Source: Bacteroidota bacterium (GTDB lineage: Bacteria > Bacteroidota > Ignavibacteria > Palsa-1295). Taken from it: a stretch of DNA of 64,000 bases. Positions 1 to 64,000 of this stretch are shown in pieces (the stretch's first letter is position 1; each line of letters starts with the position of its first letter). Location of the stretch: the NCBI GenBank assembly GCA_030706745.1, contig JAUZNX010000005.1:124001-188000 (forward strand), given 5' to 3'. The notes beneath the pieces are model-generated. The model was not told the origin of the DNA. It worked only from the letters and a program-made list of their open reading frames with translations, and did no database searches. A program made the translations under genes and the position numbers.

Positions 1-46
1 AGTCCCAAGTTCTTGGACGATTTCCTTATTACAACGAACCTAAGCC

Positions 47-1048
47 ATGAAAGCCCCCAGATCACTATCGTTAGCCAGCGTGGCACTCTGCTGTGCTGGA
101 TTCGCGCTGAGCCTGACCCTTTGCCTCACTCTCAGCTCATGTTCTGTTACGCCAAACGGACCGGTTGCAACAGGTGCATCCCACGGCTCGCTTGCGTCGG
201 ATAACATGTGCGATTACTATTATAAGAAGAGTGCGGGCTGGACCTACGCGTTCTCTAATATTGAAAACATTTATAATAGCAACGGGACGATCACGACGCT
301 CGTCGGTGCGCCGGATACTGTCCGGACACTTGGCTATGGTGGACTCGCACCAAATGGCGATTCACTCTATCGCTTTGCTATTACGTATCGTGTGAGTGCA
401 GCCTATGCCGGTCGCAACCAAATCGACATGTGGTACATCGCGAACGGCAAGAGCTCGAACGGTGCGTTCGTCGATGGCAATGCGCAGGTCATGGGGATGG
501 TCAACATGCTCAAGAAGCCGCGTCCGGTTTCGACCGATACCATCCTTGCCGGCGTCGTTGGTCGTGTCCGTACGCTTGCGGATGATTTTACGAACACCAG
601 CTCATACGTTTGGCAGACTGATACGCTGTTTGCATCATCGCGCAACGATAGCGTTTTTGTCTGGGAATGTTTCCCCGGCTCGACGAAGCTGTCGCAATCG
701 CGTTGCGTCTTCACAAAGGATTTCCTGAACAATACGAACTCCAACGGGACGGGAGCGAATATCAATTGGGTCTACGATCTGATTTGGGGCCAGACTTCCA
801 TCAACGTCGATAACGCGAACGTATCGCTCACGGTACCGGCGGGGACCTTCGCATCCACGGCGCAGCTCGATATCAAAACTCCGGATAACTCTGGCGGATA
901 TAACATGCCGATCACTGAGACCAAGTGGTTCTCGTATGGCGTCGGATTCGCGAAAGAGTACGATGTCTGGAACGTGACGACCGATGGTACCAACTTTACG
1001 AAGGAAGATTTTACGCGCTCGCTGATGACTCTTACCTATCACAATTAA
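47..1048 (+). CDS. hypothetical lipoprotein
   Basis: This encodes 333 residues with a lipoprotein signal: a basic start, a long hydrophobic stretch and an LSSC lipobox with Cys32 as the probable lipidated residue. I recognise no catalytic domain in the mature part, which is rich in Asn, Thr, Ser and aromatic residues as is common in secreted beta-rich proteins of this group. The ATG at 47 directly precedes the signal peptide. It is monocistronic as far as the window shows, because a strong intrinsic terminator follows 39 bases after the stop. Function is unknown; location in the envelope is inferred from the lipobox. Confidence 0.8.
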   Translation: MKAPRSLSLASVALCCAGFALSLTLCLTLSSCSVTPNGPVATGASHGSLASDNMCDYYYKKSAGWTYAFSNIENIYNSNGTITTLVGAPDTVRTLGYGGLAPNGDSLYRFAITYRVSAAYAGRNQIDMWYIANGKSSNGAFVDGNAQVMGMVNMLKKPRPVSTDTILAGVVGRVRTLADDFTNTSSYVWQTDTLFASSRNDSVFVWECFPGSTKLSQSRCVFTKDFLNNTNSNGTGANINWVYDLIWGQTSINVDNANVSLTVPAGTFASTAQLDIKTPDNSGGYNMPITETKWFSYGVGFAKEYDVWNVTTDGTNFTKEDFTRSLMTLTYHN

Positions 1049-1087
1049 TCAGCGGGCTCCTACAGAGAGAAAGAGAGAAGAACAGAG

Positions 1088-1117
1088 ACCTCCGACGCAA
1101 CGCGTCGGAGGTTTTTT
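1088..1117 (+). terminator. intrinsic terminator after the first lipoprotein gene
   Basis: A perfect 11-bp stem (1088-1098 with 1102-1112) closes a 3-base loop and runs into a run of T. It sits between convergent genes and probably ends the plus-strand transcript. Confidence 0.9.
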
Positions 1118-1171
1118 ATTTTGGAAGAATGGGATCAGCCGTGCGATGCGGAGCGGGGGTTCTGGCAGTCC

Positions 1172-1873
1172 TCATTTCGGATTCGTCGGCCGAATGTCGA
1201 GTTCGGAGATGGTTGCACGCGGCGGCAGATGAATCACAGCGGCAACAGCTTCCGCAATGTCTTCAGCCTGCAGGGGCCGCGTAATCTTCGAAGGTTCGTT
1301 CGAGTGGAAAAACTCGGTTTCGACAGTGCCTGGGAAGATTGTCATCACACGAATGTCGAAGGCTCGCACTTCGAGAAAGAGCGATTGCATGAGGCCACGC
1401 ACGCCGAACTTCGAAGCACAATATGCTGCTCCGCCCGCGAATCCGTTCTTGCTGGCCAGCGATCCGATGGTGACGATCGTACCACTCTTGTGCTGCTTCA
1501 TCTGCGGGAGCACCGCTTGCGTCATCAGGAATACGCCCCGCAGGTTAATGGCAAGGACCTGATCGAACTCGACGGAGGTCATCTCCTGGACAGGGCGGAA
1601 GATACCGATGCCCGCATTATTAACGAGTAAGTCGATAGGGCCGAATGCTTTCTGAGCGTCTTCGGCTAATCGCGCGATATCGCGTTCGCTCGTGACATCG
1701 CAGACGGCGGTGAATACCTTCGACGATGTTCTGGACTCAATCCCGTTGCGAGCGGCCAACAAGTCCGGTTCGCTTCGAGCACACAGCGAAAGCTGTGCTC
1801 CGTGTTGCGTGGCGAGCCGCTCGGCAATGGCAAGACCAATGCCGCGAGAAGCTCCGGTGATGAGTGCATGCAT
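1172..1873 (-). CDS. SDR-family short-chain dehydrogenase/reductase
   Basis: The protein has 233 residues, the usual length for a classical SDR. It carries the NAD(P)-binding TGASRGIG motif at 6-13, NNAG at 85-88, a catalytic Ser near 138 and the YCASK active site with Tyr151 and Lys155. It should be a cytosolic NAD(P)H-dependent oxidoreductase acting on a carbonyl or alcohol; the substrate cannot be read from the sequence. The ATG at 1873 is chosen because the Rossmann beta strand begins at once. It lies 8 bases after the patatin gene on the same strand, so the two are probably co-transcribed. Confidence 0.88.
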   Translation of the reverse strand: MHALITGASRGIGLAIAERLATQHGAQLSLCARSEPDLLAARNGIESRTSSKVFTAVCDVTSERDIARLAEDAQKAFGPIDLLVNNAGIGIFRPVQEMTSVEFDQVLAINLRGVFLMTQAVLPQMKQHKSGTIVTIGSLASKNGFAGGAAYCASKFGVRGLMQSLFLEVRAFDIRVMTIFPGTVETEFFHSNEPSKITRPLQAEDIAEAVAAVIHLPPRATISELDIRPTNPK

Positions 1874-1881
1874 GAGAATGA

Positions 1882-4407
1882 CTAAAGGTTGGAGCCGATA
1901 GAAAAATAAAACCGGGGAGTGTTCCAGGCAAGCCGGTGCGAGCCTAGCTGTACAAACCGAAAGTTCTCGCCGATGCCGAAGCGCGCCAGCCCGATCGGTG
2001 TCTTTAGGCCGACTTGAGCGCCGATGCCATCGACGAGCGTTTCCCACTTGATCTCTTCGGGTTCCGGCCAGGTTTCGCCGAGATCGTACCGGAAGGAAAC
2101 GAATGTAGGGAAGTAAAGCACATGAGGGATCTCGATCTGATACGTAATGCTCCCGGCGATCATCTGTTTGCCACGGAGTTCATAGGCGTTCAACCCATAA
2201 AAGGACTCCATGCCGCCAAGGTTGAACTGTTCGAGTTGCGGTAACGCTGCATCCGCGAACCCAATGCGAAAGCGCGGGACGATTGCGTGCAAGCCCGAAA
2301 CCGGAATCGCTTGTTCCACGTCGAGATAGAGCTTCGTATAGGCGGGACTTCCGCCGGCAACCGGCTGACCGGTTTCGGCGTAGGCTCGTACGAAGGTGCC
2401 ATCGTGCGGGTACGAGGCGTCATTGCGCGAATCGATGATGAGCTCGCCTCGCACGGCGTTCAGAAGGAGCGTATTGACAACCGGGTCGAGATCGCGGACG
2501 GAGAACCAGCGCTGATGCTCACTCCGGACCTCGCCCGTGATTGCGCCCAGCCGCTCGACCTGCCCGCCAGCTTTCAATCGAACGCCAAGATCGCGTTCTT
2601 CACGCACGGCATCGGTAGTGGTGCTGCTAATCCGATTATCTTCGGTGATCGTTTGGAGTGAATAGGATGGAATGTCGAGATAGCCGGTATAGACCGCCGC
2701 CTCCAACAGTGCGAAGCCGCGCAACAGGCGCGGCGCCTCCAACGTGAGCGAAGCATTGCGTGACGCCGGCCCAAGATTACCCATGAGCGAATACTCGACG
2801 CCGCTGCCGGCGATATTCTCATTCGCTAACTCAACGGAGAACTGAGCGCCAAACTCATTATCGGCCAGAACTCCCAAACGAAGGACATTCGAGGCTCGGG
2901 CATGCACCGTGACGAGCACGGTCGGGCCATGAAGGGTAGTGCGTGATGGTGGCGATAGCATGGTATCCTCACGAGTGAGAAGCCGCGTTCCGGGCCACAA
3001 GGAATCGTAGGAAATTTGAAGGATTGCAAAATCGAAGAGTCCTGTGCCAATAAGGTTCTTCAATGCCCGATCGGCCTGGGTGGCCCGAAACACATCACCG
3101 ATGGCAAATGGCAATTCACCCGTGGCCAGGCTGGATTCCGTCATCCCAACGCCTCGAACCACAATGTTCGCAATCGAACCGGCATCAACGAATAGGTCGG
3201 CAGACCGGCTCGAAGGATGGAGCACAACGCTATCGATTCGAACAAGGCTGAAGCCGCGAGAACGGTAGTCCTGGATCGTTGCGTGCTCGAGTTCGCCCAA
3301 TGATTCAGAACGGAGCTGATGGCCGATCCACGCCTTTGCATAGTCGGGATCGTAATTTATCCTTCCACGCGTAATCACGCGAAGTCTGACGAGTGAATCG
3401 AGGACGGGTTCGCCTGCAGCAACTGTCGCAGGTGGATCGGTTGCGGCCAATGCTGCAATGCGCGTCAACATCGCACGAGCAGCCACGCGCCCGGATTCGA
3501 TCGCTTCCGCAATGCTGATCGCATCATAGTCACCATGTTGAGTGGCCTCGGGTGTGATAATAATGTTGGCCTGCAATAGCTCAGAGGCGTATTGACGCTG
3601 CATCATCAACGAAATTACCTGATCGGCGACATCCCATGGAGTATTCAACTCCTCGCGGGATCGTAACGGCGCAGTCGCATTCGAAACAATAATTTGCGAT
3701 GCTCCTAAACCGCGAGCGACATCGACCGGGATATTCGCCATCAGACCTCCATCCATCAGGATCGTCGAATCCTGTGGCAGCGGGCTAAACCGAAGCGGAA
3801 GCGTGGCACTGGCCCGAAGCGCTTCGGTCAGATCGCCGCTGGTCAGGAGCCTCCGCTCACCGCGCACAATGTCCGTCGTGACTGCGGCAAACGGCACGCG
3901 TAGATCGCGAAGGAAGTCATTCGGTACGCCGGACGGTGCGCGGAGCACCATCGAATTCAAAAGCATGGTCAGTCGTTGGCCGCTGGAAATGGCCTGCGGG
4001 ATCACCGGATGAAGAAAGCCCTTAAAGCGAAGGGAAAGCAATGCTCGATCTGCATCCTTCTGTGACATGATACGCTCTGCCCGATGCGTTTCGTCCTCGA
4101 GGCCAAGAATCTCAGGCCAATCCGTGGTCGTGGCAAACTTCTCCAGATCTTGTGGTGAGTAACCGGCAGCATAGAGTCCGCCGATGGCCGCGCCAATACT
4201 CGTGCCCACAATAAGATCGATCGGAACATGTGCGCTATCGAGGACCTCGAGGACGCCAATATGAGAGAAGCCCTTTGCCCCCCCGCCGGACAGCACAAGG
4301 GCGATCCCCGGCGGATGTGGCAGCCGCGTGGATTCAGGAAGCGGCTGCGCATGTAGCGGGCATCCAATCAAAAATCCAGTAATCAGAAGTAGAGCGACGC
4401 GGGCCAT
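1882..4407 (-). CDS. patatin-like phospholipase with C-terminal Omp85-type barrel (type Vd, PlpD/FplA-like)
   Basis: About 841 residues with a signal peptide, then a patatin domain: oxyanion-hole GGGAKG at 41-46, nucleophile Ser70 in GTSIG, and catalytic Asp219 in a DGG motif. A POTRA-like segment follows, and the C-terminal half resembles the Omp85/BamA 16-strand barrel. This order is that of the type V subtype d secretion proteins PlpD and FplA, in which the protein exposes its own lipase domain at the cell surface. The hydrolase activity is family knowledge; surface display is inference. The ATG at 4407 gives the signal peptide; a TTG at 4440 is also in frame. No clear Shine-Dalgarno is seen. 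Confidence 0.85.
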   Translation of the reverse strand: MARVALLLITGFLIGCPLHAQPLPESTRLPHPPGIALVLSGGGAKGFSHIGVLEVLDSAHVPIDLIVGTSIGAAIGGLYAAGYSPQDLEKFATTTDWPEILGLEDETHRAERIMSQKDADRALLSLRFKGFLHPVIPQAISSGQRLTMLLNSMVLRAPSGVPNDFLRDLRVPFAAVTTDIVRGERRLLTSGDLTEALRASATLPLRFSPLPQDSTILMDGGLMANIPVDVARGLGASQIIVSNATAPLRSREELNTPWDVADQVISLMMQRQYASELLQANIIITPEATQHGDYDAISIAEAIESGRVAARAMLTRIAALAATDPPATVAAGEPVLDSLVRLRVITRGRINYDPDYAKAWIGHQLRSESLGELEHATIQDYRSRGFSLVRIDSVVLHPSSRSADLFVDAGSIANIVVRGVGMTESSLATGELPFAIGDVFRATQADRALKNLIGTGLFDFAILQISYDSLWPGTRLLTREDTMLSPPSRTTLHGPTVLVTVHARASNVLRLGVLADNEFGAQFSVELANENIAGSGVEYSLMGNLGPASRNASLTLEAPRLLRGFALLEAAVYTGYLDIPSYSLQTITEDNRISSTTTDAVREERDLGVRLKAGGQVERLGAITGEVRSEHQRWFSVRDLDPVVNTLLLNAVRGELIIDSRNDASYPHDGTFVRAYAETGQPVAGGSPAYTKLYLDVEQAIPVSGLHAIVPRFRIGFADAALPQLEQFNLGGMESFYGLNAYELRGKQMIAGSITYQIEIPHVLYFPTFVSFRYDLGETWPEPEEIKWETLVDGIGAQVGLKTPIGLARFGIGENFRFVQLGSHRLAWNTPRFYFSIGSNL

Positions 4408-4507
4408 GACGTGGGGGAGATGCGGCACCCCAAACAGCAAAGCTCACATAGAAGTGCGAGGCCCGCTTTCGTGAAAAGATCAAAGGACAAAACCGAGGTT
4501 AGTAACG

Positions 4508-4535
4508 TTGGCAATCGGTATCTGTCGTATTTTTG
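4508..4535 (+). promoter_or_regulatory. probable Bacteroidota-type promoter (TTG ... TAttTTTG)
   Basis: A -7 box TATTTTTG at 4528-4535 is preceded by TTG at 4508-4510, 17 bases apart. This matches the TAnnTTTG consensus of the Bacteroidota primary sigma factor. It lies 52 bases before the PfkB kinase start. Confidence 0.5.
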
Positions 4536-4587
4536 CCAGATTCCAACGCAGGAAACGGACCAGCACTTAGTACTCAGCATTTTTATA

Positions 4588-5529
4588 ATGTCACTTTTGG
4601 TTGTCGGCTCACTCGCACTCGATATTATCGAAACACCGTTCGCGGCACGCAAGGATGCGCTCGGCGGCAGCGCCACGTTTATCTCACTCGCTGCCAGTTA
4701 TTTTAGTCCCGAGAGTGTCGGCGTCGTCGGCGTCGTTGGCGAAGACTTCCCCGAGCGGGCCTGGAAGTTGTTCCGAAAGCGCGAGATCGATACGACCGGC
4801 ATCGAGGTGGTCCCGGGAGGTAAGACATTTTCCTGGCATGGCCGCTACCATTACGACATGAACACTCGCGATACGATCGCGACCAACCTGAATGTCTTCG
4901 CCGATTTCAGGCCGGTAATTCCCGCCAAGTACAGTTCGCCGAGCTTTTTGGTTTTAGGTAACATCCAGCCAGACCTCCAACTCGATGTGATTCGCCAGCT
5001 CAAGCGCGTGCCAAAACTCACACTGCTGGATACGATGAACTTCTGGATCACCGGATTCCGCGAAGGGCTCGAGAACACCTTGCGATATACCAATGCGCTG
5101 GTGCTGAACGATAGCGAAGCGCGTTTGCTGATCGATCATCCAAGCCTTATCGTGGCAGGCCGAAGGTTGCAGCAGATGCTGGCGCCGGGGGACATCCGAA
5201 TTGTCGTCATCAAAAAAGGTGAGCACGGCGCGCTCCTCTTTTATAACGAGCATCTTTTTTCCGCGCCGGCATTTCCACTCGAAGATATTTTCGATCCGAC
5301 GGGCGCGGGCGATACGTTTATGGGTGGCTTTATCGGCTATCTGGCCAAGCGAGAATCCGTCAGCTACGAAGATGCCAAGCGAGCGGTGATTTATGGGACC
5401 GTGCTGGCAAGCTATGCGTGCTCGAAGTTCTCAACCGAAGGCATTGAAGACCTGACGATGGAAGAGATCGTCGAGCGGTTCCGCTTGTTGCGAACGCTCT
5501 CCGCGTTCGACTTCGAGGAGAATGCCTGA
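4588..5529 (+). CDS. PfkB-family carbohydrate kinase
   Basis: This encodes 313 residues of the ribokinase/PfkB fold. The N-terminus begins with a beta strand ending in GS, a GG follows near 26, and the C-terminal signature DPTGAGDTF lies near 237, with the catalytic Asp in GAGD. It should phosphorylate a sugar, nucleoside or related hydroxyl with ATP in the cytosol; the substrate is not evident. The ATG at 4588 was preferred to upstream in-frame codons because the first beta strand starts there and a TAnnTTTG promoter lies just upstream. The gene is divergent from the patatin gene and convergent with the subtilase gene. Confidence 0.88.
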   Translation: MSLLVVGSLALDIIETPFAARKDALGGSATFISLAASYFSPESVGVVGVVGEDFPERAWKLFRKREIDTTGIEVVPGGKTFSWHGRYHYDMNTRDTIATNLNVFADFRPVIPAKYSSPSFLVLGNIQPDLQLDVIRQLKRVPKLTLLDTMNFWITGFREGLENTLRYTNALVLNDSEARLLIDHPSLIVAGRRLQQMLAPGDIRIVVIKKGEHGALLFYNEHLFSAPAFPLEDIFDPTGAGDTFMGGFIGYLAKRESVSYEDAKRAVIYGTVLASYACSKFSTEGIEDLTMEEIVERFRLLRTLSAFDFEENA

Positions 5530-5535
5530 TCCAGT

Positions 5536-8500
5536 TTAGGATCCCGAAGCGATGATTCGTTTTGTCAGTCGGCCGCCGGGCAACTGGACTTCGATAAAAT
5601 AGACCCCCGGGGCAAGCCGCAACGATTCGAAGTCGCACCCATTGCCGCGAGCTTGTTGCGAGACTATTTCCCGACCCAGCACGTCGATAATCGATACCCG
5701 AGTCCCAGTGCCGGACTGCTGTGGCCATTCGACGTGCAAGGCATCACGGAATGGCTCGGGGTAGATCGCGAGATCATTAAGGGAGTAGATTGTCTCTGGC
5801 GACACGGCTGCCGGTCCTCCATTCCACAATGCGGCGGCGCTGTCCATGGTCTCCTTCAATAGATTCGGACTTTGGGCGAGTGCAAAGACAACCGTCATCT
5901 CAACGGAATCGCGGGACGCCATCGGGAGATTCTTGAGGCCCAAAGCCATGGAAATATCGCCAGGTCCGGCGGGGTTAAAGAATTCGGTCATCGCGCGCCA
6001 TTTGCCGCTCTTGTCAAATCCACCGGCGTAGGTATTGATGTCTCCCTGCGAGCCATCGTTCCGGATTGCGTGATAGTTCAGTGATGTGCCCGGCGGCAGA
6101 GCGGAGATTACCTTCATGCCGACGAACGGATAATTGGGCTCGATTCGATAGGTGATTGCGGCATTCTGCGCCGAATCGAAACGCGTGACATTCAGCGCGC
6201 CCGAGAGACCGATGTCCCAATCCAGATAAAGTGCAGCGGCAGTGCTGTCGCTCGCTGGCCAGTCGGTCAGGCCCGACTGTTTGCGAAGGACATATTGGAC
6301 GATAGCCGCGTTGGCGGCAACTCCCTGCGAAAACGCGTATGCGCGTTGCGTGACATTCACGCCAACGCGTGTTACAGAGTCTGCGAGAGAATCAGAATAG
6401 GAGCAGACCAATTCCTGGATTGCGCCACGGTCCGGCGTGACGGAATGGATCGTTTCCGTGGCAGCGAAATCATGGTTCGCATCTTGATCGGACTGATTGA
6501 TGACGACATCGACTAAATGTTGCGGGTCCGTTCCGATCATCAGTCCGCCATTGAAGAGAACGCTTCGTGCCAGTGGACCGATCGCGGGCGGTGCATTTCT
6601 CCAGATAAATCCGGCTCCCTCATGGTCTGTGACCGGATCGTTGTAGCCAATGGTGCCACGCGAGCTCAACGTTACCGTCAGGTTATTCGCGTTCAAGTCG
6701 AGATAATTCGGACTGACGATAAAAGAGAAATAGTCGATGTCCGGCCCATAGCCGACGATCGAATCGTGAAACGTGACTTTGACTGTGACTAATGTATTCG
6801 CAGTGACTGCATTACTCACCGAGAGTCGAAGATCAGCCATAGCATTCTGGACCGTTTGGTTCTCACCCACTTGCCCGAACTGGACTGTGCTCGATTGGAG
6901 TGTGATGGCTCCCGAGCCCTGAAATATTTCCAGCGTGGCCCATAACTGCTGAACGGGCTTGAGATAATTCTGCACCGAGAGTACAATCCCGCCGCTCTCG
7001 CCGGCCACAAAATGGCCGAGTTTCAGATCGTCTTCAATGCTGACGTTCTCGATGCGTGCGGAATACGTTTTCGTGTCTGTGACCGCTGCGTACGCATCGA
7101 TAAGTCCATGACCGACAAGGTCGTGGCGCGTCGCATCACTTGGTTGCGGCACTGCCGTTGCGCGGACCTGCTGCATGGCTTGCCCGGCGGTCATCCAGGG
7201 AAACCGCTGCCGTACCAGTCCAACAAGGCCGCAGGCATGCGGGGATGCCATGCTGGTGCCATGTTCTCCGGCGTAAGAGTTTACCGGCACGGTGCTGATA
7301 ATATCATAGTTCACTCCGCCGGGCGCCGAGACGGCGACATGTGTATTGTAGTCCGAGTATCCAGTGACCGTTCCATCCGGTCCGACTGCGGCAACGGTAA
7401 GCACGTGCTGATACGCGCCCGGATAAATATCGAGAAATTGTCCATCATTGCCGGAGGCAGCGACCACCGCGCAGTCTTTCGCAAATGCATAGTTCACCGC
7501 GTCTTGCTCGGCCTGCGAGAAGTTGGATCCTCCGAACGAACAGTTCACCGCTTTCGCATGCATGTCCGCGGCATAGATAATACCCTGAAACCCAAAATCC
7601 AAACCAGCGCAATTATCACACGCCGTCTTGATAGGCAGCAGGCGCGCTCCAAATGCGACGCCCGCAATACCCTTATGATTATTACCAACGGCCGCCATGA
7701 TTCCGGCTGTGTGCGTGCCATGATTGTCAGGTGAGCGCGGATCATTATCCGGAGTATCACCATAGGCTCCATCAAAATCCCATCCGTGCCAATCATCGAT
7801 GAAGCCATTGCCATCGTCATCGACACCATTGGCGCGCTTATCGACGCCATTTGTATCGATGCCAGTCTCGCCCCAGTTGATGGCGATGTTGGCGGCTAAG
7901 TCCTCATGTGTCCAGTCGGTACCAACATCATCATCGGCCAGCAGCATCGTCGAATCGCATCGGACAATGTCCCAGGCCTGGGTGGCATGGATCAGGGCGA
8001 GACCATATTGCTGGCTGAAGAGCGAATCATTCGGCGTAAACAGTGGCCTGCGCACAGAGCGCGTCTCCGCCAGTTCGATTGAGGGAGATTTCCGGGCAAG
8101 CTGCACGGCCACCTCCGGAGTGAGCGAATCTGAAAATGAAAGGACGAGCCACCGCGAGAGCTTTTCCTCAGTCGAACGAAGCAGCTCGGTCCCATACGGC
8201 CCATCCGTCCCATCTCTTTCACCGAACAATCCGGGGTTCGACCGTTCGCGGATATCCTCGAATGCTATCGAATGAGTTGGATAGTATGGACGAAGTCTCA
8301 GTCCGTGAAAATTGTCCGGCAGGCCGAGGAGGCTTCGAACGATCGAGTCATCCGAGAGTGATGCGGAATAAATATCGGCATGGCGGAAGGTGGGGTCGTC
8401 AACGGGTCTTGCTTGCGCGAAGGCCTCGGAGATGGCAGCCTCAGCAGCCGACGTGATGCGAATGGCGATTGTGCCAGGAAGCGCGTTCCCCTGTGCTATT

Positions 8501-8601
8501 GCTTCGGAAGGGTGAAGGATGAGGGATAAAGGATAAAGGCAAATAAGCAGCAGAATCGCTCGGCCCAATCTCTGAAATACGCTCTTCCCATCATACTTCA
8601 T
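5536..8601 (-). CDS. subtilisin-like S8 serine protease with T9SS type A sorting domain
   Basis: The 1021 residues start with a signal peptide. An S8 catalytic domain follows with the Asp near 223 (ADDDVG), the His near 293 (NHGTHTAGI) and the Ser near 448 (GTSMASPH). A long beta-rich middle region follows. The last ~75 residues form a T9SS type A sorting domain, including the typical IDVLGREI and APGVYFIEV segments. It is therefore probably a secreted or cell-surface endopeptidase exported by T9SS; no T9SS machinery gene is in this window. The ATG at 8601 lies within a short phrase-like repeat that contains three near-identical ATG triplets, only this frame being open. Part of the signal peptide is also encoded by such a phrase. 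Confidence 0.93.
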   Translation of the reverse strand: MKYDGKSVFQRLGRAILLLICLYPLSLILHPSEAIAQGNALPGTIAIRITSAAEAAISEAFAQARPVDDPTFRHADIYSASLSDDSIVRSLLGLPDNFHGLRLRPYYPTHSIAFEDIRERSNPGLFGERDGTDGPYGTELLRSTEEKLSRWLVLSFSDSLTPEVAVQLARKSPSIELAETRSVRRPLFTPNDSLFSQQYGLALIHATQAWDIVRCDSTMLLADDDVGTDWTHEDLAANIAINWGETGIDTNGVDKRANGVDDDGNGFIDDWHGWDFDGAYGDTPDNDPRSPDNHGTHTAGIMAAVGNNHKGIAGVAFGARLLPIKTACDNCAGLDFGFQGIIYAADMHAKAVNCSFGGSNFSQAEQDAVNYAFAKDCAVVAASGNDGQFLDIYPGAYQHVLTVAAVGPDGTVTGYSDYNTHVAVSAPGGVNYDIISTVPVNSYAGEHGTSMASPHACGLVGLVRQRFPWMTAGQAMQQVRATAVPQPSDATRHDLVGHGLIDAYAAVTDTKTYSARIENVSIEDDLKLGHFVAGESGGIVLSVQNYLKPVQQLWATLEIFQGSGAITLQSSTVQFGQVGENQTVQNAMADLRLSVSNAVTANTLVTVKVTFHDSIVGYGPDIDYFSFIVSPNYLDLNANNLTVTLSSRGTIGYNDPVTDHEGAGFIWRNAPPAIGPLARSVLFNGGLMIGTDPQHLVDVVINQSDQDANHDFAATETIHSVTPDRGAIQELVCSYSDSLADSVTRVGVNVTQRAYAFSQGVAANAAIVQYVLRKQSGLTDWPASDSTAAALYLDWDIGLSGALNVTRFDSAQNAAITYRIEPNYPFVGMKVISALPPGTSLNYHAIRNDGSQGDINTYAGGFDKSGKWRAMTEFFNPAGPGDISMALGLKNLPMASRDSVEMTVVFALAQSPNLLKETMDSAAALWNGGPAAVSPETIYSLNDLAIYPEPFRDALHVEWPQQSGTGTRVSIIDVLGREIVSQQARGNGCDFESLRLAPGVYFIEVQLPGGRLTKRIIASGS

Positions 8602-8620
8602 ACTTCATCCCCTTATCCTT
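8514..8620. repeat. short phrase-like repeats across the 5' end of the subtilase gene
   Basis: Two stretches made of imperfectly repeated 6-8-base words lie at 8514-8539 (GGATGAGGGATAAAGG type) and 8592-8617 (CATACTTCATACTTCATCC type). The first falls inside the signal-peptide codons, the second spans the start codon and leader. They resemble the phrases at 9545-9580, 13081-13110 and 41445-41465. Confidence 0.55.
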
Positions 8621-8636
8621 TTCCACTCAACTCGCA

Positions 8637-9536
8637 TTATTTCACCGCGTACACTCTCATCCCACTCGAAATGAAATGATTGACGGCACGCACCAGATAG
8701 AACACCAGTCGTTTGACTGCGTTGCGGGGAGCCGCTTGACCTGCCTCGAGGATGCCCCGCTTTCGCAGCAACTCCATCAGCATATCGCCTTGATTCGTCA
8801 CGCGGATAGTCCGAAAACCGGCCGTTCGCAGATACTTTCGCATCGTCCGGTTCGAGAAATAATAGAGGTGACCTTCGGGCATGAAGTAAAACCAGTCTTT
8901 ACCCTTGATCTTCCGCTCCGGGCAGTTGTAATTGCCCGTCGCCATAAAGAGAACACCCCCGGGTTTGAGCCAGCCGTGGATGGTCTTCAGCGATTCCAGC
9001 GGATGTGGTAAATGCTCGATTACTTCGCGCATAACAATCACATCCCATGAGTTTTGCGGAAAGTCCGCATCTTCGATGGACTTTGTGTCAACCGGAATCC
9101 CCATGTTGCGGACAAAGCCGGCTGCGTACTCCGAGAGTTCGAGCCCATGCACATCGAATCCATGCGCTTTGGCCTTGGCGAGAAACACACCGGTACCACA
9201 GCCAATTTCCAGCAACGACCGAGCGGAAGGCTTGGCAAGCATGGTCTGGATCGTATCGAGATCCCAATCGTGCAGATCATAAGACGCTTTATGTTCGCCA
9301 AACTCATCGACATCGCGGACGTAGTTGACACTCTGATCGAATCCGTGACCCTGGAAATAATCGGCATCATAGAGCTCGCCGATCTTTGCACCCTTCAGCC
9401 GCGGATTGGTGTAGACCATGCCGCACCGAGAGCATTCGACGATGCGGAATCCCCGCTTCTCATAGCGCAGACGTGGTGCATCTGCACCGCAGAGATCGCA
9501 GGAAAGTGATTCAAAGTCCGCCGGCTGAAAGTCCAA
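8637..9536 (-). CDS. class I SAM-dependent methyltransferase with N-terminal zinc ribbon
   Basis: About 299 residues. Four cysteines in two CxxC pairs (13/16 and 35/38) form a likely zinc ribbon, and motif I, LEIGCGTG, lies near 109-116. This layout is that of methyltransferase type 11/12 proteins with a zinc-ribbon leader, often found in cell-surface sugar or glycan clusters. It should transfer a methyl group from S-adenosylmethionine to an unknown acceptor. No ATG is available before the ribbon, so a TTG at 9536 (or CTG at 9545) is the likely start. A phrase-like repeat lies immediately upstream. It follows the M61 peptidase gene on the same strand. Confidence 0.85.
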   Translation of the reverse strand: MDFQPADFESLSCDLCGADAPRLRYEKRGFRIVECSRCGMVYTNPRLKGAKIGELYDADYFQGHGFDQSVNYVRDVDEFGEHKASYDLHDWDLDTIQTMLAKPSARSLLEIGCGTGVFLAKAKAHGFDVHGLELSEYAAGFVRNMGIPVDTKSIEDADFPQNSWDVIVMREVIEHLPHPLESLKTIHGWLKPGGVLFMATGNYNCPERKIKGKDWFYFMPEGHLYYFSNRTMRKYLRTAGFRTIRVTNQGDMLMELLRKRGILEAGQAAPRNAVKRLVFYLVRAVNHFISSGMRVYAVK

Positions 9537-9544
9537 CTGTTTCA

Positions 9545-9582
9545 GGTATAACGAGTGATTGGTAACGAATAACGAGTGCCTA
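9545..9582. repeat. phrase-like tandem repeat (taacgagtg / taacgaat words)
   Basis: The words TAACGAGTG, TAACGAAT and TAACGAGTG occur in succession within about 38 bases between the M61 peptidase and methyltransferase genes. The composition is like the ATTACGAATGACG-type phrases elsewhere in the window. Confidence 0.55.
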
Positions 9583-9611
9583 GCGCGATCTGTTGCGCCT
9601 CAATTACTTCA

Positions 9612-11237
9612 CTACTCGCCAACGATTCCCTTGCGCATCGCCTGGGCGGCTGGTGGGGCTTCAAGATCGATCAGCATTGGTCCTTCCCGCTTCGCTTTGC
9701 CGCTCGCAATTTCTGGCGGTACTACCTCGGCCTCTTCGCTCTCTCGATGCGGCGTGGCGCCGATCATCGATAGATAGTGCGACATCGGGAGTGTATCGGT
9801 CCCATGAATGTAGCGATTATAGAAATCCGTAAGATCGACCCCGGAAATCCGCTCAACTTTGTGGATCAGATCCTGGTCCTTGAACGTCTTGCCGTGCTTC
9901 GCCTCGTTGTTGAGCGCGAACATCACATCATCGAGCGATCGCTTGTTATTTGTTTTGTTGCGGATTTCCAGATCGAGCATCAACGCCACGAGTGGGCCTT
10001 TGATGTAGAAAATCTCCGCTTCATCCAAGTGGAAATCGCTCTCATCGATTGAAAGTTGTTCGAGCGATTTGTGGCTCGCGGAGTCTCTAACTTGTGGCAT
10101 CGCGGCTACCCACTGTCCGATCGTTTCGTAAAACGACGACGCTGGCAGAATGCCATATCGTGTCAACAGTGTGTGCGCGTAATACTCGGTCACTCCTTCG
10201 GCAAGCCATAGGCTCGTCGTCTTCACACGCTTCGTGTAGTCGAATGGTCCCAGCAGAGCGGAGTGGATGCGCTTGACATTCCATAGATGGAAGAACTCAT
10301 GCGAGTAGATGCTGATGAACGATCGCTTGAGCATCGGCCACGCAAAATTGCTCAGCATATAATCGCTCGAATTCATGTGTTCGAGCGCACCTTGCGCATA
10401 GCTCGGTGTGCGTCGCAGGCTCGGTGCATAGACCACGAAGGTATAGTGATCGAACGGGGTGTCATGGAAGAAATCCGTTTCGGCATGGACGATCTTCCGC
10501 AGATACAACGTGAGAGAATCCATCTTCGCGGGTGCGAGCATGACGTCGCTTGCGATCGCCAAATCATATACCGCCTTGCCGTCGCGGAAGCTGCGGGTCA
10601 CCATATATGGGGGCCCCTCGCCCGGTGCAGCCATGATAGGTGCATCGGCAAGCGCATCGTAGTCCTTCGCATAAAAATCGGTATTTTGGAACGTTGCGTT
10701 TGTATCTTGACCGTAACCGGACTTCGATGGCGGAAGCGCGCAGGCAAGCGTCCAGGCGGCAGGCTTATCGTAGTGGACGTAAGCTGGCGCCTTCTTGTCG
10801 TCGTTAACGTATCCGAATAGGGCGGTGGCATTCGCAAAAAAGAGCGACGTATCCATATTCGCCATTGCGAAGTACAAACTCGTCGTGTCTGAATGCGAGT
10901 CAAGCACATCATATTCGATCTTGGCGAGCGTTTGTCCTTTGGCGATATCCCACCGGTCCTCGTTCTCCTGCGTGACGGGCAACTCGGTGCCATCTTTATC
11001 GAACGCATGGAATTCGCGAACATATCGTCCGTAATGCGTAACGCTATAAGCTCCCGGAGCCGAGACCGGCATTTGAAAAACCGCCTTTTTGGACTTGAAA
11101 CCAACCAGGGTCAGCGTCACGTGGACCTGATGCATTTGGGTCTGGCCCAAATCAACGGCATAGTGCAACTCACGGGCCTGAAGGGATCCGGCCAGCAATA
11201 GAGAAAACAGGACAACAGAGAGGAAACGGGTATTCAT
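9612..11237 (-). CDS. M61-family (glycyl aminopeptidase-like) metallopeptidase
   Basis: This encodes 541 residues with a signal peptide ending near residue 21. An N-terminal beta domain of M61 type is followed by a gluzincin active site: HEFFH at 313-317 and a downstream LAEGVTEYY segment supplying the third zinc ligand (probably Glu347). M61 enzymes are zinc aminopeptidases or endopeptidases; this one is predicted to be periplasmic or surface exposed. Family members often end in a PDZ domain, which I do not clearly see here, so the C-terminus may be short. The ATG at 11237 gives a clean signal peptide. Confidence 0.88.
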   Translation of the reverse strand: MNTRFLSVVLFSLLLAGSLQARELHYAVDLGQTQMHQVHVTLTLVGFKSKKAVFQMPVSAPGAYSVTHYGRYVREFHAFDKDGTELPVTQENEDRWDIAKGQTLAKIEYDVLDSHSDTTSLYFAMANMDTSLFFANATALFGYVNDDKKAPAYVHYDKPAAWTLACALPPSKSGYGQDTNATFQNTDFYAKDYDALADAPIMAAPGEGPPYMVTRSFRDGKAVYDLAIASDVMLAPAKMDSLTLYLRKIVHAETDFFHDTPFDHYTFVVYAPSLRRTPSYAQGALEHMNSSDYMLSNFAWPMLKRSFISIYSHEFFHLWNVKRIHSALLGPFDYTKRVKTTSLWLAEGVTEYYAHTLLTRYGILPASSFYETIGQWVAAMPQVRDSASHKSLEQLSIDESDFHLDEAEIFYIKGPLVALMLDLEIRNKTNNKRSLDDVMFALNNEAKHGKTFKDQDLIHKVERISGVDLTDFYNRYIHGTDTLPMSHYLSMIGATPHRESEEAEVVPPEIASGKAKREGPMLIDLEAPPAAQAMRKGIVGE

Positions 11238-11276
11238 CGGCGATCTGGAATTACGGTTTGACTCGAAGGTAATATA

Positions 11277-12299
11277 CTACGCTTTTGCTGCCCTACTGGT
11301 TTCTTCCTCCTCTGTTCCGCGTTCGGCTTGGCGTTCGCCCGGGTGCTCCGCCTGGGTGCGTTCCAGTAGTGAAATAAAGACATTTTCAAGCGACGGCTGT
11401 ACGCTGCGAAGGCTCTCGATATGGATTCCGCCCAAATGGAGCCGGTTTTGCAGCGATGCCTCGTCCGAATCCGCGTCCAGCATGACATTCAGCCGATCGC
11501 CGAATGCCTGCACCGCGTGCGTGTTGTCCTTGAGTAGTTCGATGGCTTTGCGGATGTCCGGCGTGACAATTTCGAAAAGCTGGCCTTTCATCTGCTTTCG
11601 AAGGGCTTGTGGCGTATCAACGATAAGGACCGACCCGTGGTCCATGAGCGCCACGCGTGAGGCTCGCTCGGCCTCATCCAAATAGGGCGTCGTCATAATA
11701 ATCGTCATGCCCTGCGCCGTGAGCGACGAAAGGATTTTCCAGAAGTCTCTTCGCGAGACCGGATCAACGCCCGTCGTTGGTTCATCGAGAAAGATAATCT
11801 CAGGAGTGTGAATCAGTGTGGCGGCCAAAGCAAGTTTTTGCTTCATTCCTCCGGAGAGCTGCCCGGCGAGTCGCTCGCGGAATGGAGTAAGCCGTGTGAA
11901 TTCGAGCAATTCATCACGCCGTGTTTGGTAGTTCTTGACGCCGTGAATTTCCGCGAAGAATTCGATATTCTCGTCGATTGTCAAATCGAGGTAGAGGCTG
12001 AATTGCTGCGAGAGATACCCAATGCGTGGCTTAATCTCGGAAGCATAGTGCGATAGATCGAGACCAAGGACCATGATCGATCCGGCATCCGGCTTTGTAA
12101 TTCCACAGACCATCCGAATAAGCGTCGTCTTGCCGGCACCATCTGGTCCGACAATGGCCAACATCTCACCGGGATTGACGACTAAGTCGAGATTCCGCAC
12201 CGCGGCAGTATCGCCAAACGACTTGTTCAGGCCGCGCACTTCCAGTACGAGATCCGGCTCCGGCGATTGATGTGGATGCTGTGGATTCAAATTATTCAA
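11277..12299 (-). CDS. ABC transporter ATP-binding protein (ABC-2 export type)
   Basis: The protein has 340 residues with Walker A GPDGAGKT at 51-58, an LSGGMKQK signature near 147 and Walker B IIFLDEPTTG near 168. The ~310-residue core plus an extra C-terminal domain is typical of ATPases that energise ABC-2 exporters. No permease gene is adjacent in this window, so the partner is unknown. No ATG precedes the domain; a TTG at 12299 is the likely start. The C-terminal tail is rich in Glu, Arg and Ala. The M61 peptidase gene follows 39 bases downstream on the same strand. Confidence 0.9.
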   Translation of the reverse strand: MNNLNPQHPHQSPEPDLVLEVRGLNKSFGDTAAVRNLDLVVNPGEMLAIVGPDGAGKTTLIRMVCGITKPDAGSIMVLGLDLSHYASEIKPRIGYLSQQFSLYLDLTIDENIEFFAEIHGVKNYQTRRDELLEFTRLTPFRERLAGQLSGGMKQKLALAATLIHTPEIIFLDEPTTGVDPVSRRDFWKILSSLTAQGMTIIMTTPYLDEAERASRVALMDHGSVLIVDTPQALRKQMKGQLFEIVTPDIRKAIELLKDNTHAVQAFGDRLNVMLDADSDEASLQNRLHLGGIHIESLRSVQPSLENVFISLLERTQAEHPGERQAERGTEEEETSRAAKA

Positions 12300-12394
12300 T
12301 TGTTGCAGACCTTAATAATCCGGCGCAGTCTCAAAACCCAATCCTGACAATCAATCCTCTGAATCCGCATCATCTGCGTACTCTTGATTCTGGT

Positions 12395-12988
12395 TTACAT
12401 GCCACGCAGCCGCTTGGCCTTGCTCTTTGGCTTCGCGTGTTGCGGCTCGGGTGGTGCCAGCGGATAATCCGTGTCCATTTCGCCGCGCGACATCCGCGAG
12501 AGTTTCGAGCGCAACAGCGAGATCTTGAAGGGCGAGAGATAGTCGATAAAATACTTGCCGTGAAGATGGTCGATCTCGTGCTGGATCACACGGGCCAAAA
12601 TCTTATCGGCTTCGAGTTCGACTTCCTTCAGATTTTTGTCGAGGAATCGAACACCGATTTGTGCCGGACGTACAATCTCTTCTCGAATTCCGGGTAAACT
12701 CAGGCAGCCCTCTTCAAAGACCGATTCCCCCTCAGTGCCGGTCAGGGCCGGATTAATCAGCACGAGAGAATCCCGTTCTTCCATGCCGGGGACATGCTTG
12801 AGATCGATCACTGTCAGGGCGAGCGAGCGCCCGACTTGATTGGCGGCCAGACCCAACCCATCGGCGTTCCGCATTGTACCAATCATATTCTTGATTAGCT
12901 TCTGCAAATCCGCAGAATCCTGCTCGACAAGGGACGTTTCTTGCCGAAGAACGGAGTGATCGAACGTATAGATGGGAAGTATTGGCAC
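12395..12988 (-). CDS. def: peptide deformylase
   Basis: This is a 197-residue enzyme that removes the formyl group from the initiator methionine of new proteins, using a bound metal ion. All three family motifs are present: GLAANQVG at 46-53, EGCLSLPG at 93-100 with the metal-binding Cys95, and HEIDH at 137-141. A Lys/Arg-rich tail of about 30 residues extends beyond the usual C-terminus. The start is a GTG at 12988, only 10 bases after the 3' end of tRNA-Ala, leaving no normal ribosome-binding site; the two are probably made as one transcript and separated by tRNA processing. Confidence 0.94.
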   Translation of the reverse strand: MPILPIYTFDHSVLRQETSLVEQDSADLQKLIKNMIGTMRNADGLGLAANQVGRSLALTVIDLKHVPGMEERDSLVLINPALTGTEGESVFEEGCLSLPGIREEIVRPAQIGVRFLDKNLKEVELEADKILARVIQHEIDHLHGKYFIDYLSPFKISLLRSKLSRMSRGEMDTDYPLAPPEPQHAKPKSKAKRLRGM

Positions 12989-12998
12989 AGTACTATTG

Positions 12999-13071
12999 TG
13001 GACCTGAGGGGACTCGAACCCCTTACCTCGTCGTTGCGAACGACGCGCTCTACCAGATGAGCTACAGGCCC
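12999..13071 (-). tRNA. tRNA-Ala (anticodon CGC)
   Basis: A 73-base cloverleaf can be folded. The acceptor stem GGGCCTG pairs with CAGGTCC and contains the G3-U70 wobble that identifies alanine tRNAs. The anticodon arm is CGTCG / TTCGCAA / CGACG, giving anticodon CGC, and the T arm is AGGGG-TTCGAGT-CCCCT. The discriminator is A and no CCA is encoded. It lies directly before def. Confidence 0.95.
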
Positions 13072-13080
13072 GGCTCGCAA

Positions 13081-13110
13081 TTACGAATGACGAATTACGA
13101 ATGACGAATG
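13081..13110. repeat. ATTACGAATGACGA-type tandem phrase
   Basis: The words ATTACGAATGACGA and ATTACGAATGACGA occur back to back, plus a partial copy, between tRNA-Ala and the aldo/keto reductase gene. The same words occur at 41445-41465. Confidence 0.65.
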
Positions 13111-13154
13111 TTTATTCGCGGGGCTGAGAATGTTCTTTGCGGCTTCTGAGTTCC

Positions 13155-13173
13155 GGCTGCCATTCTGGCAGCC
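13155..13173. other. perfect 7-bp hairpin upstream of the aldo/keto reductase gene
   Basis: GGCTGCC (13155-13161) and GGCAGCC (13167-13173) form a perfect stem with a 5-base loop. It lies 56 bases before the chosen start. It has no T-run, so it is not an ordinary terminator; a role in the leader is possible but unproven. Confidence 0.45.
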
Positions 13174-13228
13174 AATTTGGCCGCCAATCGCCATCGGCGC
13201 ACTTTTTTCGATCACCGCTACATTAGCC

Positions 13229-14071
13229 ATGACACAATCACCTACTGCCGCTGTTGCGGCCTCCGCAGCGACCGCAAAGCCAGGACAAATTCGCCTCGGA
13301 AGCTTCATGGTCAACCGCATCGGACTCGGCACTAACCGGATTACTGATACCGAGGCCGCCCACACCATGCTCCGGCGCGCAGTCAAGTTGGGGATTAATT
13401 TCATCGATACCGCAGAGCTTTACCAGAGCACCCGGAGCGAAGAGACGATCGGCAAGACGCTCGCGCCATATCCAGAAGGGGTTGTGATCGCCACCAAAGG
13501 CGGAATGTCGTTCAAGGATTCGAGCGCCATTAACGATTCGTCTTACCTTCGGCACGCGGTCGAAGGAAGCCTCGAACGTCTGAAGACACACCAAATCGAC
13601 CTCTACCAGTTGCATCGGACGGATCCGGCGGTGCCCATCGAGCAGACGGCCGCAGTGCTGAAATCCTTCCTCGACGACGGCAAAGCGCGGAACATTGGCC
13701 TTTCGGAGGTGAGTGTGGAACAGATCGAGCGATTCAGAAAGATCGTGCCGGTAGTCTCGGTTCAAAATCAATACAATATCATCGAACGCAAGCATGAGGC
13801 TGTGCTCGAATATTGCGAGCAAGAAGGCATCGCTTTCATCCCGTGGTATCCGATCGCAAAAGGGAAGGCCGAATCGCCCGTGCTTCACAATATTGCTGAG
13901 CGACATGGCGTGACTCCCGTTCAAATATCGATTGCGTGGCTTTTACGGCGCTCGCCAGTGATGTTGCCGATACCGGGGACGCTCTCGGTCAAGCACTTAG
14001 AAGAGAATATTGCGGCCGCTTCCATTGAACTTTCGGATGAAGAGTTCGAACAGTTGTCAAACGGTAGATAG
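13229..14071 (+). CDS. aldo/keto reductase
   Basis: About 280 residues of an NADPH-dependent (beta/alpha)8-barrel oxidoreductase. The catalytic tetrad is visible: Asp and Tyr in the DTAELY segment, Lys in ATKGG and His in YQLHRTD. The C-terminal cofactor-binding segment LPIPGT is present. The substrate is unknown. An in-frame ATG at 13130 would add 33 residues containing a hydrophobic stretch, but these codons overlap a hairpin and the added part does not look like the family, so the ATG at 13229 is preferred. The stop lies 14 bases before rnr, suggesting co-transcription. Confidence 0.88.
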   Translation: MTQSPTAAVAASAATAKPGQIRLGSFMVNRIGLGTNRITDTEAAHTMLRRAVKLGINFIDTAELYQSTRSEETIGKTLAPYPEGVVIATKGGMSFKDSSAINDSSYLRHAVEGSLERLKTHQIDLYQLHRTDPAVPIEQTAAVLKSFLDDGKARNIGLSEVSVEQIERFRKIVPVVSVQNQYNIIERKHEAVLEYCEQEGIAFIPWYPIAKGKAESPVLHNIAERHGVTPVQISIAWLLRRSPVMLPIPGTLSVKHLEENIAAASIELSDEEFEQLSNGR

Positions 14072-14085
14072 GCCCTGTCAGACCA

Positions 14086-16365
14086 ATGAAAAAGAACCAG
14101 AACTCTGTGTCACTCCGTGACGACCTGCTGAATTTACTCCGTGATAGTCCGGGAGAATACTTCAAGACTAACGAGATCTCGAAAATGCTCGCAATCAAGT
14201 CCGATAGTGAGCAGTATCAGGATTTGCGTCGAATGTTGGACGCGCTCGAAGGGGAGGGACGAATCGTCCGTGGATCGCGCCGCCGTTACGGTCTGGCGCG
14301 TCCGATCTTCTCCGAGATCGAAGGTGAGCTTCGGATGCAGGCGACCGGTAACGCAGTCGTGACTCCGACAGCGGAGTTCGATGTTGGCGACACCATACTC
14401 GTTCGCTCGCGAAATCTCGCGACCGCGTTGGACGGCGATTACGTCCGGGTTCGTCTTCTTGCCCCAAAGGAAGGGGAGCGTCCCCAGGGCGAAATCCTTG
14501 AGATCATTCGCAAGGCGGCGCATCAGGTCACCGGAACGATCGAGCACACGCGGCAGGGATTTCTCCTACGGCCGGAAGGTGCAAAGATCAAACGGGATGT
14601 CTTTATCTCTCGCAAGGACTTACACGGCGCACGCGAGGGTGATCGCGTCCGCGTTGAACTTTACGAATGGACCGATGAGTATCTCCAGCCCGAGGGTTTT
14701 GTGCTCGAAGTCCTCGCAAAACCAGCCCGTCCCGGTGCGTTCGATAATGAGTCGATCGTTACAGAGCTGAATCTGCCGAGACAATTTCCGTCGTCTGTGG
14801 AAAAGGAAGTGGCACGATTTCCAGCGACAATTCCAGAATCGGAAATCCAGAAGCGCCTGGATCTCAGGCGCGAGACCATCTTCACGATCGATCCCGAGGA
14901 CGCGAAAGATTTCGATGACGCCGTCTCGCTCACGCACAATGATGATGGCTTGGTCACGCTCGGTGTTCACATCGCTGATGTCTCGCACTATGTGACCGAA
15001 AACTCTCAGTTGGATAAAGAGGCGTTGGAGCGGGGAACAAGCGTCTATCTCGTGGGTGGCGTGATTCCGATGCTGCCCGAGCGGCTTTCGAACGAGTTGT
15101 GCTCGCTTAGGCCCGACGAGGACAAGTTGACCTACTCAGTTTTCATGCGAATGGACCCGAAGACTGGTATCGTAATCAGCTCGGAGCTTAAGAAGACGGT
15201 GATTCGCAGCGTCATGCGGTTTTCGTATGACGAGGCGGAGCAACGGACAAAGACTGGCCGCGGAAAATACGCAAAGCTGCTCAAGGAGATGCGGGCGCTC
15301 TCGCTCAAAATGTACGAACGCCGCCGCGAGGCCGGTTCAATTGATTTCGAAAGTGAAGAATTCCGGTTCAACTTCAACGAGGCAGGAGAGCCGATCGAGT
15401 CTATCCGCAAAGAACGTTTGGGCTCAATGCGGATGATCGAAGACTTTATGCTTGCCGCGAACCGCGCGGTTGCGGAGTTCATTGCGCGCAAAGCGAAGCA
15501 GGGAAGCGAACGGCCATTTATCTATCGCATCCATGCCGAGCCCGATCCCGCGAAGGTCCGCGAAGTTGCGCAACTGGCAAAAACCTTAGGATACAAACTG
15601 AACGCCGAGAAGCCGACGCCGAAAGTTGTCCAGAAATTCTTGGAAACGCTGAAGGGCAAGCCCGAAGAGCACTTGCTCAACCAACTGATGCTCCGCGCGA
15701 TGGCGAAGGCGGTGTATGCCGAGCATAACGTGGGTCACTTCGGTCTTGCGTTTTTGCACTACACACACTTCACCTCGCCGATCCGCCGCTATCCCGATCT
15801 GATCGTCCACCGGTTGCTGGCGGAGTATCAGCGGCCCGGCGGCATGAACCGAGAGCGAGAGCACCACTATTTCGAGTTACTCCCGGATATTGCCGACCAA
15901 ACGAGCGCGTTAGAGCGCCGCGCAACCGAAGCTGAGCGCGAATCGGTCAAGCTCGCGCAAATCCACATTCTGAAATCACAAATCGGGGATGAGTTCGATG
16001 GCATCATCTCGGGTGTGACGCACTTCGGGATATTCGTGGCGATTTCATCGGGCGCCGAAGGACTCGTCCATATTCGTGAGCTGCCCGGATATTTCGAATT
16101 CGATGAAGCGCACTACTCGCTGGTACAGAAGCGTGGGATGCACGGTGCGGAAGGCAAACGCTACCGGATTGGCGATCCTGTTCGCGTGCAGCTTGTCCGC
16201 GTGCTCGAAGAGAAACGGAAGATCGACTTCCGCCTGGCGGATGTATCCGACGGCGAGACGATCAAACCGCTCGCCGGCGAGAAGGCTCGGCGGCCGAAAC
16301 TTCGCCAAGAGCGCGTTGCCGGACGGCCTCGAAAAGAGCCACGCCCGAAGCGACGCTCGCGTTGA
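14086..16365 (+). CDS. rnr: ribonuclease R
   Basis: The 759 residues match RNase R, a processive 3'-to-5' exoribonuclease that degrades structured RNA. In order: an N-terminal winged-helix region (about 1-80), cold-shock-type OB domains, the RNB catalytic domain starting near 267 with the Asp-rich metal site DPEDAKDFDDA, and a C-terminal S1 domain (about 640-720) with VTHFGIFV. It ends in a Lys/Arg-rich tail of about 40 residues, common in this enzyme. The 3' end, including the basic tail, overlaps the 3' end of rlmB on the opposite strand by 104 bases. Confidence 0.94.
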   Translation: MKKNQNSVSLRDDLLNLLRDSPGEYFKTNEISKMLAIKSDSEQYQDLRRMLDALEGEGRIVRGSRRRYGLARPIFSEIEGELRMQATGNAVVTPTAEFDVGDTILVRSRNLATALDGDYVRVRLLAPKEGERPQGEILEIIRKAAHQVTGTIEHTRQGFLLRPEGAKIKRDVFISRKDLHGAREGDRVRVELYEWTDEYLQPEGFVLEVLAKPARPGAFDNESIVTELNLPRQFPSSVEKEVARFPATIPESEIQKRLDLRRETIFTIDPEDAKDFDDAVSLTHNDDGLVTLGVHIADVSHYVTENSQLDKEALERGTSVYLVGGVIPMLPERLSNELCSLRPDEDKLTYSVFMRMDPKTGIVISSELKKTVIRSVMRFSYDEAEQRTKTGRGKYAKLLKEMRALSLKMYERRREAGSIDFESEEFRFNFNEAGEPIESIRKERLGSMRMIEDFMLAANRAVAEFIARKAKQGSERPFIYRIHAEPDPAKVREVAQLAKTLGYKLNAEKPTPKVVQKFLETLKGKPEEHLLNQLMLRAMAKAVYAEHNVGHFGLAFLHYTHFTSPIRRYPDLIVHRLLAEYQRPGGMNREREHHYFELLPDIADQTSALERRATEAERESVKLAQIHILKSQIGDEFDGIISGVTHFGIFVAISSGAEGLVHIRELPGYFEFDEAHYSLVQKRGMHGAEGKRYRIGDPVRVQLVRVLEEKRKIDFRLADVSDGETIKPLAGEKARRPKLRQERVAGRPRKEPRPKRRSR

Positions 16366-17056
16366 GCGAGGCCGTCTTGCCGGCCAGCGGAATCGATGCT
16401 AATTGCTGGCACCGCTCGCGGACGAGGCGGTGGAGACCTTTTTCTTCGCTGCCAATAATGAGACAGATCGGTCCGGTAAACCCGATTTCGTAAATCGATT
16501 CTGTTGCTTCTCCCGCAAGTCCAATACAGGAAACGCCAAACTCTTCCTGCAGCTTTCGGATGGTCTCGGCAAGATTTCCGTACTTGACAATCGGCAGATG
16601 GCTGGCCGCTCCCGCGCTCGCTTTGTAAACCGCTGGGGTGAGCACCGCGCCGCGCTTCGGCAGCAGAATAGCCGTGGCTCCCGCAGCTTCTGCCGAGCGA
16701 ATGATCGCGCCGATGTTGTGCGGGTCTTCGATGCCATCGAGAGCGACAAGCAGTGCGTTCGGATTTGCCTCCAAGACGTCCTCTAATTCCAGATACTCCC
16801 GCTGGGAGAGCAGGACAATAACCCCTTGCGAATCGGTGCCTTTGGCGGCGCGCTTTTCCAGTTCGCGAAATTTCGCGCGGTCCAGTTCGCTGTGCGCGAC
16901 TCGGTTCGACCGTACGAGATGCAGAATCTCACTGATCTGCGGCCCATGCACACCATGCGCAATATAGACCTTCTCGATTCGCGCGCGCGACTCGGCATCG
17001 CGCAGCAATTCGAGCGCTGATCGACGACCCGCGGCATATTGATTTTGTTCAGACAT
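16262..17056 (-). CDS. rlmB: 23S rRNA 2'-O-methyltransferase of the RlmB/TrmH type
   Basis: This is a 264-residue SpoU-class (trefoil-knot) methyltransferase with an N-terminal substrate-binding domain. The knot motifs are clear: HNIGAIIRSAEAAGA in the middle, then IIGSEEKGL and SLNASVASGVALFE near the C-terminus. By family it methylates the ribose of a guanosine in 23S rRNA (2251 in E. coli numbering); another SpoU target cannot be excluded. The ATG at 17056 overlaps the end of the LOG gene by 8 bases, so translation is probably coupled. Confidence 0.9.
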   Translation of the reverse strand: MSEQNQYAAGRRSALELLRDAESRARIEKVYIAHGVHGPQISEILHLVRSNRVAHSELDRAKFRELEKRAAKGTDSQGVIVLLSQREYLELEDVLEANPNALLVALDGIEDPHNIGAIIRSAEAAGATAILLPKRGAVLTPAVYKASAGAASHLPIVKYGNLAETIRKLQEEFGVSCIGLAGEATESIYEIGFTGPICLIIGSEEKGLHRLVRERCQQLASIPLAGKTASLNASVASGVALFEAVRQRALGEVSAAEPSRRRAV

Positions 17057-17621
17057 TGATTACATCCAAAGATGGCAACTGTGCCGATGGTCCAAAGAAT
17101 TCTCTTAAATATTCGGCGGCTTCATGGACAAAATGTACAGGATGGACGACGCGGATTGTACGCTGAAAGTCTGATCCTTTCGATAGACAGTCGATGAAGT
17201 TGTGCCAGCTTGTCCCCAGCAGGATGAGGGGCTTTTCCGGCAAGAACCGCTTAACCATATAGTCCCACGCGAGCGCGACTTCAACGAGTGTGCCGGTCGA
17301 GTTTCCAATCGCGATGAATGCATCGGGGAGATCGAGCAACTCCATCGTGCGGTCGTTCGCACTCTTGACGCGGATCTCGCGTGTGAGATATGGGTTTGCT
17401 TCGCGCCCGCGAGCGTAATAGACTTCCGCAGTCACGCCGATCGCTGTGCCACCCACATCGTGCGCGCCCCTCGAAGCGGCTTCCATCACGCCTTCATAGC
17501 CACCGGTGACGACTGAAAAGTTAGCTTCCGCGAGCATTCGGCCAAGCTCCTGCGCCTCAGTGTATAGCGCATCACCCTCGATGCACGATGCAGGTCCAAA
17601 AACAGCAACCAGTTTCTTCAT
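17049..17621 (-). CDS. LOG-family (lysine-decarboxylase-like) protein
   Basis: About 190 residues with the Rossmann-like LOG fold. A VAVFGPASC start resembles VAVFCGSS of LOG phosphoribohydrolases. TGGYEGVMEAASRGA is typical of the family, but the PGGxGTxxE active-site motif is changed to IGNSTGTLVEV, closer to the TIGR00725-type subgroup. Cytokinin-type nucleotide hydrolysis is therefore not assured. The ATG at 17621 shares its last base with the TGA of the preceding outer-membrane gene (TGATG), and the 3' end overlaps rlmB by 8 bases. Both junctions point to translational coupling. Confidence 0.82.
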   Translation of the reverse strand: MKKLVAVFGPASCIEGDALYTEAQELGRMLAEANFSVVTGGYEGVMEAASRGAHDVGGTAIGVTAEVYYARGREANPYLTREIRVKSANDRTMELLDLPDAFIAIGNSTGTLVEVALAWDYMVKRFLPEKPLILLGTSWHNFIDCLSKGSDFQRTIRVVHPVHFVHEAAEYLREFFGPSAQLPSLDVINV

Positions 17622-19882
17622 CAGTCGAGGAATGCCCAGGTGACATCCAACCGCCAGTGAAAGCCCGGACGCGGATAGATGCTCACGTTGTAATAGGGTG
17701 TACTGAGAATATTCAGTAATGACAAGTTCACCTGCGCCCGGCGGTCGAGTTCTGCCGATAGCAGAACATCGATGACGTACTTTGGAGTATTGATGCGTGA
17801 ATCGGACATGGGGAACGTCGTCGCGGAATCGACTGTCGAGGCTGGCCATCCCCGATAGACATAATAGTCGGATGCTGGATCGTAGGTGAGTTGCGGGTTG
17901 AGTGTGTTCGTAAACCGTACCCGGGGTCCGGCAACAAGCCGAAGATTTCCTTCCGCGAGTTCGTTCTCATAATAAATACCCGCCCATCCGAAAAACCGTC
18001 GGGGCAACGCGTTTTGGGTCGCAAACGCAGTGGCATAGGCACTCATCGGCGATAACGACGGAAAATACGTGAGCGAATAACCGAAATGAAAATGCGAAAC
18101 ATATGCATCGATCGCCGCGCTGGCCGATTGCGTGTGGAGAGGGGTGTTCGAGAATCGAGGATGGGCATGAATCGAGTCGGCGGCGATGACATCTACAATT
18201 CCTTCCGGTTCATGTCGATCGAGGACACCGGCATGGATCGCGATACTATCGCCTCGCGAAAATGGCACGCGCAGATCCATCCAGGCTCCGATATTTTGGA
18301 GTTGATACGTCTCGTCTGGCGATGGGCTCAGTGCCGCCCTGTCTTTTGCATAGTGATAGCTTGCCGAGAACGAGAGCGCGTTCGTCACTCCCACGCTTGC
18401 CGCCAGCCCAAGACTTGGAAGCACCAGCGAGGATACTGGTCCGCCATCGAGCGAAAGATTTGATTCGACAGTCCGAACAAACCCGAATATTGACACACGC
18501 AGCGCAGTCCGAAGTGCGAGCGAGTCCGAAAACATCGCAGCCAGTCGTGTTTCGCGCACGGACGGGGTGAACGTGGACTGAGAGTCTCGTGATGTTAGCT
18601 CGATATCACCACGCAGCATCGCTCGGGTAAGAAAATCGCCGACCGAGAGCCCAATCGGCTGCGAAAGCGACGCGCCGTAGCGGGTGCCGGTTGTGAGCTC
18701 AGGCAGCCAAATCGGAAATGTGGAGTCGGCCGAGAGGATCCGTCGCGATTCGCCAGAGGCAAAGGCGGCAATTGTGGTCCGTGCCTCGGCCAGGAGTGGC
18801 AAGTCCAGTTTGGCGATAGCATCCATTCGAACGCGATGATCGAATGTGTTCGGATCGATCATCGGTGCCAATTGCTCGTTGAAGATGTCAATCGAATCGC
18901 GCGAAGCAATGCCGCCTGAAAGGCCACTGAATGCCGTTGTATATTGGCCCCAGAGGTAGAAATCCAGCGTGTGCCTTCTTGCGTCTGAGGTGGCAAGCAG
19001 CGAATCGATCCGGTGTTGCGTCCACGTGCTATCATGAGGTATGGTCCCAAGATATTTGGTGAAACTCATCGAGCCACGGGCACTCCATAGATCGGCACGA
19101 GGGTCGAATGAAAGATCGTTCGGAACGGGAGCATGCCCGGCACTGCGACGATGTACACCGAGAGTAATATTGGTGCCCTGTGTAGCATTCAAGCTGAAGA
19201 TCCCATCAAAATCGGAAAAACTACGAAGCAAGTCCTGAGTGTAATGGACACGTGAATACGGGACCGGCGCACGAAACCGTTCGAGTGAGGCATTCGTCAC
19301 ATCGCTCGCAGCATAATCGCTTCCGGTCATGCTCGCGCCTGGCGATGCGCTGTTGACCCGAAAATCATCGAAGGCATCGAGCGGATAGTAATTCGATAAA
19401 TTGGCCCCATTCAGGATGCTGTTGATCGGCAATATACCATCAATGAGCGTGGATATAAGGCTTTCACTCGTCCGCGCGGTGAGTTCGAATGATTCTCGAC
19501 CATAAGCCTCCTCACCGAGCATCAGCGGAAATGGTCCACCCGTGGCTTCGAGGATAGCAGCCGGTGTGGAAGGTGATGCGTAATAGCGCATCGCTTCGCC
19601 CGTAACATAGAGATCACCGTCATTTCGGTCGGCTTGTGGCCTCCGCCAGAGACCTTCCGCATGTGGTGAATTGGATAACGTTGTGTCGCGCGATGGCGAG
19701 CTACGATTGGTATCCATCGGTGCGGTAGTACCAGCCTTTCCTGAGACTTGAGCCCGGACAGTGGCAAATCCCAGAAGCGAGAGAATGATAGAAAGAACGG
19801 CGGCCCGCACGGTGGCTCTAACCAAATTATCTCGAGTCGTATTTCTTGCCGGGCGCCATTTTTGGCTTTGGCGGTGGTGCAT
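17621..19882 (-). CDS. outer-membrane beta-barrel protein, TonB-receptor-like
   Basis: Up to 753 residues with a signal peptide followed by a plug-like region (about 100-200) and a long beta-barrel-type region. It ends in an aromatic C-terminus (HWRLDVTWAFLD), like TonB-dependent receptors. A TonB box is not evident. The ATG at 19882 would overlap the upstream gene by 56 bases and put a basic segment before the signal peptide. A TTG at 19825, one base after the upstream stop, or a GTG at 19810 would give a more normal signal peptide. The ligand is unknown. It is translationally coupled to the LOG gene. Confidence 0.72.
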   Translation of the reverse strand: MHHRQSQKWRPARNTTRDNLVRATVRAAVLSIILSLLGFATVRAQVSGKAGTTAPMDTNRSSPSRDTTLSNSPHAEGLWRRPQADRNDGDLYVTGEAMRYYASPSTPAAILEATGGPFPLMLGEEAYGRESFELTARTSESLISTLIDGILPINSILNGANLSNYYPLDAFDDFRVNSASPGASMTGSDYAASDVTNASLERFRAPVPYSRVHYTQDLLRSFSDFDGIFSLNATQGTNITLGVHRRSAGHAPVPNDLSFDPRADLWSARGSMSFTKYLGTIPHDSTWTQHRIDSLLATSDARRHTLDFYLWGQYTTAFSGLSGGIASRDSIDIFNEQLAPMIDPNTFDHRVRMDAIAKLDLPLLAEARTTIAAFASGESRRILSADSTFPIWLPELTTGTRYGASLSQPIGLSVGDFLTRAMLRGDIELTSRDSQSTFTPSVRETRLAAMFSDSLALRTALRVSIFGFVRTVESNLSLDGGPVSSLVLPSLGLAASVGVTNALSFSASYHYAKDRAALSPSPDETYQLQNIGAWMDLRVPFSRGDSIAIHAGVLDRHEPEGIVDVIAADSIHAHPRFSNTPLHTQSASAAIDAYVSHFHFGYSLTYFPSLSPMSAYATAFATQNALPRRFFGWAGIYYENELAEGNLRLVAGPRVRFTNTLNPQLTYDPASDYYVYRGWPASTVDSATTFPMSDSRINTPKYVIDVLLSAELDRRAQVNLSLLNILSTPYYNVSIYPRPGFHWRLDVTWAFLD

Positions 19883-20450
19883 CGGATAGGATTAAGCCAT
19901 CCATTTGCTCTTTCGTGCTCTTGGGATCAATCAGGACACGCGCTCGGGCGTGAAAATGCGCACCGATATGGCGCTTGCGTTTTGCCGGTGGAACTTGAAA
20001 TTCATAGCGCGCTCCATCTTTGCTCTGCAGATACCAGATCCCTCGTTTTGTCCGATGGATCATACCATCGAGGATCATGAAATTGACGGGCAGGTCGGTC
20101 GGCTGCAAATGGACACTCTCGATGTGGAGCACTCGCACCATCTCGCCGATCATGCAAATCGATGCGCCCTTGGCGGGTTCAACGACTAAATCCACCATGG
20201 CACCATTAATCAGTAGCGGAGCGAGCGTCCCGGAATCTCCGAATAGCTCGTAATGCTTGCCATCGTTGCCCTGAAGGTACCAGCAGCCACCTTCAAGCGT
20301 GGAGTGCTGCATCATGCCGGCGATGTTAAACGACTGGGCGTTTAGTGGACTTCTTGGAATGAAGCTGAGGAACGAGCCGAGGGCCAGAGCGAACCAAAAA
20401 GATAGCAGGCGAGAGGTACTGGGTAAAGTCCGCGTATCACGTTTGGTCAT
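19827..20450 (-). CDS. secreted hypothetical protein with an internal repeat
   Basis: The 207 residues begin with a signal peptide ending near residue 40. Two related segments are visible. Near 46, GMMQHSTLEGGCWYLQGNDG precedes KHYELFG; near 130, GMIHRTKRGIWYLQSKDG precedes ARYEFQV. Both read as G-M-(I/M)-H/Q ... G-x-W-Y-L-Q-x-x-D-G-x-x-Y-E-(L/F), so the protein looks like a duplicated small beta domain. The C-terminus is Pro/Lys-rich. I do not recognise the family. It precedes the barrel gene and probably forms an operon with it, LOG and rlmB. Confidence 0.72.
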   Translation of the reverse strand: MTKRDTRTLPSTSRLLSFWFALALGSFLSFIPRSPLNAQSFNIAGMMQHSTLEGGCWYLQGNDGKHYELFGDSGTLAPLLINGAMVDLVVEPAKGASICMIGEMVRVLHIESVHLQPTDLPVNFMILDGMIHRTKRGIWYLQSKDGARYEFQVPPAKRKRHIGAHFHARARVLIDPKSTKEQMDGLILSDAPPPKPKMAPGKKYDSR

Positions 20451-20473
20451 CGCGCATCGTGTTTGAGGCTGGT

Positions 20474-21313
20474 TCAGGCAACACGAACGGCGCGTGCAGC
20501 CTTCCCGTCCGTGCTGAGAATACCTCGGCCTTCGAGTTCGGCCCGTAGTGATTCCGAAAAGATCAGTTTCTTCTTAATGGCGTTTTGCTCGAGCACTGGT
20601 ACCAGCGGCATCGAGTCGATCTGGCTGGCGGCGAGAATATCCGCCTCGAAACCAAGTTCGGATAGTGTGCGGCCATGGTCGGATTCGAGCAAGGTCCGAT
20701 AAATGTCCGAGCCATATTGGTGATACACGGAAAGTGCCGCGCGTGCCGAGTCCGAAAGCTGTAGAGACCCAAGACGGGTCATGAGCCGTGTGATCAACAT
20801 TCCTGCACAGGTCGCATCTTCAAGGGAGAATTCCTCTTCACGTCCACTGGTAAGGATCACCAGTTGCTCGGCTTCGATTCCAGGAATCGAAGCAATCGCA
20901 TCGACGGATGCAGTCATGTTCACAAAACTTGAGACGAAGCATTGCCGCGCATGTTTCGCTTTAGTAAGGGCGACCGCACCATTGGTCGTCGTCAGAATGA
21001 GCGCCTTTCCTCGAACGGCCTCTTCGGTGTATTCCAAAGGAGAATTTCCGAGCTTGAATCCTTCGATCCGCTTGCCGCCGCGTTCACCGCAGAGAATTGT
21101 TGCCGGGCGGTCGCTCATCATGGTCGAATGGAGATTGCCGACGATCTTCATCGCCGCTTCGACCGATGCCACAGGGATAATTTCTCGGGCGCCGGCGCGC
21201 ATCGCGTAGGTGATCGTCGTCGAGGCACGCAATACGTCGATCACAACGACGATCTTGTCGCGCAACTCGAGTTCGTCGAGATGATTCGGGCTAAAATAAG
21301 CAGTGACTTGCAC
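20474..21313 (-). CDS. comB: 2-phosphosulfolactate phosphatase (ComB family)
   Basis: This encodes 279 residues of the ComB family, a magnesium-dependent phosphatase that makes sulfolactate from 2-phosphosulfolactate. Typical segments are VVVIDVLRASTTI near 22, the CGERGG loop and the TTTNGAVAL segment. In archaea the reaction serves coenzyme M synthesis; in bacteria of this kind the product may be used for sulfonates or the true substrate may differ. No other sulfonate gene is nearby. The start is a GTG at 21313; no ATG is in frame upstream. Confidence 0.86.
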   Translation of the reverse strand: MQVTAYFSPNHLDELELRDKIVVVIDVLRASTTITYAMRAGAREIIPVASVEAAMKIVGNLHSTMMSDRPATILCGERGGKRIEGFKLGNSPLEYTEEAVRGKALILTTTNGAVALTKAKHARQCFVSSFVNMTASVDAIASIPGIEAEQLVILTSGREEEFSLEDATCAGMLITRLMTRLGSLQLSDSARAALSVYHQYGSDIYRTLLESDHGRTLSELGFEADILAASQIDSMPLVPVLEQNAIKKKLIFSESLRAELEGRGILSTDGKAARAVRVA

Positions 21314-21534
21314 TATGATATTAGGTCAAATTCGGCCCCGCTGGCCGCCAACATGAAAGTGAAAAGACGCCTGTTGTTTCAAGGCGAGACGGATGAACCA
21401 TCGTCCAGATAATCGTCACCCAGATGACCTCTCGCCGGAACGGGAGATTATCGACCGGCCTAACGCCGGAGTCAACTGCTTGGGTTTCTGGCGAGGCCCT
21501 CATTTGAAAAAGAGACTCGGAACTTCTTTCGATT

Positions 21535-21894
21535 CTACACCAGAGTCAGCAGCTTGTACACAAGATAAATCCCGAGCGCGAAGACTGCCGCCGCCGACGC
21601 GATCGCAAAGAAAATGGAGTAGCTCCGGACCGTCTCCACCTTGGCAATCTCGATCAAATGATACTGGATGTGTTCGTGGTTCCGAGTCATCCCTTCGACG
21701 ATGCCGCCTTGCTTGTCATACCACCCGAAGTTTTCGTCGAATTCGATAATCGTGCCGTTCTTCAGTGTGATCCGCGATATGTCGGGCTCCCAGGCCGTGC
21801 GAATTTCGCGGACGGGCGAAACCGTCCGGCAACTGCATACGATCAGCACCAAGAGCGCCGTGAGGATTCTGAGATTCCGTTGTTTATTTCCCAT
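21535..21894 (-). CDS. small hypothetical lipoprotein with C-terminal membrane helix
   Basis: The 119 residues begin with a lipoprotein-type signal (VCSC, Cys22). A short region around ITLKNGTIIEFDENFGWYD looks like a small beta domain, and a hydrophobic helix occupies about 92-115. I do not recognise the family. The ATG at 21894 lies only 13 bases from the divergent start of the beta-helix protein gene, so neither gene can have a full promoter between them. Confidence 0.68.
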   Translation of the reverse strand: MGNKQRNLRILTALLVLIVCSCRTVSPVREIRTAWEPDISRITLKNGTIIEFDENFGWYDKQGGIVEGMTRNHEHIQYHLIEIAKVETVRSYSIFFAIASAAAVFALGIYLVYKLLTLV

Positions 21895-21907
21895 CACGCA
21901 TAGACCA

Positions 21908-23347
21908 ATGAAACAACGCTTTTTCTTGATTGCGGTTCTCCTGTGCTTGGCATATCCGGCGATTGCGAAGACCTGGCGGGTCGGCCCAGGCCGCCAATAC
22001 ACCGCTCCGAGTAAGGTGATGTCCCTCGTCTCGAATGGCGATACGGTCGAAATCGACCCCGGACTCTACGTAAAGGACGTAGGCGCCTGGAATGCCGATT
22101 CGCTCGTCCTTCGCTGCTCGACTGGTTATGCACATCTGGACGCTCAGGGTACCGCCGCGCAACGCAAAGCTATTTGGGTTATCAACGGAAAGCACAATTA
22201 CGTCGAGGGCATCGAATTCTCAGGTTGTGCGATTTCTTTTGCAGATGGTGATAATGGCGCTGGGATTCGCCTGCAATCCAACAGCTTCGGATGCCGCCGA
22301 TGCTACTTCCATGACAATCAGGAGGGCATCCTGACGGGCAATGACACGACAACCGAGATTACGGTCGAGGCCTGCGAGTTCGATCATAATGGTGTCGAAG
22401 GTACGTCTCTCGCAGGTTTCGAGCATAACATTTATATCGGTCACAGCCGCATTGCGACGGTCAAGTACTGCTACTTCCATCGCTCGATCGTGGGTCACGA
22501 ACTCAAGACCCGAGCGAACGTCAACTATATTCTCTACAATCATATCGTCGATGGTCCCGATGGCGATGGCAGCTATTCAATCGATATCCCGAATGGCGGG
22601 CTCGCCTTCGTAATCGGCAATTCGATTGAGAAAGGGCCGAACGCATCGAACTCCACGATCTTTTGCTATGGCGAGGAAGGTATCATCAATCCCGACTCCG
22701 AGCTGTACTTTGTCAATAATACTGTCGTCACCGATCGTAACCCGACGAGGCTCGACACCATCAAGCCCGGTGCGAAGGCGATCTTGATAAATAATATCTT
22801 CGCCGGCAATATGCACCCATTGAATCCAACGGCTGATACCGTTTCGAATGTCATCACCTCGGACGTGTCATTTTTTCACTTCCGAAATGCCGCTGCCTAC
22901 GACTACCAACCAACTGCCGCGTTTCCCGGAATGACCTCGACGACGGATCCCGGTAGCGCGCATGGCTTCTCTCTTCGCCCGATCAGCAGCTACGTCGATC
23001 CGCTCGATAGCATGTCGCGTAACGATCAGCCGCTCCAGATCGGCGCATTTCCATTTCAGGCGCCACAGGCCGTCGAACGCAGCGCAATCATTCTTCCAGC
23101 TTCCGTCTATCCAAATCCGCTTCAGCAGTCAGGCATGATCGCGGTGCCCGCAACATTCGCGGGCGATCACGTCTCGCTGGAGCTGCTCGATGCCACCGGC
23201 GCGCTGGCACGCCGTGATGTGCTCCCGGTCGTAGCAGGTACCATGCATTTCGAGCGCGGTTCGCTCATGGCTGGCGTCTATTATTATCGTATCATCGCGG
23301 AAGGTGGAGACCAACTTTGTTGCGGCTCGATTGTCATTACGCCGTAA
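21908..23347 (+). CDS. secreted parallel beta-helix protein with T9SS type A sorting domain
   Basis: The 479 residues start with a signal peptide. The middle reads like a right-handed parallel beta-helix (polysaccharide-lyase-like repeat protein): regularly spaced Asn, Gly and short hydrophobic segments such as NYVEGIEFSGCAISFADGD. The last ~80 residues are a T9SS type A sorting domain, starting at VYPNPL and including GALARRD and AGVYYYRII. It is probably surface bound and may bind or cleave polysaccharide; catalytic residues cannot be assigned. The ATG at 21908 gives the signal peptide. Confidence 0.86.
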   Translation: MKQRFFLIAVLLCLAYPAIAKTWRVGPGRQYTAPSKVMSLVSNGDTVEIDPGLYVKDVGAWNADSLVLRCSTGYAHLDAQGTAAQRKAIWVINGKHNYVEGIEFSGCAISFADGDNGAGIRLQSNSFGCRRCYFHDNQEGILTGNDTTTEITVEACEFDHNGVEGTSLAGFEHNIYIGHSRIATVKYCYFHRSIVGHELKTRANVNYILYNHIVDGPDGDGSYSIDIPNGGLAFVIGNSIEKGPNASNSTIFCYGEEGIINPDSELYFVNNTVVTDRNPTRLDTIKPGAKAILINNIFAGNMHPLNPTADTVSNVITSDVSFFHFRNAAAYDYQPTAAFPGMTSTTDPGSAHGFSLRPISSYVDPLDSMSRNDQPLQIGAFPFQAPQAVERSAIILPASVYPNPLQQSGMIAVPATFAGDHVSLELLDATGALARRDVLPVVAGTMHFERGSLMAGVYYYRIIAEGGDQLCCGSIVITP

Positions 23348-23362
23348 GCATGCGTATCTTTG
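23331..23362 (+). promoter_or_regulatory. Bacteroidota-type promoter (TTG-N21-TAtcTTTG), possibly giving a leaderless mRNA
   Basis: TTG at 23331-23333 and TATCTTTG at 23355-23362 are 21 bases apart. The expected transcription start, about four bases after the -7 box, falls on the GTG at 23366, so the message may have no leader. It lies in the last codons of the preceding gene. Confidence 0.55.
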
Positions 23363-23365
23363 TGT

Positions 23366-24208
23366 GTGCGTAAGTTACTCGCCATTTTCGTCGTCCTATC
23401 GTTCTCCACGGCTCGCGCGCAGGAGAAAGATTCTGCCACCGTGCTTTCGGTCGCCGCTGTCTCGCTCCTGCCGGCTGCGGGCATGACCGCCATCATCGTG
23501 CTGAACCAGAACGCCTTCTGGCGATACGCAACCGCAGTGCCGTTCCACATTTCGAACGATCCGCCCTACGCGATGCACATCGACAAATTCTCGCATCTCT
23601 ACGTCTCGGCAATCGGCTCGGACGGCATGCGCGCTTCGTACCAACTGGCCGGACTCTCCGAAGGCACTTCCGCGTGGCTTGGAGCGGGCCTCAGCCTCGC
23701 GTGTAGTTTCGCAATCGAGATGGAAGACGCGCGGCACGGCGATGACCCGCAATATGGTTTCTCACCCGGCGATCTCGCCGGAGACATCATCGGCTCTGCT
23801 TTGCCGGTGCTGCGCCACTACTATCCGGTGCTGGAGCGGATTGAGACCAAGATAAGCATCTGGCCATCGCGCGCATACAAAGAGAACCAGTATAAGACCA
23901 TCGCCGATGACTACGAGAGCCAATACTACTGGCTCTCCGCCGATCTCCACGACTGGACCCCGCTGCCCAAATGGCTGAACCTCGCGCTCGGCTTCGGCTG
24001 TGAAAACCTCCGCCTGGCCAAGTACGCGGTGCCCTCTCCGTATGGCTCGCCATACACCGATCTCTATCTCTCGCCGGACATCAACCTCAAAGGTCTGCCG
24101 ATTGATGGTCCGGTTTGGAAGACCATCGCCAGCATCCTGAGCTATGTCCGGATTCCGATGCCAGCGCTCCAGTTCTATCCCCGCCTGAAGGTGTGGGCGT
24201 TTCGTTAG
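23366..24208 (+). CDS. DUF2279-like membrane/periplasmic protein
   Basis: About 280 residues with a signal peptide, then hydrophobic segments. The conserved pattern HIDKFSHLY, then a hydrophobic helix with SLACSFAIEMEDARHG, then FSPGDLAGDIIG, is that of the DUF2279 (YfiM-like) family, found in the envelope of many Bacteroidota. The function of the family is unknown. The GTG at 23366 is chosen; a TTG two codons earlier overlaps the promoter box. The gene ends before a long repeat-rich spacer. Confidence 0.78.
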   Translation: MRKLLAIFVVLSFSTARAQEKDSATVLSVAAVSLLPAAGMTAIIVLNQNAFWRYATAVPFHISNDPPYAMHIDKFSHLYVSAIGSDGMRASYQLAGLSEGTSAWLGAGLSLACSFAIEMEDARHGDDPQYGFSPGDLAGDIIGSALPVLRHYYPVLERIETKISIWPSRAYKENQYKTIADDYESQYYWLSADLHDWTPLPKWLNLALGFGCENLRLAKYAVPSPYGSPYTDLYLSPDINLKGLPIDGPVWKTIASILSYVRIPMPALQFYPRLKVWAFR

Positions 24209-24250
24209 CAGCCGTGCATCGGCGAATTCCAAGTCGCCGGGGTTCCGCAT

Positions 24251-24276
24251 TAGGGGCGACTTGGAAGTCGCCCCTA
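24251..24276. repeat. near-perfect palindrome (REP-like)
   Basis: TAGGGGCGACTT and AAGTCGCCCCTA form a perfect 12-bp stem around two bases. A partial arm (TTCCAAGTCGCC) also lies at about 24237-24248. It has no T-run and resembles extragenic palindromic repeats. Confidence 0.7.
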
Positions 24277-24367
24277 CACAGCCCACCTATCTCCCGCCAG
24301 TCCCAAGTTGTGCAGCCACTCATGCAAAGCATACATGGACCTGCAGCCCAGTTCACCGAATCGGAAG

Positions 24368-24426
24368 TTTAGCGAAGAAACACCCTTCCACCCTATAAAA
24401 CGCGGATTGACCCTTCCGGCGTTGCA
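24368..24426. repeat. first copy of a ~59-bp direct repeat
   Basis: The sequence from TTTAGCGAAG to CGTTGCA recurs in diverged form at 24501-24559. The shared words are TTTAGCGAAG, CCCTTCCA, CGACCCT/TGACCCT and CCGGC. Confidence 0.6.
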
Positions 24427-24500
24427 GCAACATCAAATATTTATATACTAAAATGAAGATTTCCGAAATAATTCATATTCCATGCTTCATCTTTCATACT

Positions 24501-24559
24501 TTTAGCGAAGCGACCCCCTTCCATCTATTACAACGTTGTTCGACCCTCCCGGCATCGCA
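24501..24559. repeat. second copy of the ~59-bp direct repeat
   Basis: This is the partner of 24368-24426, in the same orientation and about 133 bases away. The two differ by several substitutions and at least one indel, so the duplication is not recent. Confidence 0.6.
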
Positions 24560-24752
24560 AGTTTTCGATGAATTCTGAAGAAATTATTCTCGCCGCGGAG
24601 GGGCCGTCCATCGGGATTTGGATTTCGCGATTGATTGGATTTTGCGCAGCCGCTTCGCGGCAGGGATTGGACGCCCCATGGGCCTTCGTTATACTTTCGC
24701 CAAGTTAAGAGCGCAGTTCCGACATCTAGAAATCGCGTCTGCGGAAAAGCAA

Positions 24753-24865
24753 CTCAGTATTGCACCACGCTCTTATCGATCTCTTTGCTCCAGGCGATGA
24801 TGCCGCCGCGGAGATTGCAGGCCTTGGGGAAGCCATTGCGGCGCATGAAATCTACGCGGCCACCG
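24753..24865 (-). pseudogene. copied 3' end of the rhodanese gene
   Basis: About 113 bases match the 3' end of the intact rhodanese gene (25503-25615) at roughly 90% identity, in the same orientation. On the minus strand it still reads through the last ~29 codons (MRRNGFPK, then NLRGGIIAWSKEIDKSVVQY and stop). Homology ends at the stop codon. It has no 5' part, so it is a remnant. Its inner edge overlaps the last codons of the DUF2442 gene. Confidence 0.85.
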
Positions 24866-25112
24866 GTTGCTGATGCGAGCGAAGCATCAGTTCGTAAAGA
24901 TAATCGGGTGCGATGTCGGCGCCGTTTGGCCAGACGATCGTGCTGAGATCTGGCTCTACTCGGACTTTGCGGAATTCGTTGATGTCGCGCAATGGCTCGA
25001 AGTGTCGTCCGGATAGTTCATTCGAAAGATCAACGGTCCCGGTCACACCGTTACTGAACGTGAGTTCGAGCGTGTATCCTGATATGTAACGAACAGCGAT
25101 GACGTATTCCAT
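24852..25112 (-). CDS. DUF2442 protein (antitoxin-like partner of DUF4160)
   Basis: An 86-residue protein with the DUF2442 pattern: a short beta-rich start, a central FSNGVTGTVDLS segment, and a C-terminal IVWPNGADIAPDYLYE motif. DUF2442 and DUF4160 genes are commonly adjacent and are thought to form a toxin-antitoxin-like pair, though the biochemistry is not settled. The ATG at 25112 almost touches the DUF4160 stop, so the two are an operon. Its 3' end runs into the copied rhodanese tail, which suggests the gene was placed there by a recombination event. Confidence 0.86.
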   Translation of the reverse strand: MEYVIAVRYISGYTLELTFSNGVTGTVDLSNELSGRHFEPLRDINEFRKVRVEPDLSTIVWPNGADIAPDYLYELMLRSHQQPVAA

Positions 25113-25113
25113 T

Positions 25114-25398
25114 TTAGATCAATGGTTCGATTTTCTTGATTGGCTGGTCATTCAGTAGCGCATTCCAGTTGTCCATAAGTTCCTCCCGGTGATCGGAGGC
25201 CCATTCGAGAACAGCGGAGTGAATGCGGCGAGGAAGGTTGCCGGCCAGAAGTCGGAGGTCTTGAATCGAGTACTTACCGAAGTACTCCGCATATCTCGCA
25301 TGGAAATGCGGCGGCCCGTGGTCTTTCTCGTACATTGTGATTACGATTCCCAAGAATCTGCTGATTTCTGGGATGATCTGAAAACGTCGTCTTGCCAA
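25114..25398 (-). CDS. DUF4160 protein (toxin-antitoxin-like partner)
   Basis: A 94-residue protein with the DUF4160 signature: PEISRFLGIVITMY near the start, then DHGPPHFHARY with a His/Pro-rich core, and a C-terminal LEWASDHREELMDNW. The role is not established; the pairing with DUF2442 suggests a toxin-antitoxin-like or stress module. No ATG is in frame before the domain; a TTG at 25398 is the likely start. The 105 bases before it, up to the intact rhodanese stop, contain no gene. Confidence 0.86.
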   Translation of the reverse strand: MARRRFQIIPEISRFLGIVITMYEKDHGPPHFHARYAEYFGKYSIQDLRLLAGNLPRRIHSAVLEWASDHREELMDNWNALLNDQPIKKIEPLI

Positions 25399-25503
25399 AG
25401 AAGATGCTCAGCAAACGCAGAAGAGCCGCCTCGCGGCTGGGTCGAGGATTCCACACAGCACACGATACCAAGGCGGAGGAGCCACGTGACGCGGACGTTC
25501 CGC

Positions 25504-25827
25504 TCAGTATTGCACCACGCTCTTATCGATCTCTTTACTCCAGGCGATGATGCCGCCGCGAAGATTGCGGGTCTTCGGGAATCCGTTGCGGCGCATGAAC
25601 TCAACGGCCATACCGCTCCGTCCGCCCAGCTTGCAGTGTACAACGATCTCGGCCTCCGGATCGAATTCGGCCAAATGCTGTGGCAGTGAGTTCAGCGGAA
25701 TGAGCTTGCCGCCAATGTTCGCGATATTATATTCGGATGGCTCGCGCACATCGATCAGCGTGAACTCGCGGCCCTGATCGCGCCACTCCTTTAACTCATG
25801 AACGGTGATTTCAAACGGGATTTGCAT
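25504..25827 (-). CDS. rhodanese-like sulfurtransferase, single domain
   Basis: This encodes 107 residues of one rhodanese domain, with the family segments LIDVREPSEY near 24-33 and the active-site loop HCKLGGRS with Cys65. It should carry a persulfide and transfer sulfur in the cytosol; the partner is unknown. The ATG at 25827 starts the first helix directly. The last ~113 bases are duplicated at 24753-24865 on the far side of the DUF4160/DUF2442 pair, so this gene was probably the recombination site for that module. It lies 129 bases before nuoN's stop, on the same strand. Confidence 0.92.
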   Translation of the reverse strand: MQIPFEITVHELKEWRDQGREFTLIDVREPSEYNIANIGGKLIPLNSLPQHLAEFDPEAEIVVHCKLGGRSGMAVEFMRRNGFPKTRNLRGGIIAWSKEIDKSVVQY

Positions 25828-25956
25828 AGCGTAATGATGTGTAATTGGCGGCGTGGGATTCGCAAGGCGTAAACGGGTAATGCGTACCGCGTGGTTTCTT
25901 AATAAGTTTTTAACAATGTAGTGTTGAGGAATGCCGCATGGACGCACAACATACTT

Positions 25957-27702
25957 CTAGAAATTGAAGAATCGTACGACCCCGCTCGCAAAGTCGATAA
26001 GCGGCTGGAAATAGACGCCCAATGCAATCACCGGAATCACGAATGCAAACAACAAAATGCGCTGCAACAGTGGATAGCGGAGAGTGGAGAGAGGATAGCG
26101 GGCATCCGGATTATCCACTACCCACTTTCCACTATCCGTTACGCCCTGGAGTGCCAGTTCCTGCAGGGGTCGCTTCAGGAACATCGCGCTGGCAATTCGC
26201 AAGTAATAGTAAAGTGATACGATCGAATTCAGGATCGCCGCGATTGCGAGCCAGAGCCAGGGCATGCCGTGCGTTACCGGATTCGGTGTCAGAATCGCGG
26301 TGAAGAGGTAGAACTTGCCTATAAATCCTGCCGTCAGTGGAATGCCGGTGAGCGAGACCAGAAAGATTACGAACGCGGAGGCCACGATTGGCGAGCGCGC
26401 GCCGAGTCCGCGGTAGTCATCGATCTCCTCCGAGCCGATCTTATTCTCGATCAACATGATAACATAAAACGCGCCCAACTGCATGAAGAGATATGTTGCG
26501 AGATAGATCATGATCGCGACCACTCCGGGCGGAGAGAAGAAGAGTCTTGCCGGAATGGAGGCACCGCTGACTGCAAGTGCAGCCAGAATATATCCGGCAT
26601 GGGCAATCGAACTGTATGCCAGCAATCGCCGCACGTTCGATTGCAGGAGGGCGGCCAGGTTACCGACCGTCATAGTGATGACGCTTAGCGCTGCAATCAG
26701 TAGCGGCCAGTTGATCACCGGCAGGTTTTGCTCTGCACCGAGCGGGAATGTAAAGATAACGAACCGGGCGAGCAGCCCAAAGCCTGCCGCTTTCGACGCC
26801 ACCGAAAGCAAGGCTGCAACCGGCGCTGGTGCGCCTTCATAGACATCCGGCGTCCAGAAGTGGAATGGCACCGCACTAATCTTATAGCACATGCCGACGA
26901 GCACGAGTGCGGTTGCAAGCCACAGAATCAGAAGGTTCGATCCTGTGTGAGTAGCAGGCGAGAGTGCCAGCACCTGGCGAATCGCGATGATCTGTGTCGT
27001 GCCAGTCAGTCCATAGAATAGCGAGAAGCCATAGAGCATGAGTCCGCTCGAAAGCGCGCCGAAGAGAATATACTTGAGCGCCGCCTCTGATGCGTGCGGT
27101 GTGTCCTTTGAAAATCCGGCCAGGATATATCCTGCGATTGAAACCAGTTCGAGCGAAAGATACATCATGAGCAGATCGGTCGAGGCCGGCATGAGGAAGA
27201 GACCAACCATCATACCGAGCAAGAGCGAGGAGTAATCGCCAAGCCTTCGCGAACGCGCCATGAGTTCGCGGGATGCCAGCGACATACAGAGCACCAGAAT
27301 GCCTGTCACCGCGATGAGCAGCTTGAAGAATACCGCAAAGTTATCGGCGACAGCCATGCCATATCCACTCACCGGTTCTCCATTGCGTACATTCGGCGCG
27401 AACAGTGTTTGCGTGTAGGGGAAGATTATTGCGCCCGATTTCCACTCACGCGGGTGGCCCGGATCGACGCCATGCCACTGAAGCGCGGAGGCGAACCCCG
27501 CAAGCACAAGCACGAGAATGCTGAGATACACGGTCGCTTTCTGGCCGATGTCATTCCGTGCAAGCGCGTTGAGCAAGATGACCAACAGGAAGCCGCCGGT
27601 CAATATTACTTCCGGCAAAAAATGAATAACGCTGTATTGCACATACCACTGGACCGTCGTGGCAATTGCAGAGAGCGACTCGGGCAATCTTGGTGGAGGC
27701 AT
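25957..27702 (-). CDS. nuoN: NADH-quinone oxidoreductase subunit N
   Basis: The 581-residue polytopic membrane protein is an antiporter-like proton-pumping subunit of complex I. It is slightly long for NuoN (usually ~480-500). Part of the excess lies near the C-terminus, where an in-frame hairpin-forming phrase (26071-26138) adds about 22 polar residues such as SGKWVVDNPDARYPLSTL between two membrane segments. The ATG at 27702 starts 9 bases after nuoM's stop. It is the last gene of the nuo locus. Confidence 0.93.
   Translation of the reverse strand: MPPPRLPESLSAIATTVQWYVQYSVIHFLPEVILTGGFLLVILLNALARNDIGQKATVYLSILVLVLAGFASALQWHGVDPGHPREWKSGAIIFPYTQTLFAPNVRNGEPVSGYGMAVADNFAVFFKLLIAVTGILVLCMSLASRELMARSRRLGDYSSLLLGMMVGLFLMPASTDLLMMYLSLELVSIAGYILAGFSKDTPHASEAALKYILFGALSSGLMLYGFSLFYGLTGTTQIIAIRQVLALSPATHTGSNLLILWLATALVLVGMCYKISAVPFHFWTPDVYEGAPAPVAALLSVASKAAGFGLLARFVIFTFPLGAEQNLPVINWPLLIAALSVITMTVGNLAALLQSNVRRLLAYSSIAHAGYILAALAVSGASIPARLFFSPPGVVAIMIYLATYLFMQLGAFYVIMLIENKIGSEEIDDYRGLGARSPIVASAFVIFLVSLTGIPLTAGFIGKFYLFTAILTPNPVTHGMPWLWLAIAAILNSIVSLYYYLRIASAMFLKRPLQELALQGVTDSGKWVVDNPDARYPLSTLRYPLLQRILLFAFVIPVIALGVYFQPLIDFASGVVRFFNF
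26071..26138. repeat. imperfect inverted repeat inside the nuoN coding sequence
   Basis: Two 27-28-base arms (26071-26098 and 26111-26138) pair with about five mismatches around 12 bases. The arms are made of GGATAGTGGAAAGTGG-type words. The insertion keeps the nuoN frame and would give a strong hairpin in the mRNA. Confidence 0.75.
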
Positions 27703-27711
27703 TGCTTCCGG

Positions 27712-29367
27712 CTAGTTCAGCAATGCCGCGCTGCCAACCACAGCGCTTGGAGGTACGTGGGCGTGGACAACCAGAACGAGTTGATTCACACTGGCAGTCA
27801 TAAGATCGACGAGCGGCCCCGGATAGACACCGAGGGCAACGATAATCACGACGAGCGGAATCAGCGTTGCCAGTTCGCGCGGTGTTACATCTGTCAGGCC
27901 GTTCCATTTCTCCGGCAGCGTCCCGAAGAACATCCGCTGAAGTGTCCACAGAAAATAAGAGGCGGTCAAGATGATGCCGAACGTCGAAAGAATGGTCCAG
28001 GTCTGCCAGGTTTGGAAGGATCCGATCAGGACGAACGCCTCGCTGACAAACATATTCAACGCGGGCAACCCGAGCGCCGCAAAAAATGCAATGACCACGA
28101 ACGCGAAGTACTTCGGCATTTTGTTGGCAAGTCCGCCGAACTCGAGAATGCCGCGCGTATGCGTGCGGTCGTACAGCACGCCGACGAGCACGAAGAGCAT
28201 CGCGGTTACAATACCATGATTGACCATCTGGAGCGATGCGCCGAGCAACCCCTGCGTGTTCAACGCCGCAATGCCGAGCAGCACGTATCCCATGTGGCTG
28301 ATCGAACTATAGGCGATCAGTTTTTTGAAATCACTCTGCGCCATTGCACAGAACGCGCCATAGACGATATTGATAAAGCCAAACATGGCGAGATACCAAC
28401 TGAGCGCAATTGCAATGTCGGGGAAGATGCCGAGACAGAGCCGGATAATTCCGTAGCCACCCATCTTGAGCAGTACACCGGCCAGCAGAACCGAGATTGC
28501 GGTCGGCGCCTCGACGTGCGCATCCGGCAGCCAGGTATGAAACGGCACCATCGGAATCTTGATGGCGAAAGCGAAAAGCAATCCGATGAATCCGACATAG
28601 CGCCAGGTCGTGCCAATGCCCGAGAAAATGCTGCCCTTCAGGATCGCGGCGGGGTTCATCATTTGCAGCATGTTGAAGGAGTGATACAACTCCGGCTTGT
28701 GCGTGACCGGACTCATCACCAGACTATGCGTGCCGGGCATGTAGAGCATCACTTCCGTCGAGAAGTATAGCCCGATCATCACGAGCAACATCACGACCGA
28801 GCCGAGCAGCGTGTATATGAAGAACTTGATCGCTGCATACTCCCGGCGTGCGCCTCCCCAGATACCAATGAGAAAATACATCGGGAGCAGCATGACCTCC
28901 CAAAAGATATAGAACAGGAAGAAATCCAGCGCGCAAAACGTCCCCATCATGCCCACATCGAGCAAGAGGAACATGAGAAAATACCCTTTGACGTTGCGGT
29001 CGATGGAGAAGCTTGCAAGCGCTCCGATCGTTGTAATGATCGCTGTCAGCAGGACCAGTCCAACCGAGAGTCCATCGATCCCCATGAAGTAATCGATCGA
29101 AACGTTGCCGAAGACACCGAGGCCGGCAAGTCGAATCCACGGAAGACGCTCGACAAACTGAAAGCTATGGACATCGTTGACTCCGGCCAGAGCGGTATTG
29201 TAGTTAAGGCAAATCACAACTGCAATTGCGACTTGGGCCAGTGTCACGGCAACGGCAACGCTGCGAAGCGCCATGATGCGCTCGCGTGGCACGAAGGCGA
29301 GCGCGATCATTCCCACCAGCGGCAGGAAGGTTATCGCGCCAAGTAACGGAAACTCTGAAATGGTCAA
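27712..29367 (-). CDS. nuoM: NADH-quinone oxidoreductase subunit M
   Basis: The 551 residues form a multi-pass antiporter-like subunit of complex I. Conserved NuoM segments include FFLFYIFWEVMLLPMYFLIG, with the functional Glu in the WE pair, and FHTWLPDAHVEAPT. The start is a TTG at 29367, since no ATG precedes the first helix. Upstream lies a T9SS protease gene instead of nuoL, so the usual nuoL-nuoM adjacency is broken. The 158-base gap before it contains phrase-like repeats but no gene. Confidence 0.95.
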   Translation of the reverse strand: MTISEFPLLGAITFLPLVGMIALAFVPRERIMALRSVAVAVTLAQVAIAVVICLNYNTALAGVNDVHSFQFVERLPWIRLAGLGVFGNVSIDYFMGIDGLSVGLVLLTAIITTIGALASFSIDRNVKGYFLMFLLLDVGMMGTFCALDFFLFYIFWEVMLLPMYFLIGIWGGARREYAAIKFFIYTLLGSVVMLLVMIGLYFSTEVMLYMPGTHSLVMSPVTHKPELYHSFNMLQMMNPAAILKGSIFSGIGTTWRYVGFIGLLFAFAIKIPMVPFHTWLPDAHVEAPTAISVLLAGVLLKMGGYGIIRLCLGIFPDIAIALSWYLAMFGFINIVYGAFCAMAQSDFKKLIAYSSISHMGYVLLGIAALNTQGLLGASLQMVNHGIVTAMLFVLVGVLYDRTHTRGILEFGGLANKMPKYFAFVVIAFFAALGLPALNMFVSEAFVLIGSFQTWQTWTILSTFGIILTASYFLWTLQRMFFGTLPEKWNGLTDVTPRELATLIPLVVIIVALGVYPGPLVDLMTASVNQLVLVVHAHVPPSAVVGSAALLN

Positions 29368-29489
29368 AACTTAGAGTGAAAAACTGATAGCGACGGTAGC
29401 TCGTGGGTCGTGAAGTGAAGCGGCTGCTTGAAAATTATTTAAGTCTCATGCAGCATCCATGACGGCCGACCCATTTGCTACGGCTCGTC

Positions 29490-29525
29490 ATAGTTCATTC
29501 TCCACGGCTCGTTCTCCACGATCCG
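29490..29525. repeat. phrase-like repeat (TTCTCCACGGCTCG words)
   Basis: TTCATTCTCCACGGCTCG is followed by TTCTCCACGATCCG just after the stop of the T9SS protease gene. This is another short two-word phrase of the kind seen elsewhere in this window. Confidence 0.45.
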
Positions 29526-32513
29526 TTACCGAATGACGCTGATCGCACGCGTGAGTTTGATGCCGCGATCCGTGGTGAGCATAACATAATACACGCCATC
29601 AGCCAGCGGAGTGGAGTGGAAATTCACCGTCTGCGCTCCTGGTCCGGTTTCAATGCCGTTCAAAAGAACAGCCACTTCTCTGCCAAGTGCATCGAGTACC
29701 ACAAGCCGAACCTGCTGGCGCTCCGGCAGATCGAATGTGATTTCCGCGTTTTGCTCGCATGGGTTTGGTGCGATCGAAAATGCCAACGGTTGTGAGTTCG
29801 GCTCAACGGACGCCGGTGGCAGTTGTTCAGCCATCGATTCCGAATATGTTGCGACGCCGGTACCCGAGGAAATCATGCTGAGTGTCAACTTTCCTTGCCC
29901 GCGATAGACGCTTAGCACTTCTGCGCTGGCGGCATCGTACCCAATCGGGAATCCGATCGGAGACCAGGTTGCGCCAAAATCCGTCGTCCGAAAGACTCCA
30001 GAGTCGCTGGTAACAATACCCATGTTGCTATTTGGCACGAAGGCAACAGCCCCCGGGATCATTTTAGCGACTGGCATGGGCATCGAAGTCCACGTTATCC
30101 CTCCGTTGGTCGTCTTCTGCATCCCATTGACTCCGCTGGTCCCGCTTGCGGACGTCACCTTCCTAAAGCACGCGAAGCCATGGAGCGTATCATCGTCCAT
30201 CGCAAGCGATAACGAGTTTGGATAATTGGTCGAGGCCGGAGTCCACGTTTTCCCTCGATCGCTCGTGTGCCAGATGCGCGAGCTGTTCGAGCCGAACCAG
30301 CCATAATCGCCGACCCATGCCGTCGCATTATTCCAACTGGCTTCTCCGGATTTCATATTATCCGGTGCAGTCGGACTCAGATCCCAGGTCTTGCCGCCGT
30401 CGGAGGAAATCCCGATACCCCACGAATTAATGGACGTAGTCGAAGCTGGGTCTCCGATCAAAATACCGTCCATTGGTACTCCATTCTTCGGGGCAAAGAA
30501 GTGGATGGTATTGACAAAAGCCGTGAAGGAGGAGACGTCGGACTGCCCAAACGTCTTGCCGCCATCGGTCGTCCATAAGACGGACGCTGGCCCGCCGCCT
30601 TGCGGTCCGGTACCGAACCACGCAGTCGTGGAGTCAAAAGCTTCAACGTCATACGGAGCTTGCGAGCGGTCCCAGACCGCCGCTGTGTCACTCCACGCTC
30701 CGGCGGTCTCGCGGGCATAGTCGGCGATGGCCACACCGCCCGTTGTCGATTCATTTCCGAACGACGCCCAGGCGGCGGTATGCGACGTTCGTTTGAGGCT
30801 CGAACCAGCCGGTGCGACCTGCTCAACCCGGAAGCCAGGCACCCGCGTCAGCGGGATGTACATCGTCATCGTATCGTGATAGTCGCCACCGTCTGTCAAA
30901 AAGAATCGGATGGGCAGATTGCCTTCGCTAAAAATACCGTTGCGTGTGATTTGAAAATTCCCCTGGGCCGTGACATTCAGTCCCACGCTGCCAAGGGTGG
31001 CCACTGTTCCTGATCCAGAATAGCCAGTGCCGCTGATGAGTTTAGCCGTGATGCCACTTCCGGCAGCCGTTACATTCTTGAACGTGACACTCAGCGCATG
31101 GGGAGCGCCAACGGTACGCAGCGAATCACTTGCAACGCCATCGATGGAGTAACCGGTCACGAGAAGGCCCGGAGCGGGTATCGCTCTGAGCGCGCTATCG
31201 GCATCGACACAGCCCCAGAAATCATACTGATCTGCTGGCTGCACATTGTTCAAGCAGGTCTGAATAATCTGTCTTGCGATGAATTGCGGTGGCCAGCTTG
31301 GGTGGAGCGAAACTACAAGTCCAGCAACACCCGCCGTCAGTGGTGACGCAAAGCTGGTCCCATCCTCTGCATTATAAACATTGCTGCCAGGATAGGTGCA
31401 ACTAAGAATACCGGACCCAGGCGCGAAGACGCTGACGCTATGACCGAAGTCTGAATAATATGCCGGCCCGTCGGACTGATCCGTCGCTCCGACCGAAAGT
31501 ACGCCGGGACCATTCGAAGGATAGAAAGCCGTTTTATCATTGCTCGTCCCATTGTTCCCGGCCGCGGCTACGACGAGGGCATTCCGCGCTGTTGCTTCTT
31601 GAAGTACCGTGTTGCCAAAAGCGACGTCCGTTCCTGAGACAGGACCGCCCCAGGAGCAATTGATCACCCGCGCTCCGTGCGTGGACGCGTAGTGAATGCC
31701 CTCATAGCCACCAGAAATGTTTTGCGCGTCAGTACCAGCACACTTGATGGCTATCAAACGGCAACCGTACGCAGCTCCGGCGATTCCGACAGAATTATTG
31801 CCTGACGCTGCGATACATCCGGAAGTATGCGAACCATGCGTCGCAGCTGGATCATCCGGACTCGGGTCGTTATCCGGCTGGAACGGCTCACCAGCGGAGG
31901 CATTGACCTTTCCAACCACATCGTAACCAAGCTTGATGGCGTTCATCAGATCTTCGTGCAGCATATTGAATCCATCATCCACATCCGCGATGAGCACCGT
32001 GTTATCGCCCGTTGTTATGTCCCACGCGCTGAACAAGTGCATCTTGTTCAATGCATATTGCTGCGAGATATATTGGTCGTTCGGTGTCTTCGATAGCGGG
32101 AATAAGTATCGCACCGAACCACACTCGACCTGGCCAGTGCTTTCGAGCATGGTCAGCGCTGCTCTTGGGTCGATCGCTCGGTTTGTATAATAGACAACAT
32201 ACATTCGGTCGATTCCGAGATTGTGGGTGATTGCATCGTTCGGCGCCTCGGCATCGAACGGAAGCGTGGCCGTCGCATGAAGCTGATCGAGTATGTGCGT
32301 GAAGGCGCTCGCCACACCGGTTGATTGCGGCACGATTCCAACGTGGGTATATCCCTCCAAAGCTTTCGAGCCCGGCCGCAGCTTGATATAGATTATGCCA
32401 GGCGCATACGGCGTTGTAACCACAGGTGCTGCGCTCGAGGGGTGTCGGTCACGTCCAACCGCAGCAATGGATGCGATAGAAAGAACAAGAACGGCGAGGA
32501 TACTCTGCTTCAT
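29526..32513 (-). CDS. subtilisin-like S8 serine protease with T9SS type A sorting domain
   Basis: About 995 residues: a signal peptide, an S8 domain with Asp near 177 (LIADVDDGF), His near 225 (THGSHTSG) and Ser near 386 (DGTSFASPLTAG), then beta-sandwich regions. BNR/YCF48-like propeller blades follow, with repeated GGKTW, GKTWTP and GGITW words. It ends in a T9SS type A sorting domain (from SIAPNPCEQ; VVLDALGREV; LADGVYYVML). It should be a secreted surface protease. The ATG at 32513 is preferred to a longer start because it begins the signal peptide. It sits between nuoL and nuoM on the same strand, an unusual place for a protease. Confidence 0.92.
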   Translation of the reverse strand: MKQSILAVLVLSIASIAAVGRDRHPSSAAPVVTTPYAPGIIYIKLRPGSKALEGYTHVGIVPQSTGVASAFTHILDQLHATATLPFDAEAPNDAITHNLGIDRMYVVYYTNRAIDPRAALTMLESTGQVECGSVRYLFPLSKTPNDQYISQQYALNKMHLFSAWDITTGDNTVLIADVDDGFNMLHEDLMNAIKLGYDVVGKVNASAGEPFQPDNDPSPDDPAATHGSHTSGCIAASGNNSVGIAGAAYGCRLIAIKCAGTDAQNISGGYEGIHYASTHGARVINCSWGGPVSGTDVAFGNTVLQEATARNALVVAAAGNNGTSNDKTAFYPSNGPGVLSVGATDQSDGPAYYSDFGHSVSVFAPGSGILSCTYPGSNVYNAEDGTSFASPLTAGVAGLVVSLHPSWPPQFIARQIIQTCLNNVQPADQYDFWGCVDADSALRAIPAPGLLVTGYSIDGVASDSLRTVGAPHALSVTFKNVTAAGSGITAKLISGTGYSGSGTVATLGSVGLNVTAQGNFQITRNGIFSEGNLPIRFFLTDGGDYHDTMTMYIPLTRVPGFRVEQVAPAGSSLKRTSHTAAWASFGNESTTGGVAIADYARETAGAWSDTAAVWDRSQAPYDVEAFDSTTAWFGTGPQGGGPASVLWTTDGGKTFGQSDVSSFTAFVNTIHFFAPKNGVPMDGILIGDPASTTSINSWGIGISSDGGKTWDLSPTAPDNMKSGEASWNNATAWVGDYGWFGSNSSRIWHTSDRGKTWTPASTNYPNSLSLAMDDDTLHGFACFRKVTSASGTSGVNGMQKTTNGGITWTSMPMPVAKMIPGAVAFVPNSNMGIVTSDSGVFRTTDFGATWSPIGFPIGYDAASAEVLSVYRGQGKLTLSMISSGTGVATYSESMAEQLPPASVEPNSQPLAFSIAPNPCEQNAEITFDLPERQQVRLVVLDALGREVAVLLNGIETGPGAQTVNFHSTPLADGVYYVMLTTDRGIKLTRAISVIR

Positions 32514-32544
32514 ATCGGTATCAAATAAGATATACGGAAAGCCT

Positions 32545-34758
32545 TTATGGCAGCGCAAGAACAACGTATCGAATGACTATGAAGATCGCAATTACAGATG
32601 CAACAACCCACGCGAGGTAGGTTTGAATTCTGCCGGATTGCAGCGAGCGGATCATCAGCCCTAAGAACTGCATGGCTGCACCCGCGAAGGTTACTATGCC
32701 ATCCACGACAAACCGGTCGAAATAACCCAAAATTCGCGAGAGGATAACAGTCATGCGGGCAGTTGCATTCACCACGCCATCTATGACCGCTTCGTCTGCC
32801 CATGCTACAATGCGCGAGCTTAGCAGAACGGTGCCGACCACTGCAAAATTGTAGACCGAATCGATATAATATCCTCGAAAAACAATTTCATGAAGAATTC
32901 CGAGCGTGCGGCTTCGCGGCTTGCTCGGGGTTCGTTTGGAGCGAAGTAGATAGAGCCACAACGCGAGCAGTAACCCCGTTACGGCGGAGCCGAGTGCGAG
33001 CCACATGGAGAGCGGCGTCAGCGACCGCGACTTCTCACTAAGCGCAAGTTGATGCGGCATTGGCGATTCCAGCACGCTTGTTGCGGACGGTGCGATCGCG
33101 AACCCGAACGGCTCCGAGTGAGGAGTCACATTTAATCCAGTTCGGAACGGCGGCGCCGTTTGTGGGGGAATGACTTGCACGGTCGTCTTAACCCACTTCG
33201 TGAGAAACCGGCCAGTCTCCGGATTGAATGGATTGATCGAGTACCAGATCCACAAGGATGCGGCGGCGAGCAGTAACAGCGGGGCTGTCATGACCAGCGG
33301 TGATTCGCGAATGCGATCGTACAGAGTGCGGCGCGCGGGCGGTCCAAAAAACGTCAGGAAGGTTAGCCGCCACATATAGGCTGCTGTCAATATTGTGACG
33401 ATGAAACCGATCACGGGCAAGGCCATGGCAATTCCGCCTTGTAGTTCGCCGTATGCAAGCGTTCCAGATAGGATCTCATCCTTTGACATCATGCCGGCCA
33501 GGAACGGGAGGCCAGTGACGGCAAGCGTTGCGACCACAAACGAGTATGCTGTCAGCGGCATTTTCTTTCGCAGACCTCCGAGCGTGCGAATGTCCTGCGC
33601 ATCCCATTCGTGATCGTTCGTTTCGTGCTGTGCCCGATGGACCGCATGAATCACGGAGCCTGCGCCAAGGAACAAGCATGCCTTGAAGGCAGCGTGGGTA
33701 ACGAGATGGAAAATGCCTGCGCTAACCGCGCCGGCTCCGATGGCCATCATCATCAGCCCAAGTTGCGAAACCGTGGAATACGCAAGTACGCGCTTGATGT
33801 CTGTCTGCGTGAGCGCAATCGTTGCTGCAAGCACACTAGTAAATGCCCCGGTACATGCGACGACCAGCATGGCATCCGCGGTCAGGATCGGAAAAATACG
33901 GGCCATTAAATAGACGCCGGCAGCGACCATCGTGGCGGCATGAATCAGTGCGCTGATCGGCGTTGGACCTTCCATGGCGTCCGGCAACCACACGTGCAAT
34001 GGAAATTGTGCGCTCTTCGCAATTGCGCCACCAAAGAGCAGCAGACCGGCGATCGTGAGTGTGGTCTCCGGAGAAAAACCAAGAAGGCTGAACGTGATCG
34101 GGAGTCCTTGTCCGACAAGGCCAAAGATCTCACGCAGGTTGAACGTATGAAATTCTCCATCGAGGAGTAGAATCCCTGTGAACAGCACCGCATCGCCAAT
34201 GCGATTCGTGATGAATGCCTTGTTCGCTGCGTATTGTGGAGCAGGTCGTTCGTACCAATGAGCGATCAGCGCCCAACTTGAAAAGCCAACCAATTCCCAT
34301 GCGCCATAGAGCATGAACAGATTGCTCGATAGGACGAGGCCAAGCATGGCGAATGTAAAAATGCCAAGGAAGGCGTAATACCGCGCATATCGCTCGTCGC
34401 TCCGCATGTACCCGATCGAGAATACATGGACAAGGACGCTGATGCCGGTAACTACGACCATCATGATCGCGGTGATATTATCGATAAGCACGCTGGCTGG
34501 AATTGTCAGCGGACCGAATCCCGGAATGATGCCAAATCGAATCCAATCTATACTCCACTCATAGGGCCCAAGGGCAGCGGCACCCGTCTGAAGTTTGAGC
34601 CACGCGATATATAAGGAGAGTCCAAAACTAAACGCAACTGCCGGTATGGAAATGAGGTGCGCTCGTTGATCGAGCGCTCGCTGATTGAATATGACTAACA
34701 CGAACGAGAGCAGCGGAAGCCCGAGCGCGACGAGTGCAAGAAGTAGCAGTTGGTCCAT
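32545..34758 (-). CDS. nuoL: NADH-quinone oxidoreductase subunit L
   Basis: The 737-residue multi-pass protein is the largest antiporter-like subunit of complex I. Conserved segments include LYGAWELVGFSSW and FPLHVWLPDAMEGPTP, then KRVLAYSTVSQLG. It is longer than the usual ~620-650 residues; the extra part lies in a polar, Pro/Thr/Ser-rich loop near 485-600 before the last membrane helices. The ATG at 34758 lies 17 bases after nuoK's stop. A T9SS protease gene follows 31 bases after its own stop. Confidence 0.95.
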   Translation of the reverse strand: MDQLLLLALVALGLPLLSFVLVIFNQRALDQRAHLISIPAVAFSFGLSLYIAWLKLQTGAAALGPYEWSIDWIRFGIIPGFGPLTIPASVLIDNITAIMMVVVTGISVLVHVFSIGYMRSDERYARYYAFLGIFTFAMLGLVLSSNLFMLYGAWELVGFSSWALIAHWYERPAPQYAANKAFITNRIGDAVLFTGILLLDGEFHTFNLREIFGLVGQGLPITFSLLGFSPETTLTIAGLLLFGGAIAKSAQFPLHVWLPDAMEGPTPISALIHAATMVAAGVYLMARIFPILTADAMLVVACTGAFTSVLAATIALTQTDIKRVLAYSTVSQLGLMMMAIGAGAVSAGIFHLVTHAAFKACLFLGAGSVIHAVHRAQHETNDHEWDAQDIRTLGGLRKKMPLTAYSFVVATLAVTGLPFLAGMMSKDEILSGTLAYGELQGGIAMALPVIGFIVTILTAAYMWRLTFLTFFGPPARRTLYDRIRESPLVMTAPLLLLAAASLWIWYSINPFNPETGRFLTKWVKTTVQVIPPQTAPPFRTGLNVTPHSEPFGFAIAPSATSVLESPMPHQLALSEKSRSLTPLSMWLALGSAVTGLLLALWLYLLRSKRTPSKPRSRTLGILHEIVFRGYYIDSVYNFAVVGTVLLSSRIVAWADEAVIDGVVNATARMTVILSRILGYFDRFVVDGIVTFAGAAMQFLGLMIRSLQSGRIQTYLAWVVASVIAIFIVIRYVVLALP

Positions 34759-34775
34759 GGAGCGTGTCGCGAATA

Positions 34776-35087
34776 TCAGTCGTGCAGTTTGTTCGCTTCG
34801 TTAACGTTGATCGTCTGCGACCGGCGATAGAGATTTAGCACAATGGCGAGCGCAACCGCCGCTTCGCATGCGGCGATCACGATCACGAACATTGCCGCCA
34901 TCTGTCCGCCGAAGTTAATTGCACCGTACCGCGTGAATGCCACGAAATTGATATTGGCGGCATTCAGGATCAGTTCGATACCCATGAGCACGGCGATGGC
35001 ATTCTTCCGAGTCAGCATCGTGAAGATCCCAAGCACGAGAAGAATCGCGCTGAGTACAAGAAAGTGGGGAAGGCCTACTGGGATCAT
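34776..35087 (-). CDS. nuoK: NADH-quinone oxidoreductase subunit K
   Basis: This is the 103-residue three-helix NuoK subunit of the complex I membrane arm. Conserved residues are visible in MGIELILNAANINFVAF, with the Glu used in proton transfer, and in FVIVIAACEAAVALAIVL, with the second Glu. The ATG at 35087 is chosen because it starts the first helix and overlaps the nuoJ stop by four bases (ATGA); much longer readings upstream are only nuoJ in another frame. Confidence 0.95.
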   Translation of the reverse strand: MIPVGLPHFLVLSAILLVLGIFTMLTRKNAIAVLMGIELILNAANINFVAFTRYGAINFGGQMAAMFVIVIAACEAAVALAIVLNLYRRSQTINVNEANKLHD

Positions 35088-35707
35088 GCGGTTTCCTTCC
35101 TCGGTATAGTGGACGAAACGGATTTGTCTTGACGCGCAATCGTGGCCGCGCCGATAAGTGCAACAAGCAGCACGACGGAGACTAACTCGAATGGCAGAAC
35201 ATAATCGGTCATTGCGAGCTTGCCGATTTCTGAGGCGGTGCCCTCGCTCCCGTTCTTGTCCAGGATTTCGCGGGGCGTGCCCTGCACTTGTGATGTCACC
35301 TGCTGAACGGCATCGTGACTCCATGGGCTGCGGTTCCACGGTGGTTGATCGTATCGGATCCAATGGCCCGAGATCGTAAGCGAGGCGATCAGAAAGAGGA
35401 GCGCGCCGCACAAAATTAACGCGGGGATGCGCGATCGTACTGCCGCGCGAATGTCAATGTTTGAAACGCGGTTCGTAAGCATCACGCCAAAGACAAGAAG
35501 CACGAGGATACCGCCAACATAAATCAGGAGTTGGGCGATGGCAATGAAATCCGCACTCAGGATAACATAAATGCCCGCAATTCCGAAAAATGTAAATAAC
35601 AGCGAAAATGCGGCATGGACGATATTGCGCGAGAACGCGACCAGCACCGCACTCGTGACGATCGCGATTGCAAACAGATAAAAAAATATGTCGAAGAGTC
35701 CTGGCAT
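35084..35707 (-). CDS. nuoJ: NADH-quinone oxidoreductase subunit J
   Basis: The 207-residue membrane subunit J of complex I starts with a hydrophobic helix and contains the FTFFGIAGIYVILSADFIA segment typical of NuoJ, followed by QLLIYVGGILVLLVFGVML. The C-terminal part adds a polar loop and one more helix. The ATG at 35707 overlaps the nuoI stop by one base (TAATG), and the 3' end overlaps nuoK by four, so I, J and K are translationally coupled. Confidence 0.95.
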   Translation of the reverse strand: MPGLFDIFFYLFAIAIVTSAVLVAFSRNIVHAAFSLLFTFFGIAGIYVILSADFIAIAQLLIYVGGILVLLVFGVMLTNRVSNIDIRAAVRSRIPALILCGALLFLIASLTISGHWIRYDQPPWNRSPWSHDAVQQVTSQVQGTPREILDKNGSEGTASEIGKLAMTDYVLPFELVSVVLLVALIGAATIARQDKSVSSTIPRKETA

Positions 35708-36381
35708 TATTTATTGTGGTCGTCGCCGCTCCCGGGCCCGGCTCCCGGCGCCTTAAATGGCGGAGGCTTCATTCCGGGTTTGGCTACGAACGGTGGTTTC
35801 ACGGTCCCTCCGGAGGCTTGCTGTTGCTCGGCCACTTTTGCTGCGCGCTCCGCCGCTTGTTTGGCACGAAGCGCGTTGGCTTCAACCTCCCACTTCTTCC
35901 AGTTTGCGGTGTGCTCTTCGGCTTCCGATTTGTCCATCGTGGCAAAGTGATAGATCAGGTTCTCGCGCTTGTCCTCGGCGAACTCAAACACTTCGGTCAT
36001 CACGATACACTCCGTCGGACACGGCCACACACACAGCGAGCAATAGCAGCACTTGGCCATGTCGATATCGAACCGCGTAACCCACAGCGATTTCTTCTTC
36101 GCATTGCGGGTGGTAATGCCAAGATCTTCGCCCGGTACGGACTTTACTGTGTCGATTTCGATGCAATCGACCGGACAGGCGCGCGCGCATTTATCGCAGC
36201 CTATGCAATCGTCCATATTGACGTACAACCTGTTGCGCGCTCGTTCGGGCAGCACGTAGGCATCGCGCGGCGCAGGATACTGGCGCGTGACCTTCTTTCG
36301 CAGAAGGTGACGAATCGTGATCCGAAGGCCCTCGGAGGCCGTCAGCAGTGCACGCGAAATGTCAGTGAAGTATTTTCCCAC
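35707..36381 (-). CDS. nuoI: NADH-quinone oxidoreductase subunit I (two 4Fe-4S clusters)
   Basis: The 224 residues carry the two ferredoxin-type motifs of NuoI: CIGCDKCARACPVDC and CCYCSLCVWPCPTEC, which bind clusters N6a and N6b that lead electrons to NuoB. The C-terminal ~60 residues are Ala/Pro/Lys-rich and not typical. The start is a GTG at 36381. The first 63 bases (GKYFTDISRALLTASEGLRI) have a diverged copy at 37151-37213 on the other side of the PIN/antitoxin pair, with homology ending at the start codon. The present 5' end may therefore have arrived with that pair. Confidence 0.95.
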   Translation of the reverse strand: MGKYFTDISRALLTASEGLRITIRHLLRKKVTRQYPAPRDAYVLPERARNRLYVNMDDCIGCDKCARACPVDCIEIDTVKSVPGEDLGITTRNAKKKSLWVTRFDIDMAKCCYCSLCVWPCPTECIVMTEVFEFAEDKRENLIYHFATMDKSEAEEHTANWKKWEVEANALRAKQAAERAAKVAEQQQASGGTVKPPFVAKPGMKPPPFKAPGAGPGSGDDHNK

Positions 36382-36449
36382 GGAGTTTGAAAATGGCGGA
36401 AAGCCTGAACACGCCTCAGGAGAGGAGCAATCCGTAAGGGCCGGAGCCT

Positions 36450-36857
36450 TTATGAAAATTGGAGAAGAAACTCCGATGATGTTATGGCGGGGATTCTGCC
36501 AGACGCGAAGTCCCTTACGTTGCTCGTTATGATAAACGTGGAAGAAGCAGCATGGGCCGCTGCCTCGACGATAGCATCTTCAAAATCTGCGATCGCGCTA
36601 TTCCGAGCCTCTGTCAGCATTGCCTTGTTCACCGGCACAATTTCGAGTACATCCAAAAGTTGCCCCGATAGCTCCCGCGCTTTCGAGATTCCAAGCGACT
36701 TCTTCAGAATATAATAAATCGTGGGAGCAGCGTGAGAGGGAATGTTGCCGGACACCTTCCATCTTCGGCAAAGACTGAGCACCGCCATCGAGGAATCGAA
36801 GTCACCCCGAAGCAGGTAGATGTCGAGAATGACGTTCAGGTCAATCGTTGCGACCAT
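36450..36857 (-). CDS. PIN-domain protein (VapC-like toxin candidate)
   Basis: A 135-residue PIN-domain protein. The acidic metal site is visible: Asp6 in TIDLNVILD, Glu/Asp at 91-94 in DFEDAI, and Asn113/Asp116 in TSNVRDF. PIN proteins of this size are usually ribonuclease toxins of VapBC-type pairs. The ATG at 36857 overlaps the upstream antitoxin-like gene by 17 bases, as in many toxin-antitoxin pairs. It lies inside the nuo locus, between nuoI and the small gene after nuoH, and is bracketed by nuoI 5'-end copies. It is in the transcription direction of nuo. Confidence 0.9.
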   Translation of the reverse strand: MVATIDLNVILDIYLLRGDFDSSMAVLSLCRRWKVSGNIPSHAAPTIYYILKKSLGISKARELSGQLLDVLEIVPVNKAMLTEARNSAIADFEDAIVEAAAHAASSTFIITSNVRDFASGRIPAITSSEFLLQFS

Positions 36858-37101
36858 GCTGGAGGAACTTCTCCGTCAAGGATTGCATGCGCAGAGCCTC
36901 GAGGTCACTATCCGGCGGCAAAATGCCCGCCCATGATTGGATCATAGGATCGATGTCCCGATCGGTGGCATGACGAAGCGTGCGAACGAGGTAATCGAAG
37001 ACATCATCGACCTTCATCTTCGTCCGTTCGGCAAACGAGCGAATAAACGCCGCCTCGGAAGCCGGCAAGTCGATGGTAAAATGCTCAGATCCATTCATCA
37101 T
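36841..37101 (-). CDS. antitoxin-like partner of the PIN-domain protein
   Basis: An 86-residue acidic protein with an N-terminal FTIDLPASEAAFIRSFAERT segment of the kind found in ribbon-helix-helix antitoxins, followed by helical, acidic C-terminal sequence. I cannot name the family with certainty. Position and overlap with the PIN gene make an antitoxin role likely. The ATG at 37101 is followed by a second ATG; which is used is unclear. Autoregulation would be expected for such a pair but no operator is evident. Confidence 0.78.
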   Translation of the reverse strand: MMNGSEHFTIDLPASEAAFIRSFAERTKMKVDDVFDYLVRTLRHATDRDIDPMIQSWAGILPPDSDLEALRMQSLTEKFLQHGRND

Positions 37102-37150
37102 AAACTAAAATGTTTCGGCAATGGGATTAGTTCGTTACAGCAAGGATGGC

Positions 37151-37213
37151 GATCCGAAGGCCTTCGGAGGCCGTCAGAAGAGCTCGCCAGATATCTGAGA
37201 AGTATTTTGTCAC
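37151..37213 (-). pseudogene. copied 5' end of nuoI (21 codons)
   Basis: On the minus strand GTG at 37213 opens a 21-codon stretch, TKYFSDIWRALLTASEGLRI, matching the start of nuoI at 36319-36381 with about 83% base identity (roughly 11 differences in 63). The outer homology stops right at the start codon and the frame then continues without nuoI similarity. It lies 38 bases after the stop of the small gene that follows nuoH, where an undisturbed nuoI would be expected to begin. Confidence 0.85.
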
Positions 37214-37250
37214 AAGAAATAACTAACGACGATGCTGTGGCGACTTTTCC

Positions 37251-37475
37251 TCACACATCTTCAAAGATGCGGTCCGGCGTCACCAAACTTCCAAATGCCC
37301 CAATGACTTGCAGAAGGTGTCCCGCGCCAGCAATGATGGCGGTATGAGTGAGAAGTGGAAACAAATCATCCAGGTGTTTCCACTCCGCGATCCATCCAAC
37401 AGCGGCGAGGACGGTCCCGAAGAAGAAGAGCAAGGTGTAGATGAGTCGTCGCCGTCGCATACCGTGTTGCGTCAT
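37251..37475 (-). CDS. small membrane protein in the nuo locus
   Basis: A 74-residue protein with a basic start and two hydrophobic segments (about 11-28 and 40-62). I do not recognise the family. Its ATG at 37475 overlaps the TGA of nuoH by four bases (ATGA), so it is translated with nuoH and is very likely a real, co-regulated gene. It may be an accessory subunit or assembly factor of the complex, but that is only inference from position. Confidence 0.7.
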   Translation of the reverse strand: MTQHGMRRRRLIYTLLFFFGTVLAAVGWIAEWKHLDDLFPLLTHTAIIAGAGHLLQVIGAFGSLVTPDRIFEDV

Positions 37476-38578
37476 TGAAGAACAACGCTAAGTGTACTCG
37501 CAGCAAGAACAGCAACAAGACTAAACGGAATCAACACCTTCCAGCAAATATGCATGACCTGATCTACGCGCAAGCGGGGCAGCGTCCAGCGAATCCAGAT
37601 CTGAACGAAGACGAAACTGAGTCCCTTGAGCACGAACCACCCGAATCCGATGAGTGGTCCGTTCGCATCGCCCACGATGCTCGATCCACCGAATGGCGAT
37701 TGCCAGCCACCCAGGAATAAGACCGATGCGACCGCGCCGACGGCAAACATGCTCGCATACTCCGCAAGGAAGAACAGTGCAAACTTCATACCGCTATACT
37801 CGGTGTGATAGCCGGCGACAAGTTCCGATTCGGCTTCAGGCACATCGAATGGCACGCGGTTCGTCTCGGCCAGCGAGCCGACGAAATAGACCGCGAACGC
37901 AATGAGCATGACTGGGATCAGCGCGAGGTTCGACATGCCGCCAAAGCCGGGCAGGTGCTTCGGCCCACCAAAGAGAAACCAGTTTTGAATACCACCGGCC
38001 TGCAAATTCGTGATCGTCTGCAAATCCATCGAGCCGGCTACCACGACGATCGTGAGGATCGCGAGCGCGACCGGAATCTCATATGAGATGATTTGAGCGA
38101 CAGAACGCATCGCCCCGAGCATCGAATACTTATTGTTCGATCCCCAGCCGGCCATCAGAATGGAGATCACCGCGAGCGAGCCGATGCTGATGAAGTAAAA
38201 AATGCCCGTGTTCAAACGCGCGCCAACATACGCCACTGAAAATGGCAGCGCCGCGAATGCCGCGTAGCTCGCCAGAAAGATCATCCACGGCGCGAGCCGG
38301 TACATCGCTTTGTCCGCTACGAGCGGCATCGTATCTTCTTTCTGTAGCAGCTTCAGGATGTCAGCAATCGGTTGCAGCGTGCCTTTCGGACCAGTGCGCA
38401 TGGGTCCCAAACGGTCCTGCACCCACGCGGAAATCTTCATCTCACCTAAGATCGCGATGAGACCGTAGACCAGAATGAACAGGAGCGGAACGGCGCAATA
38501 GACCAGCGTCGTCAGTGCAAGCGACGCCATGCTTTGACCAATTATATTGGCGACGAATTCGTAGATGAAATCGAACAT
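37472..38578 (-). CDS. nuoH: NADH-quinone oxidoreductase subunit H
   Basis: The 368-residue membrane subunit H lies at the junction with the peripheral arm and lines the quinone site. Typical segments are AWVQDRLGPMRTGPKGTLQP in the first part, and RVPFDVPEAESELVAGYHTEYSG later. The ATG at 38578 starts the first helix. The gene is separated from nuoD by a gene on the opposite strand (38680-39201), so the operon order A-B-C-D-H is interrupted here. Confidence 0.95.
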   Translation of the reverse strand: MFDFIYEFVANIIGQSMASLALTTLVYCAVPLLFILVYGLIAILGEMKISAWVQDRLGPMRTGPKGTLQPIADILKLLQKEDTMPLVADKAMYRLAPWMIFLASYAAFAALPFSVAYVGARLNTGIFYFISIGSLAVISILMAGWGSNNKYSMLGAMRSVAQIISYEIPVALAILTIVVVAGSMDLQTITNLQAGGIQNWFLFGGPKHLPGFGGMSNLALIPVMLIAFAVYFVGSLAETNRVPFDVPEAESELVAGYHTEYSGMKFALFFLAEYASMFAVGAVASVLFLGGWQSPFGGSSIVGDANGPLIGFGWFVLKGLSFVFVQIWIRWTLPRLRVDQVMHICWKVLIPFSLVAVLAASTLSVVLQ

Positions 38579-38652
38579 GGATGGACACTAAACGTGTGGA
38601 CGCAATGAAAGGTTATTATGCACCATCTTAGTGGGAAGATCTTTTGCCGTCG

Positions 38653-38660
38653 TATTTTTG
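38653..38660 (+). promoter_or_regulatory. probable -7 box TAttTTTG for the tail-tube-like gene
   Basis: TATTTTTG lies 19 bases before the ATG at 38680. No clear TTG is found at the usual -33 distance, so it is a -7-only match. Confidence 0.4.
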
Positions 38661-38679
38661 TGGTGTCATTTGCACGATT

Positions 38680-39201
38680 ATGCAAATCATCTGGCTCTCC
38701 ATCGCGGTTCTCTTCCTGATATTATTCGGGATCTTTGTCATTCTGATTTATTTCTTAACGAGGCGCACTATGGCGACTTATCCTTTACCAGCGTATCATT
38801 TCAGTGTCGAGTGGGGCGGAAGTCGAACGGGTTTTTTGGAAGTTAAAGGACTCGACATTCTGATCGATGCCGTCGCGGTCCGCGATGGATCTTCGCCCGA
38901 AGACTCGATGAAGAAAATGCCGGGACTCCGGAAGTTCAGCAATGTGATTCTCAAACGCGGCATTATCAAAGGTGATAACGAGTTCTTCCAATGGATCAAT
39001 ACAAAAACGATGGGATCGATCGAGCGTCGCGACGTGGTCATCAAGTTATTGGACGATGAGCATGCTCCGGCGGTAGTATGGACGCTGCACGATGCATTTC
39101 CCGTTCGTTACTCGGGTCCATTTCTGTTTTCCTCCGATAGCGAAATTGCGATCGAGGAGCTGGAACTTGTCCATGAAGGAATTTCAGTGGAGTATTCGTA
39201 G
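38680..39201 (+). CDS. T4-gp19-like (contractile tail tube family) protein with N-terminal membrane helix
   Basis: This encodes up to 173 residues. From residue 31 the sequence (MATYPLPAYHFSVEWGG ... GLRKFSNVILKRGIIKGDNEF ... RRDVVIKLLDD ... IEELELVHEGISVEYS) is a complete T4 gp19/TIGR02241 tail-tube domain of about 143 residues, as found in phage tails and contractile injection systems. The first 30 residues form one strongly hydrophobic helix, which tube proteins normally lack. An internal ATG at 38770 has a GAGG seven bases upstream, so a soluble form may also be made. No other tail or injection gene is nearby. It lies on the plus strand between nuoD and nuoH. Confidence 0.85.
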   Translation: MQIIWLSIAVLFLILFGIFVILIYFLTRRTMATYPLPAYHFSVEWGGSRTGFLEVKGLDILIDAVAVRDGSSPEDSMKKMPGLRKFSNVILKRGIIKGDNEFFQWINTKTMGSIERRDVVIKLLDDEHAPAVVWTLHDAFPVRYSGPFLFSSDSEIAIEELELVHEGISVEYS

Positions 39202-39224
39202 TCAGGTCACTAAAACGCTATTCT

Positions 39225-40424
39225 CTACCGGTCCACCTCCCCGAGCACAATATCGATCGACCCCAAAATCACGACAAGATCGGCGACCAAATAGCCCCGT
39301 GAGATGATCGGTAAAATGCTCAAATTCGCAAAGGCTGGCGAGCGGACTTTCACGCGCCAGGGCTTCACATCACCTCGCGAAACAATGTAGTATCCCAACT
39401 CACCCCGCGGGGTTTCAGTACGCGAGTATATTTCACCGACCGGTGGCTTCAGCCGTCTCGGGATAGCGGACTGAACATCAGTCGCATCGTTCTCGGGATA
39501 CTGCTCCAAAATCTGCTCGATGATATTCAGCGACTGCTCCCATTCAAGCATTCGCACCCAATGGCGATTGAAGGCATCGCCAAGCGTGGCTAACGTGTCC
39601 GAGCCAACGGCAATCTCGAAATCGAATCGATCGTAGATTGAATAGGGGTCGTTCTTTCGGACGTCCCACTTGACACCGGTCGAACGAAGCATCGGCCCCG
39701 ATGCTCCGGCATTCACGGCAACCTGCGGATCGAGCACGCCGATTCCTGCGGTGCGCTGGACGAAAATATGATTGAACGTCAGCAGTTCATTGATCTCCGT
39801 GTGCGTCTTGCGATTTACTTTGACGAACTCGCGGCACATCGGCAACACGTCCTTATGCAGATCTTGTGAGACGCCACCGACCCACATGTAATTATAGAGG
39901 AAGCGCGCGCCGCACGTTTTCTCGAACATTTCAAGAATAGTCTCGCGGTCGCGAAAGCAGTAGAGGAAAGGCGTGAAGGCACCGGCATCGAGGCCATACG
40001 TACCGATCGCAATCAAGTGCGATGCGATGCGCTGAAGTTCTGCGAAGAGCACGCGGATGTACTCGACTTTCTCCGGCACCTCGATATTCATCATGCGCTC
40101 GACCGCAACGACGTAGCCATGCTCGCCCGACATGGCAGCGATGTAGTCCATCCGGTCGACATACGGAATGACCTGCGGATAGGTCATGTGCTCCGCGTGC
40201 TTCTCGAAGCAGCGATGCAAATACCCGAGGTGCGGGATTACATCGACGACGACCTCACCATCGAGCACGACTTCCAACCGGAGCACACCGTGTGTCGAAG
40301 GATGCTGCGGCCCCATGTTCAGTACCATCTCCTCCGTACGCAGACGATTTGGATCAGCCACGCCCTGCCCCCTCTTTGAAGAGGAGGAAGAAATAAGTGC
40401 GCGTCGCTCGAGAAGTTCAGGCAT
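39225..40424 (-). CDS. nuoD: NADH-quinone oxidoreductase subunit D
   Basis: The 399 residues form the 49-kDa-type subunit that helps build the quinone site. Key segments include NMGPQHPSTHGVLRL, with the quinone-site His, and a C-terminal DLVVILGSIDIVLGEVDR. The first ~30 residues, ISSSSSKRGQGVADPN and neighbours, do not belong to the family and are partly encoded by a GC-rich palindromic phrase (about 40366-40394), so the start codon used may be later. The ATG at 40424 is the first in frame. It is separate from NuoC, unlike the NuoCD fusions. Confidence 0.95.
   Translation of the reverse strand: MPELLERRALISSSSSKRGQGVADPNRLRTEEMVLNMGPQHPSTHGVLRLEVVLDGEVVVDVIPHLGYLHRCFEKHAEHMTYPQVIPYVDRMDYIAAMSGEHGYVVAVERMMNIEVPEKVEYIRVLFAELQRIASHLIAIGTYGLDAGAFTPFLYCFRDRETILEMFEKTCGARFLYNYMWVGGVSQDLHKDVLPMCREFVKVNRKTHTEINELLTFNHIFVQRTAGIGVLDPQVAVNAGASGPMLRSTGVKWDVRKNDPYSIYDRFDFEIAVGSDTLATLGDAFNRHWVRMLEWEQSLNIIEQILEQYPENDATDVQSAIPRRLKPPVGEIYSRTETPRGELGYYIVSRGDVKPWRVKVRSPAFANLSILPIISRGYLVADLVVILGSIDIVLGEVDR
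40366..40394. repeat. CCCCCTCTTTGAAGAGGAGG-type palindromic phrase in the nuoD 5' end
   Basis: CCTCTT and AAGAGG form a 6-bp stem around TG, in a CT/AG-rich run. It lies inside the first codons of nuoD and adds Ser-rich residues not seen in the family. Confidence 0.5.
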
Positions 40425-40435
40425 TCACTCTGTAC

Positions 40436-40459
40436 TTGTTACTCGTCACTCAATACGGT
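40436..40459. repeat. phrase-like repeat at the nuoC stop (TTACTCGTCACTC words)
   Basis: ACTTGTTACTCGTCACTC lies between nuoD and nuoC and covers the nuoC stop codon. It resembles the TAACGAGTG-type phrase at 9545-9582 read on the other strand. Confidence 0.45.
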
Positions 40460-40953
40460 ACCTTCATACCGTGATAAAAATCCGGCTCTTTGAAATCCTT
40501 GCGGAGCGGATGGCCGGGATAATCCTCATCGAGCAGAATGCGGCGATGATCGGGATGTCCCTCGAACCGAATGCCCATCATGTCCCAAGCCTCGCGCTCC
40601 TGCCAGTTGGCGTGCGCCCAAACGGAAGTAACAGATGGTACGTGCGCACCTTCCGCGTGCAGAGTAACCTTCAATGCAAGCTGGTGGTGAAGATGTGTTG
40701 ATTCGATATGATAGACCACAGAAAGAGTCCCATCACCGTTATCGAGCGAGGAAAGCAGCATGAGATTGTTGAAATCGAGCCCCGGCTCATCACGGAGATA
40801 GAATGCGAGATCCCGTAGGATTCGCACATCCACGATTTCGAGATATGATCCACTCCGGCGTTGATAGTTACCGCCCTCGGCCATCTCGCGCCAGGCGCCG
40901 AGTGTGCCACCGAAGGTAGAGCGAAGGTGTTCGACGATCTCTTGCTGGGTCAT
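40450..40953 (-). CDS. nuoC: NADH-quinone oxidoreductase subunit C
   Basis: About 167 residues of the 30-kDa-type subunit. The conserved region [31 protein letters not shown] is complete, and the C-terminal [11 protein letters not shown] is typical. It belongs to the connecting module between the iron-sulfur subunits and the membrane arm. The ATG at 40953 overlaps the nuoB stop by four bases (ATGA). Confidence 0.95.
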
Positions 40954-41447
40954 TCTCGCGAACGGATTTTTTCTTGCAACCGTAACAACCCCTCCAACAG
41001 CGCTTCGGGCCGAGGCGGGCAGCCCGGCACATACACATCGACCGGAATGACTCGATCGACTCCCTTCAGCACGTGATAGCCATATTCCCAATACGGTCCG
41101 CCGCAGTTCGAGCAGTTACCCATCGAGATGACGTATTTCGGATCGGCCATTTGCTCGTAGAGCATCTTGATGCGCGAGGCCATTTTGAGCGTCACGGTGC
41201 CGCTGATGATAATCAGATCGGATTGCCGCGGACTCGGTCGCGGAATCACGCCGAATCGCATCATGTCGTAATGCGATGCACTGGTCGCCATCATTTCGAT
41301 GGCGCAGCAGGCAAGCCCAAAGCTCATTTGCCACAAGCTCGAAAGCCGCGCCCAACTGAACAACGTCGCGCTGTTCGTAACGAGCACGCTACTGGCACCG
41401 TCTCGCTCGCCCGCGTCAGCGGGAAGGATGTCGAATAGCTCCTTCAT
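40950..41447 (-). CDS. nuoB: NADH-quinone oxidoreductase subunit B (cluster N2)
   Basis: About 165 residues with the N2 cluster ligands: the tandem Cys in [10 protein letters not shown], the Cys in [10 protein letters not shown] and the Cys in [11 protein letters not shown]. NuoB passes electrons to quinone. The start at 41447 is chosen because it overlaps the nuoA stop by four bases. The codons before it are only the phrase-like repeat that also makes the end of nuoA. The 3' end overlaps nuoC. Confidence 0.95.
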
Positions 41448-41857
41448 TCGTAATTCGTAATTGATACAACATCCTTCAACCGGGCCACAAATGGTTTCGG
41501 TCGCGCCCATTCAAGATCGCCCATTGCCCATACATAGATGTAACCGACCAGCAAGATCCCCAGGAATGTGAACATTTCGCTGAGCGCGAGCCAGCCCATT
41601 GGCTTGAGCACCAGCGCCCACGGAAAAAGGAACACAATTTCAACATCGAATAAAATGAAAATGAGTGCAATGACGTAATAGCGGATGTTGAACTTGATCC
41701 AGGGACCCTCGATCGGGTCCTCGCCACACTCGTATGAGGAGAGCTTAAACGTGTTGGGGTTCCGTGGTCTCAGCAATTTGCTCGTGACGAGCCCTCCGGC
41801 GACGAATAAGATCGCCAGAATGAGAAATGCAAACACATGGCTAAACTCTGTGAGCAT
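41444..41857 (-). CDS. nuoA: NADH-quinone oxidoreductase subunit A
   Basis: About 137 residues with three membrane helices. The family segments [33 protein letters not shown] and WAMGDLEW are present. The ATG at 41857 begins the first helix; it is the first gene of the locus. The last residues (VVSITNYE) are encoded by an ATTACGAATTACGAATGA phrase that also supplies the nuoB start codon, so this end is probably an addition to the original protein. Confidence 0.95.
41445..41465. repeat. ATTACGAATTACGAATGA phrase at the nuoA/nuoB junction
   Basis: On the minus strand two ATTACGAA words run into TGA. The phrase provides the last four codons and stop of nuoA and the ATG of nuoB. It is the same word as at 13081-13110. 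Confidence 0.65.
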
Positions 41858-41999
41858 AAAAAAGGCCGTCGGCGAAAATGCAACTGCTAAAGTGCTAAAA
41901 CGCTTTGTAGCGTTCCACAGACTCACACGATAGCGATTGTTTACCAACGTGGAGTGATGCGCGATGAGGGCGCACCACGGTGTATGAAAATAAGTTTTG

Positions 42000-42007
42000 T
42001 ATCTTTG
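42000..42007 (+). promoter_or_regulatory. probable -7 box TAtcTTTG before the BadF-type kinase gene
   Basis: TATCTTTG lies 80 bases before the GTG at 42088, implying a leader of about 77 bases. No clear -33 element is found. Confidence 0.4.
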
Positions 42008-42087
42008 CTCCCAGGATGTGGTGCGGTCATGCCTGAAAATGGTGGGCGCCGCCAATCCATTCGGTATTATAACAACATGCGAACGCA

Positions 42088-43104
42088 GTGAACAAACGTC
42101 CACCTCCCAGTTCGGGCAGCACATTCATTGGAATAGAAGCCGGCGGCTCGCGCACGAGAATGCTGGTTCAGCAGGGCGATGAATCACCGCAATACTACGA
42201 ACGACCGGTCTCGATCAAAGTCCGGGATGGCAATGCTGCAGCTTCCGCCAGTAATCTCCAAAAGATTCTGAGTGAACTTCCAGGTCTGGATGGCTCTGCA
42301 ACGCGGCTGACTGTTGCGATAGGACTCTCAGGCATGAGCCGGACCGAAGACCAGGCATCGCTGAAAGCGGCTCTAGTGGCTCTTCCATTCTTCCATCATG
42401 CGAAGCTGCACCTCGAAGGGGACGCGACGCTAACCCTGAAGGCCGCCATCCCGGAGGAAGAAGAGGGCATTCTGCTAATTATCGGGACCGGTTCGGTTAT
42501 CTACTATCGCACCGACGATGGTCAGGTGCGGCGCATCGGAGGCTGGGGGCCGCTGCTTTCGGATGATGGAAGTGGATACCGAATTGGACTTCGTGCGCTC
42601 AGAAGATACATCGGAGTCTTAGATGGAATCTACCCGCGAGCGGCGCTATCAAATGCAATCGCTATGCGTCTTGGGCCTGAGGAGCGGGATGACCGCACAG
42701 CCATCACCAGACGCGCGGCGAGCGATCCGGAATTTGTTGCATCGATCGCCAGTGATGCGTTTCAGACCGCAGCAACGCTTGAGGGGGTCCGGGACTTCAT
42801 CTATGAGGAATTAGTCGATCTGTTTACCATGCTCTCTTCGATCGTGTTTTCGAACGTATTGAGAGGACCAAAGCCATATACACTGTATCTCTCCGGTTCA
42901 ATAGCGAAGCATCCAATCACGCAGGATGCCATTCGTATGTCGTTCGAAGAGACCGACCTTTCGCTCGTTCTCGTCGATGATCTTGCCCCCTGTGCCAAAG
43001 CACTGGAAATCGCAAGATCCCTGACTCTGGAATCGGCGCCATTTCGGCCAGCGGAAGGTGGAACGGGCATTCATTCATCCTCGTTTACGCGCCACCGTGG
43101 ATGA
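42088..43104 (+). CDS. BadF/BadG-family ATPase, N-acetylglucosamine-kinase-like
   Basis: The 338 residues have the ASKHA (actin-like) fold. Phosphate-1 loop FIGIEAGGSRTR lies near 13-24, and the IIGTGSVIYYR then GGWGPLLSDDGSGYRIG segment is typical of the BadF/BadG/BcrA group and of N-acetylglucosamine kinase. It probably phosphorylates an amino sugar, perhaps from peptidoglycan or chitin recycling; the substrate is not proven. The start is a GTG at 42088. It is divergent from nuoA. Confidence 0.85.
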   Translation: MNKRPPPSSGSTFIGIEAGGSRTRMLVQQGDESPQYYERPVSIKVRDGNAAASASNLQKILSELPGLDGSATRLTVAIGLSGMSRTEDQASLKAALVALPFFHHAKLHLEGDATLTLKAAIPEEEEGILLIIGTGSVIYYRTDDGQVRRIGGWGPLLSDDGSGYRIGLRALRRYIGVLDGIYPRAALSNAIAMRLGPEERDDRTAITRRAASDPEFVASIASDAFQTAATLEGVRDFIYEELVDLFTMLSSIVFSNVLRGPKPYTLYLSGSIAKHPITQDAIRMSFEETDLSLVLVDDLAPCAKALEIARSLTLESAPFRPAEGGTGIHSSSFTRHRG

Positions 43105-43207
43105 TTCGGCATGCGTGCGGGTTCGCCTGTATGCATTGTGAGCCAGAATCATCCCTTAACAATTCCTCCACTCCTGTTCTTATAGAACTTCCAATTAGAC
43201 ACGCGAG

Positions 43208-44452
43208 ATGGCCGAACTACTCACTCCAAAGTCAAAGATTTCTGTGGCTCCGAACGGATTAGGCAAAAACGGCGACAGTCAGGTTGTTGCGGCCATTACG
43301 ACGCCCGGTACGGTCTCGTATGAGCGATCGGATGAATTCAAAGGGCTGTTCGATTTGCTGGGCAAGCGCGATCATGAGCAGGTCGTTTTCTGCCACGACC
43401 AGCGTTCGGGGCTGAAAGCTATTATCGGCATCCACAATACCACGCTTGGTCCGGCCCTTGGCGGGACCCGCATGTGGACCTATGCCAGCGATTTCGATGC
43501 ACTCCGCGATGTGCTCCGCCTCTCGCGCGGGATGACCTATAAAGCGGCGGTTGCCGGACTTAATCTTGGTGGCGGCAAGGCTGTCATCATTGGCGATCCG
43601 CGCAAGGATAAGACCGAGCAGATGTTCCGTGCTTTCGGACGCTACGTCGAAGGGCTCGGCGGACGGTACATCACTGCCGAAGATGTTGGCACCTCGCTCA
43701 CCGAAATGGTCTGGATTCGCTCGGAGACGAAATATGTGACTGGCATTCCGGTCGAGCTTGGCGGCTCCGGAGATCCCTCACCTGTCACCGCGCGCGGCAC
43801 TTACGTCGGAATCAAGGCGTGTGCGTCCGTAAAATTTGGCAATGATTCACTCGCCGGAAAGCACATCGTTATTCAGGGTGCGGGACACGTTGCGCAGTAC
43901 CTGGCCAAATACTGTGTCGATGAAGGCGCGAAGGTTTCCATCACCGATATTTACGCCGACAAGGCAAATGCGGTAGCTAAAGAAACGGGCGCGACCGTCG
44001 TCAGTCCCGAGTCGATCTACGATATTCCGTGCGACATCTTCGCACCGGCGGCACTCGGCGCGATCCTGAACGATGATACGATTCCGAAACTCAAGTGCGC
44101 GATCGTTGCCGGACCGGCGAACAATCAGCTTGCACATGAAGAAGAACACGCGCAGGCTCTGAAAGACCGCGGCATTCTCTTCGCACCGGACTATGTCATC
44201 AATGCCGGCGGCCTCATCAACGTTGCCAACGAGCTTGAGGGCTATTCGCAGCCGCGCGCGCTGAAGCAAGCCGAAGGGATTTACGATGTCCTGAAGCGCG
44301 TGCTCATTCTGGCGCGAGATAAAGACATCACGACCATGGAAGCCTCCAATCAGGTTGCCGAGGACCGGCTCCGCGCAATCGGCGGAACGAAGCGCATTTA
44401 CGCTTCGAAGTCCGAGTTCAGCGGACGTTTCGGAGAGTCCTGGCAGCGATAA
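43208..44452 (+). CDS. leucine-dehydrogenase-like amino acid dehydrogenase
   Basis: The 414 residues match the Glu/Leu/Phe/Val dehydrogenase family and are very close to leucine dehydrogenase. Lys112 in GMTYK and catalytic Lys124 in GLNLGGGK bind and convert the substrate, and the NAD-binding GAGHVAQYLAKY lies near 223-234. The C-terminal DYVINAGGLINVANEL is typical. It should oxidatively deaminate branched-chain amino acids to keto acids, or run in reverse. An N-terminal extension of about 48 residues, rich in Ser, Thr and Gly, precedes the usual start of the family. It ends before a bidirectional terminator. Confidence 0.9.
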   Translation: MAELLTPKSKISVAPNGLGKNGDSQVVAAITTPGTVSYERSDEFKGLFDLLGKRDHEQVVFCHDQRSGLKAIIGIHNTTLGPALGGTRMWTYASDFDALRDVLRLSRGMTYKAAVAGLNLGGGKAVIIGDPRKDKTEQMFRAFGRYVEGLGGRYITAEDVGTSLTEMVWIRSETKYVTGIPVELGGSGDPSPVTARGTYVGIKACASVKFGNDSLAGKHIVIQGAGHVAQYLAKYCVDEGAKVSITDIYADKANAVAKETGATVVSPESIYDIPCDIFAPAALGAILNDDTIPKLKCAIVAGPANNQLAHEEEHAQALKDRGILFAPDYVINAGGLINVANELEGYSQPRALKQAEGIYDVLKRVLILARDKDITTMEASNQVAEDRLRAIGGTKRIYASKSEFSGRFGESWQR

Positions 44453-44474
44453 CCAAACGTTAACTTGCATATGC

Positions 44475-44504
44475 AAAAAGAGCGGGCCTAAGCCCGCTCT
44501 TTTT
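44475..44504. terminator. bidirectional intrinsic terminator
   Basis: A perfect 13-bp stem (44475-44487 with 44492-44504) with a 4-base loop has A-run and T-run flanks. It lies between two convergent genes and should stop transcription in both directions. Confidence 0.92.
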
Positions 44505-44526
44505 GTTTACGTTCGATCCACACGTC

Positions 44527-44910
44527 TTACTTCTTCTCTTCGCCCCGCTTCTCGTGCTTGGCTCTGAACTCATCCCATTTGGCTTGCTGCTCCGGCGTTA
44601 GGATTGGCCGGACTTCCGCCATGACTTGCTCGCGATCGGCACGCATCTTTTGGAATGCGGCCTTCTTGGCGTCCGATTTATCGGCAGCGGCTTTCATGGC
44701 CTCACGATCGGCTTTGAATGTTGCTTCTTTCTTTGCGTAGATCGCCTTGATCTGCGAGACCTGCCCGTCGCTCAGGCCAAGTTTCGCTTTCATGTGATCG
44801 ATCATCTTGTCTGGCGAACCGTGATGCCACGCGCCGAACGCTGCATAGGCGCCGATCGCAAGCGACCCGGCGGCCAAGAATACCATCAGTGTGCGTTTGA
44901 TTGTTTTCAT
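44527..44910 (-). CDS. Spy/CpxP-like periplasmic protein
   Basis: A 127-residue protein with a signal peptide. The mature part is helical and highly charged, with LGLSDGQVSQIKAIY and LTPEQQAKWDEFRAKH segments, the latter an LTxxQ motif of the Spy/CpxP family. These are small periplasmic chaperone-like proteins, often linked to envelope stress. The start at 44910 gives the signal peptide. It is convergent with the dehydrogenase gene. Confidence 0.8.
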   Translation of the reverse strand: MKTIKRTLMVFLAAGSLAIGAYAAFGAWHHGSPDKMIDHMKAKLGLSDGQVSQIKAIYAKKEATFKADREAMKAAADKSDAKKAAFQKMRADREQVMAEVRPILTPEQQAKWDEFRAKHEKRGEEKK

Positions 44911-45139
44911 CGTGTTTCTTTCTTGAGAATTCTTTATCGTGACGAGATCCGAGCGCTCCATGGACCGAATAATTTCGTCATGAGCTGTTTCGTTGTATAG
45001 CGATACAGGTGGAACGTGAACTTTGTTACCAAAGGAGTGATTTATCTTTCTTCATGCCGGAACACCGCTATCGGCAATACTTGAGTGGCCTTCGCTAGTT
45101 GGCGGTTTCTTTACACTGTTCTGTCTTTACTGATTTGAG

Positions 45140-45544
45140 ATGCTCCACAACATTAACTTCATAGCCGTCGCAATTGCGGCGATGACGACGTTCGTCATCG
45201 GAGGGATCTGGTACTCGCAGTCTGTCTTTGGCGGGATCTGGGGTCGGGAGTCGGGTTTGATTTCCCGGCTCGACAAGAAGAATCGCAACCCTGCTTTCAC
45301 ATTCGGTCTTTCGTATGCACTCGCCTTCATTGCCGCGACTGTTGTTGCGCGACTCGTCGGACCAAATCCCGGCGTCGAACATGCCATCCGCAGGGCGGCC
45401 GCCCTTGGTTTTGGCGTCGCGGCGACGAGCTTCGGGATCAATTACATCTTTGGCAACCGAAGCTTTAAGCTTTGGCTCGTCGATGCCGGCTATCACATTG
45501 TGCAATTTGCGATGATCGGCGCCGTGCTAGGACTGATGCTCTGA
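45140..45544 (+). CDS. DUF1761 membrane protein
   Basis: The 134 residues are mostly hydrophobic, with about four membrane helices. The start IAVAIAAMTTFVIGGIWYSQSVFG matches the DUF1761 family, a group of small integral membrane proteins of unknown function. A LVDAGYHIVQFAMIGAVLG helix ends it. The ATG at 45140 begins before the first helix. It converges on the Spy-like gene, leaving only three bases between the stops. Confidence 0.85.
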   Translation: MLHNINFIAVAIAAMTTFVIGGIWYSQSVFGGIWGRESGLISRLDKKNRNPAFTFGLSYALAFIAATVVARLVGPNPGVEHAIRRAAALGFGVAATSFGINYIFGNRSFKLWLVDAGYHIVQFAMIGAVLGLML

Positions 45545-45547
45545 CGA

Positions 45548-46153
45548 CTACTTCTGCTCCGCGGCCTTACCTTTGGCGAGCTTTCGGAGTAAGCGATTGC
45601 GAACACGTTCCTGGCGTAATTGCTGTCGCAACGCGCGAGCCGTGCCGCCGCGCGCTACCTGGTGTTGTGCAACTTCCTGGCGAATTCGTTGATTGAATTC
45701 ATGCTCGAAGACAAGCAGCCGTGCCCGCTGACGTGATGAAAGGACGCCCTTGAGATCGGCATCGAGCTGCTGGGCCCGCGATTCGATTTGCTGATTGAGA
45801 TCGCGGAGTTTCGCAATCTCCGGATCGACGTCGGCGTCGCTCTTCGCACCGTTCGTAAGCTGACCGAGCTTTTTCATTTCCGCATTGCGCTGCTGTGCAA
45901 GCGACTGAATATCTCTTTCGGCCGGTCCATAGATGGCAAAAAACTTTGGCGCGGTTTCAGCATCGAGTCCCAATGCATTTGTCAATTTCGCGTGCTTCAG
46001 ATCTTCGATCTTTCGCACGAGCTCCTCGCGTCGTGCCTGTTGCCCGGCCTTCTGTTCTGCCGGAGATTGTGCATCTGCGGCTTGCGCGAACGTGCTGCTT
46101 TGCGGGATGAACCCGCAAGCAAGGATGATCGTGAGTAATAGAATGCGTTTCAT
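45548..46153 (-). CDS. Spy/CpxP-like periplasmic helical protein
   Basis: The 201 residues begin with a signal peptide ending near residue 26. The rest is strongly helical and rich in Gln, Arg, Ala and Lys, with LGLDAETAPKFFAIY, a common Spy/ZraP/CpxP-type segment, followed by a basic C-terminus. It should be a periplasmic chaperone or metal/stress sensor. It is the third gene of a minus-strand operon after an ECF sigma factor and an anti-sigma-like protein. This order suggests that the sigma factor controls an envelope-stress response. Confidence 0.78.
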   Translation of the reverse strand: MKRILLLTIILACGFIPQSSTFAQAADAQSPAEQKAGQQARREELVRKIEDLKHAKLTNALGLDAETAPKFFAIYGPAERDIQSLAQQRNAEMKKLGQLTNGAKSDADVDPEIAKLRDLNQQIESRAQQLDADLKGVLSSRQRARLLVFEHEFNQRIRQEVAQHQVARGGTARALRQQLRQERVRNRLLRKLAKGKAAEQK

Positions 46154-46189
46154 AATCTAACCTATCGATAGATGCGATCGCGACAAAAT

Positions 46190-46765
46190 TTATTTCTCCG
46201 ACTGGAGACTCTGTAAGACCGATTCAAGTTCCGGGTCTGACAACTCCTCCAAACTGACGGGTGCAATGGCATCGGCCGCATCGATTTGATTCTCCGCGGT
46301 AACATCCAGTGAAGCCATCTCCTGCGGTTGCTTCCTCGTCATCCTCGGATGATGAGGCGCGTGCGCTTCTTGTGACTCATTTGTAATCACATCAGGCGCG
46401 GCTTCTGCCGGTGGCGGAATGGCTGGTGACTGGACTGCCAACTCCGGGCTGACGATTTTTGGCCGGCTTGACTCACTCGTCCCGAAAGGTTGGAGCATGA
46501 GCACCAGCGAGATTGTAAAGAGTACCGCCGCCGTGCTAAGACTTGCCGTTAAAATGTGGTCCTGAATCCAATCCAATGCGATGGTTGTCCACCGAGCGGC
46601 CTTTCGCTCTTCGTTCTCGGTGATGCGCTGCATGACTCGTACACGAAAGTTCGCCCAGTACCGTTCATCCGGCTGGGAATGCTCGTATGGCATGCCCTGG
46701 CTTCGGATTTCCTCCGCCAATCGCTCCATCTCCGATTCGTTATTATTGAGCCTTCGCATGTTCAT
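46190..46765 (-). CDS. anti-sigma-factor-like membrane protein
   Basis: A 191-residue protein with a cytoplasmic N-terminus (about 1-60), one membrane helix near 71-92 (ILTASLSTAAVLFTISLVLML) and a Pro/Glu/Ala-rich periplasmic part. There is no zinc (HxxxCxxC) motif. Its place 46 bases after an ECF sigma gene on the same strand suggests an anti-sigma factor that holds the sigma factor at the membrane; this is inference from position and topology. An ATG at 46765 and one at 46759 are both possible. Confidence 0.75.
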   Translation of the reverse strand: MNMRRLNNNESEMERLAEEIRSQGMPYEHSQPDERYWANFRVRVMQRITENEERKAARWTTIALDWIQDHILTASLSTAAVLFTISLVLMLQPFGTSESSRPKIVSPELAVQSPAIPPPAEAAPDVITNESQEAHAPHHPRMTRKQPQEMASLDVTAENQIDAADAIAPVSLEELSDPELESVLQSLQSEK

Positions 46766-46811
46766 CTTGTTTGACGCCTAAATACAGGGTAAGTTTAATT
46801 GTTAGAATAGC

Positions 46812-47429
46812 TTAATCCGATGGAGCTTCCGCAAGAAATTCCGGACGAATTTGGCCTGATGCCTTCAGATGTTCGCCGATCTTTCGAACCGCATGGAAAT
46901 AATTCGCCTTGAGGCCACCCACCGATGTACCGACGATCTTTGCGATCTCTTCGTATGGGAGTTCATCGTAGAACCGCATGAGAAAGACTCTTCGTTGCTT
47001 TGGCGGCAGCAATTCGATGGCCTCTTCGAGAAGACGTGTTGTCTCCGAGCCGATAAGTCCCTGGTCGGGCGCGATGTCTTCTGATGGAGGAGCCGAATCC
47101 ATGTCATCAATCCGAACGAACTCCCGAATGCTCTTGCGGCGGGAGCGCTGGATTACCCCGTTCATCATGATCCGGTAGAGCCACGTGTAGAATTGGGAAT
47201 CACCCCGAAACGAGGCCAGCGCCTGATATGCCTTTACAAATGTTTCTTGCGCAATCTCATCAGCCTCATCGTGATCGCCGCGTACCATCTTTCGAGCGGC
47301 GAGATAGATGCGTTTCTGATACCGGACGACGAGTGCCGTAAACGCGCTGTCCCGTTCGGCCACACTCCGTTGGCAAAGCCGGACCAGCTCCTCGTCCGTC
47401 ATGCTTGTGTGTTCGGGCCAGTAGGGCAT
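46812..47429 (-). CDS. ECF-family RNA polymerase sigma factor
   Basis: About 205 residues with sigma-70 region 2 (DEADEIAQETFVKAYQALASFRGDSQFYTWLYRIMMNGV) and region 4 (LPPKQRRVFLMRFYDELPYEEIAKIVGTSVGGLKANYFHAVRKI), without region 3. These bind core RNA polymerase and the -10/-35 DNA of target promoters. The ATG at 47429 is preferred, but another at 47402 gives MTDEELVRLCQ, also a typical start. It heads an operon with the anti-sigma-like and Spy-like genes, probably for envelope stress. Confidence 0.9.
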   Translation of the reverse strand: MPYWPEHTSMTDEELVRLCQRSVAERDSAFTALVVRYQKRIYLAARKMVRGDHDEADEIAQETFVKAYQALASFRGDSQFYTWLYRIMMNGVIQRSRRKSIREFVRIDDMDSAPPSEDIAPDQGLIGSETTRLLEEAIELLPPKQRRVFLMRFYDELPYEEIAKIVGTSVGGLKANYFHAVRKIGEHLKASGQIRPEFLAEAPSD

Positions 47430-47652
47430 CGTGTCTTGGGGTCGATATAATGAACATTGGAGCAAAGCCTCGTGGGCCCGGTTTAATGCGTGTAAAAATA
47501 CTCATTTCGAATCATTATTGAGAACCTTTTCCCACTCTCTCCCCTTTAAACCCACTACGCCACGTCGCCCATTTTGCCCCAATGGTCCCGTGCCATAGCG
47601 TATGCACCCCAATGTGGGCGCGAAAGCATGCTCGATATCATCGTGAACGCCC

Positions 47653-50600
47653 ATGGCCGACGAATTCACTGCCACCGATAGTCCGTACATTCGAATTTCT
47701 CGCAGCGGCTCGATCACGCAGGTCGCGTCCGCCGAACGGCAAGCAGCCGAGCGGCAGACCCCCGTGCGGCCTGGCGCGACAACCGATCGCGGCTTCCCGC
47801 CGGATGATCGAACGCCAACGGATGATGGCGATCTTGTGACACTTCGGGGTGTCCGGCCTATGCCAAAGCGGCTCTCCGAAGAAGTCCGTGAGATGGAAGA
47901 GGCGCGCAGACAGCAGGACGTCGAACCAGACGAGCCAGCACCCAAGACACGTGCAAAGTCTTCCAAGCCGCGGAGGAAGAAGTCCGATGCAGCCAGCGAT
48001 CGATCGGGAGCCGACCAACTTCCGTTGCCCTTGAAAACGCCACGCGAGAAGACCGATTCCATGGTCAAGCAGCGGCAGGTTCTCGGACTGGCCTGTATTG
48101 TGGCTGCCGTGCTGGTGCTGATCGCGATCGTAAGTTATTCCAGCAACGACGCGGCCATATCCGAAACGAAGATCAGTGACTTACCGGCGTTGTTTGTACC
48201 GGCCGCAAGCGATGCGCCCGATCCGGTACGCGATCAGATCCGTGCGAATGCCGATCTCGTCCATAATAAGCTTGGACTCGTCGGCGCGATGCTCGCAAAC
48301 TTCCTGATCAACAAGACGATCGGATTTGCCGCAATCCTCTATCCTATCTTTTTCGGCGCGTGGTCGCTCGCGTTTTTTCGGTTCACGTACCGGCAGCGGC
48401 GGCGGCTGACACTTGCAACCACCTTCTTTCTCATTAGCGGCGTGCTCTTCAGCGCGACGATGGGCACGGCCGCGAACTTTGCCAATATTCCTCGTGAGTG
48501 GTTTGGCTCGGTCGGCCAATTTTTAGGACTTGCGTTCACGCGTACCATCGGGGGCACGGGCGCATTTATTATTTATGCGACCGCATTCACGGTGATGCTC
48601 ATTTTTTCGATTGATCTCGACATCGAAAAGACGGCCCGGCGCCTGCATGGATGGTGGACGGCAATCGTGATGTTCACGCGTCGCAAGCTGATCGAGTTTT
48701 GGGACAAACGCGAAGCACGGCAACTGGAGCGTTCCGAACGTCGGGCGGAAGAAGAAGCGGCTGAGGCTGAGTTGGAATCTGATGCGCCGGACGAAAGCGC
48801 GCCATTGCCAGTCGCACCCACGATTGCTGCATCACTTGTTGCAGAACCAACCCCGGTTGCCGCGCGGGGGAAGCTACCCGATAGCCCGGTCGTGATTCCG
48901 GAAGCATCGGCTCGATCACAGAGCGCTACTGAGGATTCTGCGACTCCGGTTAGTTCTGAATCTCAGGTTAGTCAGAGCTTCAGCACGCCAACTGTGGCGA
49001 TGCCTGTCACAGCGGCGCCGGTTGCTGCGATGCCCGTTCCCCCGATTCCTCCACGCCCTCAGTTTACGCCTGGCCAGCCGTTGCTGAAGGTCCGGCCCGC
49101 GCCAAAGCCGGTTGAGAACGGCGCGCCCATTCCACGACTCACCCGCAACGGTCAGGACAAACTTGGTGTCAAGTCAGTGCATTTCAGCCGCCTGACAAAT
49201 GGTGCTGTACCAGTCGAGGAAGAACTTCCTCAGCCACCGGAATCAAGTCCTGCGATTGTACCAACACCAACACCACTACCAGCAACACAAGGGCCTGTGC
49301 TTTCGGCCGCGCAAGCAGCGGCAGTCGAGGAGTCAAGCAATGTCGATTCTTCGGAGCAAGTTATTTCACCATTCACAGCACCACCAAAGCAGAAGGGATT
49401 GAAGTCGGAAGCGGCGGTCTTGCTCGGTGATGAGAAGACACTTTCCAATGAGTCGTTGCCACACTCGGTGATCGATGATAAGGGATTGCCGGTACTTCCA
49501 CTCGATACGGCGCCAGCAATTGTGGCTGGGGCAATCGTGCCTGGCAAATCGGAAGATCTTTTCTTCGAAGAAGGGAAGAAGCCCGTCGTGCCAGAAAATC
49601 CATATCTGGAGTTGCTCACAAAATTCCGGAATCCGCCGATCGATATTCTTACGCCGGCAGATCCGCGAGATATTTTGGATGCACACGATGAAGAGCTGGC
49701 GAAGAAGGGACTTCTTCTGCGCGATAAGCTCGCGACCTTTGGCGTCGAGATTGAGAATATCACGGTCACGCCGGGTCCTGTGGTTACGCTGTACGAATTT
49801 ACTCCGGCCGAAGGCGTAAAGGTTTCGCGCGTTGAGAATTTGACGGATGATATCGCGCTTGCAATGAAGGCGCGCGGCATTCGTATCATCGCGCCGATTC
49901 CGGGCAAGGGCACCATCGGTGTTGAGATTCCGAACGATGTCGCGAAGATCGTCCGCATTCGCGAGATGTTCGAGAGCGAGAGCTTCAAGAAGACGAAGAT
50001 GAACCTGCCGGTCGCCTTGGGCAAGACGATCTCAGGTGATGTCTATGTCGATGATCTAAACCGGATGCCGCATTTGCTTATTGCCGGTGCGACGGGTTCA
50101 GGAAAATCCGTCGGAGTCAACGGCATCATCGCGAGTCTGCTCTATGCGAAAGCTCCGCGCGATGTGAAGTTCGTTATTATCGATCCGAAGAAGATCGAAC
50201 TGTCACTCTATAAGAAGCTTCGCAAACACTATCTGATCGTTTCGCCGGAAGCGGGCGAAGATATTGTGACGACTCCGGCGTATGCAGTGCTCGCACTCAA
50301 AGCGGTCGAGATTGAAATGGAACGGCGCTACGACAAGCTTGCCAAGGCCGCCGTCCGCTCACTGGCCGATTACAACATTAAGGTCGCGCAAGGCCGATTG
50401 CGCTCCACACAGGAAGAGCAACACTATCACTTGCCATATATCGTCGTTGTCATCGACGAGTTAGCCGATCTTATGATTACCGCCGCGCGCGAGATCGAAG
50501 AGCCGATTTGTCGTATTGCACAAATGGCGCGCGCCGTTGGCATTCATCTGATTCTCGCGACGCAACGGCCATCGGTGGATGTCATCACTGGAGTTATCAA

Positions 50601-51126
50601 GGCAAATTTCCCAGCGCGTATGGCCTTCCAGGTCGCGACGCGCGTCGATTCGCGCACCATTCTCGATGGCATGGGCGCCGAGCAATTGCTCGGCAATGGT
50701 GACATGCTCTATCAGCCCAGTGGCACACCGAAGCCGATCCGGTTGCAGTCACCGTTTATCTCGACAGAAGAAGTCGAGGCGATCATCGACGCTATTGCGG
50801 TGCAGGAGGGCGACAAACTCAGTTACTCACGTCCGTGGACACTCCCATCTCTTCGCACGAAGGAAGATGGTAGCAGCCGTTACGATGATGAAGAGGACTC
50901 GCGCGACGAACTGTTTGAAGAGGCTGCGAAGACGATCGTTCGGCACCAGCAGGGAAGCGTATCGCTCCTTCAGAGGCGACTCAAGGTAGGTTACTCCCGC
51001 GCTGCGCGCATCGTCGATGAACTTGAGCAAGCTGGCATCGTCGGACCATTCGATGGTTCAAAAGCACGGGAAGTGCTATGCGAATCAGAAGCAGAACTCG
51101 AGGTCGTCTTAGACGGATTGCGATAA
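47653..51126 (+). CDS. ftsK: DNA translocase FtsK/SpoIIIE
   Basis: The 1157-residue protein has a polar, charged N-terminus (about 1-140) and four or so membrane helices (about 145-340). A long Pro/Ala/Ser/Glu-rich linker (about 370-650) follows, then the RecA-like motor with Walker A GATGSGKS near 813. The DNA-recognition gamma domain (last ~65 residues, QGSVSLLQRRLKVGYSRAARI) is complete. It pumps chromosomal DNA during cell division and directs dimer resolution at the septum. The N-terminal 140 residues before the first helix are unusually long. ATG at 47653. It seems to be a single-gene unit. Confidence 0.95.
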   Translation: MADEFTATDSPYIRISRSGSITQVASAERQAAERQTPVRPGATTDRGFPPDDRTPTDDGDLVTLRGVRPMPKRLSEEVREMEEARRQQDVEPDEPAPKTRAKSSKPRRKKSDAASDRSGADQLPLPLKTPREKTDSMVKQRQVLGLACIVAAVLVLIAIVSYSSNDAAISETKISDLPALFVPAASDAPDPVRDQIRANADLVHNKLGLVGAMLANFLINKTIGFAAILYPIFFGAWSLAFFRFTYRQRRRLTLATTFFLISGVLFSATMGTAANFANIPREWFGSVGQFLGLAFTRTIGGTGAFIIYATAFTVMLIFSIDLDIEKTARRLHGWWTAIVMFTRRKLIEFWDKREARQLERSERRAEEEAAEAELESDAPDESAPLPVAPTIAASLVAEPTPVAARGKLPDSPVVIPEASARSQSATEDSATPVSSESQVSQSFSTPTVAMPVTAAPVAAMPVPPIPPRPQFTPGQPLLKVRPAPKPVENGAPIPRLTRNGQDKLGVKSVHFSRLTNGAVPVEEELPQPPESSPAIVPTPTPLPATQGPVLSAAQAAAVEESSNVDSSEQVISPFTAPPKQKGLKSEAAVLLGDEKTLSNESLPHSVIDDKGLPVLPLDTAPAIVAGAIVPGKSEDLFFEEGKKPVVPENPYLELLTKFRNPPIDILTPADPRDILDAHDEELAKKGLLLRDKLATFGVEIENITVTPGPVVTLYEFTPAEGVKVSRVENLTDDIALAMKARGIRIIAPIPGKGTIGVEIPNDVAKIVRIREMFESESFKKTKMNLPVALGKTISGDVYVDDLNRMPHLLIAGATGSGKSVGVNGIIASLLYAKAPRDVKFVIIDPKKIELSLYKKLRKHYLIVSPEAGEDIVTTPAYAVLALKAVEIEMERRYDKLAKAAVRSLADYNIKVAQGRLRSTQEEQHYHLPYIVVVIDELADLMITAAREIEEPICRIAQMARAVGIHLILATQRPSVDVITGVIKANFPARMAFQVATRVDSRTILDGMGAEQLLGNGDMLYQPSGTPKPIRLQSPFISTEEVEAIIDAIAVQEGDKLSYSRPWTLPSLRTKEDGSSRYDDEEDSRDELFEEAAKTIVRHQQGSVSLLQRRLKVGYSRAARIVDELEQAGIVGPFDGSKAREVLCESEAELEVVLDGLR

Positions 51127-51151
51127 TTCGAGCTGCGCGGGAAGAATCATC

Positions 51152-51919
51152 TCATCTATTCCGTGAGATAGCTCCATTCATTATGTCGCGCTCGTATTCA
51201 TGGATGCCACCGGCATCAACTGTATAACCATGAAGGTCATATTGATGAAGATTGATCTCTACTGGTCCGATCCCTTTTGCGAAGTAGAATGTGGCTCCCA
51301 CATTCACCACGTTGATATGTGCACTTGAGCCTTGGAGGCTGTAGGTCGAATCCGTGTAGGTGCCTTCAACCTGGATGACACTCTGATACGTATTACCGTT
51401 GTGATTCGTAAAGCTCGTCAGATAATGTGCCAGTGATGCTTTGTACCGTGGATCGCCGTTTGGATCGGGATTCCAGGAAAATCCAAGGCTAAGAGCATTT
51501 GGCAATGCGAGAGCTTTAGTGGAAGCATCTTTGTCGCTGCCATAGACGTTGCCGTTTGCCAGAGCAACATACGCCGAAGGCCGGCCGCTGTTCGTGGTGT
51601 TGCCGCGATCGTTGTAGGCACCGATGGAAAATCCGGGAAGACCAAGCAACTGCGCCGATCCCATCACGAATGCTGTTCGGTCCTGATCGATGCTATCGAG
51701 TTCGATGAGGCTCCCATTCAGGTCGAATCGACTTTCGGCCCCGCGAAAGTGGGCGGACACGATGTCCGTTGCGCTCACGGGAAAATAATCGCTTCCGCGC
51801 GCGTCAAAGCCCGTGGTATCAACGTTCACAGCTGGCGACGTAGAACTTGTTTTGCAGCTCGAAAAGAGTGACACCGCAATGCCAATCGTGAGGGCAAGTG
51901 CGGGAAGGCGGTATTTCAT
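51152..51919 (-). CDS. hypothetical lipoprotein
   Basis: A 255-residue protein with a lipoprotein signal (LFSSC, Cys22). The mature part is beta-rich with many Asn, Asp, Ser, Thr and Gly; I do not recognise a domain. It is the last of four small minus-strand genes (53257 down to 51152) that are close-packed and likely co-transcribed. Its ATG at 51919 lies three bases from the stop of the preceding gene. Confidence 0.75.
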   Translation of the reverse strand: MKYRLPALALTIGIAVSLFSSCKTSSTSPAVNVDTTGFDARGSDYFPVSATDIVSAHFRGAESRFDLNGSLIELDSIDQDRTAFVMGSAQLLGLPGFSIGAYNDRGNTTNSGRPSAYVALANGNVYGSDKDASTKALALPNALSLGFSWNPDPNGDPRYKASLAHYLTSFTNHNGNTYQSVIQVEGTYTDSTYSLQGSSAHINVVNVGATFYFAKGIGPVEINLHQYDLHGYTVDAGGIHEYERDIMNGAISRNR

Positions 51920-51922
51920 GAT

Positions 51923-52378
51923 CTATTCCTTTGCGGCTAAAGTGCAGAGCCACTTTCGATGCTCCCGGTCGGTGTAGCGAAGATGAAGCTCCGAGTGGAC
52001 TGAGTCCTGACTCACAAAGATAACACCTTCGGGCGAGGATAGTATTAAGCTTGAATCTTGAAGCCGTAGCTTTCCGAAACGCTCCGATTTGTAAACGGCC
52101 TTCAATAACACGACATTGCCTTCGACGCCAAATACATTTCGTGCAAGGACCACATCCTTCAAAACGCCGAGACTGAACTCGAAGGTACTATCCCTGCTGA
52201 GTGTCAGGTTCAAGTAACCGAATTTTTCAATCGGCTCGGTGATGGACTCATTGAGATGCGGATCGCTAAGCGTCACCATTGCGCCGTGCCACGCTCTGAA
52301 GATTGTCCAAGGCTTATGAGTCGCAGAGCAACCGGCCAGCGAAATGATGAGAATCAGCAGGGACGCACGAACCTTCAT
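51923..52378 (-). CDS. hypothetical lipoprotein
   Basis: About 151 residues with a lipoprotein signal (LAGC, Cys17). The mature part is a small beta-rich domain of alternating hydrophobic and polar residues. The family is unknown. The start at 52378 is preferred because it gives a good signal peptide; a TTG at 52390 is also in frame. Part of the four-gene minus-strand group. Confidence 0.72.
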   Translation of the reverse strand: MKVRASLLILIISLAGCSATHKPWTIFRAWHGAMVTLSDPHLNESITEPIEKFGYLNLTLSRDSTFEFSLGVLKDVVLARNVFGVEGNVVLLKAVYKSERFGKLRLQDSSLILSSPEGVIFVSQDSVHSELHLRYTDREHRKWLCTLAAKE

Positions 52379-52390
52379 TCCCGTGCTCAA

Positions 52391-52759
52391 TCATGAATCG
52401 GACTTGGAACCCACGAACCTCTCTGCTTGATCTTGAAATAGCACGTTGAACGTCGTCAGGCTCCCATAACAGCGTGTGACATAGCCCTCCAGTTCGACCT
52501 TCTCGCCTTCTTCGAGCTTGCTGCTATTGATCTTCTGTTCGAGCACGCGAAGGTTGTTGCGGAGCGAGACGATCTTCTTGAAGAAGACTTCGAGATCGAC
52601 TTCTTTGGCTTGCAGTGAAGTGTCTTTAGGTTGTAACACCAACGTCCCGTGGTAAAACTTTGGCGCGATTGCAACGTCGGTATCCGGCGTCGTCAGTTTT
52701 TGGTCGAGCGCATTCGTGAACGCTTCAAATGCAATCCGGTAAACCTGATCGATATCCAT
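52391..52759 (-). CDS. conserved hypothetical protein
   Basis: A 122-residue soluble protein without signal peptide. A long charged helix lies in its second half (VDLEVFFKKIVSLRNNLRVLEQKI, coiled-coil-like), and a C-terminal region follows. I do not recognise a family. The ATG at 52759 lies 12 bases from the stop of the SGCSID-type gene, so the two are probably co-expressed and may work together; the nature of the work is unknown. Confidence 0.72.
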   Translation of the reverse strand: MDIDQVYRIAFEAFTNALDQKLTTPDTDVAIAPKFYHGTLVLQPKDTSLQAKEVDLEVFFKKIVSLRNNLRVLEQKINSSKLEEGEKVELEGYVTRCYGSLTTFNVLFQDQAERFVGSKSDS

Positions 52760-52771
52760 AGAGCGAAATGG

Positions 52772-53257
52772 CTATGCGGGAATGAGGTTCAGCAATGCTT
52801 TGTGCCAGCTCTCACTTGCTGGTAACTCCCACTTGCCGGCACGCAGGGCACCGAGTGTGGTGATCGAATTATCGAAGACGATCGTATCCGGATTCGCAGT
52901 GGACTTGAATCCACTACGGCTCGCGACGCGGACTTCGTCGCCTTCCTTATAAAACACTTTCAGGGCGCTGAAGAAATCGACACCGAACTTGGCCGAGAGC
53001 GCTTTGATGGCGCGCGTCAAATCGTCGATCGAGCAGCCGCTTGGGGCTGTCACTTGCGGATCGGCCGCGATGACCAGAAACTGGTCATATCGCAAATCGC
53101 GGGCGGCCTGCACCGGCACTTCATGCGCTTTCCAGTTGGCGAGATACGCATCGATAAGTGCCAACAGTTCTGATGATTCTGACGCTGTCAGCTTTCGGTC
53201 GGCCGGGAAAATCCAAATGCGCGAGGAATCGGGGAGGGATTGGATCGTTGTGAGCAT
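52772..53257 (-). CDS. conserved hypothetical protein of the Bacteroidota 'ABC transporter ATPase' (SGCSID) type
   Basis: A 161-residue soluble protein. It has the SRIWIFPADRKLT start, a YDQFLVIAADP strand and the conserved SGCSIDDL motif. Proteins of this type are widespread in Bacteroidota and are often labelled ABC transporter ATPase in databases, but there is no Walker A or B motif here, so that name is not supported. Function is unknown. It is the first gene of the minus-strand group; the ATG at 53257 lies next to a phrase-like repeat. Confidence 0.78.
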   Translation of the reverse strand: MLTTIQSLPDSSRIWIFPADRKLTASESSELLALIDAYLANWKAHEVPVQAARDLRYDQFLVIAADPQVTAPSGCSIDDLTRAIKALSAKFGVDFFSALKVFYKEGDEVRVASRSGFKSTANPDTIVFDNSITTLGALRAGKWELPASESWHKALLNLIPA

Positions 53258-53268
53258 GATAATTATGA

Positions 53269-53341
53269 TTGGATAGTGCAGAATTAAGAATTGGGGATAG
53301 GGGTTCCGTAATTCCTCAATCTCAATTCCGAACGCACTATT
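53269..53341. repeat. phrase-like inverted repeat before the M3-type peptidase gene
   Basis: GGATAGTGCAGAATTAAGAATTGGGG and, further right, CTCAATTCCGAACGCACTATT are partly complementary, with ends GATAGTGC and GCACTAT. This is the same kind of inverted phrase as in nuoN. It lies in the spacer between divergent genes. Confidence 0.5.
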
Positions 53342-55192
53342 ATGTCAGAAGTTGCCAGCGCCTTACAGAGTCTTACAAAGCAGTTTCTGGGTCACCATAC
53401 GCTCTCGAACGATCTGTTTTGGGAGACCAAAATGCGATTGGGCTCGGATCCCGATAAGAGTCAGGAACAACTGACCATGGCTGACCTTGCCTTTCAGCAG
53501 TTCTCCGAAGATCCGGCCTGGCTGAGAATGCTCGCCGATCTCGAAGCTCAGACAATGGATTCTCGCGAGCGGAACCTCGTCCAGTCCTGGCAACGGATGT
53601 TCCGAAGCTCTGTGATCGAGGATGCTGCGGCACGCGCGTTTTCGGAAACCTTGCTGAAGTTGGAGCACGAATTTCAAGCGAAAAACGCGAAGTACGAATG
53701 GGGATATACCGACCCGAAAAGTGGTGAATTCGTCCGTGCCACGTCGAATGAGCTTCCGACGATCCTGACAATCTCGGATGATGAGCCGACGCGAAAGGCG
53801 GCCTACCACGCCTTGTTGACTTATGAGCAGTTCGTGCTCGATAATGGCTTTCTCGATATTATCCGTGCCCGCAATAGGATGGCGCGAATGCTGGACTATG
53901 AAGATTTCTATGAGATGCAAGTGCAGCGTTCCGAAGGGCTTTCCAAGCAGAGGATTTTCGAGTTGTTGGAAGACTTTGAACTGAAGACGCGAGATGCGGC
54001 CTCGAGATCGGTCGCAGCACTCGTTCGCTCGCATGGTGAAAGTGCGCGAGAGCCATGGAATTTCTCCCACTTCCGCAGAGGCGATCTTTCGAAAGAACGC
54101 GACCCCTATCTGCCGTTCGAATCCGCATTGGAGCGATGGGTGCGGTCCTTTTCGGCGCTCGGCATTCGTTTCCGGAACGCGCAGCTCACGCTCGATCTCA
54201 TCGATCGGCACGGTAAGTACGAGAATGGCTTCATGCATGCGCCCGTCCCGAGCTTTTTCGATGGCCAGGCATGGAATGCCGCGCGCATCAATTTTTGCTC
54301 GCACGCAACACCCAATCAAGTTGGTGCTGGCGAGCGCGGACTCCAGGTGTTGTTCCATGAAGGTGGTCATGCGGCGCACTACTCGAATGTGACGCAGCCA
54401 TCGCCGGTCTTCTCGATGTACCCCGCTCCGCACTCCTATCCGGAGACGCAGTCGATGTTTCTCGACCGTATTCTTCATGATGCCGACTGGCTGACGCGAT
54501 ATGCCAAGTCGCTGAGCGGTGAAACGATGCCATTGGATTTGATCGAGCGGGGCATTCGAATGGAACAGCCGTTCGAAGCTGTCGTTATCCGTCGCATTCC
54601 GATGGTGAGCTATTTCGAGAAGGCGATGTACGAAATGCCGGAAGCGGAACTGACACGCGAGAACATCCTGAAACTTGCCCGCGATACCGAACAGCGGCTG
54701 ATGTTGATCAATGCGGGCACAATGCCCATGCTTTCAATAACCCACCCGCTCGATACTCCGGCCTATACGCATGGGTATTTGCTCGCAGAGATGGCGGTGC
54801 ATCAGACCCGCGAGTACTTTCTTTCGAAGTACGGCTACATTGTCGATAATCCCAAGGTTGGGCCGGAACTCGCGAAGGCCTACTGGGAGCCGGGGAACGC
54901 GAAAGCGTTCTTTGATATGGTAAACGACTTGACGGGCGGGCCGTTCTCGGCCGAAGCGCTCATACGCGAGGTGACAAGATCGGTGGAGGACACCATTGCG
55001 AAAGCAAAACAAGATGTCGAGTGGCTGCCTACGATTCCGGAATTCACCGGCGAGCCCAATCTCGACGCGCACGTCCGCGTGATGCATGGCACCGAAACAA
55101 TTTGCGAGTTCGAGAATGGCACATTCGACGGCGCGAATGACAAATTCAAGATGTGGATCCGAAAGAATTATCCAAGAGAAACCAAAAAATGA
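53342..55192 (+). CDS. M3-type (oligoendopeptidase-like) metallopeptidase
   Basis: The 616 residues are helical, with the zinc-binding HEGGH at 339-343 in VLFHEGGHAAHYSN. This is the HExxH pattern of gluzincin peptidases of the M3 / oligopeptidase group; a third ligand (Glu) probably lies about 28 residues further on in SYPETQSMFLD. The family degrades short peptides in the cytosol; there is no signal peptide. The stop overlaps the clpX start by four bases (ATGA), so translation of a peptidase is coupled to that of the unfoldase. Confidence 0.87.
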   Translation: MSEVASALQSLTKQFLGHHTLSNDLFWETKMRLGSDPDKSQEQLTMADLAFQQFSEDPAWLRMLADLEAQTMDSRERNLVQSWQRMFRSSVIEDAAARAFSETLLKLEHEFQAKNAKYEWGYTDPKSGEFVRATSNELPTILTISDDEPTRKAAYHALLTYEQFVLDNGFLDIIRARNRMARMLDYEDFYEMQVQRSEGLSKQRIFELLEDFELKTRDAASRSVAALVRSHGESAREPWNFSHFRRGDLSKERDPYLPFESALERWVRSFSALGIRFRNAQLTLDLIDRHGKYENGFMHAPVPSFFDGQAWNAARINFCSHATPNQVGAGERGLQVLFHEGGHAAHYSNVTQPSPVFSMYPAPHSYPETQSMFLDRILHDADWLTRYAKSLSGETMPLDLIERGIRMEQPFEAVVIRRIPMVSYFEKAMYEMPEAELTRENILKLARDTEQRLMLINAGTMPMLSITHPLDTPAYTHGYLLAEMAVHQTREYFLSKYGYIVDNPKVGPELAKAYWEPGNAKAFFDMVNDLTGGPFSAEALIREVTRSVEDTIAKAKQDVEWLPTIPEFTGEPNLDAHVRVMHGTETICEFENGTFDGANDKFKMWIRKNYPRETKK

Positions 55193-56475
55193 CAGAGAAG
55201 CACAACAGTGGAGATGATGAGCGTCCAGCATTTTGTTCGTTCTGCGGACGTTCGTCCTCGGAGGTACTAACGCTCATAAGCGCGCCATTCGAAGGTGCAT
55301 TTATTTGTGACATCTGCACCTCGAACCACGTCGAGCTGCTGCGCGCGCATCTGCCGCAATACACGAAGAAGAAGGCATCGCGCAAGATGCAGCTCGCGAC
55401 ATTCACTCCGCGATCGATCGAAAAAGCTCTTTCGGAATTTGTCATCGAGCAGGACCGTGCGAAGCGGACCCTGGCCGTCGCTGTATACAACCACTATAAG
55501 CGGATCGAATCCGAGACTCTGATCGGCGTCGAGGGATTTGAAGATACCGAGATCGAAAAGTCGAACATCTTGCTGCTCGGTCCGACCGGCACCGGCAAGA
55601 CGCTGCTCGCACAAACGCTTGCGCGCATTCTGGACGTGCCGTTCGCCATTGCGGATGCGACGACGCTGACCGAAGCAGGATACGTCGGTGATGATGTCGA
55701 ATCCATTTTGAGCGCGCTCCTGCAGGCAGCGGATTTCGATCAGGCGAAGGCCGAGCGCGGCATTGTTTATTTGGATGAAGTGGATAAGATTGCGCGCAAG
55801 CAAGACTCGGCATCCATCACGCGCGATGTCTCCGGCGAAGGCGTGCAGCAAGGATTGCTGAAGCTGCTCGAAGGGACAATCGCCGGCGTGCCGCCCAAGG
55901 GTGGGCGCAAACATCCCGAGCAGCCGCTCGTGCATATCAATACCAAGCACATTCTCTTTATCTGTGGTGGCGCGTTCGATGGATTGGAGAAGATCATTCT
56001 CCGGCGCATACACAAGTATCCAATTGGGTTCGGCGCGAAGATCCCGTCGCGCATCGACGAGAAGGCTGTCGATCTCCTGCAGTTCGTCCAGTCTGAGGAC
56101 TTGCTCAAGTTTGGCTTTATTCCGGAGCTGATCGGACGCTTGCCAGTACTCGCACCGCTGAATGGTCTCTCGCGCGATGCCATGTTCCGCGTGCTCACCG
56201 AGCCGCGCAATGCGCTCGTCAAGCAATACCGCAAGCTCTTCGCGATGGAAGGCGTCGAGCTCGAGTTCGATCGTCCGGCGCTGGAGGCGATCATCGACCG
56301 CGCCATGGAGCGCGGTAGCGGCGCGCGCTCCTTGCGCTCCATCATGGAGGCTTGCCTCATGGATATCATGTTCCACTTGCCCGAGAACGATCGCGTCGAG
56401 AAGGTCGTGATCACTCGCGAGACCGTCGAGGGCGGCGCAGCACTCTATATCAACGCGGAGCGCAAGGCGGCGTAG
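55189..56475 (+). CDS. clpX: ClpX, unfoldase subunit of the Clp protease
   Basis: About 428 residues. An N-terminal C4 zinc-binding domain (Cys16, 19, 40, 43) is followed by an AAA+ module with Walker A GPTGTGKT at 131-138, the Walker B YLDEVDKI and the C-terminal sensor 2 region GARSLRSIMEA. ClpX unfolds tagged proteins and feeds ClpP. No clpP is adjacent; instead the gene overlaps the stop of a peptidase gene by four bases. The start at 55189 is chosen because it overlaps that stop and puts the zinc domain at the right place. Confidence 0.95.
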   Translation: MTEKHNSGDDERPAFCSFCGRSSSEVLTLISAPFEGAFICDICTSNHVELLRAHLPQYTKKKASRKMQLATFTPRSIEKALSEFVIEQDRAKRTLAVAVYNHYKRIESETLIGVEGFEDTEIEKSNILLLGPTGTGKTLLAQTLARILDVPFAIADATTLTEAGYVGDDVESILSALLQAADFDQAKAERGIVYLDEVDKIARKQDSASITRDVSGEGVQQGLLKLLEGTIAGVPPKGGRKHPEQPLVHINTKHILFICGGAFDGLEKIILRRIHKYPIGFGAKIPSRIDEKAVDLLQFVQSEDLLKFGFIPELIGRLPVLAPLNGLSRDAMFRVLTEPRNALVKQYRKLFAMEGVELEFDRPALEAIIDRAMERGSGARSLRSIMEACLMDIMFHLPENDRVEKVVITRETVEGGAALYINAERKAA

Positions 56476-56510
56476 AGTTCAAGTGAAAGTAAAGTAAGAC
56501 CTCGCCGAAG

Positions 56511-57080
56511 ATGGTCCATTCTTCTAAGATTATGCAGGTCCTATCTTATTTGATAACGTCATGTCTCATTTTCTCGGCATGCAATGGAGTCAAAAATGCA
56601 CGCGATTCGACTGAGAATCGCAACTTATTGGGCGATTCACCTCTCCATCTCGCCGTCAGCGATGGAAATCTAAGTGCAATCAAACATCTTGTTGAAAGTG
56701 GGGCGGACCCAAATTTGAAGGACAGCGTGGGCTTTACGCCGTTTTACGACGCTGTAATCTACTACGAAGGCAATTCAAACCGCCAACTTCAGGCGGCTGC
56801 TGATTTATCGCTTTGGCAAGATTCTTCTGGCAATGCTAGACATGCGAAGTTCATGGAGATTATTATCTATCTGCTGTATCATGGAGCCTCACCGAACGTG
56901 CCGGATAAATGGGGCGGAACCCCGCATTTCGATGCTGCGAAGTTCTGCGATTCAGCGATGATCACTCTTTTGGTTAAGCATGGAGCAATCAAGAATGTGA
57001 AAAACATGAAAGCAGAAACCCCACTCGATGTTGCAAAATCTCATGGTTGCAGCGATGGCGTGAGGGCATTGCTCGAATAG
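56511..57080 (+). CDS. ankyrin-repeat lipoprotein
   Basis: The 189 residues start with a lipoprotein-type signal (FSAC). The mature part has about three ankyrin-type repeats: GDSPLHLAVSDGNLSAIKHLVESGADPN, a degenerate second, and then PHFDAAKFCDSAMITLLVKHGA and TPLDVAKSHG. It should mediate protein contacts in the envelope or periplasm. The ATG at 56511 is used, though MQVL at 56532 gives a shorter signal. It has a lower GC content than its neighbours and may have arrived more recently. Confidence 0.82.
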   Translation: MVHSSKIMQVLSYLITSCLIFSACNGVKNARDSTENRNLLGDSPLHLAVSDGNLSAIKHLVESGADPNLKDSVGFTPFYDAVIYYEGNSNRQLQAAADLSLWQDSSGNARHAKFMEIIIYLLYHGASPNVPDKWGGTPHFDAAKFCDSAMITLLVKHGAIKNVKNMKAETPLDVAKSHGCSDGVRALLE

Positions 57081-57209
57081 TCTTGCCAGTATTCGATCTC
57101 GAAGATGTAGGTGTGCTAAATCTTAATGCTGGTTGAAGTGCAGCGTAACTCTGATGTCCTATTTGTGTTATTTGGTAGGGTAATGTCCACACGCACGGAG
57201 GATAGTCAC

Positions 57210-57965
57210 ATGATGCGAAGAGTTGCTTTGATATCCCTGTTGTTAACTGTCGCGAGTCCCGGACTTCGCGCTCAGTCTCAGATCGGTTTTGAATTCGGTG
57301 TCGGTCGAGACACGCAAAGCGGTGAAGTGGATGCGGCATGCGGCTGTTCCTTCGCGGATGGTAGCGGTACTGGCTTTAGGGGAGCGGTTTCATACGAAGC
57401 GCCGCTCTTCTTTGGGATCAGAGGTGGTGTCAAGAGTGGACTCGAATTCAAAAGGACACACGGCTCCATCGCAATCACCGAACCAGCTATCATCCAGGCG
57501 TCTGGGAGCGGGACGGATACTGTGATGCAAATGCCGATTAATCGGGTACTCGATGTGTCGATTACTTACATCACCTTCATGCCATACCTGAGCTACTTCA
57601 TTCCGGGTATCCCGTTATTCCTGCAACTTGGGACCACTGTGTCCGACCTTCAGTCGAGTACGTTCAAAGAAACGCGGCAGTTGGCTACAACATCTCTTAC
57701 CGTGAACGGTCACACAATTCCCGACATGAGGTTTCAAAACGGGGCGACCACCGAGACGCTCAGTGATGGTCCAATCCAAGATGCGAACAAGTTACGCGTC
57801 GCCGCGCAGATGTCAATCGGTTATTATGTGGTGGATGTTTTTGGATTTGGAGTTGCGCCGATGGTGACCTACGATCTCCCGCTCTCAACCGTCCGCGATG
57901 TCACTGCGACGAACTGGAAAATTTCCTCGATCTACGGCACGGTCATGCTGAAATTTGGTTTGTAA
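57210..57965 (+). CDS. outer-membrane barrel-like protein, first of three tandem paralogs
   Basis: About 251 residues with a signal peptide and a beta-rich mature part. It begins QIGFEFGVGRDTQSGEV and ends ISSIYGTVMLKFGL; the terminal aromatic/hydrophobic pattern suits a barrel protein. Near residue 43 a short ACGCSFADGSGTGF loop contains two cysteines in a CxC arrangement that recurs in both paralogs. The ATG at 57210 is chosen because GGAGGA lies about eight bases upstream. The function is unknown. Confidence 0.75.
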   Translation: MMRRVALISLLLTVASPGLRAQSQIGFEFGVGRDTQSGEVDAACGCSFADGSGTGFRGAVSYEAPLFFGIRGGVKSGLEFKRTHGSIAITEPAIIQASGSGTDTVMQMPINRVLDVSITYITFMPYLSYFIPGIPLFLQLGTTVSDLQSSTFKETRQLATTSLTVNGHTIPDMRFQNGATTETLSDGPIQDANKLRVAAQMSIGYYVVDVFGFGVAPMVTYDLPLSTVRDVTATNWKISSIYGTVMLKFGL

Positions 57966-57996
57966 TGTCGATTGGTCATCACTAACATCGAGCATT

Positions 57997-58740
57997 ATGA
58001 CGCTTCGATTCTGCTTCGCAGCTATTTCTGTTCTGATTTTCCAGCCAATGAACGTTCTCGCTCAGAACCAGATCGGACTCGAGTTCGGTATCGGCCGACA
58101 CATGCAGTCCGGCGCTATCAAGGATTCTTGTGGCTGCATTCCAGGCAACGGAACCGGTACCGGCTTTACGGGTGCACTCTTCTTTGAGATGCCAATGTTT
58201 TCGGGGGTGCGAGCGGGCATGAAGGCTCGGCTGGATTATAAGAAGACGAGCAGCTCAGGCATCTTTCAGGATTCTGTCGTTTTCCAATCGCCAGACAACG
58301 CGGGCCGGATTCCGATTGAGCACACGCTCGACGTCTCGGCAGGCTATCTGACGCTCTCGCCGTACCTTGGCTACAAGCTTCCGGGACTAGGTCTCTTCTT
58401 TCAGCTCGGCGCAAGCGTGTCCGATTTGGTTTCGAGCGAGTTGACGGAGACGCGGGCGATCACAACATCAACGGTGACGATGAACGGGACAACCTACAAC
58501 AACATCTCGCTCCCCGATGGATCACGAAAAGAGACCACAGCCAATGGCGACATTGCAGATGCAAGCCAGTTGCGCGTAGCTGCGTTCATTTCGGCAGGAT
58601 ATGAGATTCCAATCAGCCGATCAATTCTTGCGCCGATGATCACGTATGATGCTCCGCTTACGAATGTCCGATCTTTGAACGCGAGTGGGTGGAAGATTTC
58701 TTCGGTCTATGGCACAATCGCGCTGAAATTTGGTTTGTAG
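57997..58740 (+). CDS. outer-membrane barrel-like protein, second of three tandem paralogs
   Basis: The 247 residues have a signal peptide and closely match the first paralog: QIGLEFGIGRHMQSGAI, SCGCIPGNGTGTGF, then similar barrel segments and the ending KISSVYGTIALKFGL. The start at 57997 puts the signal peptide directly at the N-terminus. It is 31 bases after the first paralog and probably in the same transcript. Confidence 0.76.
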   Translation: MTLRFCFAAISVLIFQPMNVLAQNQIGLEFGIGRHMQSGAIKDSCGCIPGNGTGTGFTGALFFEMPMFSGVRAGMKARLDYKKTSSSGIFQDSVVFQSPDNAGRIPIEHTLDVSAGYLTLSPYLGYKLPGLGLFFQLGASVSDLVSSELTETRAITTSTVTMNGTTYNNISLPDGSRKETTANGDIADASQLRVAAFISAGYEIPISRSILAPMITYDAPLTNVRSLNASGWKISSVYGTIALKFGL

Positions 58741-58773
58741 GAGCGCTCTTCCACTCACAAGTCTCGTCGGTTT

Positions 58774-59442
58774 ATGATATTTAGACATTATGCGGTGATT
58801 GCGGTACTCCTCGTCATTGCTCCATACGCTTCTCGTGCCCAGTGGGGCGTCGAAGCCGGTGTCGGCTATGATATTCAGGGCGGTACGTTCACCGCTCCAT
58901 GCGCGTGTCCTTATTCCGATGGTTCCGGTTACGCCGTGCGGGGTGCTGTTTCGTATGATGTGATTTCGCTATTCGGACTTTCGATCGGCGTCATGCCTGG
59001 TGTCGATTATAAGCAATTTGAATCCGCTCATACCTGGACGAATCCGAATGATCCGTCATTTTCCATTCGCGACAGCGCGAATATCAGTCAGACTTACATT
59101 ACGTTCGAGCCGTATGTGAGGTATACAATCCCCGTTGTCGGGGTGTTTGTTCAGGCTGCTCCTTCTGCAGCCTATATGGTTTCGAGCCATTTTTATCAAC
59201 GGAAGTACAACGCTACTATTGATTCAGTCTGGCAAAATGGTCCTTTAGAGAATTCCGCGAACATGAGATACTCGGCTCATATTTCGGCGGGATATGACTT
59301 TGCATTGCTTGGACTGCAGGTTGCACCGAGTATCACGGCCGATCTCCCGCTTTCGCAGATCTACTCCGTGGATGCCAAAAACGTGGCGAGTTCATATTGG
59401 GGCATTACCACAATCTATGGTTCACTGGCAGTGCGGTTTTGA
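58774..59442 (+). CDS. outer-membrane barrel-like protein, third and most diverged tandem paralog
   Basis: The 222 residues have a signal peptide and a shorter barrel-type mature part. It keeps the WGVEAGVGYDIQGGTF and PCACPYSDGSGYAV segments, including the CxC pair, but is less like the other two in the middle and end (ITTIYGSLAVRF). Probably a tandem gene duplication; the spacing is 33 bases. Confidence 0.74.
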   Translation: MIFRHYAVIAVLLVIAPYASRAQWGVEAGVGYDIQGGTFTAPCACPYSDGSGYAVRGAVSYDVISLFGLSIGVMPGVDYKQFESAHTWTNPNDPSFSIRDSANISQTYITFEPYVRYTIPVVGVFVQAAPSAAYMVSSHFYQRKYNATIDSVWQNGPLENSANMRYSAHISAGYDFALLGLQVAPSITADLPLSQIYSVDAKNVASSYWGITTIYGSLAVRF

Positions 59443-59470
59443 TGGACGGGCCACTAAAATCATTCGTTTG

Positions 59471-59502
59471 TTTGTGTTGTGCCGGAACACGTGTTATATT
59501 TG
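59471..59502 (+). promoter_or_regulatory. Bacteroidota-type promoter (TTTG-N20-TAtaTTTG)
   Basis: TTTG at 59471-59474 and TATATTTG at 59495-59502 are 20 bases apart, close to the Bacteroidota consensus. It lies 63 bases before the PEGA lipoprotein start, giving a leader of about 60 bases. Confidence 0.62.
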
Positions 59503-59565
59503 TGTTTCCCAGTTCGAGGGTCTCCAATCCCTATTGTTCTTTCAACCCTGTTAAACCGAATATCG

Positions 59566-60036
59566 ATGAAAATCAAATTGTCCGTCTTAGTCTTGATGTC
59601 GGCACTCGCTTTCAACTCGTGCTCGACGATTGTCAATGGGAGCAAGCAAGAGGTAAATGTTCGCGCGACGCCTGAGCAAGCCAAAATCTATATTGATGGT
59701 GAACTTGCCGGCACAGGTTCGGCCACGACAAAACTTACGCGCGGCAAGGAACATGTCATTGAAGTCAAGCTCGATAACTATCGTACGGCGAAGGTGACTA
59801 CCGATAAGAGTATCACCGGGTGGTTCTGGGGCAACTTGATTTGCGGCGGGATTCCGGGTGGTGCCGTTGATTTAATCACGGGCTCTGCGTACGATGTCGA
59901 TCCCGACCACATTAACGTAACGCTCGAGCGTGGAACGGGAATGCTGGAAGTGCCGGTCAACGAGAATTTCGGTCACCTGACGGTGAATTCTCCAGAGGGT
60001 GAGCGCCTCGCGTCGATCGACATCAACTGGCAGTAA
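59566..60036 (+). CDS. PEGA-domain lipoprotein
   Basis: About 156 residues with a lipoprotein signal (FNSC). A PEGA-type domain follows (VNVRATPEQAKIYIDGELAG), then a hydrophobic segment with GWFWGNLICGGIPGGAVDLIT, typical of a common small lipoprotein group. The PEGA domain is thought to bind surface polymers. The ATG at 59566 is preceded by a strong promoter match and the gene ends before a terminator. Confidence 0.86.
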   Translation: MKIKLSVLVLMSALAFNSCSTIVNGSKQEVNVRATPEQAKIYIDGELAGTGSATTKLTRGKEHVIEVKLDNYRTAKVTTDKSITGWFWGNLICGGIPGGAVDLITGSAYDVDPDHINVTLERGTGMLEVPVNENFGHLTVNSPEGERLASIDINWQ

Positions 60037-60054
60037 GCATTTTCCAATTCCAGG

Positions 60055-60092
60055 AAATCCGCTCTCCACGGAAAGGGAGATGCGGATTTTTT
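60055..60092 (+). terminator. intrinsic terminator after the PEGA lipoprotein gene
   Basis: AAATCCGCTCTCC (60055-60067) pairs with GGAGATGCGGATTT (60076-60089) with one bulge, followed by a T-run. This argues against an ATG at 60080, which lies inside the stem. Confidence 0.85.
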
Positions 60093-60127
60093 GGTTGTTA
60101 CACGTACTTATCGCCCGTCGACTGCTA

Positions 60128-61330
60128 ATGTTCAATCCGAATCCCAAGCCCGGCTTGCGCCCGGTCTTCTTCATTCTAATTCTTCTTGCCTCGGGTGCTG
60201 CGAGAGGACAGAATCAGAACCGGAGTGATCAATCCTATCTTTCCTCGACGGCCGAACTGGCGCTTGACTTTTACCAGCACGTTCTCTCGCCGATCCGTCA
60301 ACCCACGAGTAAATGTCAGTTCGAGCCAAGTTGCTCGCAATTTGCCAGGGAAGCAGTGGCGCAATACGGACCATTCGTCGGGACGATGCTCGCGGCCGAC
60401 CGCCTAATGCGCTGTGGCACCCATGCCAGCCGAAGTGATTATCCTTATGATGGTCAGCTCTTCTACGATCCGCCGGAAAAGAATTACGTCTTTGGTCAGG
60501 GTGGAATGTGGAAACTCGGACTCAATGCGCACAACCGGTCCATTCCGCGATTGACCGATACTGCAGTGCTAATACCTCTTCGATTTGCTTATTCCTTATA
60601 CTTCGAGCAAGAGTTTGATTTCTCGATCATCGAACTCAAGCGATTGCAGTCAAACTCCGAAAATAGTACACTCTCGAACTATGCGAATGCCCTGGTTGCA
60701 ATCGATTATTTGCGACAACAATCTCTCAAGAAAGCTCGAGCGGCTATCGATCAGGTAATTCCCAACACCCTTGATTCCGTCCGACAGCGCAATGCGTTCC
60801 TTGTGGATTATCTCATTGCAGATGCAGAAGATCTCGACGCCTGGAATGCCGGCCGTTGTCGAGATGCTTCACACAAATCTCAGATGTATTCGAACCTTGC
60901 GGCGTATGCGTTGACAAAAGAGGAGCAGTATGATAGTGCTGCTGCAGCTGTTCCGTCTTCGACCGATTATGTTATGAGCGTTCGGAACAGCGGCCATAAA
61001 TCGCCAACGCTGGCTGGTATTATGGGGGCTGTTCTGCCAGGATCGGGATACGTCTATGCGGGACGATTCGGCGAAGGCATTTCCGCACTGACCTTTAACG
61101 GTCTGCTCGGATGGGGAATTTACTCGCTGTTTAAAAACCATAATACTGGATCCGGTATTCTGGTGAGTTCGATCGCACTTCCATTCTATTTGGGAAATAT
61201 CGTCGGCTCATACAATGCGGCTGCTGCGGAAAATGCACGATCCCAAGCGATTGCGCTCGGCTCACTGCGCCATGCACTGCAATTGGATTTTTACTTTTCC
61301 ACCGATTTTCTCGATCGTTGCTGGAAATAA
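60128..61330 (+). CDS. YidD-domain fusion protein (secreted, with C-terminal membrane segments)
   Basis: About 400 residues. After a signal peptide (MFNPNPKPGLRPVFFILIL), a YidD domain lies at about 48-100: FYQHVLSPIRQPTSKCQFEPSCSQFA and DRLMRCGTH. The rest is a helical region and, near the end, membrane-type segments (LAGIMGAVLPGSGYVYAG ... LLGWGIYSLF) as in DUF5683-like proteins. Free-standing YidD is a small cytoplasmic protein of ~80 residues that assists membrane-protein insertion; here it appears exported and fused. The ATG at 60128 is preferred because the earlier ATG lies in the terminator. Confidence 0.82.
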   Translation: MFNPNPKPGLRPVFFILILLASGAARGQNQNRSDQSYLSSTAELALDFYQHVLSPIRQPTSKCQFEPSCSQFAREAVAQYGPFVGTMLAADRLMRCGTHASRSDYPYDGQLFYDPPEKNYVFGQGGMWKLGLNAHNRSIPRLTDTAVLIPLRFAYSLYFEQEFDFSIIELKRLQSNSENSTLSNYANALVAIDYLRQQSLKKARAAIDQVIPNTLDSVRQRNAFLVDYLIADAEDLDAWNAGRCRDASHKSQMYSNLAAYALTKEEQYDSAAAAVPSSTDYVMSVRNSGHKSPTLAGIMGAVLPGSGYVYAGRFGEGISALTFNGLLGWGIYSLFKNHNTGSGILVSSIALPFYLGNIVGSYNAAAAENARSQAIALGSLRHALQLDFYFSTDFLDRCWK

Positions 61331-61375
61331 CTCTGACGAAACCTCCAATGATGGAAACCTGTTAGGGCCGTGCAT

Positions 61376-61447
61376 TGCCTCGTGGCCTAATGGTATGGCG
61401 GCTGCCTCTGGAGCAGTAGATTCCAGGTTCGAGTCCTGGCGAGGCAG
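61376..61447 (+). tRNA. tRNA-Gln (anticodon CTG)
   Basis: A 72-base cloverleaf: acceptor stem TGCCTCG / CGAGGCA, D arm GCC-GGC, anticodon arm GCTGC-CTCTGGA-GCAGT giving anticodon CTG, T arm CCAGG-TTCGAGT-CCTGG. The U1-A72 pair and G discriminator fit glutamine. No CCA is encoded. Confidence 0.93.
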
Positions 61448-61450
61448 CAT

Positions 61451-61490
61451 AAGCCGTTAGGTGCCAAGCACTTAGCGGCTTTTCTGTTTT
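61451..61490 (+). terminator. intrinsic terminator after tRNA-Gln
   Basis: AAGCCGTTAGGTGC (61451-61464) pairs with GCACTTAGCGGCTT (61468-61481) with two wobble/mismatch positions, followed by TTTCTGTTTTT. The 180 bases beyond it hold no gene. Confidence 0.8.
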
Positions 61491-61668
61491 TGTCAAGTCC
61501 CAGGTATGCCTTTCGATTCACTATTGTAGACTGTCCTTACTCTGAACGGGAGAAATCCCACGGACTCCTTGGTTGATGATTCTCGAAATGCCTGAGACAT
61601 TTCTACTGCAGTTGTGTCTTTGTAATAGCCGCGACGAGCGGAACACTGTTGCTTGAATCCCATAGATC

Positions 61669-62235
61669 GTGAAACGCTCATCCCAAAGGACCGATCAGGA
61701 ATTGGCAAACGACCTTCGAGGCTCCCGCCGCGAAGCCGAGGCAGCCTTTAGTGAATTGTATGGCCGGTATGCTCAGCGTACGTATGCGTTGTTGCTCCGG
61801 ATGACTGGTGATACTGCGGCAAGCCAGGACCTGCTACAGGAGGTGTTCCTAAAATTTTATTCGGCTGCCAGCCAGGACTTGCTCGTTACGAATCCCGGTG
61901 GGTTCATTCTTCGGGTCGCGCGGAACCTCTGCCTGAATTGGAAACGGGATACAAAAGCGCCGCTCTCGCTCGACGATCTCGAACTCGCGGCAGCGACCGA
62001 TGAACGGCTTGAACGGGATGATCTGCTTCATATTCTTAACCTCGCACTCGAACTCCTCGAATTCGAATATCGCGAGGCATTCGTTCTAAAATTCTATCAA
62101 GGGTATTCCTATGAAGAGATGTCCACATTGACCGGCGAAAGTATCGACGCTCTCCGCAATCGGGTCTGGCGCGCGAAGGAACAAGTCCGCCACGTACTTC
62201 GGCCCTATATTCACGATCTCGTCAAGCATTCTTAA
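61669..62235 (+). CDS. ECF-family RNA polymerase sigma factor
   Basis: The 188 residues have sigma region 2 (AASQDLLQEVFLKFY ... GFILRVARNLCLNWKRD) and region 4 (LEFEYREAFVLKFYQGYSYEEMSTLTGESIDALRNRVWRAKEQVR). It directs RNA polymerase to a regulon that cannot be named here. The start is a GTG at 61669. It is four bases before the next gene, which is a probable anti-sigma factor, so the pair is an operon. Confidence 0.9.
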   Translation: MKRSSQRTDQELANDLRGSRREAEAAFSELYGRYAQRTYALLLRMTGDTAASQDLLQEVFLKFYSAASQDLLVTNPGGFILRVARNLCLNWKRDTKAPLSLDDLELAAATDERLERDDLLHILNLALELLEFEYREAFVLKFYQGYSYEEMSTLTGESIDALRNRVWRAKEQVRHVLRPYIHDLVKHS

Positions 62236-62239
62236 GCGC

Positions 62240-63316
62240 ATGAACTATCCAGAAATCATCCACCATTATCTTGCCGGTGACGCGACCCACGATCAGGAAG
62301 AGCAGCTCTTCACAGGTCTGGCCGACCATCCCGAGTGGCGTGAGGAGCTTCAACTGCAACTCAAGATCCACGAGGCAGCGCAGCGCGACCTTCCATCCTT
62401 GACTGTGCCCCCTGCGGCGCGCTCAGCTATTTTTTCGCGCCTGGGATTTAATCAAACATCTGGCATAATGCACCTCGGGGCTATGCGCCTATTTGGTCTC
62501 CCGCTTCCTGCCATGGCTGGTGTTGGACTTCTCGTGCTCGGCGCCGGCGCGTATCTGGCGTTTACGAGCATAGCCTTCAAATCGGAAGGCCAACCTGCCC
62601 AATCGATTCCATCGCCCATGCAGTCGGTAACGCCTGCGCAAGCAATGCAACCGTCACCTCCCATAGAGAACGGTTCACAGTCGCAGGTACAGGGGGCGAG
62701 CAAAACATCTGCAATCGCTGCCGAACCGCGATCGACAAGCAATGCAAAGGTGCAGGAGGATCCCTCTCTCGGGCGACTTGCTCCTCGTGGGCCAGAGATA
62801 CCGAACGAGCCGGTCACATCCTACGTAGACCCGGGTAAGTTCTCTTCCGTCTCATATCTGACTCCGGAGAAGATCATCGGCGTCGCCGATGCCGGGAAGA
62901 TTTTTTGTTCCGAAAACGGAGGAAAGACCTGGGTGCTTCAGACAAGCATGACGCAAGCCGATTTGAGCGGCGTGCATTTCATTGACCTTGCTGCCGGGGT
63001 TGCAGTTGGTGCCCACGGGACGATTTTGCTGACATCTGATGAGGGACGAGAATGGAAGACAATTCCGAGCATGACGACCGCTAATCTGGCGACGGTCCGC
63101 TATGTCACTCGCGACACACTCTATGCCTGCGGCGAGAAGGGCACACTCCTGCGGAGTACCAATGGAGGCGCTGCCTGGACATTGCTCAAGACTGGAACGA
63201 CAGCAAATCTCTTTCGAATGCGGTTCGAAAATGGCTCTATTGGCGAAGTCCACGGAGAAGGTGGCATATCCCTCATGACTCAAGATGCCGGCGCAACCTG
63301 GAAGCTGATCAAATGA
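62240..63316 (+). CDS. membrane anti-sigma-like protein with YCF48/BNR propeller domain
   Basis: The 358 residues begin with a cytoplasmic part (about 1-85) resembling anti-sigma N-termini. One membrane helix (near 84-112, AMAGVGLLVLGAGAYLAFT) follows, then a Pro/Ser/Gln-rich linker. The C-terminal half is a YCF48/BNR-type beta-propeller with repeated words GGKTWVLQT, GREWKTIP, GGAAWTLLK and GATWKLIK. It could sense a surface or periplasmic ligand and pass the signal to the sigma factor encoded just upstream. The 3' end overlaps the following gene's ATG (ATGA). Confidence 0.8.
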   Translation: MNYPEIIHHYLAGDATHDQEEQLFTGLADHPEWREELQLQLKIHEAAQRDLPSLTVPPAARSAIFSRLGFNQTSGIMHLGAMRLFGLPLPAMAGVGLLVLGAGAYLAFTSIAFKSEGQPAQSIPSPMQSVTPAQAMQPSPPIENGSQSQVQGASKTSAIAAEPRSTSNAKVQEDPSLGRLAPRGPEIPNEPVTSYVDPGKFSSVSYLTPEKIIGVADAGKIFCSENGGKTWVLQTSMTQADLSGVHFIDLAAGVAVGAHGTILLTSDEGREWKTIPSMTTANLATVRYVTRDTLYACGEKGTLLRSTNGGAAWTLLKTGTTANLFRMRFENGSIGEVHGEGGISLMTQDAGATWKLIK

Positions 63317-64000
63317 TCGTTTCTATTCAACCGCATGCAGAGAGCCCGATGAATTCCAGACTAATCGGCGTTGCATTACTGTGCACGATTGCGATTCTGC
63401 TGGTCTTGATCGTGCTCGCACTCACCGTTCATGCCCAGGTTCCCATTTCAATACTATCGAAGCGCTCCCCTCGTTCACCTGACAATTCTTCCATCGCGTT
63501 CATCCCAAATCGTGGCCAGCTTGCCGATCAATTTCGTAAGCCAATGCCGGAAGTGATCTATTCGCTCGATGCGCGTGGTGTGAAATTCTACGTCACGAAG
63601 AATGGCTTTCACTATGTCTTCGGTAAGTATCCGAGTCATGGACCGATGCCCCAACCGAAAGACCCGCACGTGATGGACTCGCTGATGCATGCCGACTCGG
63701 TATTGCTGTATCGTGTCGATGTTGCGTTTGTCGGCGCAAATCCGAATCCCCGTATCGAGACGAGCAATGCCTCGTCAACCTATTACAACTACTATCTCCC
63801 GCAATGTCCAGATGGGATTACCCGCGTACCGGCGTATCAGACACTTATCTTCCGCGATCTCTATCCGCACATCGATTTGGTGCTGTATGCGGGGGGCAGA
63901 AATGCAGACAGAAGCCAACCCGCGAATCACGATCATCTCATAATTCCCGGTTCAGATCATGGCATGGAGTATGACTTCATCGTTCATCCCGGCGGGGATC
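63313..64000 (+). CDS. secreted DUF7948/SBBP-like protein, 5' part only
   Basis: The reading frame is open from the ATG at 63313 to the end of the window (229 codons), so the gene is truncated. A second ATG at 63349 gives a typical signal peptide. The mature part starts with SIAFIPNRGQLADQFRKP, the NRGQ motif of DUF7948-type N-terminal domains in secreted, often T9SS-sorted, repeat proteins of Bacteroidota. The start overlaps the anti-sigma-like stop by four bases, so it is translationally coupled to the sigma/anti-sigma pair and may be its target or ligand. The C-terminus cannot be seen. Confidence 0.78.
   Translation, partial: MIVSIQPHAESPMNSRLIGVALLCTIAILLVLIVLALTVHAQVPISILSKRSPRSPDNSSIAFIPNRGQLADQFRKPMPEVIYSLDARGVKFYVTKNGFHYVFGKYPSHGPMPQPKDPHVMDSLMHADSVLLYRVDVAFVGANPNPRIETSNASSTYYNYYLPQCPDGITRVPAYQTLIFRDLYPHIDLVLYAGGRNADRSQPANHDHLIIPGSDHGMEYDFIVHPGGD

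What the first reader, a model, noticed from the sequence alone, without database searches (positions are those of the whole stretch)
24753..37213. Same insertion style for two unrelated toxin-antitoxin-like modules
The PIN/antitoxin pair and the DUF4160/DUF2442 pair are unrelated, yet each sits between an intact housekeeping gene and a diverged copy of that gene's end, with homology stopping at the start codon in one case and the stop codon in the other. No integrase, transposase or inverted repeats are seen. A shared, integrase-free route, such as homology-facilitated illegitimate recombination with DNA from relatives, would explain both, including the 10-17% divergence between copies. If general, gene-end duplications next to small modules could be used to find new mobile cargo.
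Basis: inference. Interest (0 to 1): 0.8.

Follow-up and report, generated by a model that had tools for sequence, protein, structure and literature searches.

The report
Toxin-antitoxin modules inserted at gene ends
In this soil-type bacterium, small toxin-antitoxin gene pairs are repeatedly found tucked between an intact housekeeping gene and a slightly different copy of that gene's end; the spare copy seems to come from a related bacterium, which suggests that such pairs spread by ordinary DNA exchange without a mobile-element enzyme.

Summary
Both duplications are real: a rhodanese 3' end (104 nt, 91%) around DUF4160/DUF2442 (NCBIfam DhiT/DhiA), and a nuoI 5' end (68 nt, 81%) around a PIN_3 pair. 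They are not isolated. A scan of 1.64 Mb of the same genome found TA modules between an intact gene and a copy of its end at trmD, mutS, purF, a GltD-like gene, a DUF58 gene and three secreted-protein paralogues; a family search added one more. Five toxin or antitoxin families searched genome-wide are straddled by direct repeats in 9/25 cases (the two given loci left out) against 12/279 other small genes (p=6e-6) and 0/9 E. coli K-12 TA loci. The nearest relative has a different TA pair with its own nuoI fragment, and shares the mutS insertion. Differences between copies are in frame and mostly at third codon positions (64%; in-situ duplication predicts 44-47%, orthologues 77%), so one copy is another lineage's allele. 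At trmD the fragment, not the intact gene, is nearly identical to the relative's gene (77/79 against 70/79). Best reading: integrase-free spread by homologous recombination anchored in gene ends. The primary insertion step is unresolved. Closest known: 'insertion with long target duplication' of restriction-modification systems.

The parts
25504..25830 (-). intact rhodanese-domain gene (host gene of the first insertion)
   Evidence: Pfam PF00581 2.1e-14; orthologue at the same place after nuoN in genus and family
25503..25606 (-). 3' end of the intact rhodanese gene, repeat copy 1
25114..25398 (-). DUF4160 gene, DhiT-type toxin
   Evidence: PF13711 1.5e-22; NCBIfam DhiT matched once among the cargo set
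24852..25112 (-). DUF2442 gene, DhiA-type antitoxin; its stop codon lies in the rhodanese fragment
   Evidence: PF10387 5.3e-17; NCBIfam DhiA matched once among the cargo set
24753..24856 (-). rhodanese 3'-end fragment, repeat copy 2 (95/104)
   Evidence: 7 of 9 differences at third codon positions
35707..36381 (-). intact nuoI (host gene of the second insertion)
   Evidence: Fer4 domains, synteny
36314..36381 (-). 5' end of intact nuoI, repeat copy 1
36450..36857 (-). PIN_3 toxin gene
   Evidence: PF13470 1.6e-14
36841..37101 (-). antitoxin-like partner ORF overlapping the PIN gene
   Evidence: no Pfam match; position only
37146..37213 (-). nuoI 5'-end fragment, repeat copy 2 (55/68)
   Evidence: 8 of 13 differences at third codon positions
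37251..37475 (-). small ORF (o74) conserved between nuoH and nuoI; marks the resident side of the site

Best explanation
TA modules spread among close relatives of this bacterium without an integrase or transposase, by homologous recombination anchored in the ends of housekeeping genes. Each insertion leaves the host gene complete and places a fragment of the orthologous gene end, from another lineage, on the far side of the module. Shown: the recurring anatomy, the TA enrichment, shared and parallel insertions in the nearest relative, and divergence between copies that built up in functional genes. Supported by few cases: the fragment, not the intact end, is the foreign allele. Inferred: incoming DNA carrying the module and a gene-end fragment recombines with the resident gene end, either from a chromosome that already has the insertion or as a circle with one repeat; TA modules predominate because loss of a newly entered module harms the cell. 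How the first insertion in a lineage arises (long target duplication or one-sided illegitimate joining) is open.
For: Recurrence at unrelated genes with unrelated TA modules. TA enrichment. G001 has another TA pair plus its own nuoI fragment, and shares the mutS insertion. Third-position excess of differences, no gaps or internal stops. Fragment near-identical to the G001 gene at trmD; intact end native at purF; G001 mutS fragment closer to G000 than to its own gene. No inverted repeats or common junction motif. E. coli K-12 TA loci 0/9.
Against: Direction rests on three short loci; rhodanese and nuoI are undecided. No donor genome was seen, no DhiTA near-copy in the genus, and no circle. Observed third-position share is also below that of pure orthologue divergence (p=0.007), so decay contributes. 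Competence or conjugation in this genus was not examined. Some inserts carry no TA (peptidase S51, TMEM175, two empty ones).
Confidence: 0.5

Rival explanations
1. Homology-facilitated illegitimate recombination: a linear fragment from a relative whose gene already has the TA beside it pairs homologously inside the gene and joins illegitimately inside the resident gene end. The intact end is then the imported part and the fragment the resident remnant.
For: Gives the anatomy in one step; copies diverge like alleles; nuoI fragment sits next to the resident o74 and is slightly closer to G001 (59/68) than the intact end is (57/68). Used to explain T6SS immunity arrays (PMC5361080).
Against: trmD, purF and the G001 mutS case suggest a foreign fragment and a native intact end. 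The joining step is rare in experiments.
Confidence: 0.22
2. Insertion with long target duplication: the module enters and the gene end is duplicated in place, as proposed for restriction-modification systems; the fragment then decays.
For: Same geometry and size of repeat as described for RM systems (PMC3874152). Some pairs are 94-97% identical (GltD-like gene, array downstream of rpoC); the two rhodanese copies are closer to each other than to G001.
Against: Third-position share 64% against 44-47% expected (p 1e-4 to 5e-4); at trmD the fragment is near the G001 gene and not sister to the intact end.
Confidence: 0.2
3. A site-specific integrase supplied in trans, or since lost, with attachment sites in gene ends, as for phages and islands that carry a diverged gene end.
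For: Such elements also restore the host gene and leave a diverged end beyond the insert (own knowledge).
Against: Many unrelated target genes, 5' and 3' ends alike, no common core or junction motif, no terminal inverted repeats, cargo mostly below 1 kb, no integrase noticed in the inserts.
Confidence: 0.04
4. Assembly artefact: strain alleles joined wrongly in a metagenome-assembled genome.
For: The relatives found are metagenome-assembled genomes, so this one probably is too; copies differ like strain alleles.
Against: The mutS insertion with the same junction is in an independent assembly, G001, which also has its own nuoI case. Chimerism would not pick out TA genes. Stated completeness 99.5%, contamination 0.8%.
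Confidence: 0.04

Closest known systems
Insertion with long target duplication of restriction-modification gene complexes (Nobusato 2000; Furuta 2010; reviewed in PMC3874152)
   Same: Small addiction-type gene pair, no mobile-element genes, direct repeats of the order of 100 bp
   Different: Cargo is TA; one repeat is always the end of a complete gene; copies look like alleles of different lineages rather than products of duplication in place; many cases in one genome
Homology-facilitated illegitimate recombination (Acinetobacter, Pseudomonas stutzeri, Streptococcus) and its use for T6SS effector-immunity arrays (PMC5361080)
   Same: Integrase-free, anchored by homology on one side, modules pile up at one site with displaced gene ends
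   Different: Here core genes are kept intact and the foreign allele seems to be the displaced fragment
Prophages and islands that integrate in gene ends and carry a diverged copy of the end (own knowledge)
   Same: Host gene stays complete, diverged end on the far side
   Different: No integrase, no common core, many unrelated targets, cargo mostly under 1 kb
Small variable segments of species pangenomes (PMC2884548)
   Same: Small integrase-free inserts between core genes, 10-18% flanked by direct repeats
   Different: There most flanking repeats are below 30 bp and TA cargo is not singled out

Membership tests
Insertion with long target duplication (ILTD) | Direct repeats of about 100 bp on both sides of an addiction-type gene pair | tested here: met
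   34-116 nt across cases
Insertion with long target duplication (ILTD) | Empty target site with a single copy in relatives | tested here: met
   nuoI in G004, G005, G007-G012; trmD in G001-G006; mutS in G002-G005
Insertion with long target duplication (ILTD) | Repeats arose by duplication of the target in place | tested here: inconclusive
   Rejected for the pooled set and unlikely at trmD; still possible for rhodanese and the GltD-like gene
Homology-facilitated illegitimate recombination | Homologous anchor on one side, illegitimate joint on the other | tested here: inconclusive
   Cargo-fragment joints differ and share no motif; no donor sequence to define the joint
Homology-facilitated illegitimate recombination | Imported DNA includes the anchoring (intact) gene end | tested here: inconclusive
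   trmD, purF and G001 mutS suggest the opposite; rhodanese and nuoI undecided
Integrase-driven island or prophage in a gene end | Integrase gene and common attachment core | tested here: not met
   No shared core, no terminal inverted repeats; no integrase noticed among insert ORFs
Type II TA, DhiT/DhiA | DUF4160 toxin and DUF2442 antitoxin genes adjacent | tested here: met
Type II TA, DhiT/DhiA | Toxicity and neutralisation | not testable with these tools
   needs expression tests
Type II TA, VapBC-like (PIN pair in the window) | PIN toxin with an adjacent antitoxin family member | tested here: inconclusive
   PIN_3 met, partner unclassified; activity not testable here

The most novel reading that the evidence does not exclude
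TA modules in this genus form self-homing cassettes: the module plus a gene-end fragment excises and re-integrates by RecA between the flanking gene-end copies, so that any relative's orthologous gene end is its landing site, and addiction supplies the selection. That would be an integrase-free mobile element made of an addiction pair and a borrowed piece of a core gene.
Probability: 0.2. Interest if true: 0.88.

Novelty: new variant of a known kind. Interest (0 to 1): 0.72.

Why it matters
How chromosomal TA modules move when no mobile element carries them is an old question. Here several modules in one genome carry the scar of their arrival, with enough sequence to ask which allele came from where, and the scar can be searched for with a simple repeat scan. 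It makes addiction-assisted, integrase-free gene acquisition testable, and offers a way to find unknown addiction or defence cargo by looking for spare gene ends. It could also explain why unrelated TA families collect next to the same core genes.

Tried and rejected
Integron attC reading of the GTGTTAG motif before nuoI: the accompanying GGATTGCTC motif is at chance level in the window and the inserts share no recombination site. Conserved motif or terminal inverted repeats at the junctions: none (two loci share AACCGGTG near the junction, left as coincidence). Mismatch clustering towards gene ends as a crossover trace: not significant overall. Near-identical DhiTA cassettes in relatives: none, only short 74-77% matches. 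nuoI fragments outside the genus: 74 loci of the wider group, only the G001 record and one 160-nt 99% duplication. Plain tandem gene duplication followed by deletion: would not place TA genes between the copies so consistently. The first codon table had the trmD frame shifted by one base; corrected. One search read some loci on the wrong strand; corrected.

Full report
WHAT IS THERE. The window is G000:C5:124001-188000 of a 3.81-Mb genome in 30 contigs. Its nearest named relative is a Candidatus Kapaibacterium MAG; other genus members are MAGs filed under Bacteroidetes or Ignavibacteriae. Both duplications are confirmed base by base: rhodanese 3' end 25503-25606 against 24753-24856 (95/104) around DUF4160/DUF2442, and nuoI 5' end 36314-36381 against 37146-37213 (55/68) around a PIN_3 gene and a small partner ORF. 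NCBIfam names the first pair DhiT/DhiA, a type II TA. The DUF2442 frame borrows its stop codon from the rhodanese fragment.

THE SITES IN RELATIVES. nuoD-nuoH-o74-nuoI is conserved in genus and family. Between o74 and nuoI there are about 40-140 bp in G004, G005 and G007-G012, but about 870 bp here, 1.4 kb in G001, 3 kb in G002 and 0.7 kb in G006; the G003 contig starts inside the region. G001 carries a different module, Phd/YefM plus PIN, and next to it its own 38-nt nuoI fragment at 97%. Of 74 nuoI loci in the wider group only G001's record shows such a fragment; one other has a 160-nt 99% duplication. The rhodanese gene is followed by other sequence in every genus member examined.

I scanned 1.64 Mb of this genome (43%), 0.4 Mb of G004 (same genus) and 0.4 Mb of G007 (same family) for local direct repeats. 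Direct repeats exceed inverted ones 228:14 here. Gene-end copies with TA modules between them appear at trmD (DUF433+DUF5615), mutS (Unstab_antitox+ParE), purF (HicA+HicB, with a glyoxalase gene), a GltD-like gene (HigB and its partner; a third, older copy encloses a TMEM175 gene), and three times in an array downstream of rpoC, where paralogous genes ending in PPGCYFARLGTEVAKFCVVE are each followed by a TA insert and a fragment of that end. TA-first searches of the genome added a 340-aa gene with Phd+VapC (103 nt, 91%) and a DUF58 gene with MazF (gapped, weaker). Host genes were checked with Pfam where families exist. G004 has a 170-nt copy of a gene end around an ORF6N-domain gene and one other candidate; G007 has none that holds up.

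ENRICHMENT. Of 21 small genes inside 14 automatically called intervals, 12 belong to TA families, against 4 of 90 random small genes from the same sequence (p=1e-7; without the window's own genes 9/17 against 4/90, p=4e-6). One control list was cut at 25 families; even tripling the control count leaves p<0.001. Genes of one pair are not independent, so these p-values are somewhat optimistic. Conversely, PIN, HicA, DUF433, ParE and DUF4160 matches in this genome are straddled by a direct repeat in 9 of 25 cases with the two given loci left out, against 12 of 279 other small genes (p=6e-6), and about half of those 12 are themselves TA-like. Seven of the nine are gene ends; one (C19) is a dispersed repeat and one (C1 546.8 kb) is unclassified. 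All three ParE matches in the sampled part are in such duplications. The same test on nine E. coli K-12 TA loci gives none.

WHERE THE COPIES COME FROM. Across 13 gene-end pairs the differences fall 19/15/61 on codon positions 1/2/3, ungapped and without internal stops in the fragments (gapped pairs such as the DUF58 one were not included). Orthologues between this genome and G001 give 77% at third positions; duplication in place followed by free decay of the fragment would give 44-47%; observed 64% (p=1e-4 to 5e-4 against the latter, p=0.007 against the former). So much of the divergence predates the duplication: one copy is another lineage's allele, with some decay since. Which one? At trmD the G001 gene matches the fragment at 77/79 and the intact end at 70/79, while the two genomes differ by about 17% in the genes compared, so the fragment looks foreign and G001-like. 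At purF G001 agrees with the intact end at 7 of 8 decidable sites. At mutS the insertion and its junction are shared by both genomes, and the G001 fragment is closer to G000 (71/82) than to its own gene (61/75). Rhodanese and nuoI are undecided; the rhodanese copies are closest to each other, so a sister-lineage donor or duplication in place both fit. These loci are few and short; I treat the direction as likely, not shown.

MECHANISM. Shown: recurrent insertion of unrelated TA modules at ends of core genes, host gene kept, spare end of the orthologous gene beyond the module, no recombinase signature, presence or absence between relatives, and decay after arrival (the mutS ParE here has an internal stop, and no ParE match lies on the G001 mutS contig). 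Inferred: transfer by homologous recombination in gene ends between relatives, with addiction favouring the retention of TA cargo. Unresolved: the primary insertion, for which long target duplication (known for RM systems; PMC3874152) and homology-facilitated illegitimate recombination (used to explain T6SS immunity arrays; PMC5361080) are the candidates.

NOVELTY. The geometry is known for restriction-modification systems; the literature searches found no report of it for TA modules, though the held library lacks many papers, including the two primary RM reports. I call it a new variant of a known kind. Limits: probably a metagenome-assembled genome, 43% of it scanned, home-made gene calls, short repeats.

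Noticed in passing
G000:C2:162401-167658 (L143): Array downstream of rpoC: several paralogous secreted-protein genes sharing the same C-terminus, with three TA inserts each followed by a fragment of that shared end; breakpoints of two fragments nearly coincide.
   Followed up: partly
window 24368-24426 and 24501-24559; also G000:C4:269106-269163, C6:3064-3122 and others: A dispersed intergenic repeat of about 60 nt, 14 matches in 1.64 Mb of this genome and none in the sampled parts of G004 and G007; one copy lies inside the empty gene-end duplication on C4.
   Followed up: partly
window 29526-32564: A 1012-aa subtilisin-like secreted protein gene sits inside the nuo operon between nuoL and nuoM, and relatives of it lie at the same place in genus and family members.
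   Followed up: no
G000:C1:517327-519929 (L122): Genes sharing the N-terminus MATKLTPEEWVTSSGDPSDLGFSIAR with different C-termini, plus a short fragment of that N-terminus: looks like a polymorphic-toxin locus with cassette exchange.
   Followed up: no
G000:C1:152458-153427 (L084): Two-gene pair (205 aa and 68 aa, TA-like layout) flanked by a 52-54-nt G+C-rich non-coding repeat at 85%.
   Followed up: no
G000:C1:22632-23332 (L078:2632-3332): Directly beyond the trmD fragment lies a second small module (DUF2283 gene and a broken partner ORF), so two TA-like modules are stacked at the same gene end.
   Followed up: partly
purF 5' flank: L211, L212, L216: Upstream of purF the genus members carry different small toxin genes: HicAB here, BrnT in G001, another small ORF next to a glyoxalase gene in G002: a second hot spot like nuoI.
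   Followed up: partly
junctions at rhodanese (window ~24857-24875) and mutS (G000:C1 ~126047-126065): Both cargo-fragment junctions contain AACCGGTG within about 15 nt of the fragment; taken as coincidence.
   Followed up: no
L254: An Ignavibacteria MAG has a 160-nt, 99% identical copy of its nuoI start about 2 kb upstream.
   Followed up: no

Follow-up and report, generated by a model that had tools for sequence, protein, structure and literature searches.

Toxin-antitoxin pairs bracketed by duplicated ends of neighboring genes in a genus of Ignavibacteria

How chromosomal toxin-antitoxin (TA) pairs move without a visible mobility gene is a long-standing question. The window, by which we mean the whole stretch of 64,000 nucleotides that we have analyzed, contains a predicted TA pair inside a respiratory operon, between a partial copy of the nuoI 5' end and the complete nuoI gene. 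How did this pair reach its present position, and why does the start of its neighbor appear twice? The original prediction was that a related genome had supplied the pair together with a nuoI 5' end, which entered by recombination inside nuoI. The minus-strand order which it described is found as described: nuoH, a small gene of 74 codons, a copy of the nuoI start, an antitoxin-like reading frame, a PIN reading frame and complete nuoI. The parts of this junction are the following:

37472..38578, minus: nuoH (Pfam NADHdh, E 2e-113)
37251..37475, minus: 74-codon gene between nuoH and nuoI, conserved in the genus and the family
37214..37250, minus: intergenic stretch, with promoter-like spacing as upstream of the nuoI of relatives (alignment by eye)
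37146..37213, minus: remnant copy of the nuoI 5' end (the stub), 68 aligned bases, 55 of them identical
36841..37101, minus: antitoxin-like gene, 86 codons, with a 17-base overlap with the toxin gene
36450..36857, minus: PIN-domain toxin gene (VapC-like, predicted), 135 codons, Pfam PIN_3
36408..36433, minus: promoter-like element before functional nuoI, also found upstream of nuoI in G003 and G006, with one occurrence in its own genome
36314..36381, minus: second copy of the repeat, the 5' end of complete nuoI, defined by alignment with the stub
35707..36381, minus: complete nuoI (at most 108 bits with the NuoI models of NCBIfam, which is under their curated cut-offs)

The 74-codon gene has tblastn matches in the corresponding regions of nine out of ten relatives; the G003 contig starts too late. 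The PIN protein matches Pfam PIN_3 with 55 bits (cut-off 27, E 1.6e-14), and a search of solved structures finds no relative of it at E values up to 1. Judged by their sequences, the two genes fit the architecture of a type II TA system, with a known toxin domain and a small gene adjoining it upstream. They share with VapBC-type pairs (PIN_3, PIN) and with DhiTA the presence of two small genes, with the antitoxin first in the PIN case, and toxin families which are recognized by Pfam. They differ from VapBC-type pairs in that the antitoxin of the window falls in no family above cut-off, with only a sub-threshold match to DUF6364, and the role of the toxin is a predicted one.

The two nuoI starts are far more similar than expected by chance. 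They are identical at 55 of 68 bases, which is 81% and not the approximately 83% first given, and their alignment score is 42. For comparison, the upstream DNA scores no more than 14 when shuffled 60 times, and 400 pairs of mismatched flanks score no more than 32. As protein, the identity is 85.7% over 21 residues (E 7e-6). The reading frame of the stub stays open for 28 codons (37213-37127). The homology was also said to stop at the GTG start codon. This holds in a plain alignment, but a promoter-like spacing (GGA...TC, 14 bases, GTT(C)AG; alignment by eye) precedes the stub, the functional nuoI and the nuoI genes of G003, G005 and G006, and the common ancestry may therefore extend upstream of the start codon. 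The spacing ends 8-9 bases before the start codon in these three relatives and 23 bases before it in the functional nuoI of the window. A promoter so near the start would give a nearly leaderless nuoI transcript. A tail-tube-like gene on the plus strand (38674-39201, Pfam Phage_T4_gp19, E 4e-37) lies between nuoD and nuoH, on the opposite strand: it would be a contractile-injection-type subunit within a respiratory operon.

We have compared this junction in the genus, which is represented by seven species with one genome per species, all of them MAG assemblies (G000, the genome of the window, and G001 to G006), and in other members of the family. The sister species G001, whose nuoI is 89% identical, also has two nuoI starts at the same junction. 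The TA pair between them is not that of the window: its antitoxin is Phd/YefM-like (27.2 bits, slightly under the cut-off of 29.8) and its PIN protein belongs to another family, PF01850. Its stub is identical to its own nuoI at 37 of 38 bases, the homology ends at base 44, and the start codon of the stub is GTC. The junction is free of inserts in G004 and G005, and in the family members G007, G008, G011 and G012. As foreseen, nuoI starts only once in relatives that lack the pair, at a distance of 67-72 bases (G005, G004) or of 59 and 23 bases (G007, G011) past the small gene. Two nuoI starts with no insert, the pattern that would speak against an insertion, are not seen: G004 and G005 have no second start, and the gaps in the family leave no room for one. 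G002 and G006 have inserts, of about 3 kb and 0.7 kb respectively, in which no family is recognized, and a search of the inserts of G002, G003 and G006 gives no nuoI stub above shuffles, with the G003 contig starting inside the region. A decayed Fic gene was considered for the G006 insert and not retained, as neither Pfam nor NCBIfam gives a match. In the wider class, both genes of the junction are present in 74 of 80 loci, and in 65 of these they are at most 75 bases apart. A distant Ignavibacteria MAG shows that the pattern is not exclusive to TA pairs: locus L087 (4442-6190) has a 190-base nuoI stub, with 183 bases identical to the complete nuoI, and a 418-codon non-TA gene between the two starts. 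Together with the inserts of G001 and the window, this indicates that the nuoI 5' end has been struck in at least two lineages and that TA pairs are not the sole inserts. By eye, the 418-codon gene resembles a secreted beta-propeller, and it represents a recent case in which this target received something other than a TA pair.

The same nuo region of the window contains a second case, in which the repeat is the 3' end of a rhodanese gene:

25503..25606, minus: rhodanese 3' end, the repeat copy of the intact gene (25504-25947); 104-base repeat, 95 identical
25114..25398, minus: DhiT-like toxin (DUF4160, predicted); Pfam DUF4160 80 bits, NCBIfam NF048015 77 bits (cut-off 100)
24852..25112, minus: DhiA-like antitoxin (DUF2442, predicted); Pfam DUF2442 62 bits, NCBIfam NF048016 39 bits (cut-off 200)
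24753..24856, minus: remnant of the rhodanese 3' end, from the 104-base repeat alignment

The DhiTA pair (24852-25398) thus lies between two rhodanese 3' ends (24753-25606). In all four genus members examined, rhodanese follows nuoN with neither a TA pair nor a second copy. PADLOC gives no match for either TA pair of the window, the PIN pair or the DhiTA pair.

These two sites belong to a common pattern: the nuoI/PIN arrangement is one of dozens in the genus, which the original prediction had missed. For each TA locus, we have compared the 1500 bases upstream with the 1500 bases downstream on the same strand, and counted the locus if the score was at least 25, a threshold picked after the null was seen (mismatched flanks reach 25 in 2 of 400 pairs). 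The loci are those given by the search tool, not a random sample: 30 of 79 PF01850, 16 of 16 PF13470 and 30 of 42 ParE matches of the genus. Rows with short flanks (two PIN, one RelE) were left out, and the 44 PIN rows that were counted are 43 distinct places. In the genus, repeats bracket PIN loci in 26 of 44 cases and RelE loci in 13 of 29; for PIN loci in other families of the class, the count is 9 of 27. Response regulators, the sole gene-family control, give 1 of 30, a weak match far from the gene (Fisher p 3e-7 for PIN and 2e-4 for RelE). When the repeat is required to adjoin the pair, the counts are 19/44 for PIN, 7/29 for RelE, 8/27 for PIN in other families and 0/30 for response regulators. 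The 26 tight cases of the genus have an inner DNA of 560-783 bp, with a median of 697, which corresponds to one TA pair and little else, and repeats of 27-199 bases (median 76). The repeats are ends of genes, mutS, pseudouridine synthase and rhodanese among them. Repeats are absent from some 40% of the PIN loci of the genus and from about half of its RelE loci.

A blind scan starts from the repeats instead of the TA genes. It covers 464 kb, composed of the window and of 20 preset stretches of 20 kb each from the same genome. The repeats sought lie on the same strand, are separated by 400-1600 bp and do not fall within one reading frame. Five sites are found: nuoI/PIN, rhodanese/DhiTA, mutS/RelBE, an antitoxin-like reading frame in intergenic repeats and a Y1 transposase that has repeats of its own. 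All three sites with gene-end repeats contain a TA pair. At the fourth site (L326:18292-18817), the antitoxin-like frame has no toxin and lies between two copies of a 101-base intergenic repeat. At the fifth (L336:6669-7445), a Y1-type, REP-associated-like transposase gene is flanked by repeated GGTGCAAGC...GCTTGCACC hairpin units. Three tandem paralogues in the window (57126-59442), which by eye resemble outer-membrane proteins, were considered as a further case and rejected, as their repeats are ordinary ones from three paralogous genes.

Other sites also have empty counterparts in the genus. The end of a pseudouridine synthase gene is duplicated around a PIN pair only in G001, and the six other genus genomes have a single end. 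The mutS end is duplicated around RelBE in G000 and in G001, where the toxin is mostly deleted, so this insertion is older than the split of the two species. The mutS duplication is absent from G002-G005, and the G006 contig ends within the gene.

The differences between the two copies of each repeat have a codon pattern. A confident gene call was possible at 17 of the 48 repeat loci, where differences at codon positions 1, 2 and 3 number 37, 37 and 86 (p 9e-8); the nuoI of the window is among the 31 loci without such a call. If we add the nuoI of the window (3, 2, 8), the nuoI of G001 (1, 1, 1) and rhodanese (2, 0, 7), and remove the misframed L165 (antisense), the counts are 43, 40 and 101, out of 184 (p 2e-9). 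The excess stems from 3' ends; a hand sum of the four 5'-end loci gives 9, 9 and 9. A third-position excess indicates that in most such cases both copies evolved as coding sequences before they were joined, and if both copies were once parts of working genes, the import of an allele from a relative is favored.

At nuoI itself, the import signal is weak. In bases 4-30, the functional copy agrees with the sister G001 at none of seven discriminating sites and with the more distant G003 at four of seven, while the remnant agrees with G001 at five of the seven. The permutation p of this mosaic is 0.023 for the first segment of the alignment and 0.72 for any segment. Identity to the sister is 36/45 in the first 45 bases and 372/432 in the rest, which is not a significant difference (p 0.18). 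The interpretation first offered for this site is therefore partly supported: third-position divergence over many loci, the nuoI of the window included, speaks for the import of a foreign gene end by recombination, but the local mosaic adds little to it.

On balance, we favor the reading that a related genome was the source of a TA pair with a piece of the neighboring gene, which then recombined with the homologous end here, and that many TA pairs of the genus arrived likewise. At nuoI, the incoming unit would be composed of antitoxin, PIN gene, promoter and nuoI 5' end. Recombination in the first nuoI codons would yield nuoI as a complete gene whose 5' end is a hybrid, and leave the resident 5' end as a stub before the antitoxin. 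The route most consistent with a bare TA pair between two partial copies is the single crossover of a small circle, formed by a TA pair and one gene end, with the chromosomal end. This would give gene, TA pair and partial end in this order, or the mirror image for a 5' end. Alternatively, a linear fragment may have been joined by homology on one side and illegitimately on the other; the small and uniform inner size points to a short circle rather than to random linear fragments. Recombination between the repeats would delete the insert, and we infer that an addictive pair would penalize its own loss, which may be why the inserts are mostly TA pairs. Among the relatives examined, there is no donor genome with the TA pair and gene end as a unit.

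Several other explanations have to be weighed against this import of a gene end. Nobusato et al. in 2000 and Furuta et al. in 2010 reportedly described the insertion of restriction-modification systems with a long target duplication. TA pairs might be inserted in a similar way by an unknown mechanism, with copies that were identical at first and then drifted. The anatomy would be the same as that of restriction-modification insertions, whose target duplications are long and variable according to passages of PMC3874152 and PMC3031569. Moreover, direct repeats bracket the inserts, the repeat is single in relatives free of the unit (at nuoI, rhodanese and pseudouridine synthase), and near-identical copies do exist (183/190 in L087 and 194/198 in a 198-base case). 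A useless stub, on the other hand, should drift at all codon positions, and third positions hold 101 of the 184 differences; in the pseudouridine synthase case they hold 12 of 14 coding differences. We consider this explanation rather unlikely. An integron-like or other site-specific system, in which a recombinase would place TA cassettes at gene ends used as attachment sites, is improbable. It would account for the arrays found at some places, where one gene end appears 3-7 times at a spacing of roughly 280-1650 bp, with different genes in between, mostly TA pairs (four copies of one gene end in G002:C24, five in G003:C4), and where some copies have sharp common borders. Integrons carry TA cassettes, and chromosomal integron arrays resemble these arrays in having small TA cassettes in tandem with repeats between them. 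They differ in the nature of the repeats, which here are the ordinary coding ends of the neighbors, vary from site to site and do not look palindromic or attC-like in the array alignments (by eye). Self-complementary repeats are found only in two genomes outside the genus, and the integron integrase (TIGR02249) is above cut-off in none of the seven genus genomes.

The two remaining explanations concern the stub itself. It might be kept because it is functional, the old nuoI promoter and first codons serving as leader of the TA operon. The stub of the window would allow this, as its open frame ends 25 bases before the antitoxin ATG and promoter-like spacing lies ahead of it. The G001 stub, on the other hand, has GTC in place of a start codon, and its homology is over at base 44. 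At many other loci the stub follows the toxin gene, a position that excludes a leader function, and this makes such a role very doubtful. Tandem duplication of gene ends might also have come first, with TA pairs landing between the copies later. This order of events has no direct support and is disfavored to the point of being hardly credible: in the 464 kb of the blind scan, no duplicated gene end lacks a TA pair, and the end is single in relatives from which the pair is absent.

The recombination of imported gene ends may be compared with known processes. According to PMC3240628, gene ends in E. coli are duplicated over 109-950 bp when a circular molecule integrates by single crossover. The likeness is the partial duplication of a gene end around the insert; the difference is that the E. 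coli case, as presented there, is an engineered plasmid, while a circle is inferred here. Homology-facilitated illegitimate recombination, which the same source also treats, has one-sided homology with an illegitimate joint on the other side, but by that account it normally inserts DNA at the cost of a deletion of about equal size and does not yield a duplication. Restriction-modification insertions are similar in that an addictive unit without transposase is flanked by direct repeats of about 100 bp copied from the target, as a passage of PMC3874152 has it. They differ in three aspects: the units found here are TA pairs, which belong to several families, several units may follow each other at one site, and the copies have often diverged by 5-25% with a third-position bias, which points to an imported allele. 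Insertion with long target duplication is thus known for restriction-modification systems; for TA pairs bracketed by duplicated gene ends, we have found no report in a literature search with most subscription papers outside its coverage.

Our results suggest that bracketed TA pairs spread by ordinary recombination at the ends of their neighbors, and not by an enzyme of their own. The borders can be read at dozens of sites, with a TA pair between two alleles of the neighbor's end and empty sites in sister species. Homologous recombination at gene ends is a concrete route that can be tested, and it would account for TA pairs in close contact with core genes such as nuoI and mutS. The bracketing repeat may also serve as a simple signature for TA arrivals in other groups.

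A broader possibility, which we put forward only tentatively, is that TA pairs behave as cassettes without a recombinase. Recombination between the repeats might free a circle of about 0.75 kb, with the TA pair and one gene end, which could enter a relative again by a single crossover. The core-gene end would be the attachment site, host homologous recombination the engine and addiction the means of retention, and repeated entry would build arrays. The arrays of one gene end described above fit repeated entry at that end. One region, L271 (G000:C2:158000-172000), has RelBE pairs interleaved with secreted-protein-like genes which have variable middles and near-identical 3' ends (ending CYFARLGTEVAKFCVVE). 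We have rejected it as a plain TA array: its repeats are the matching ends of these paralogous genes, which makes it a weaker example.
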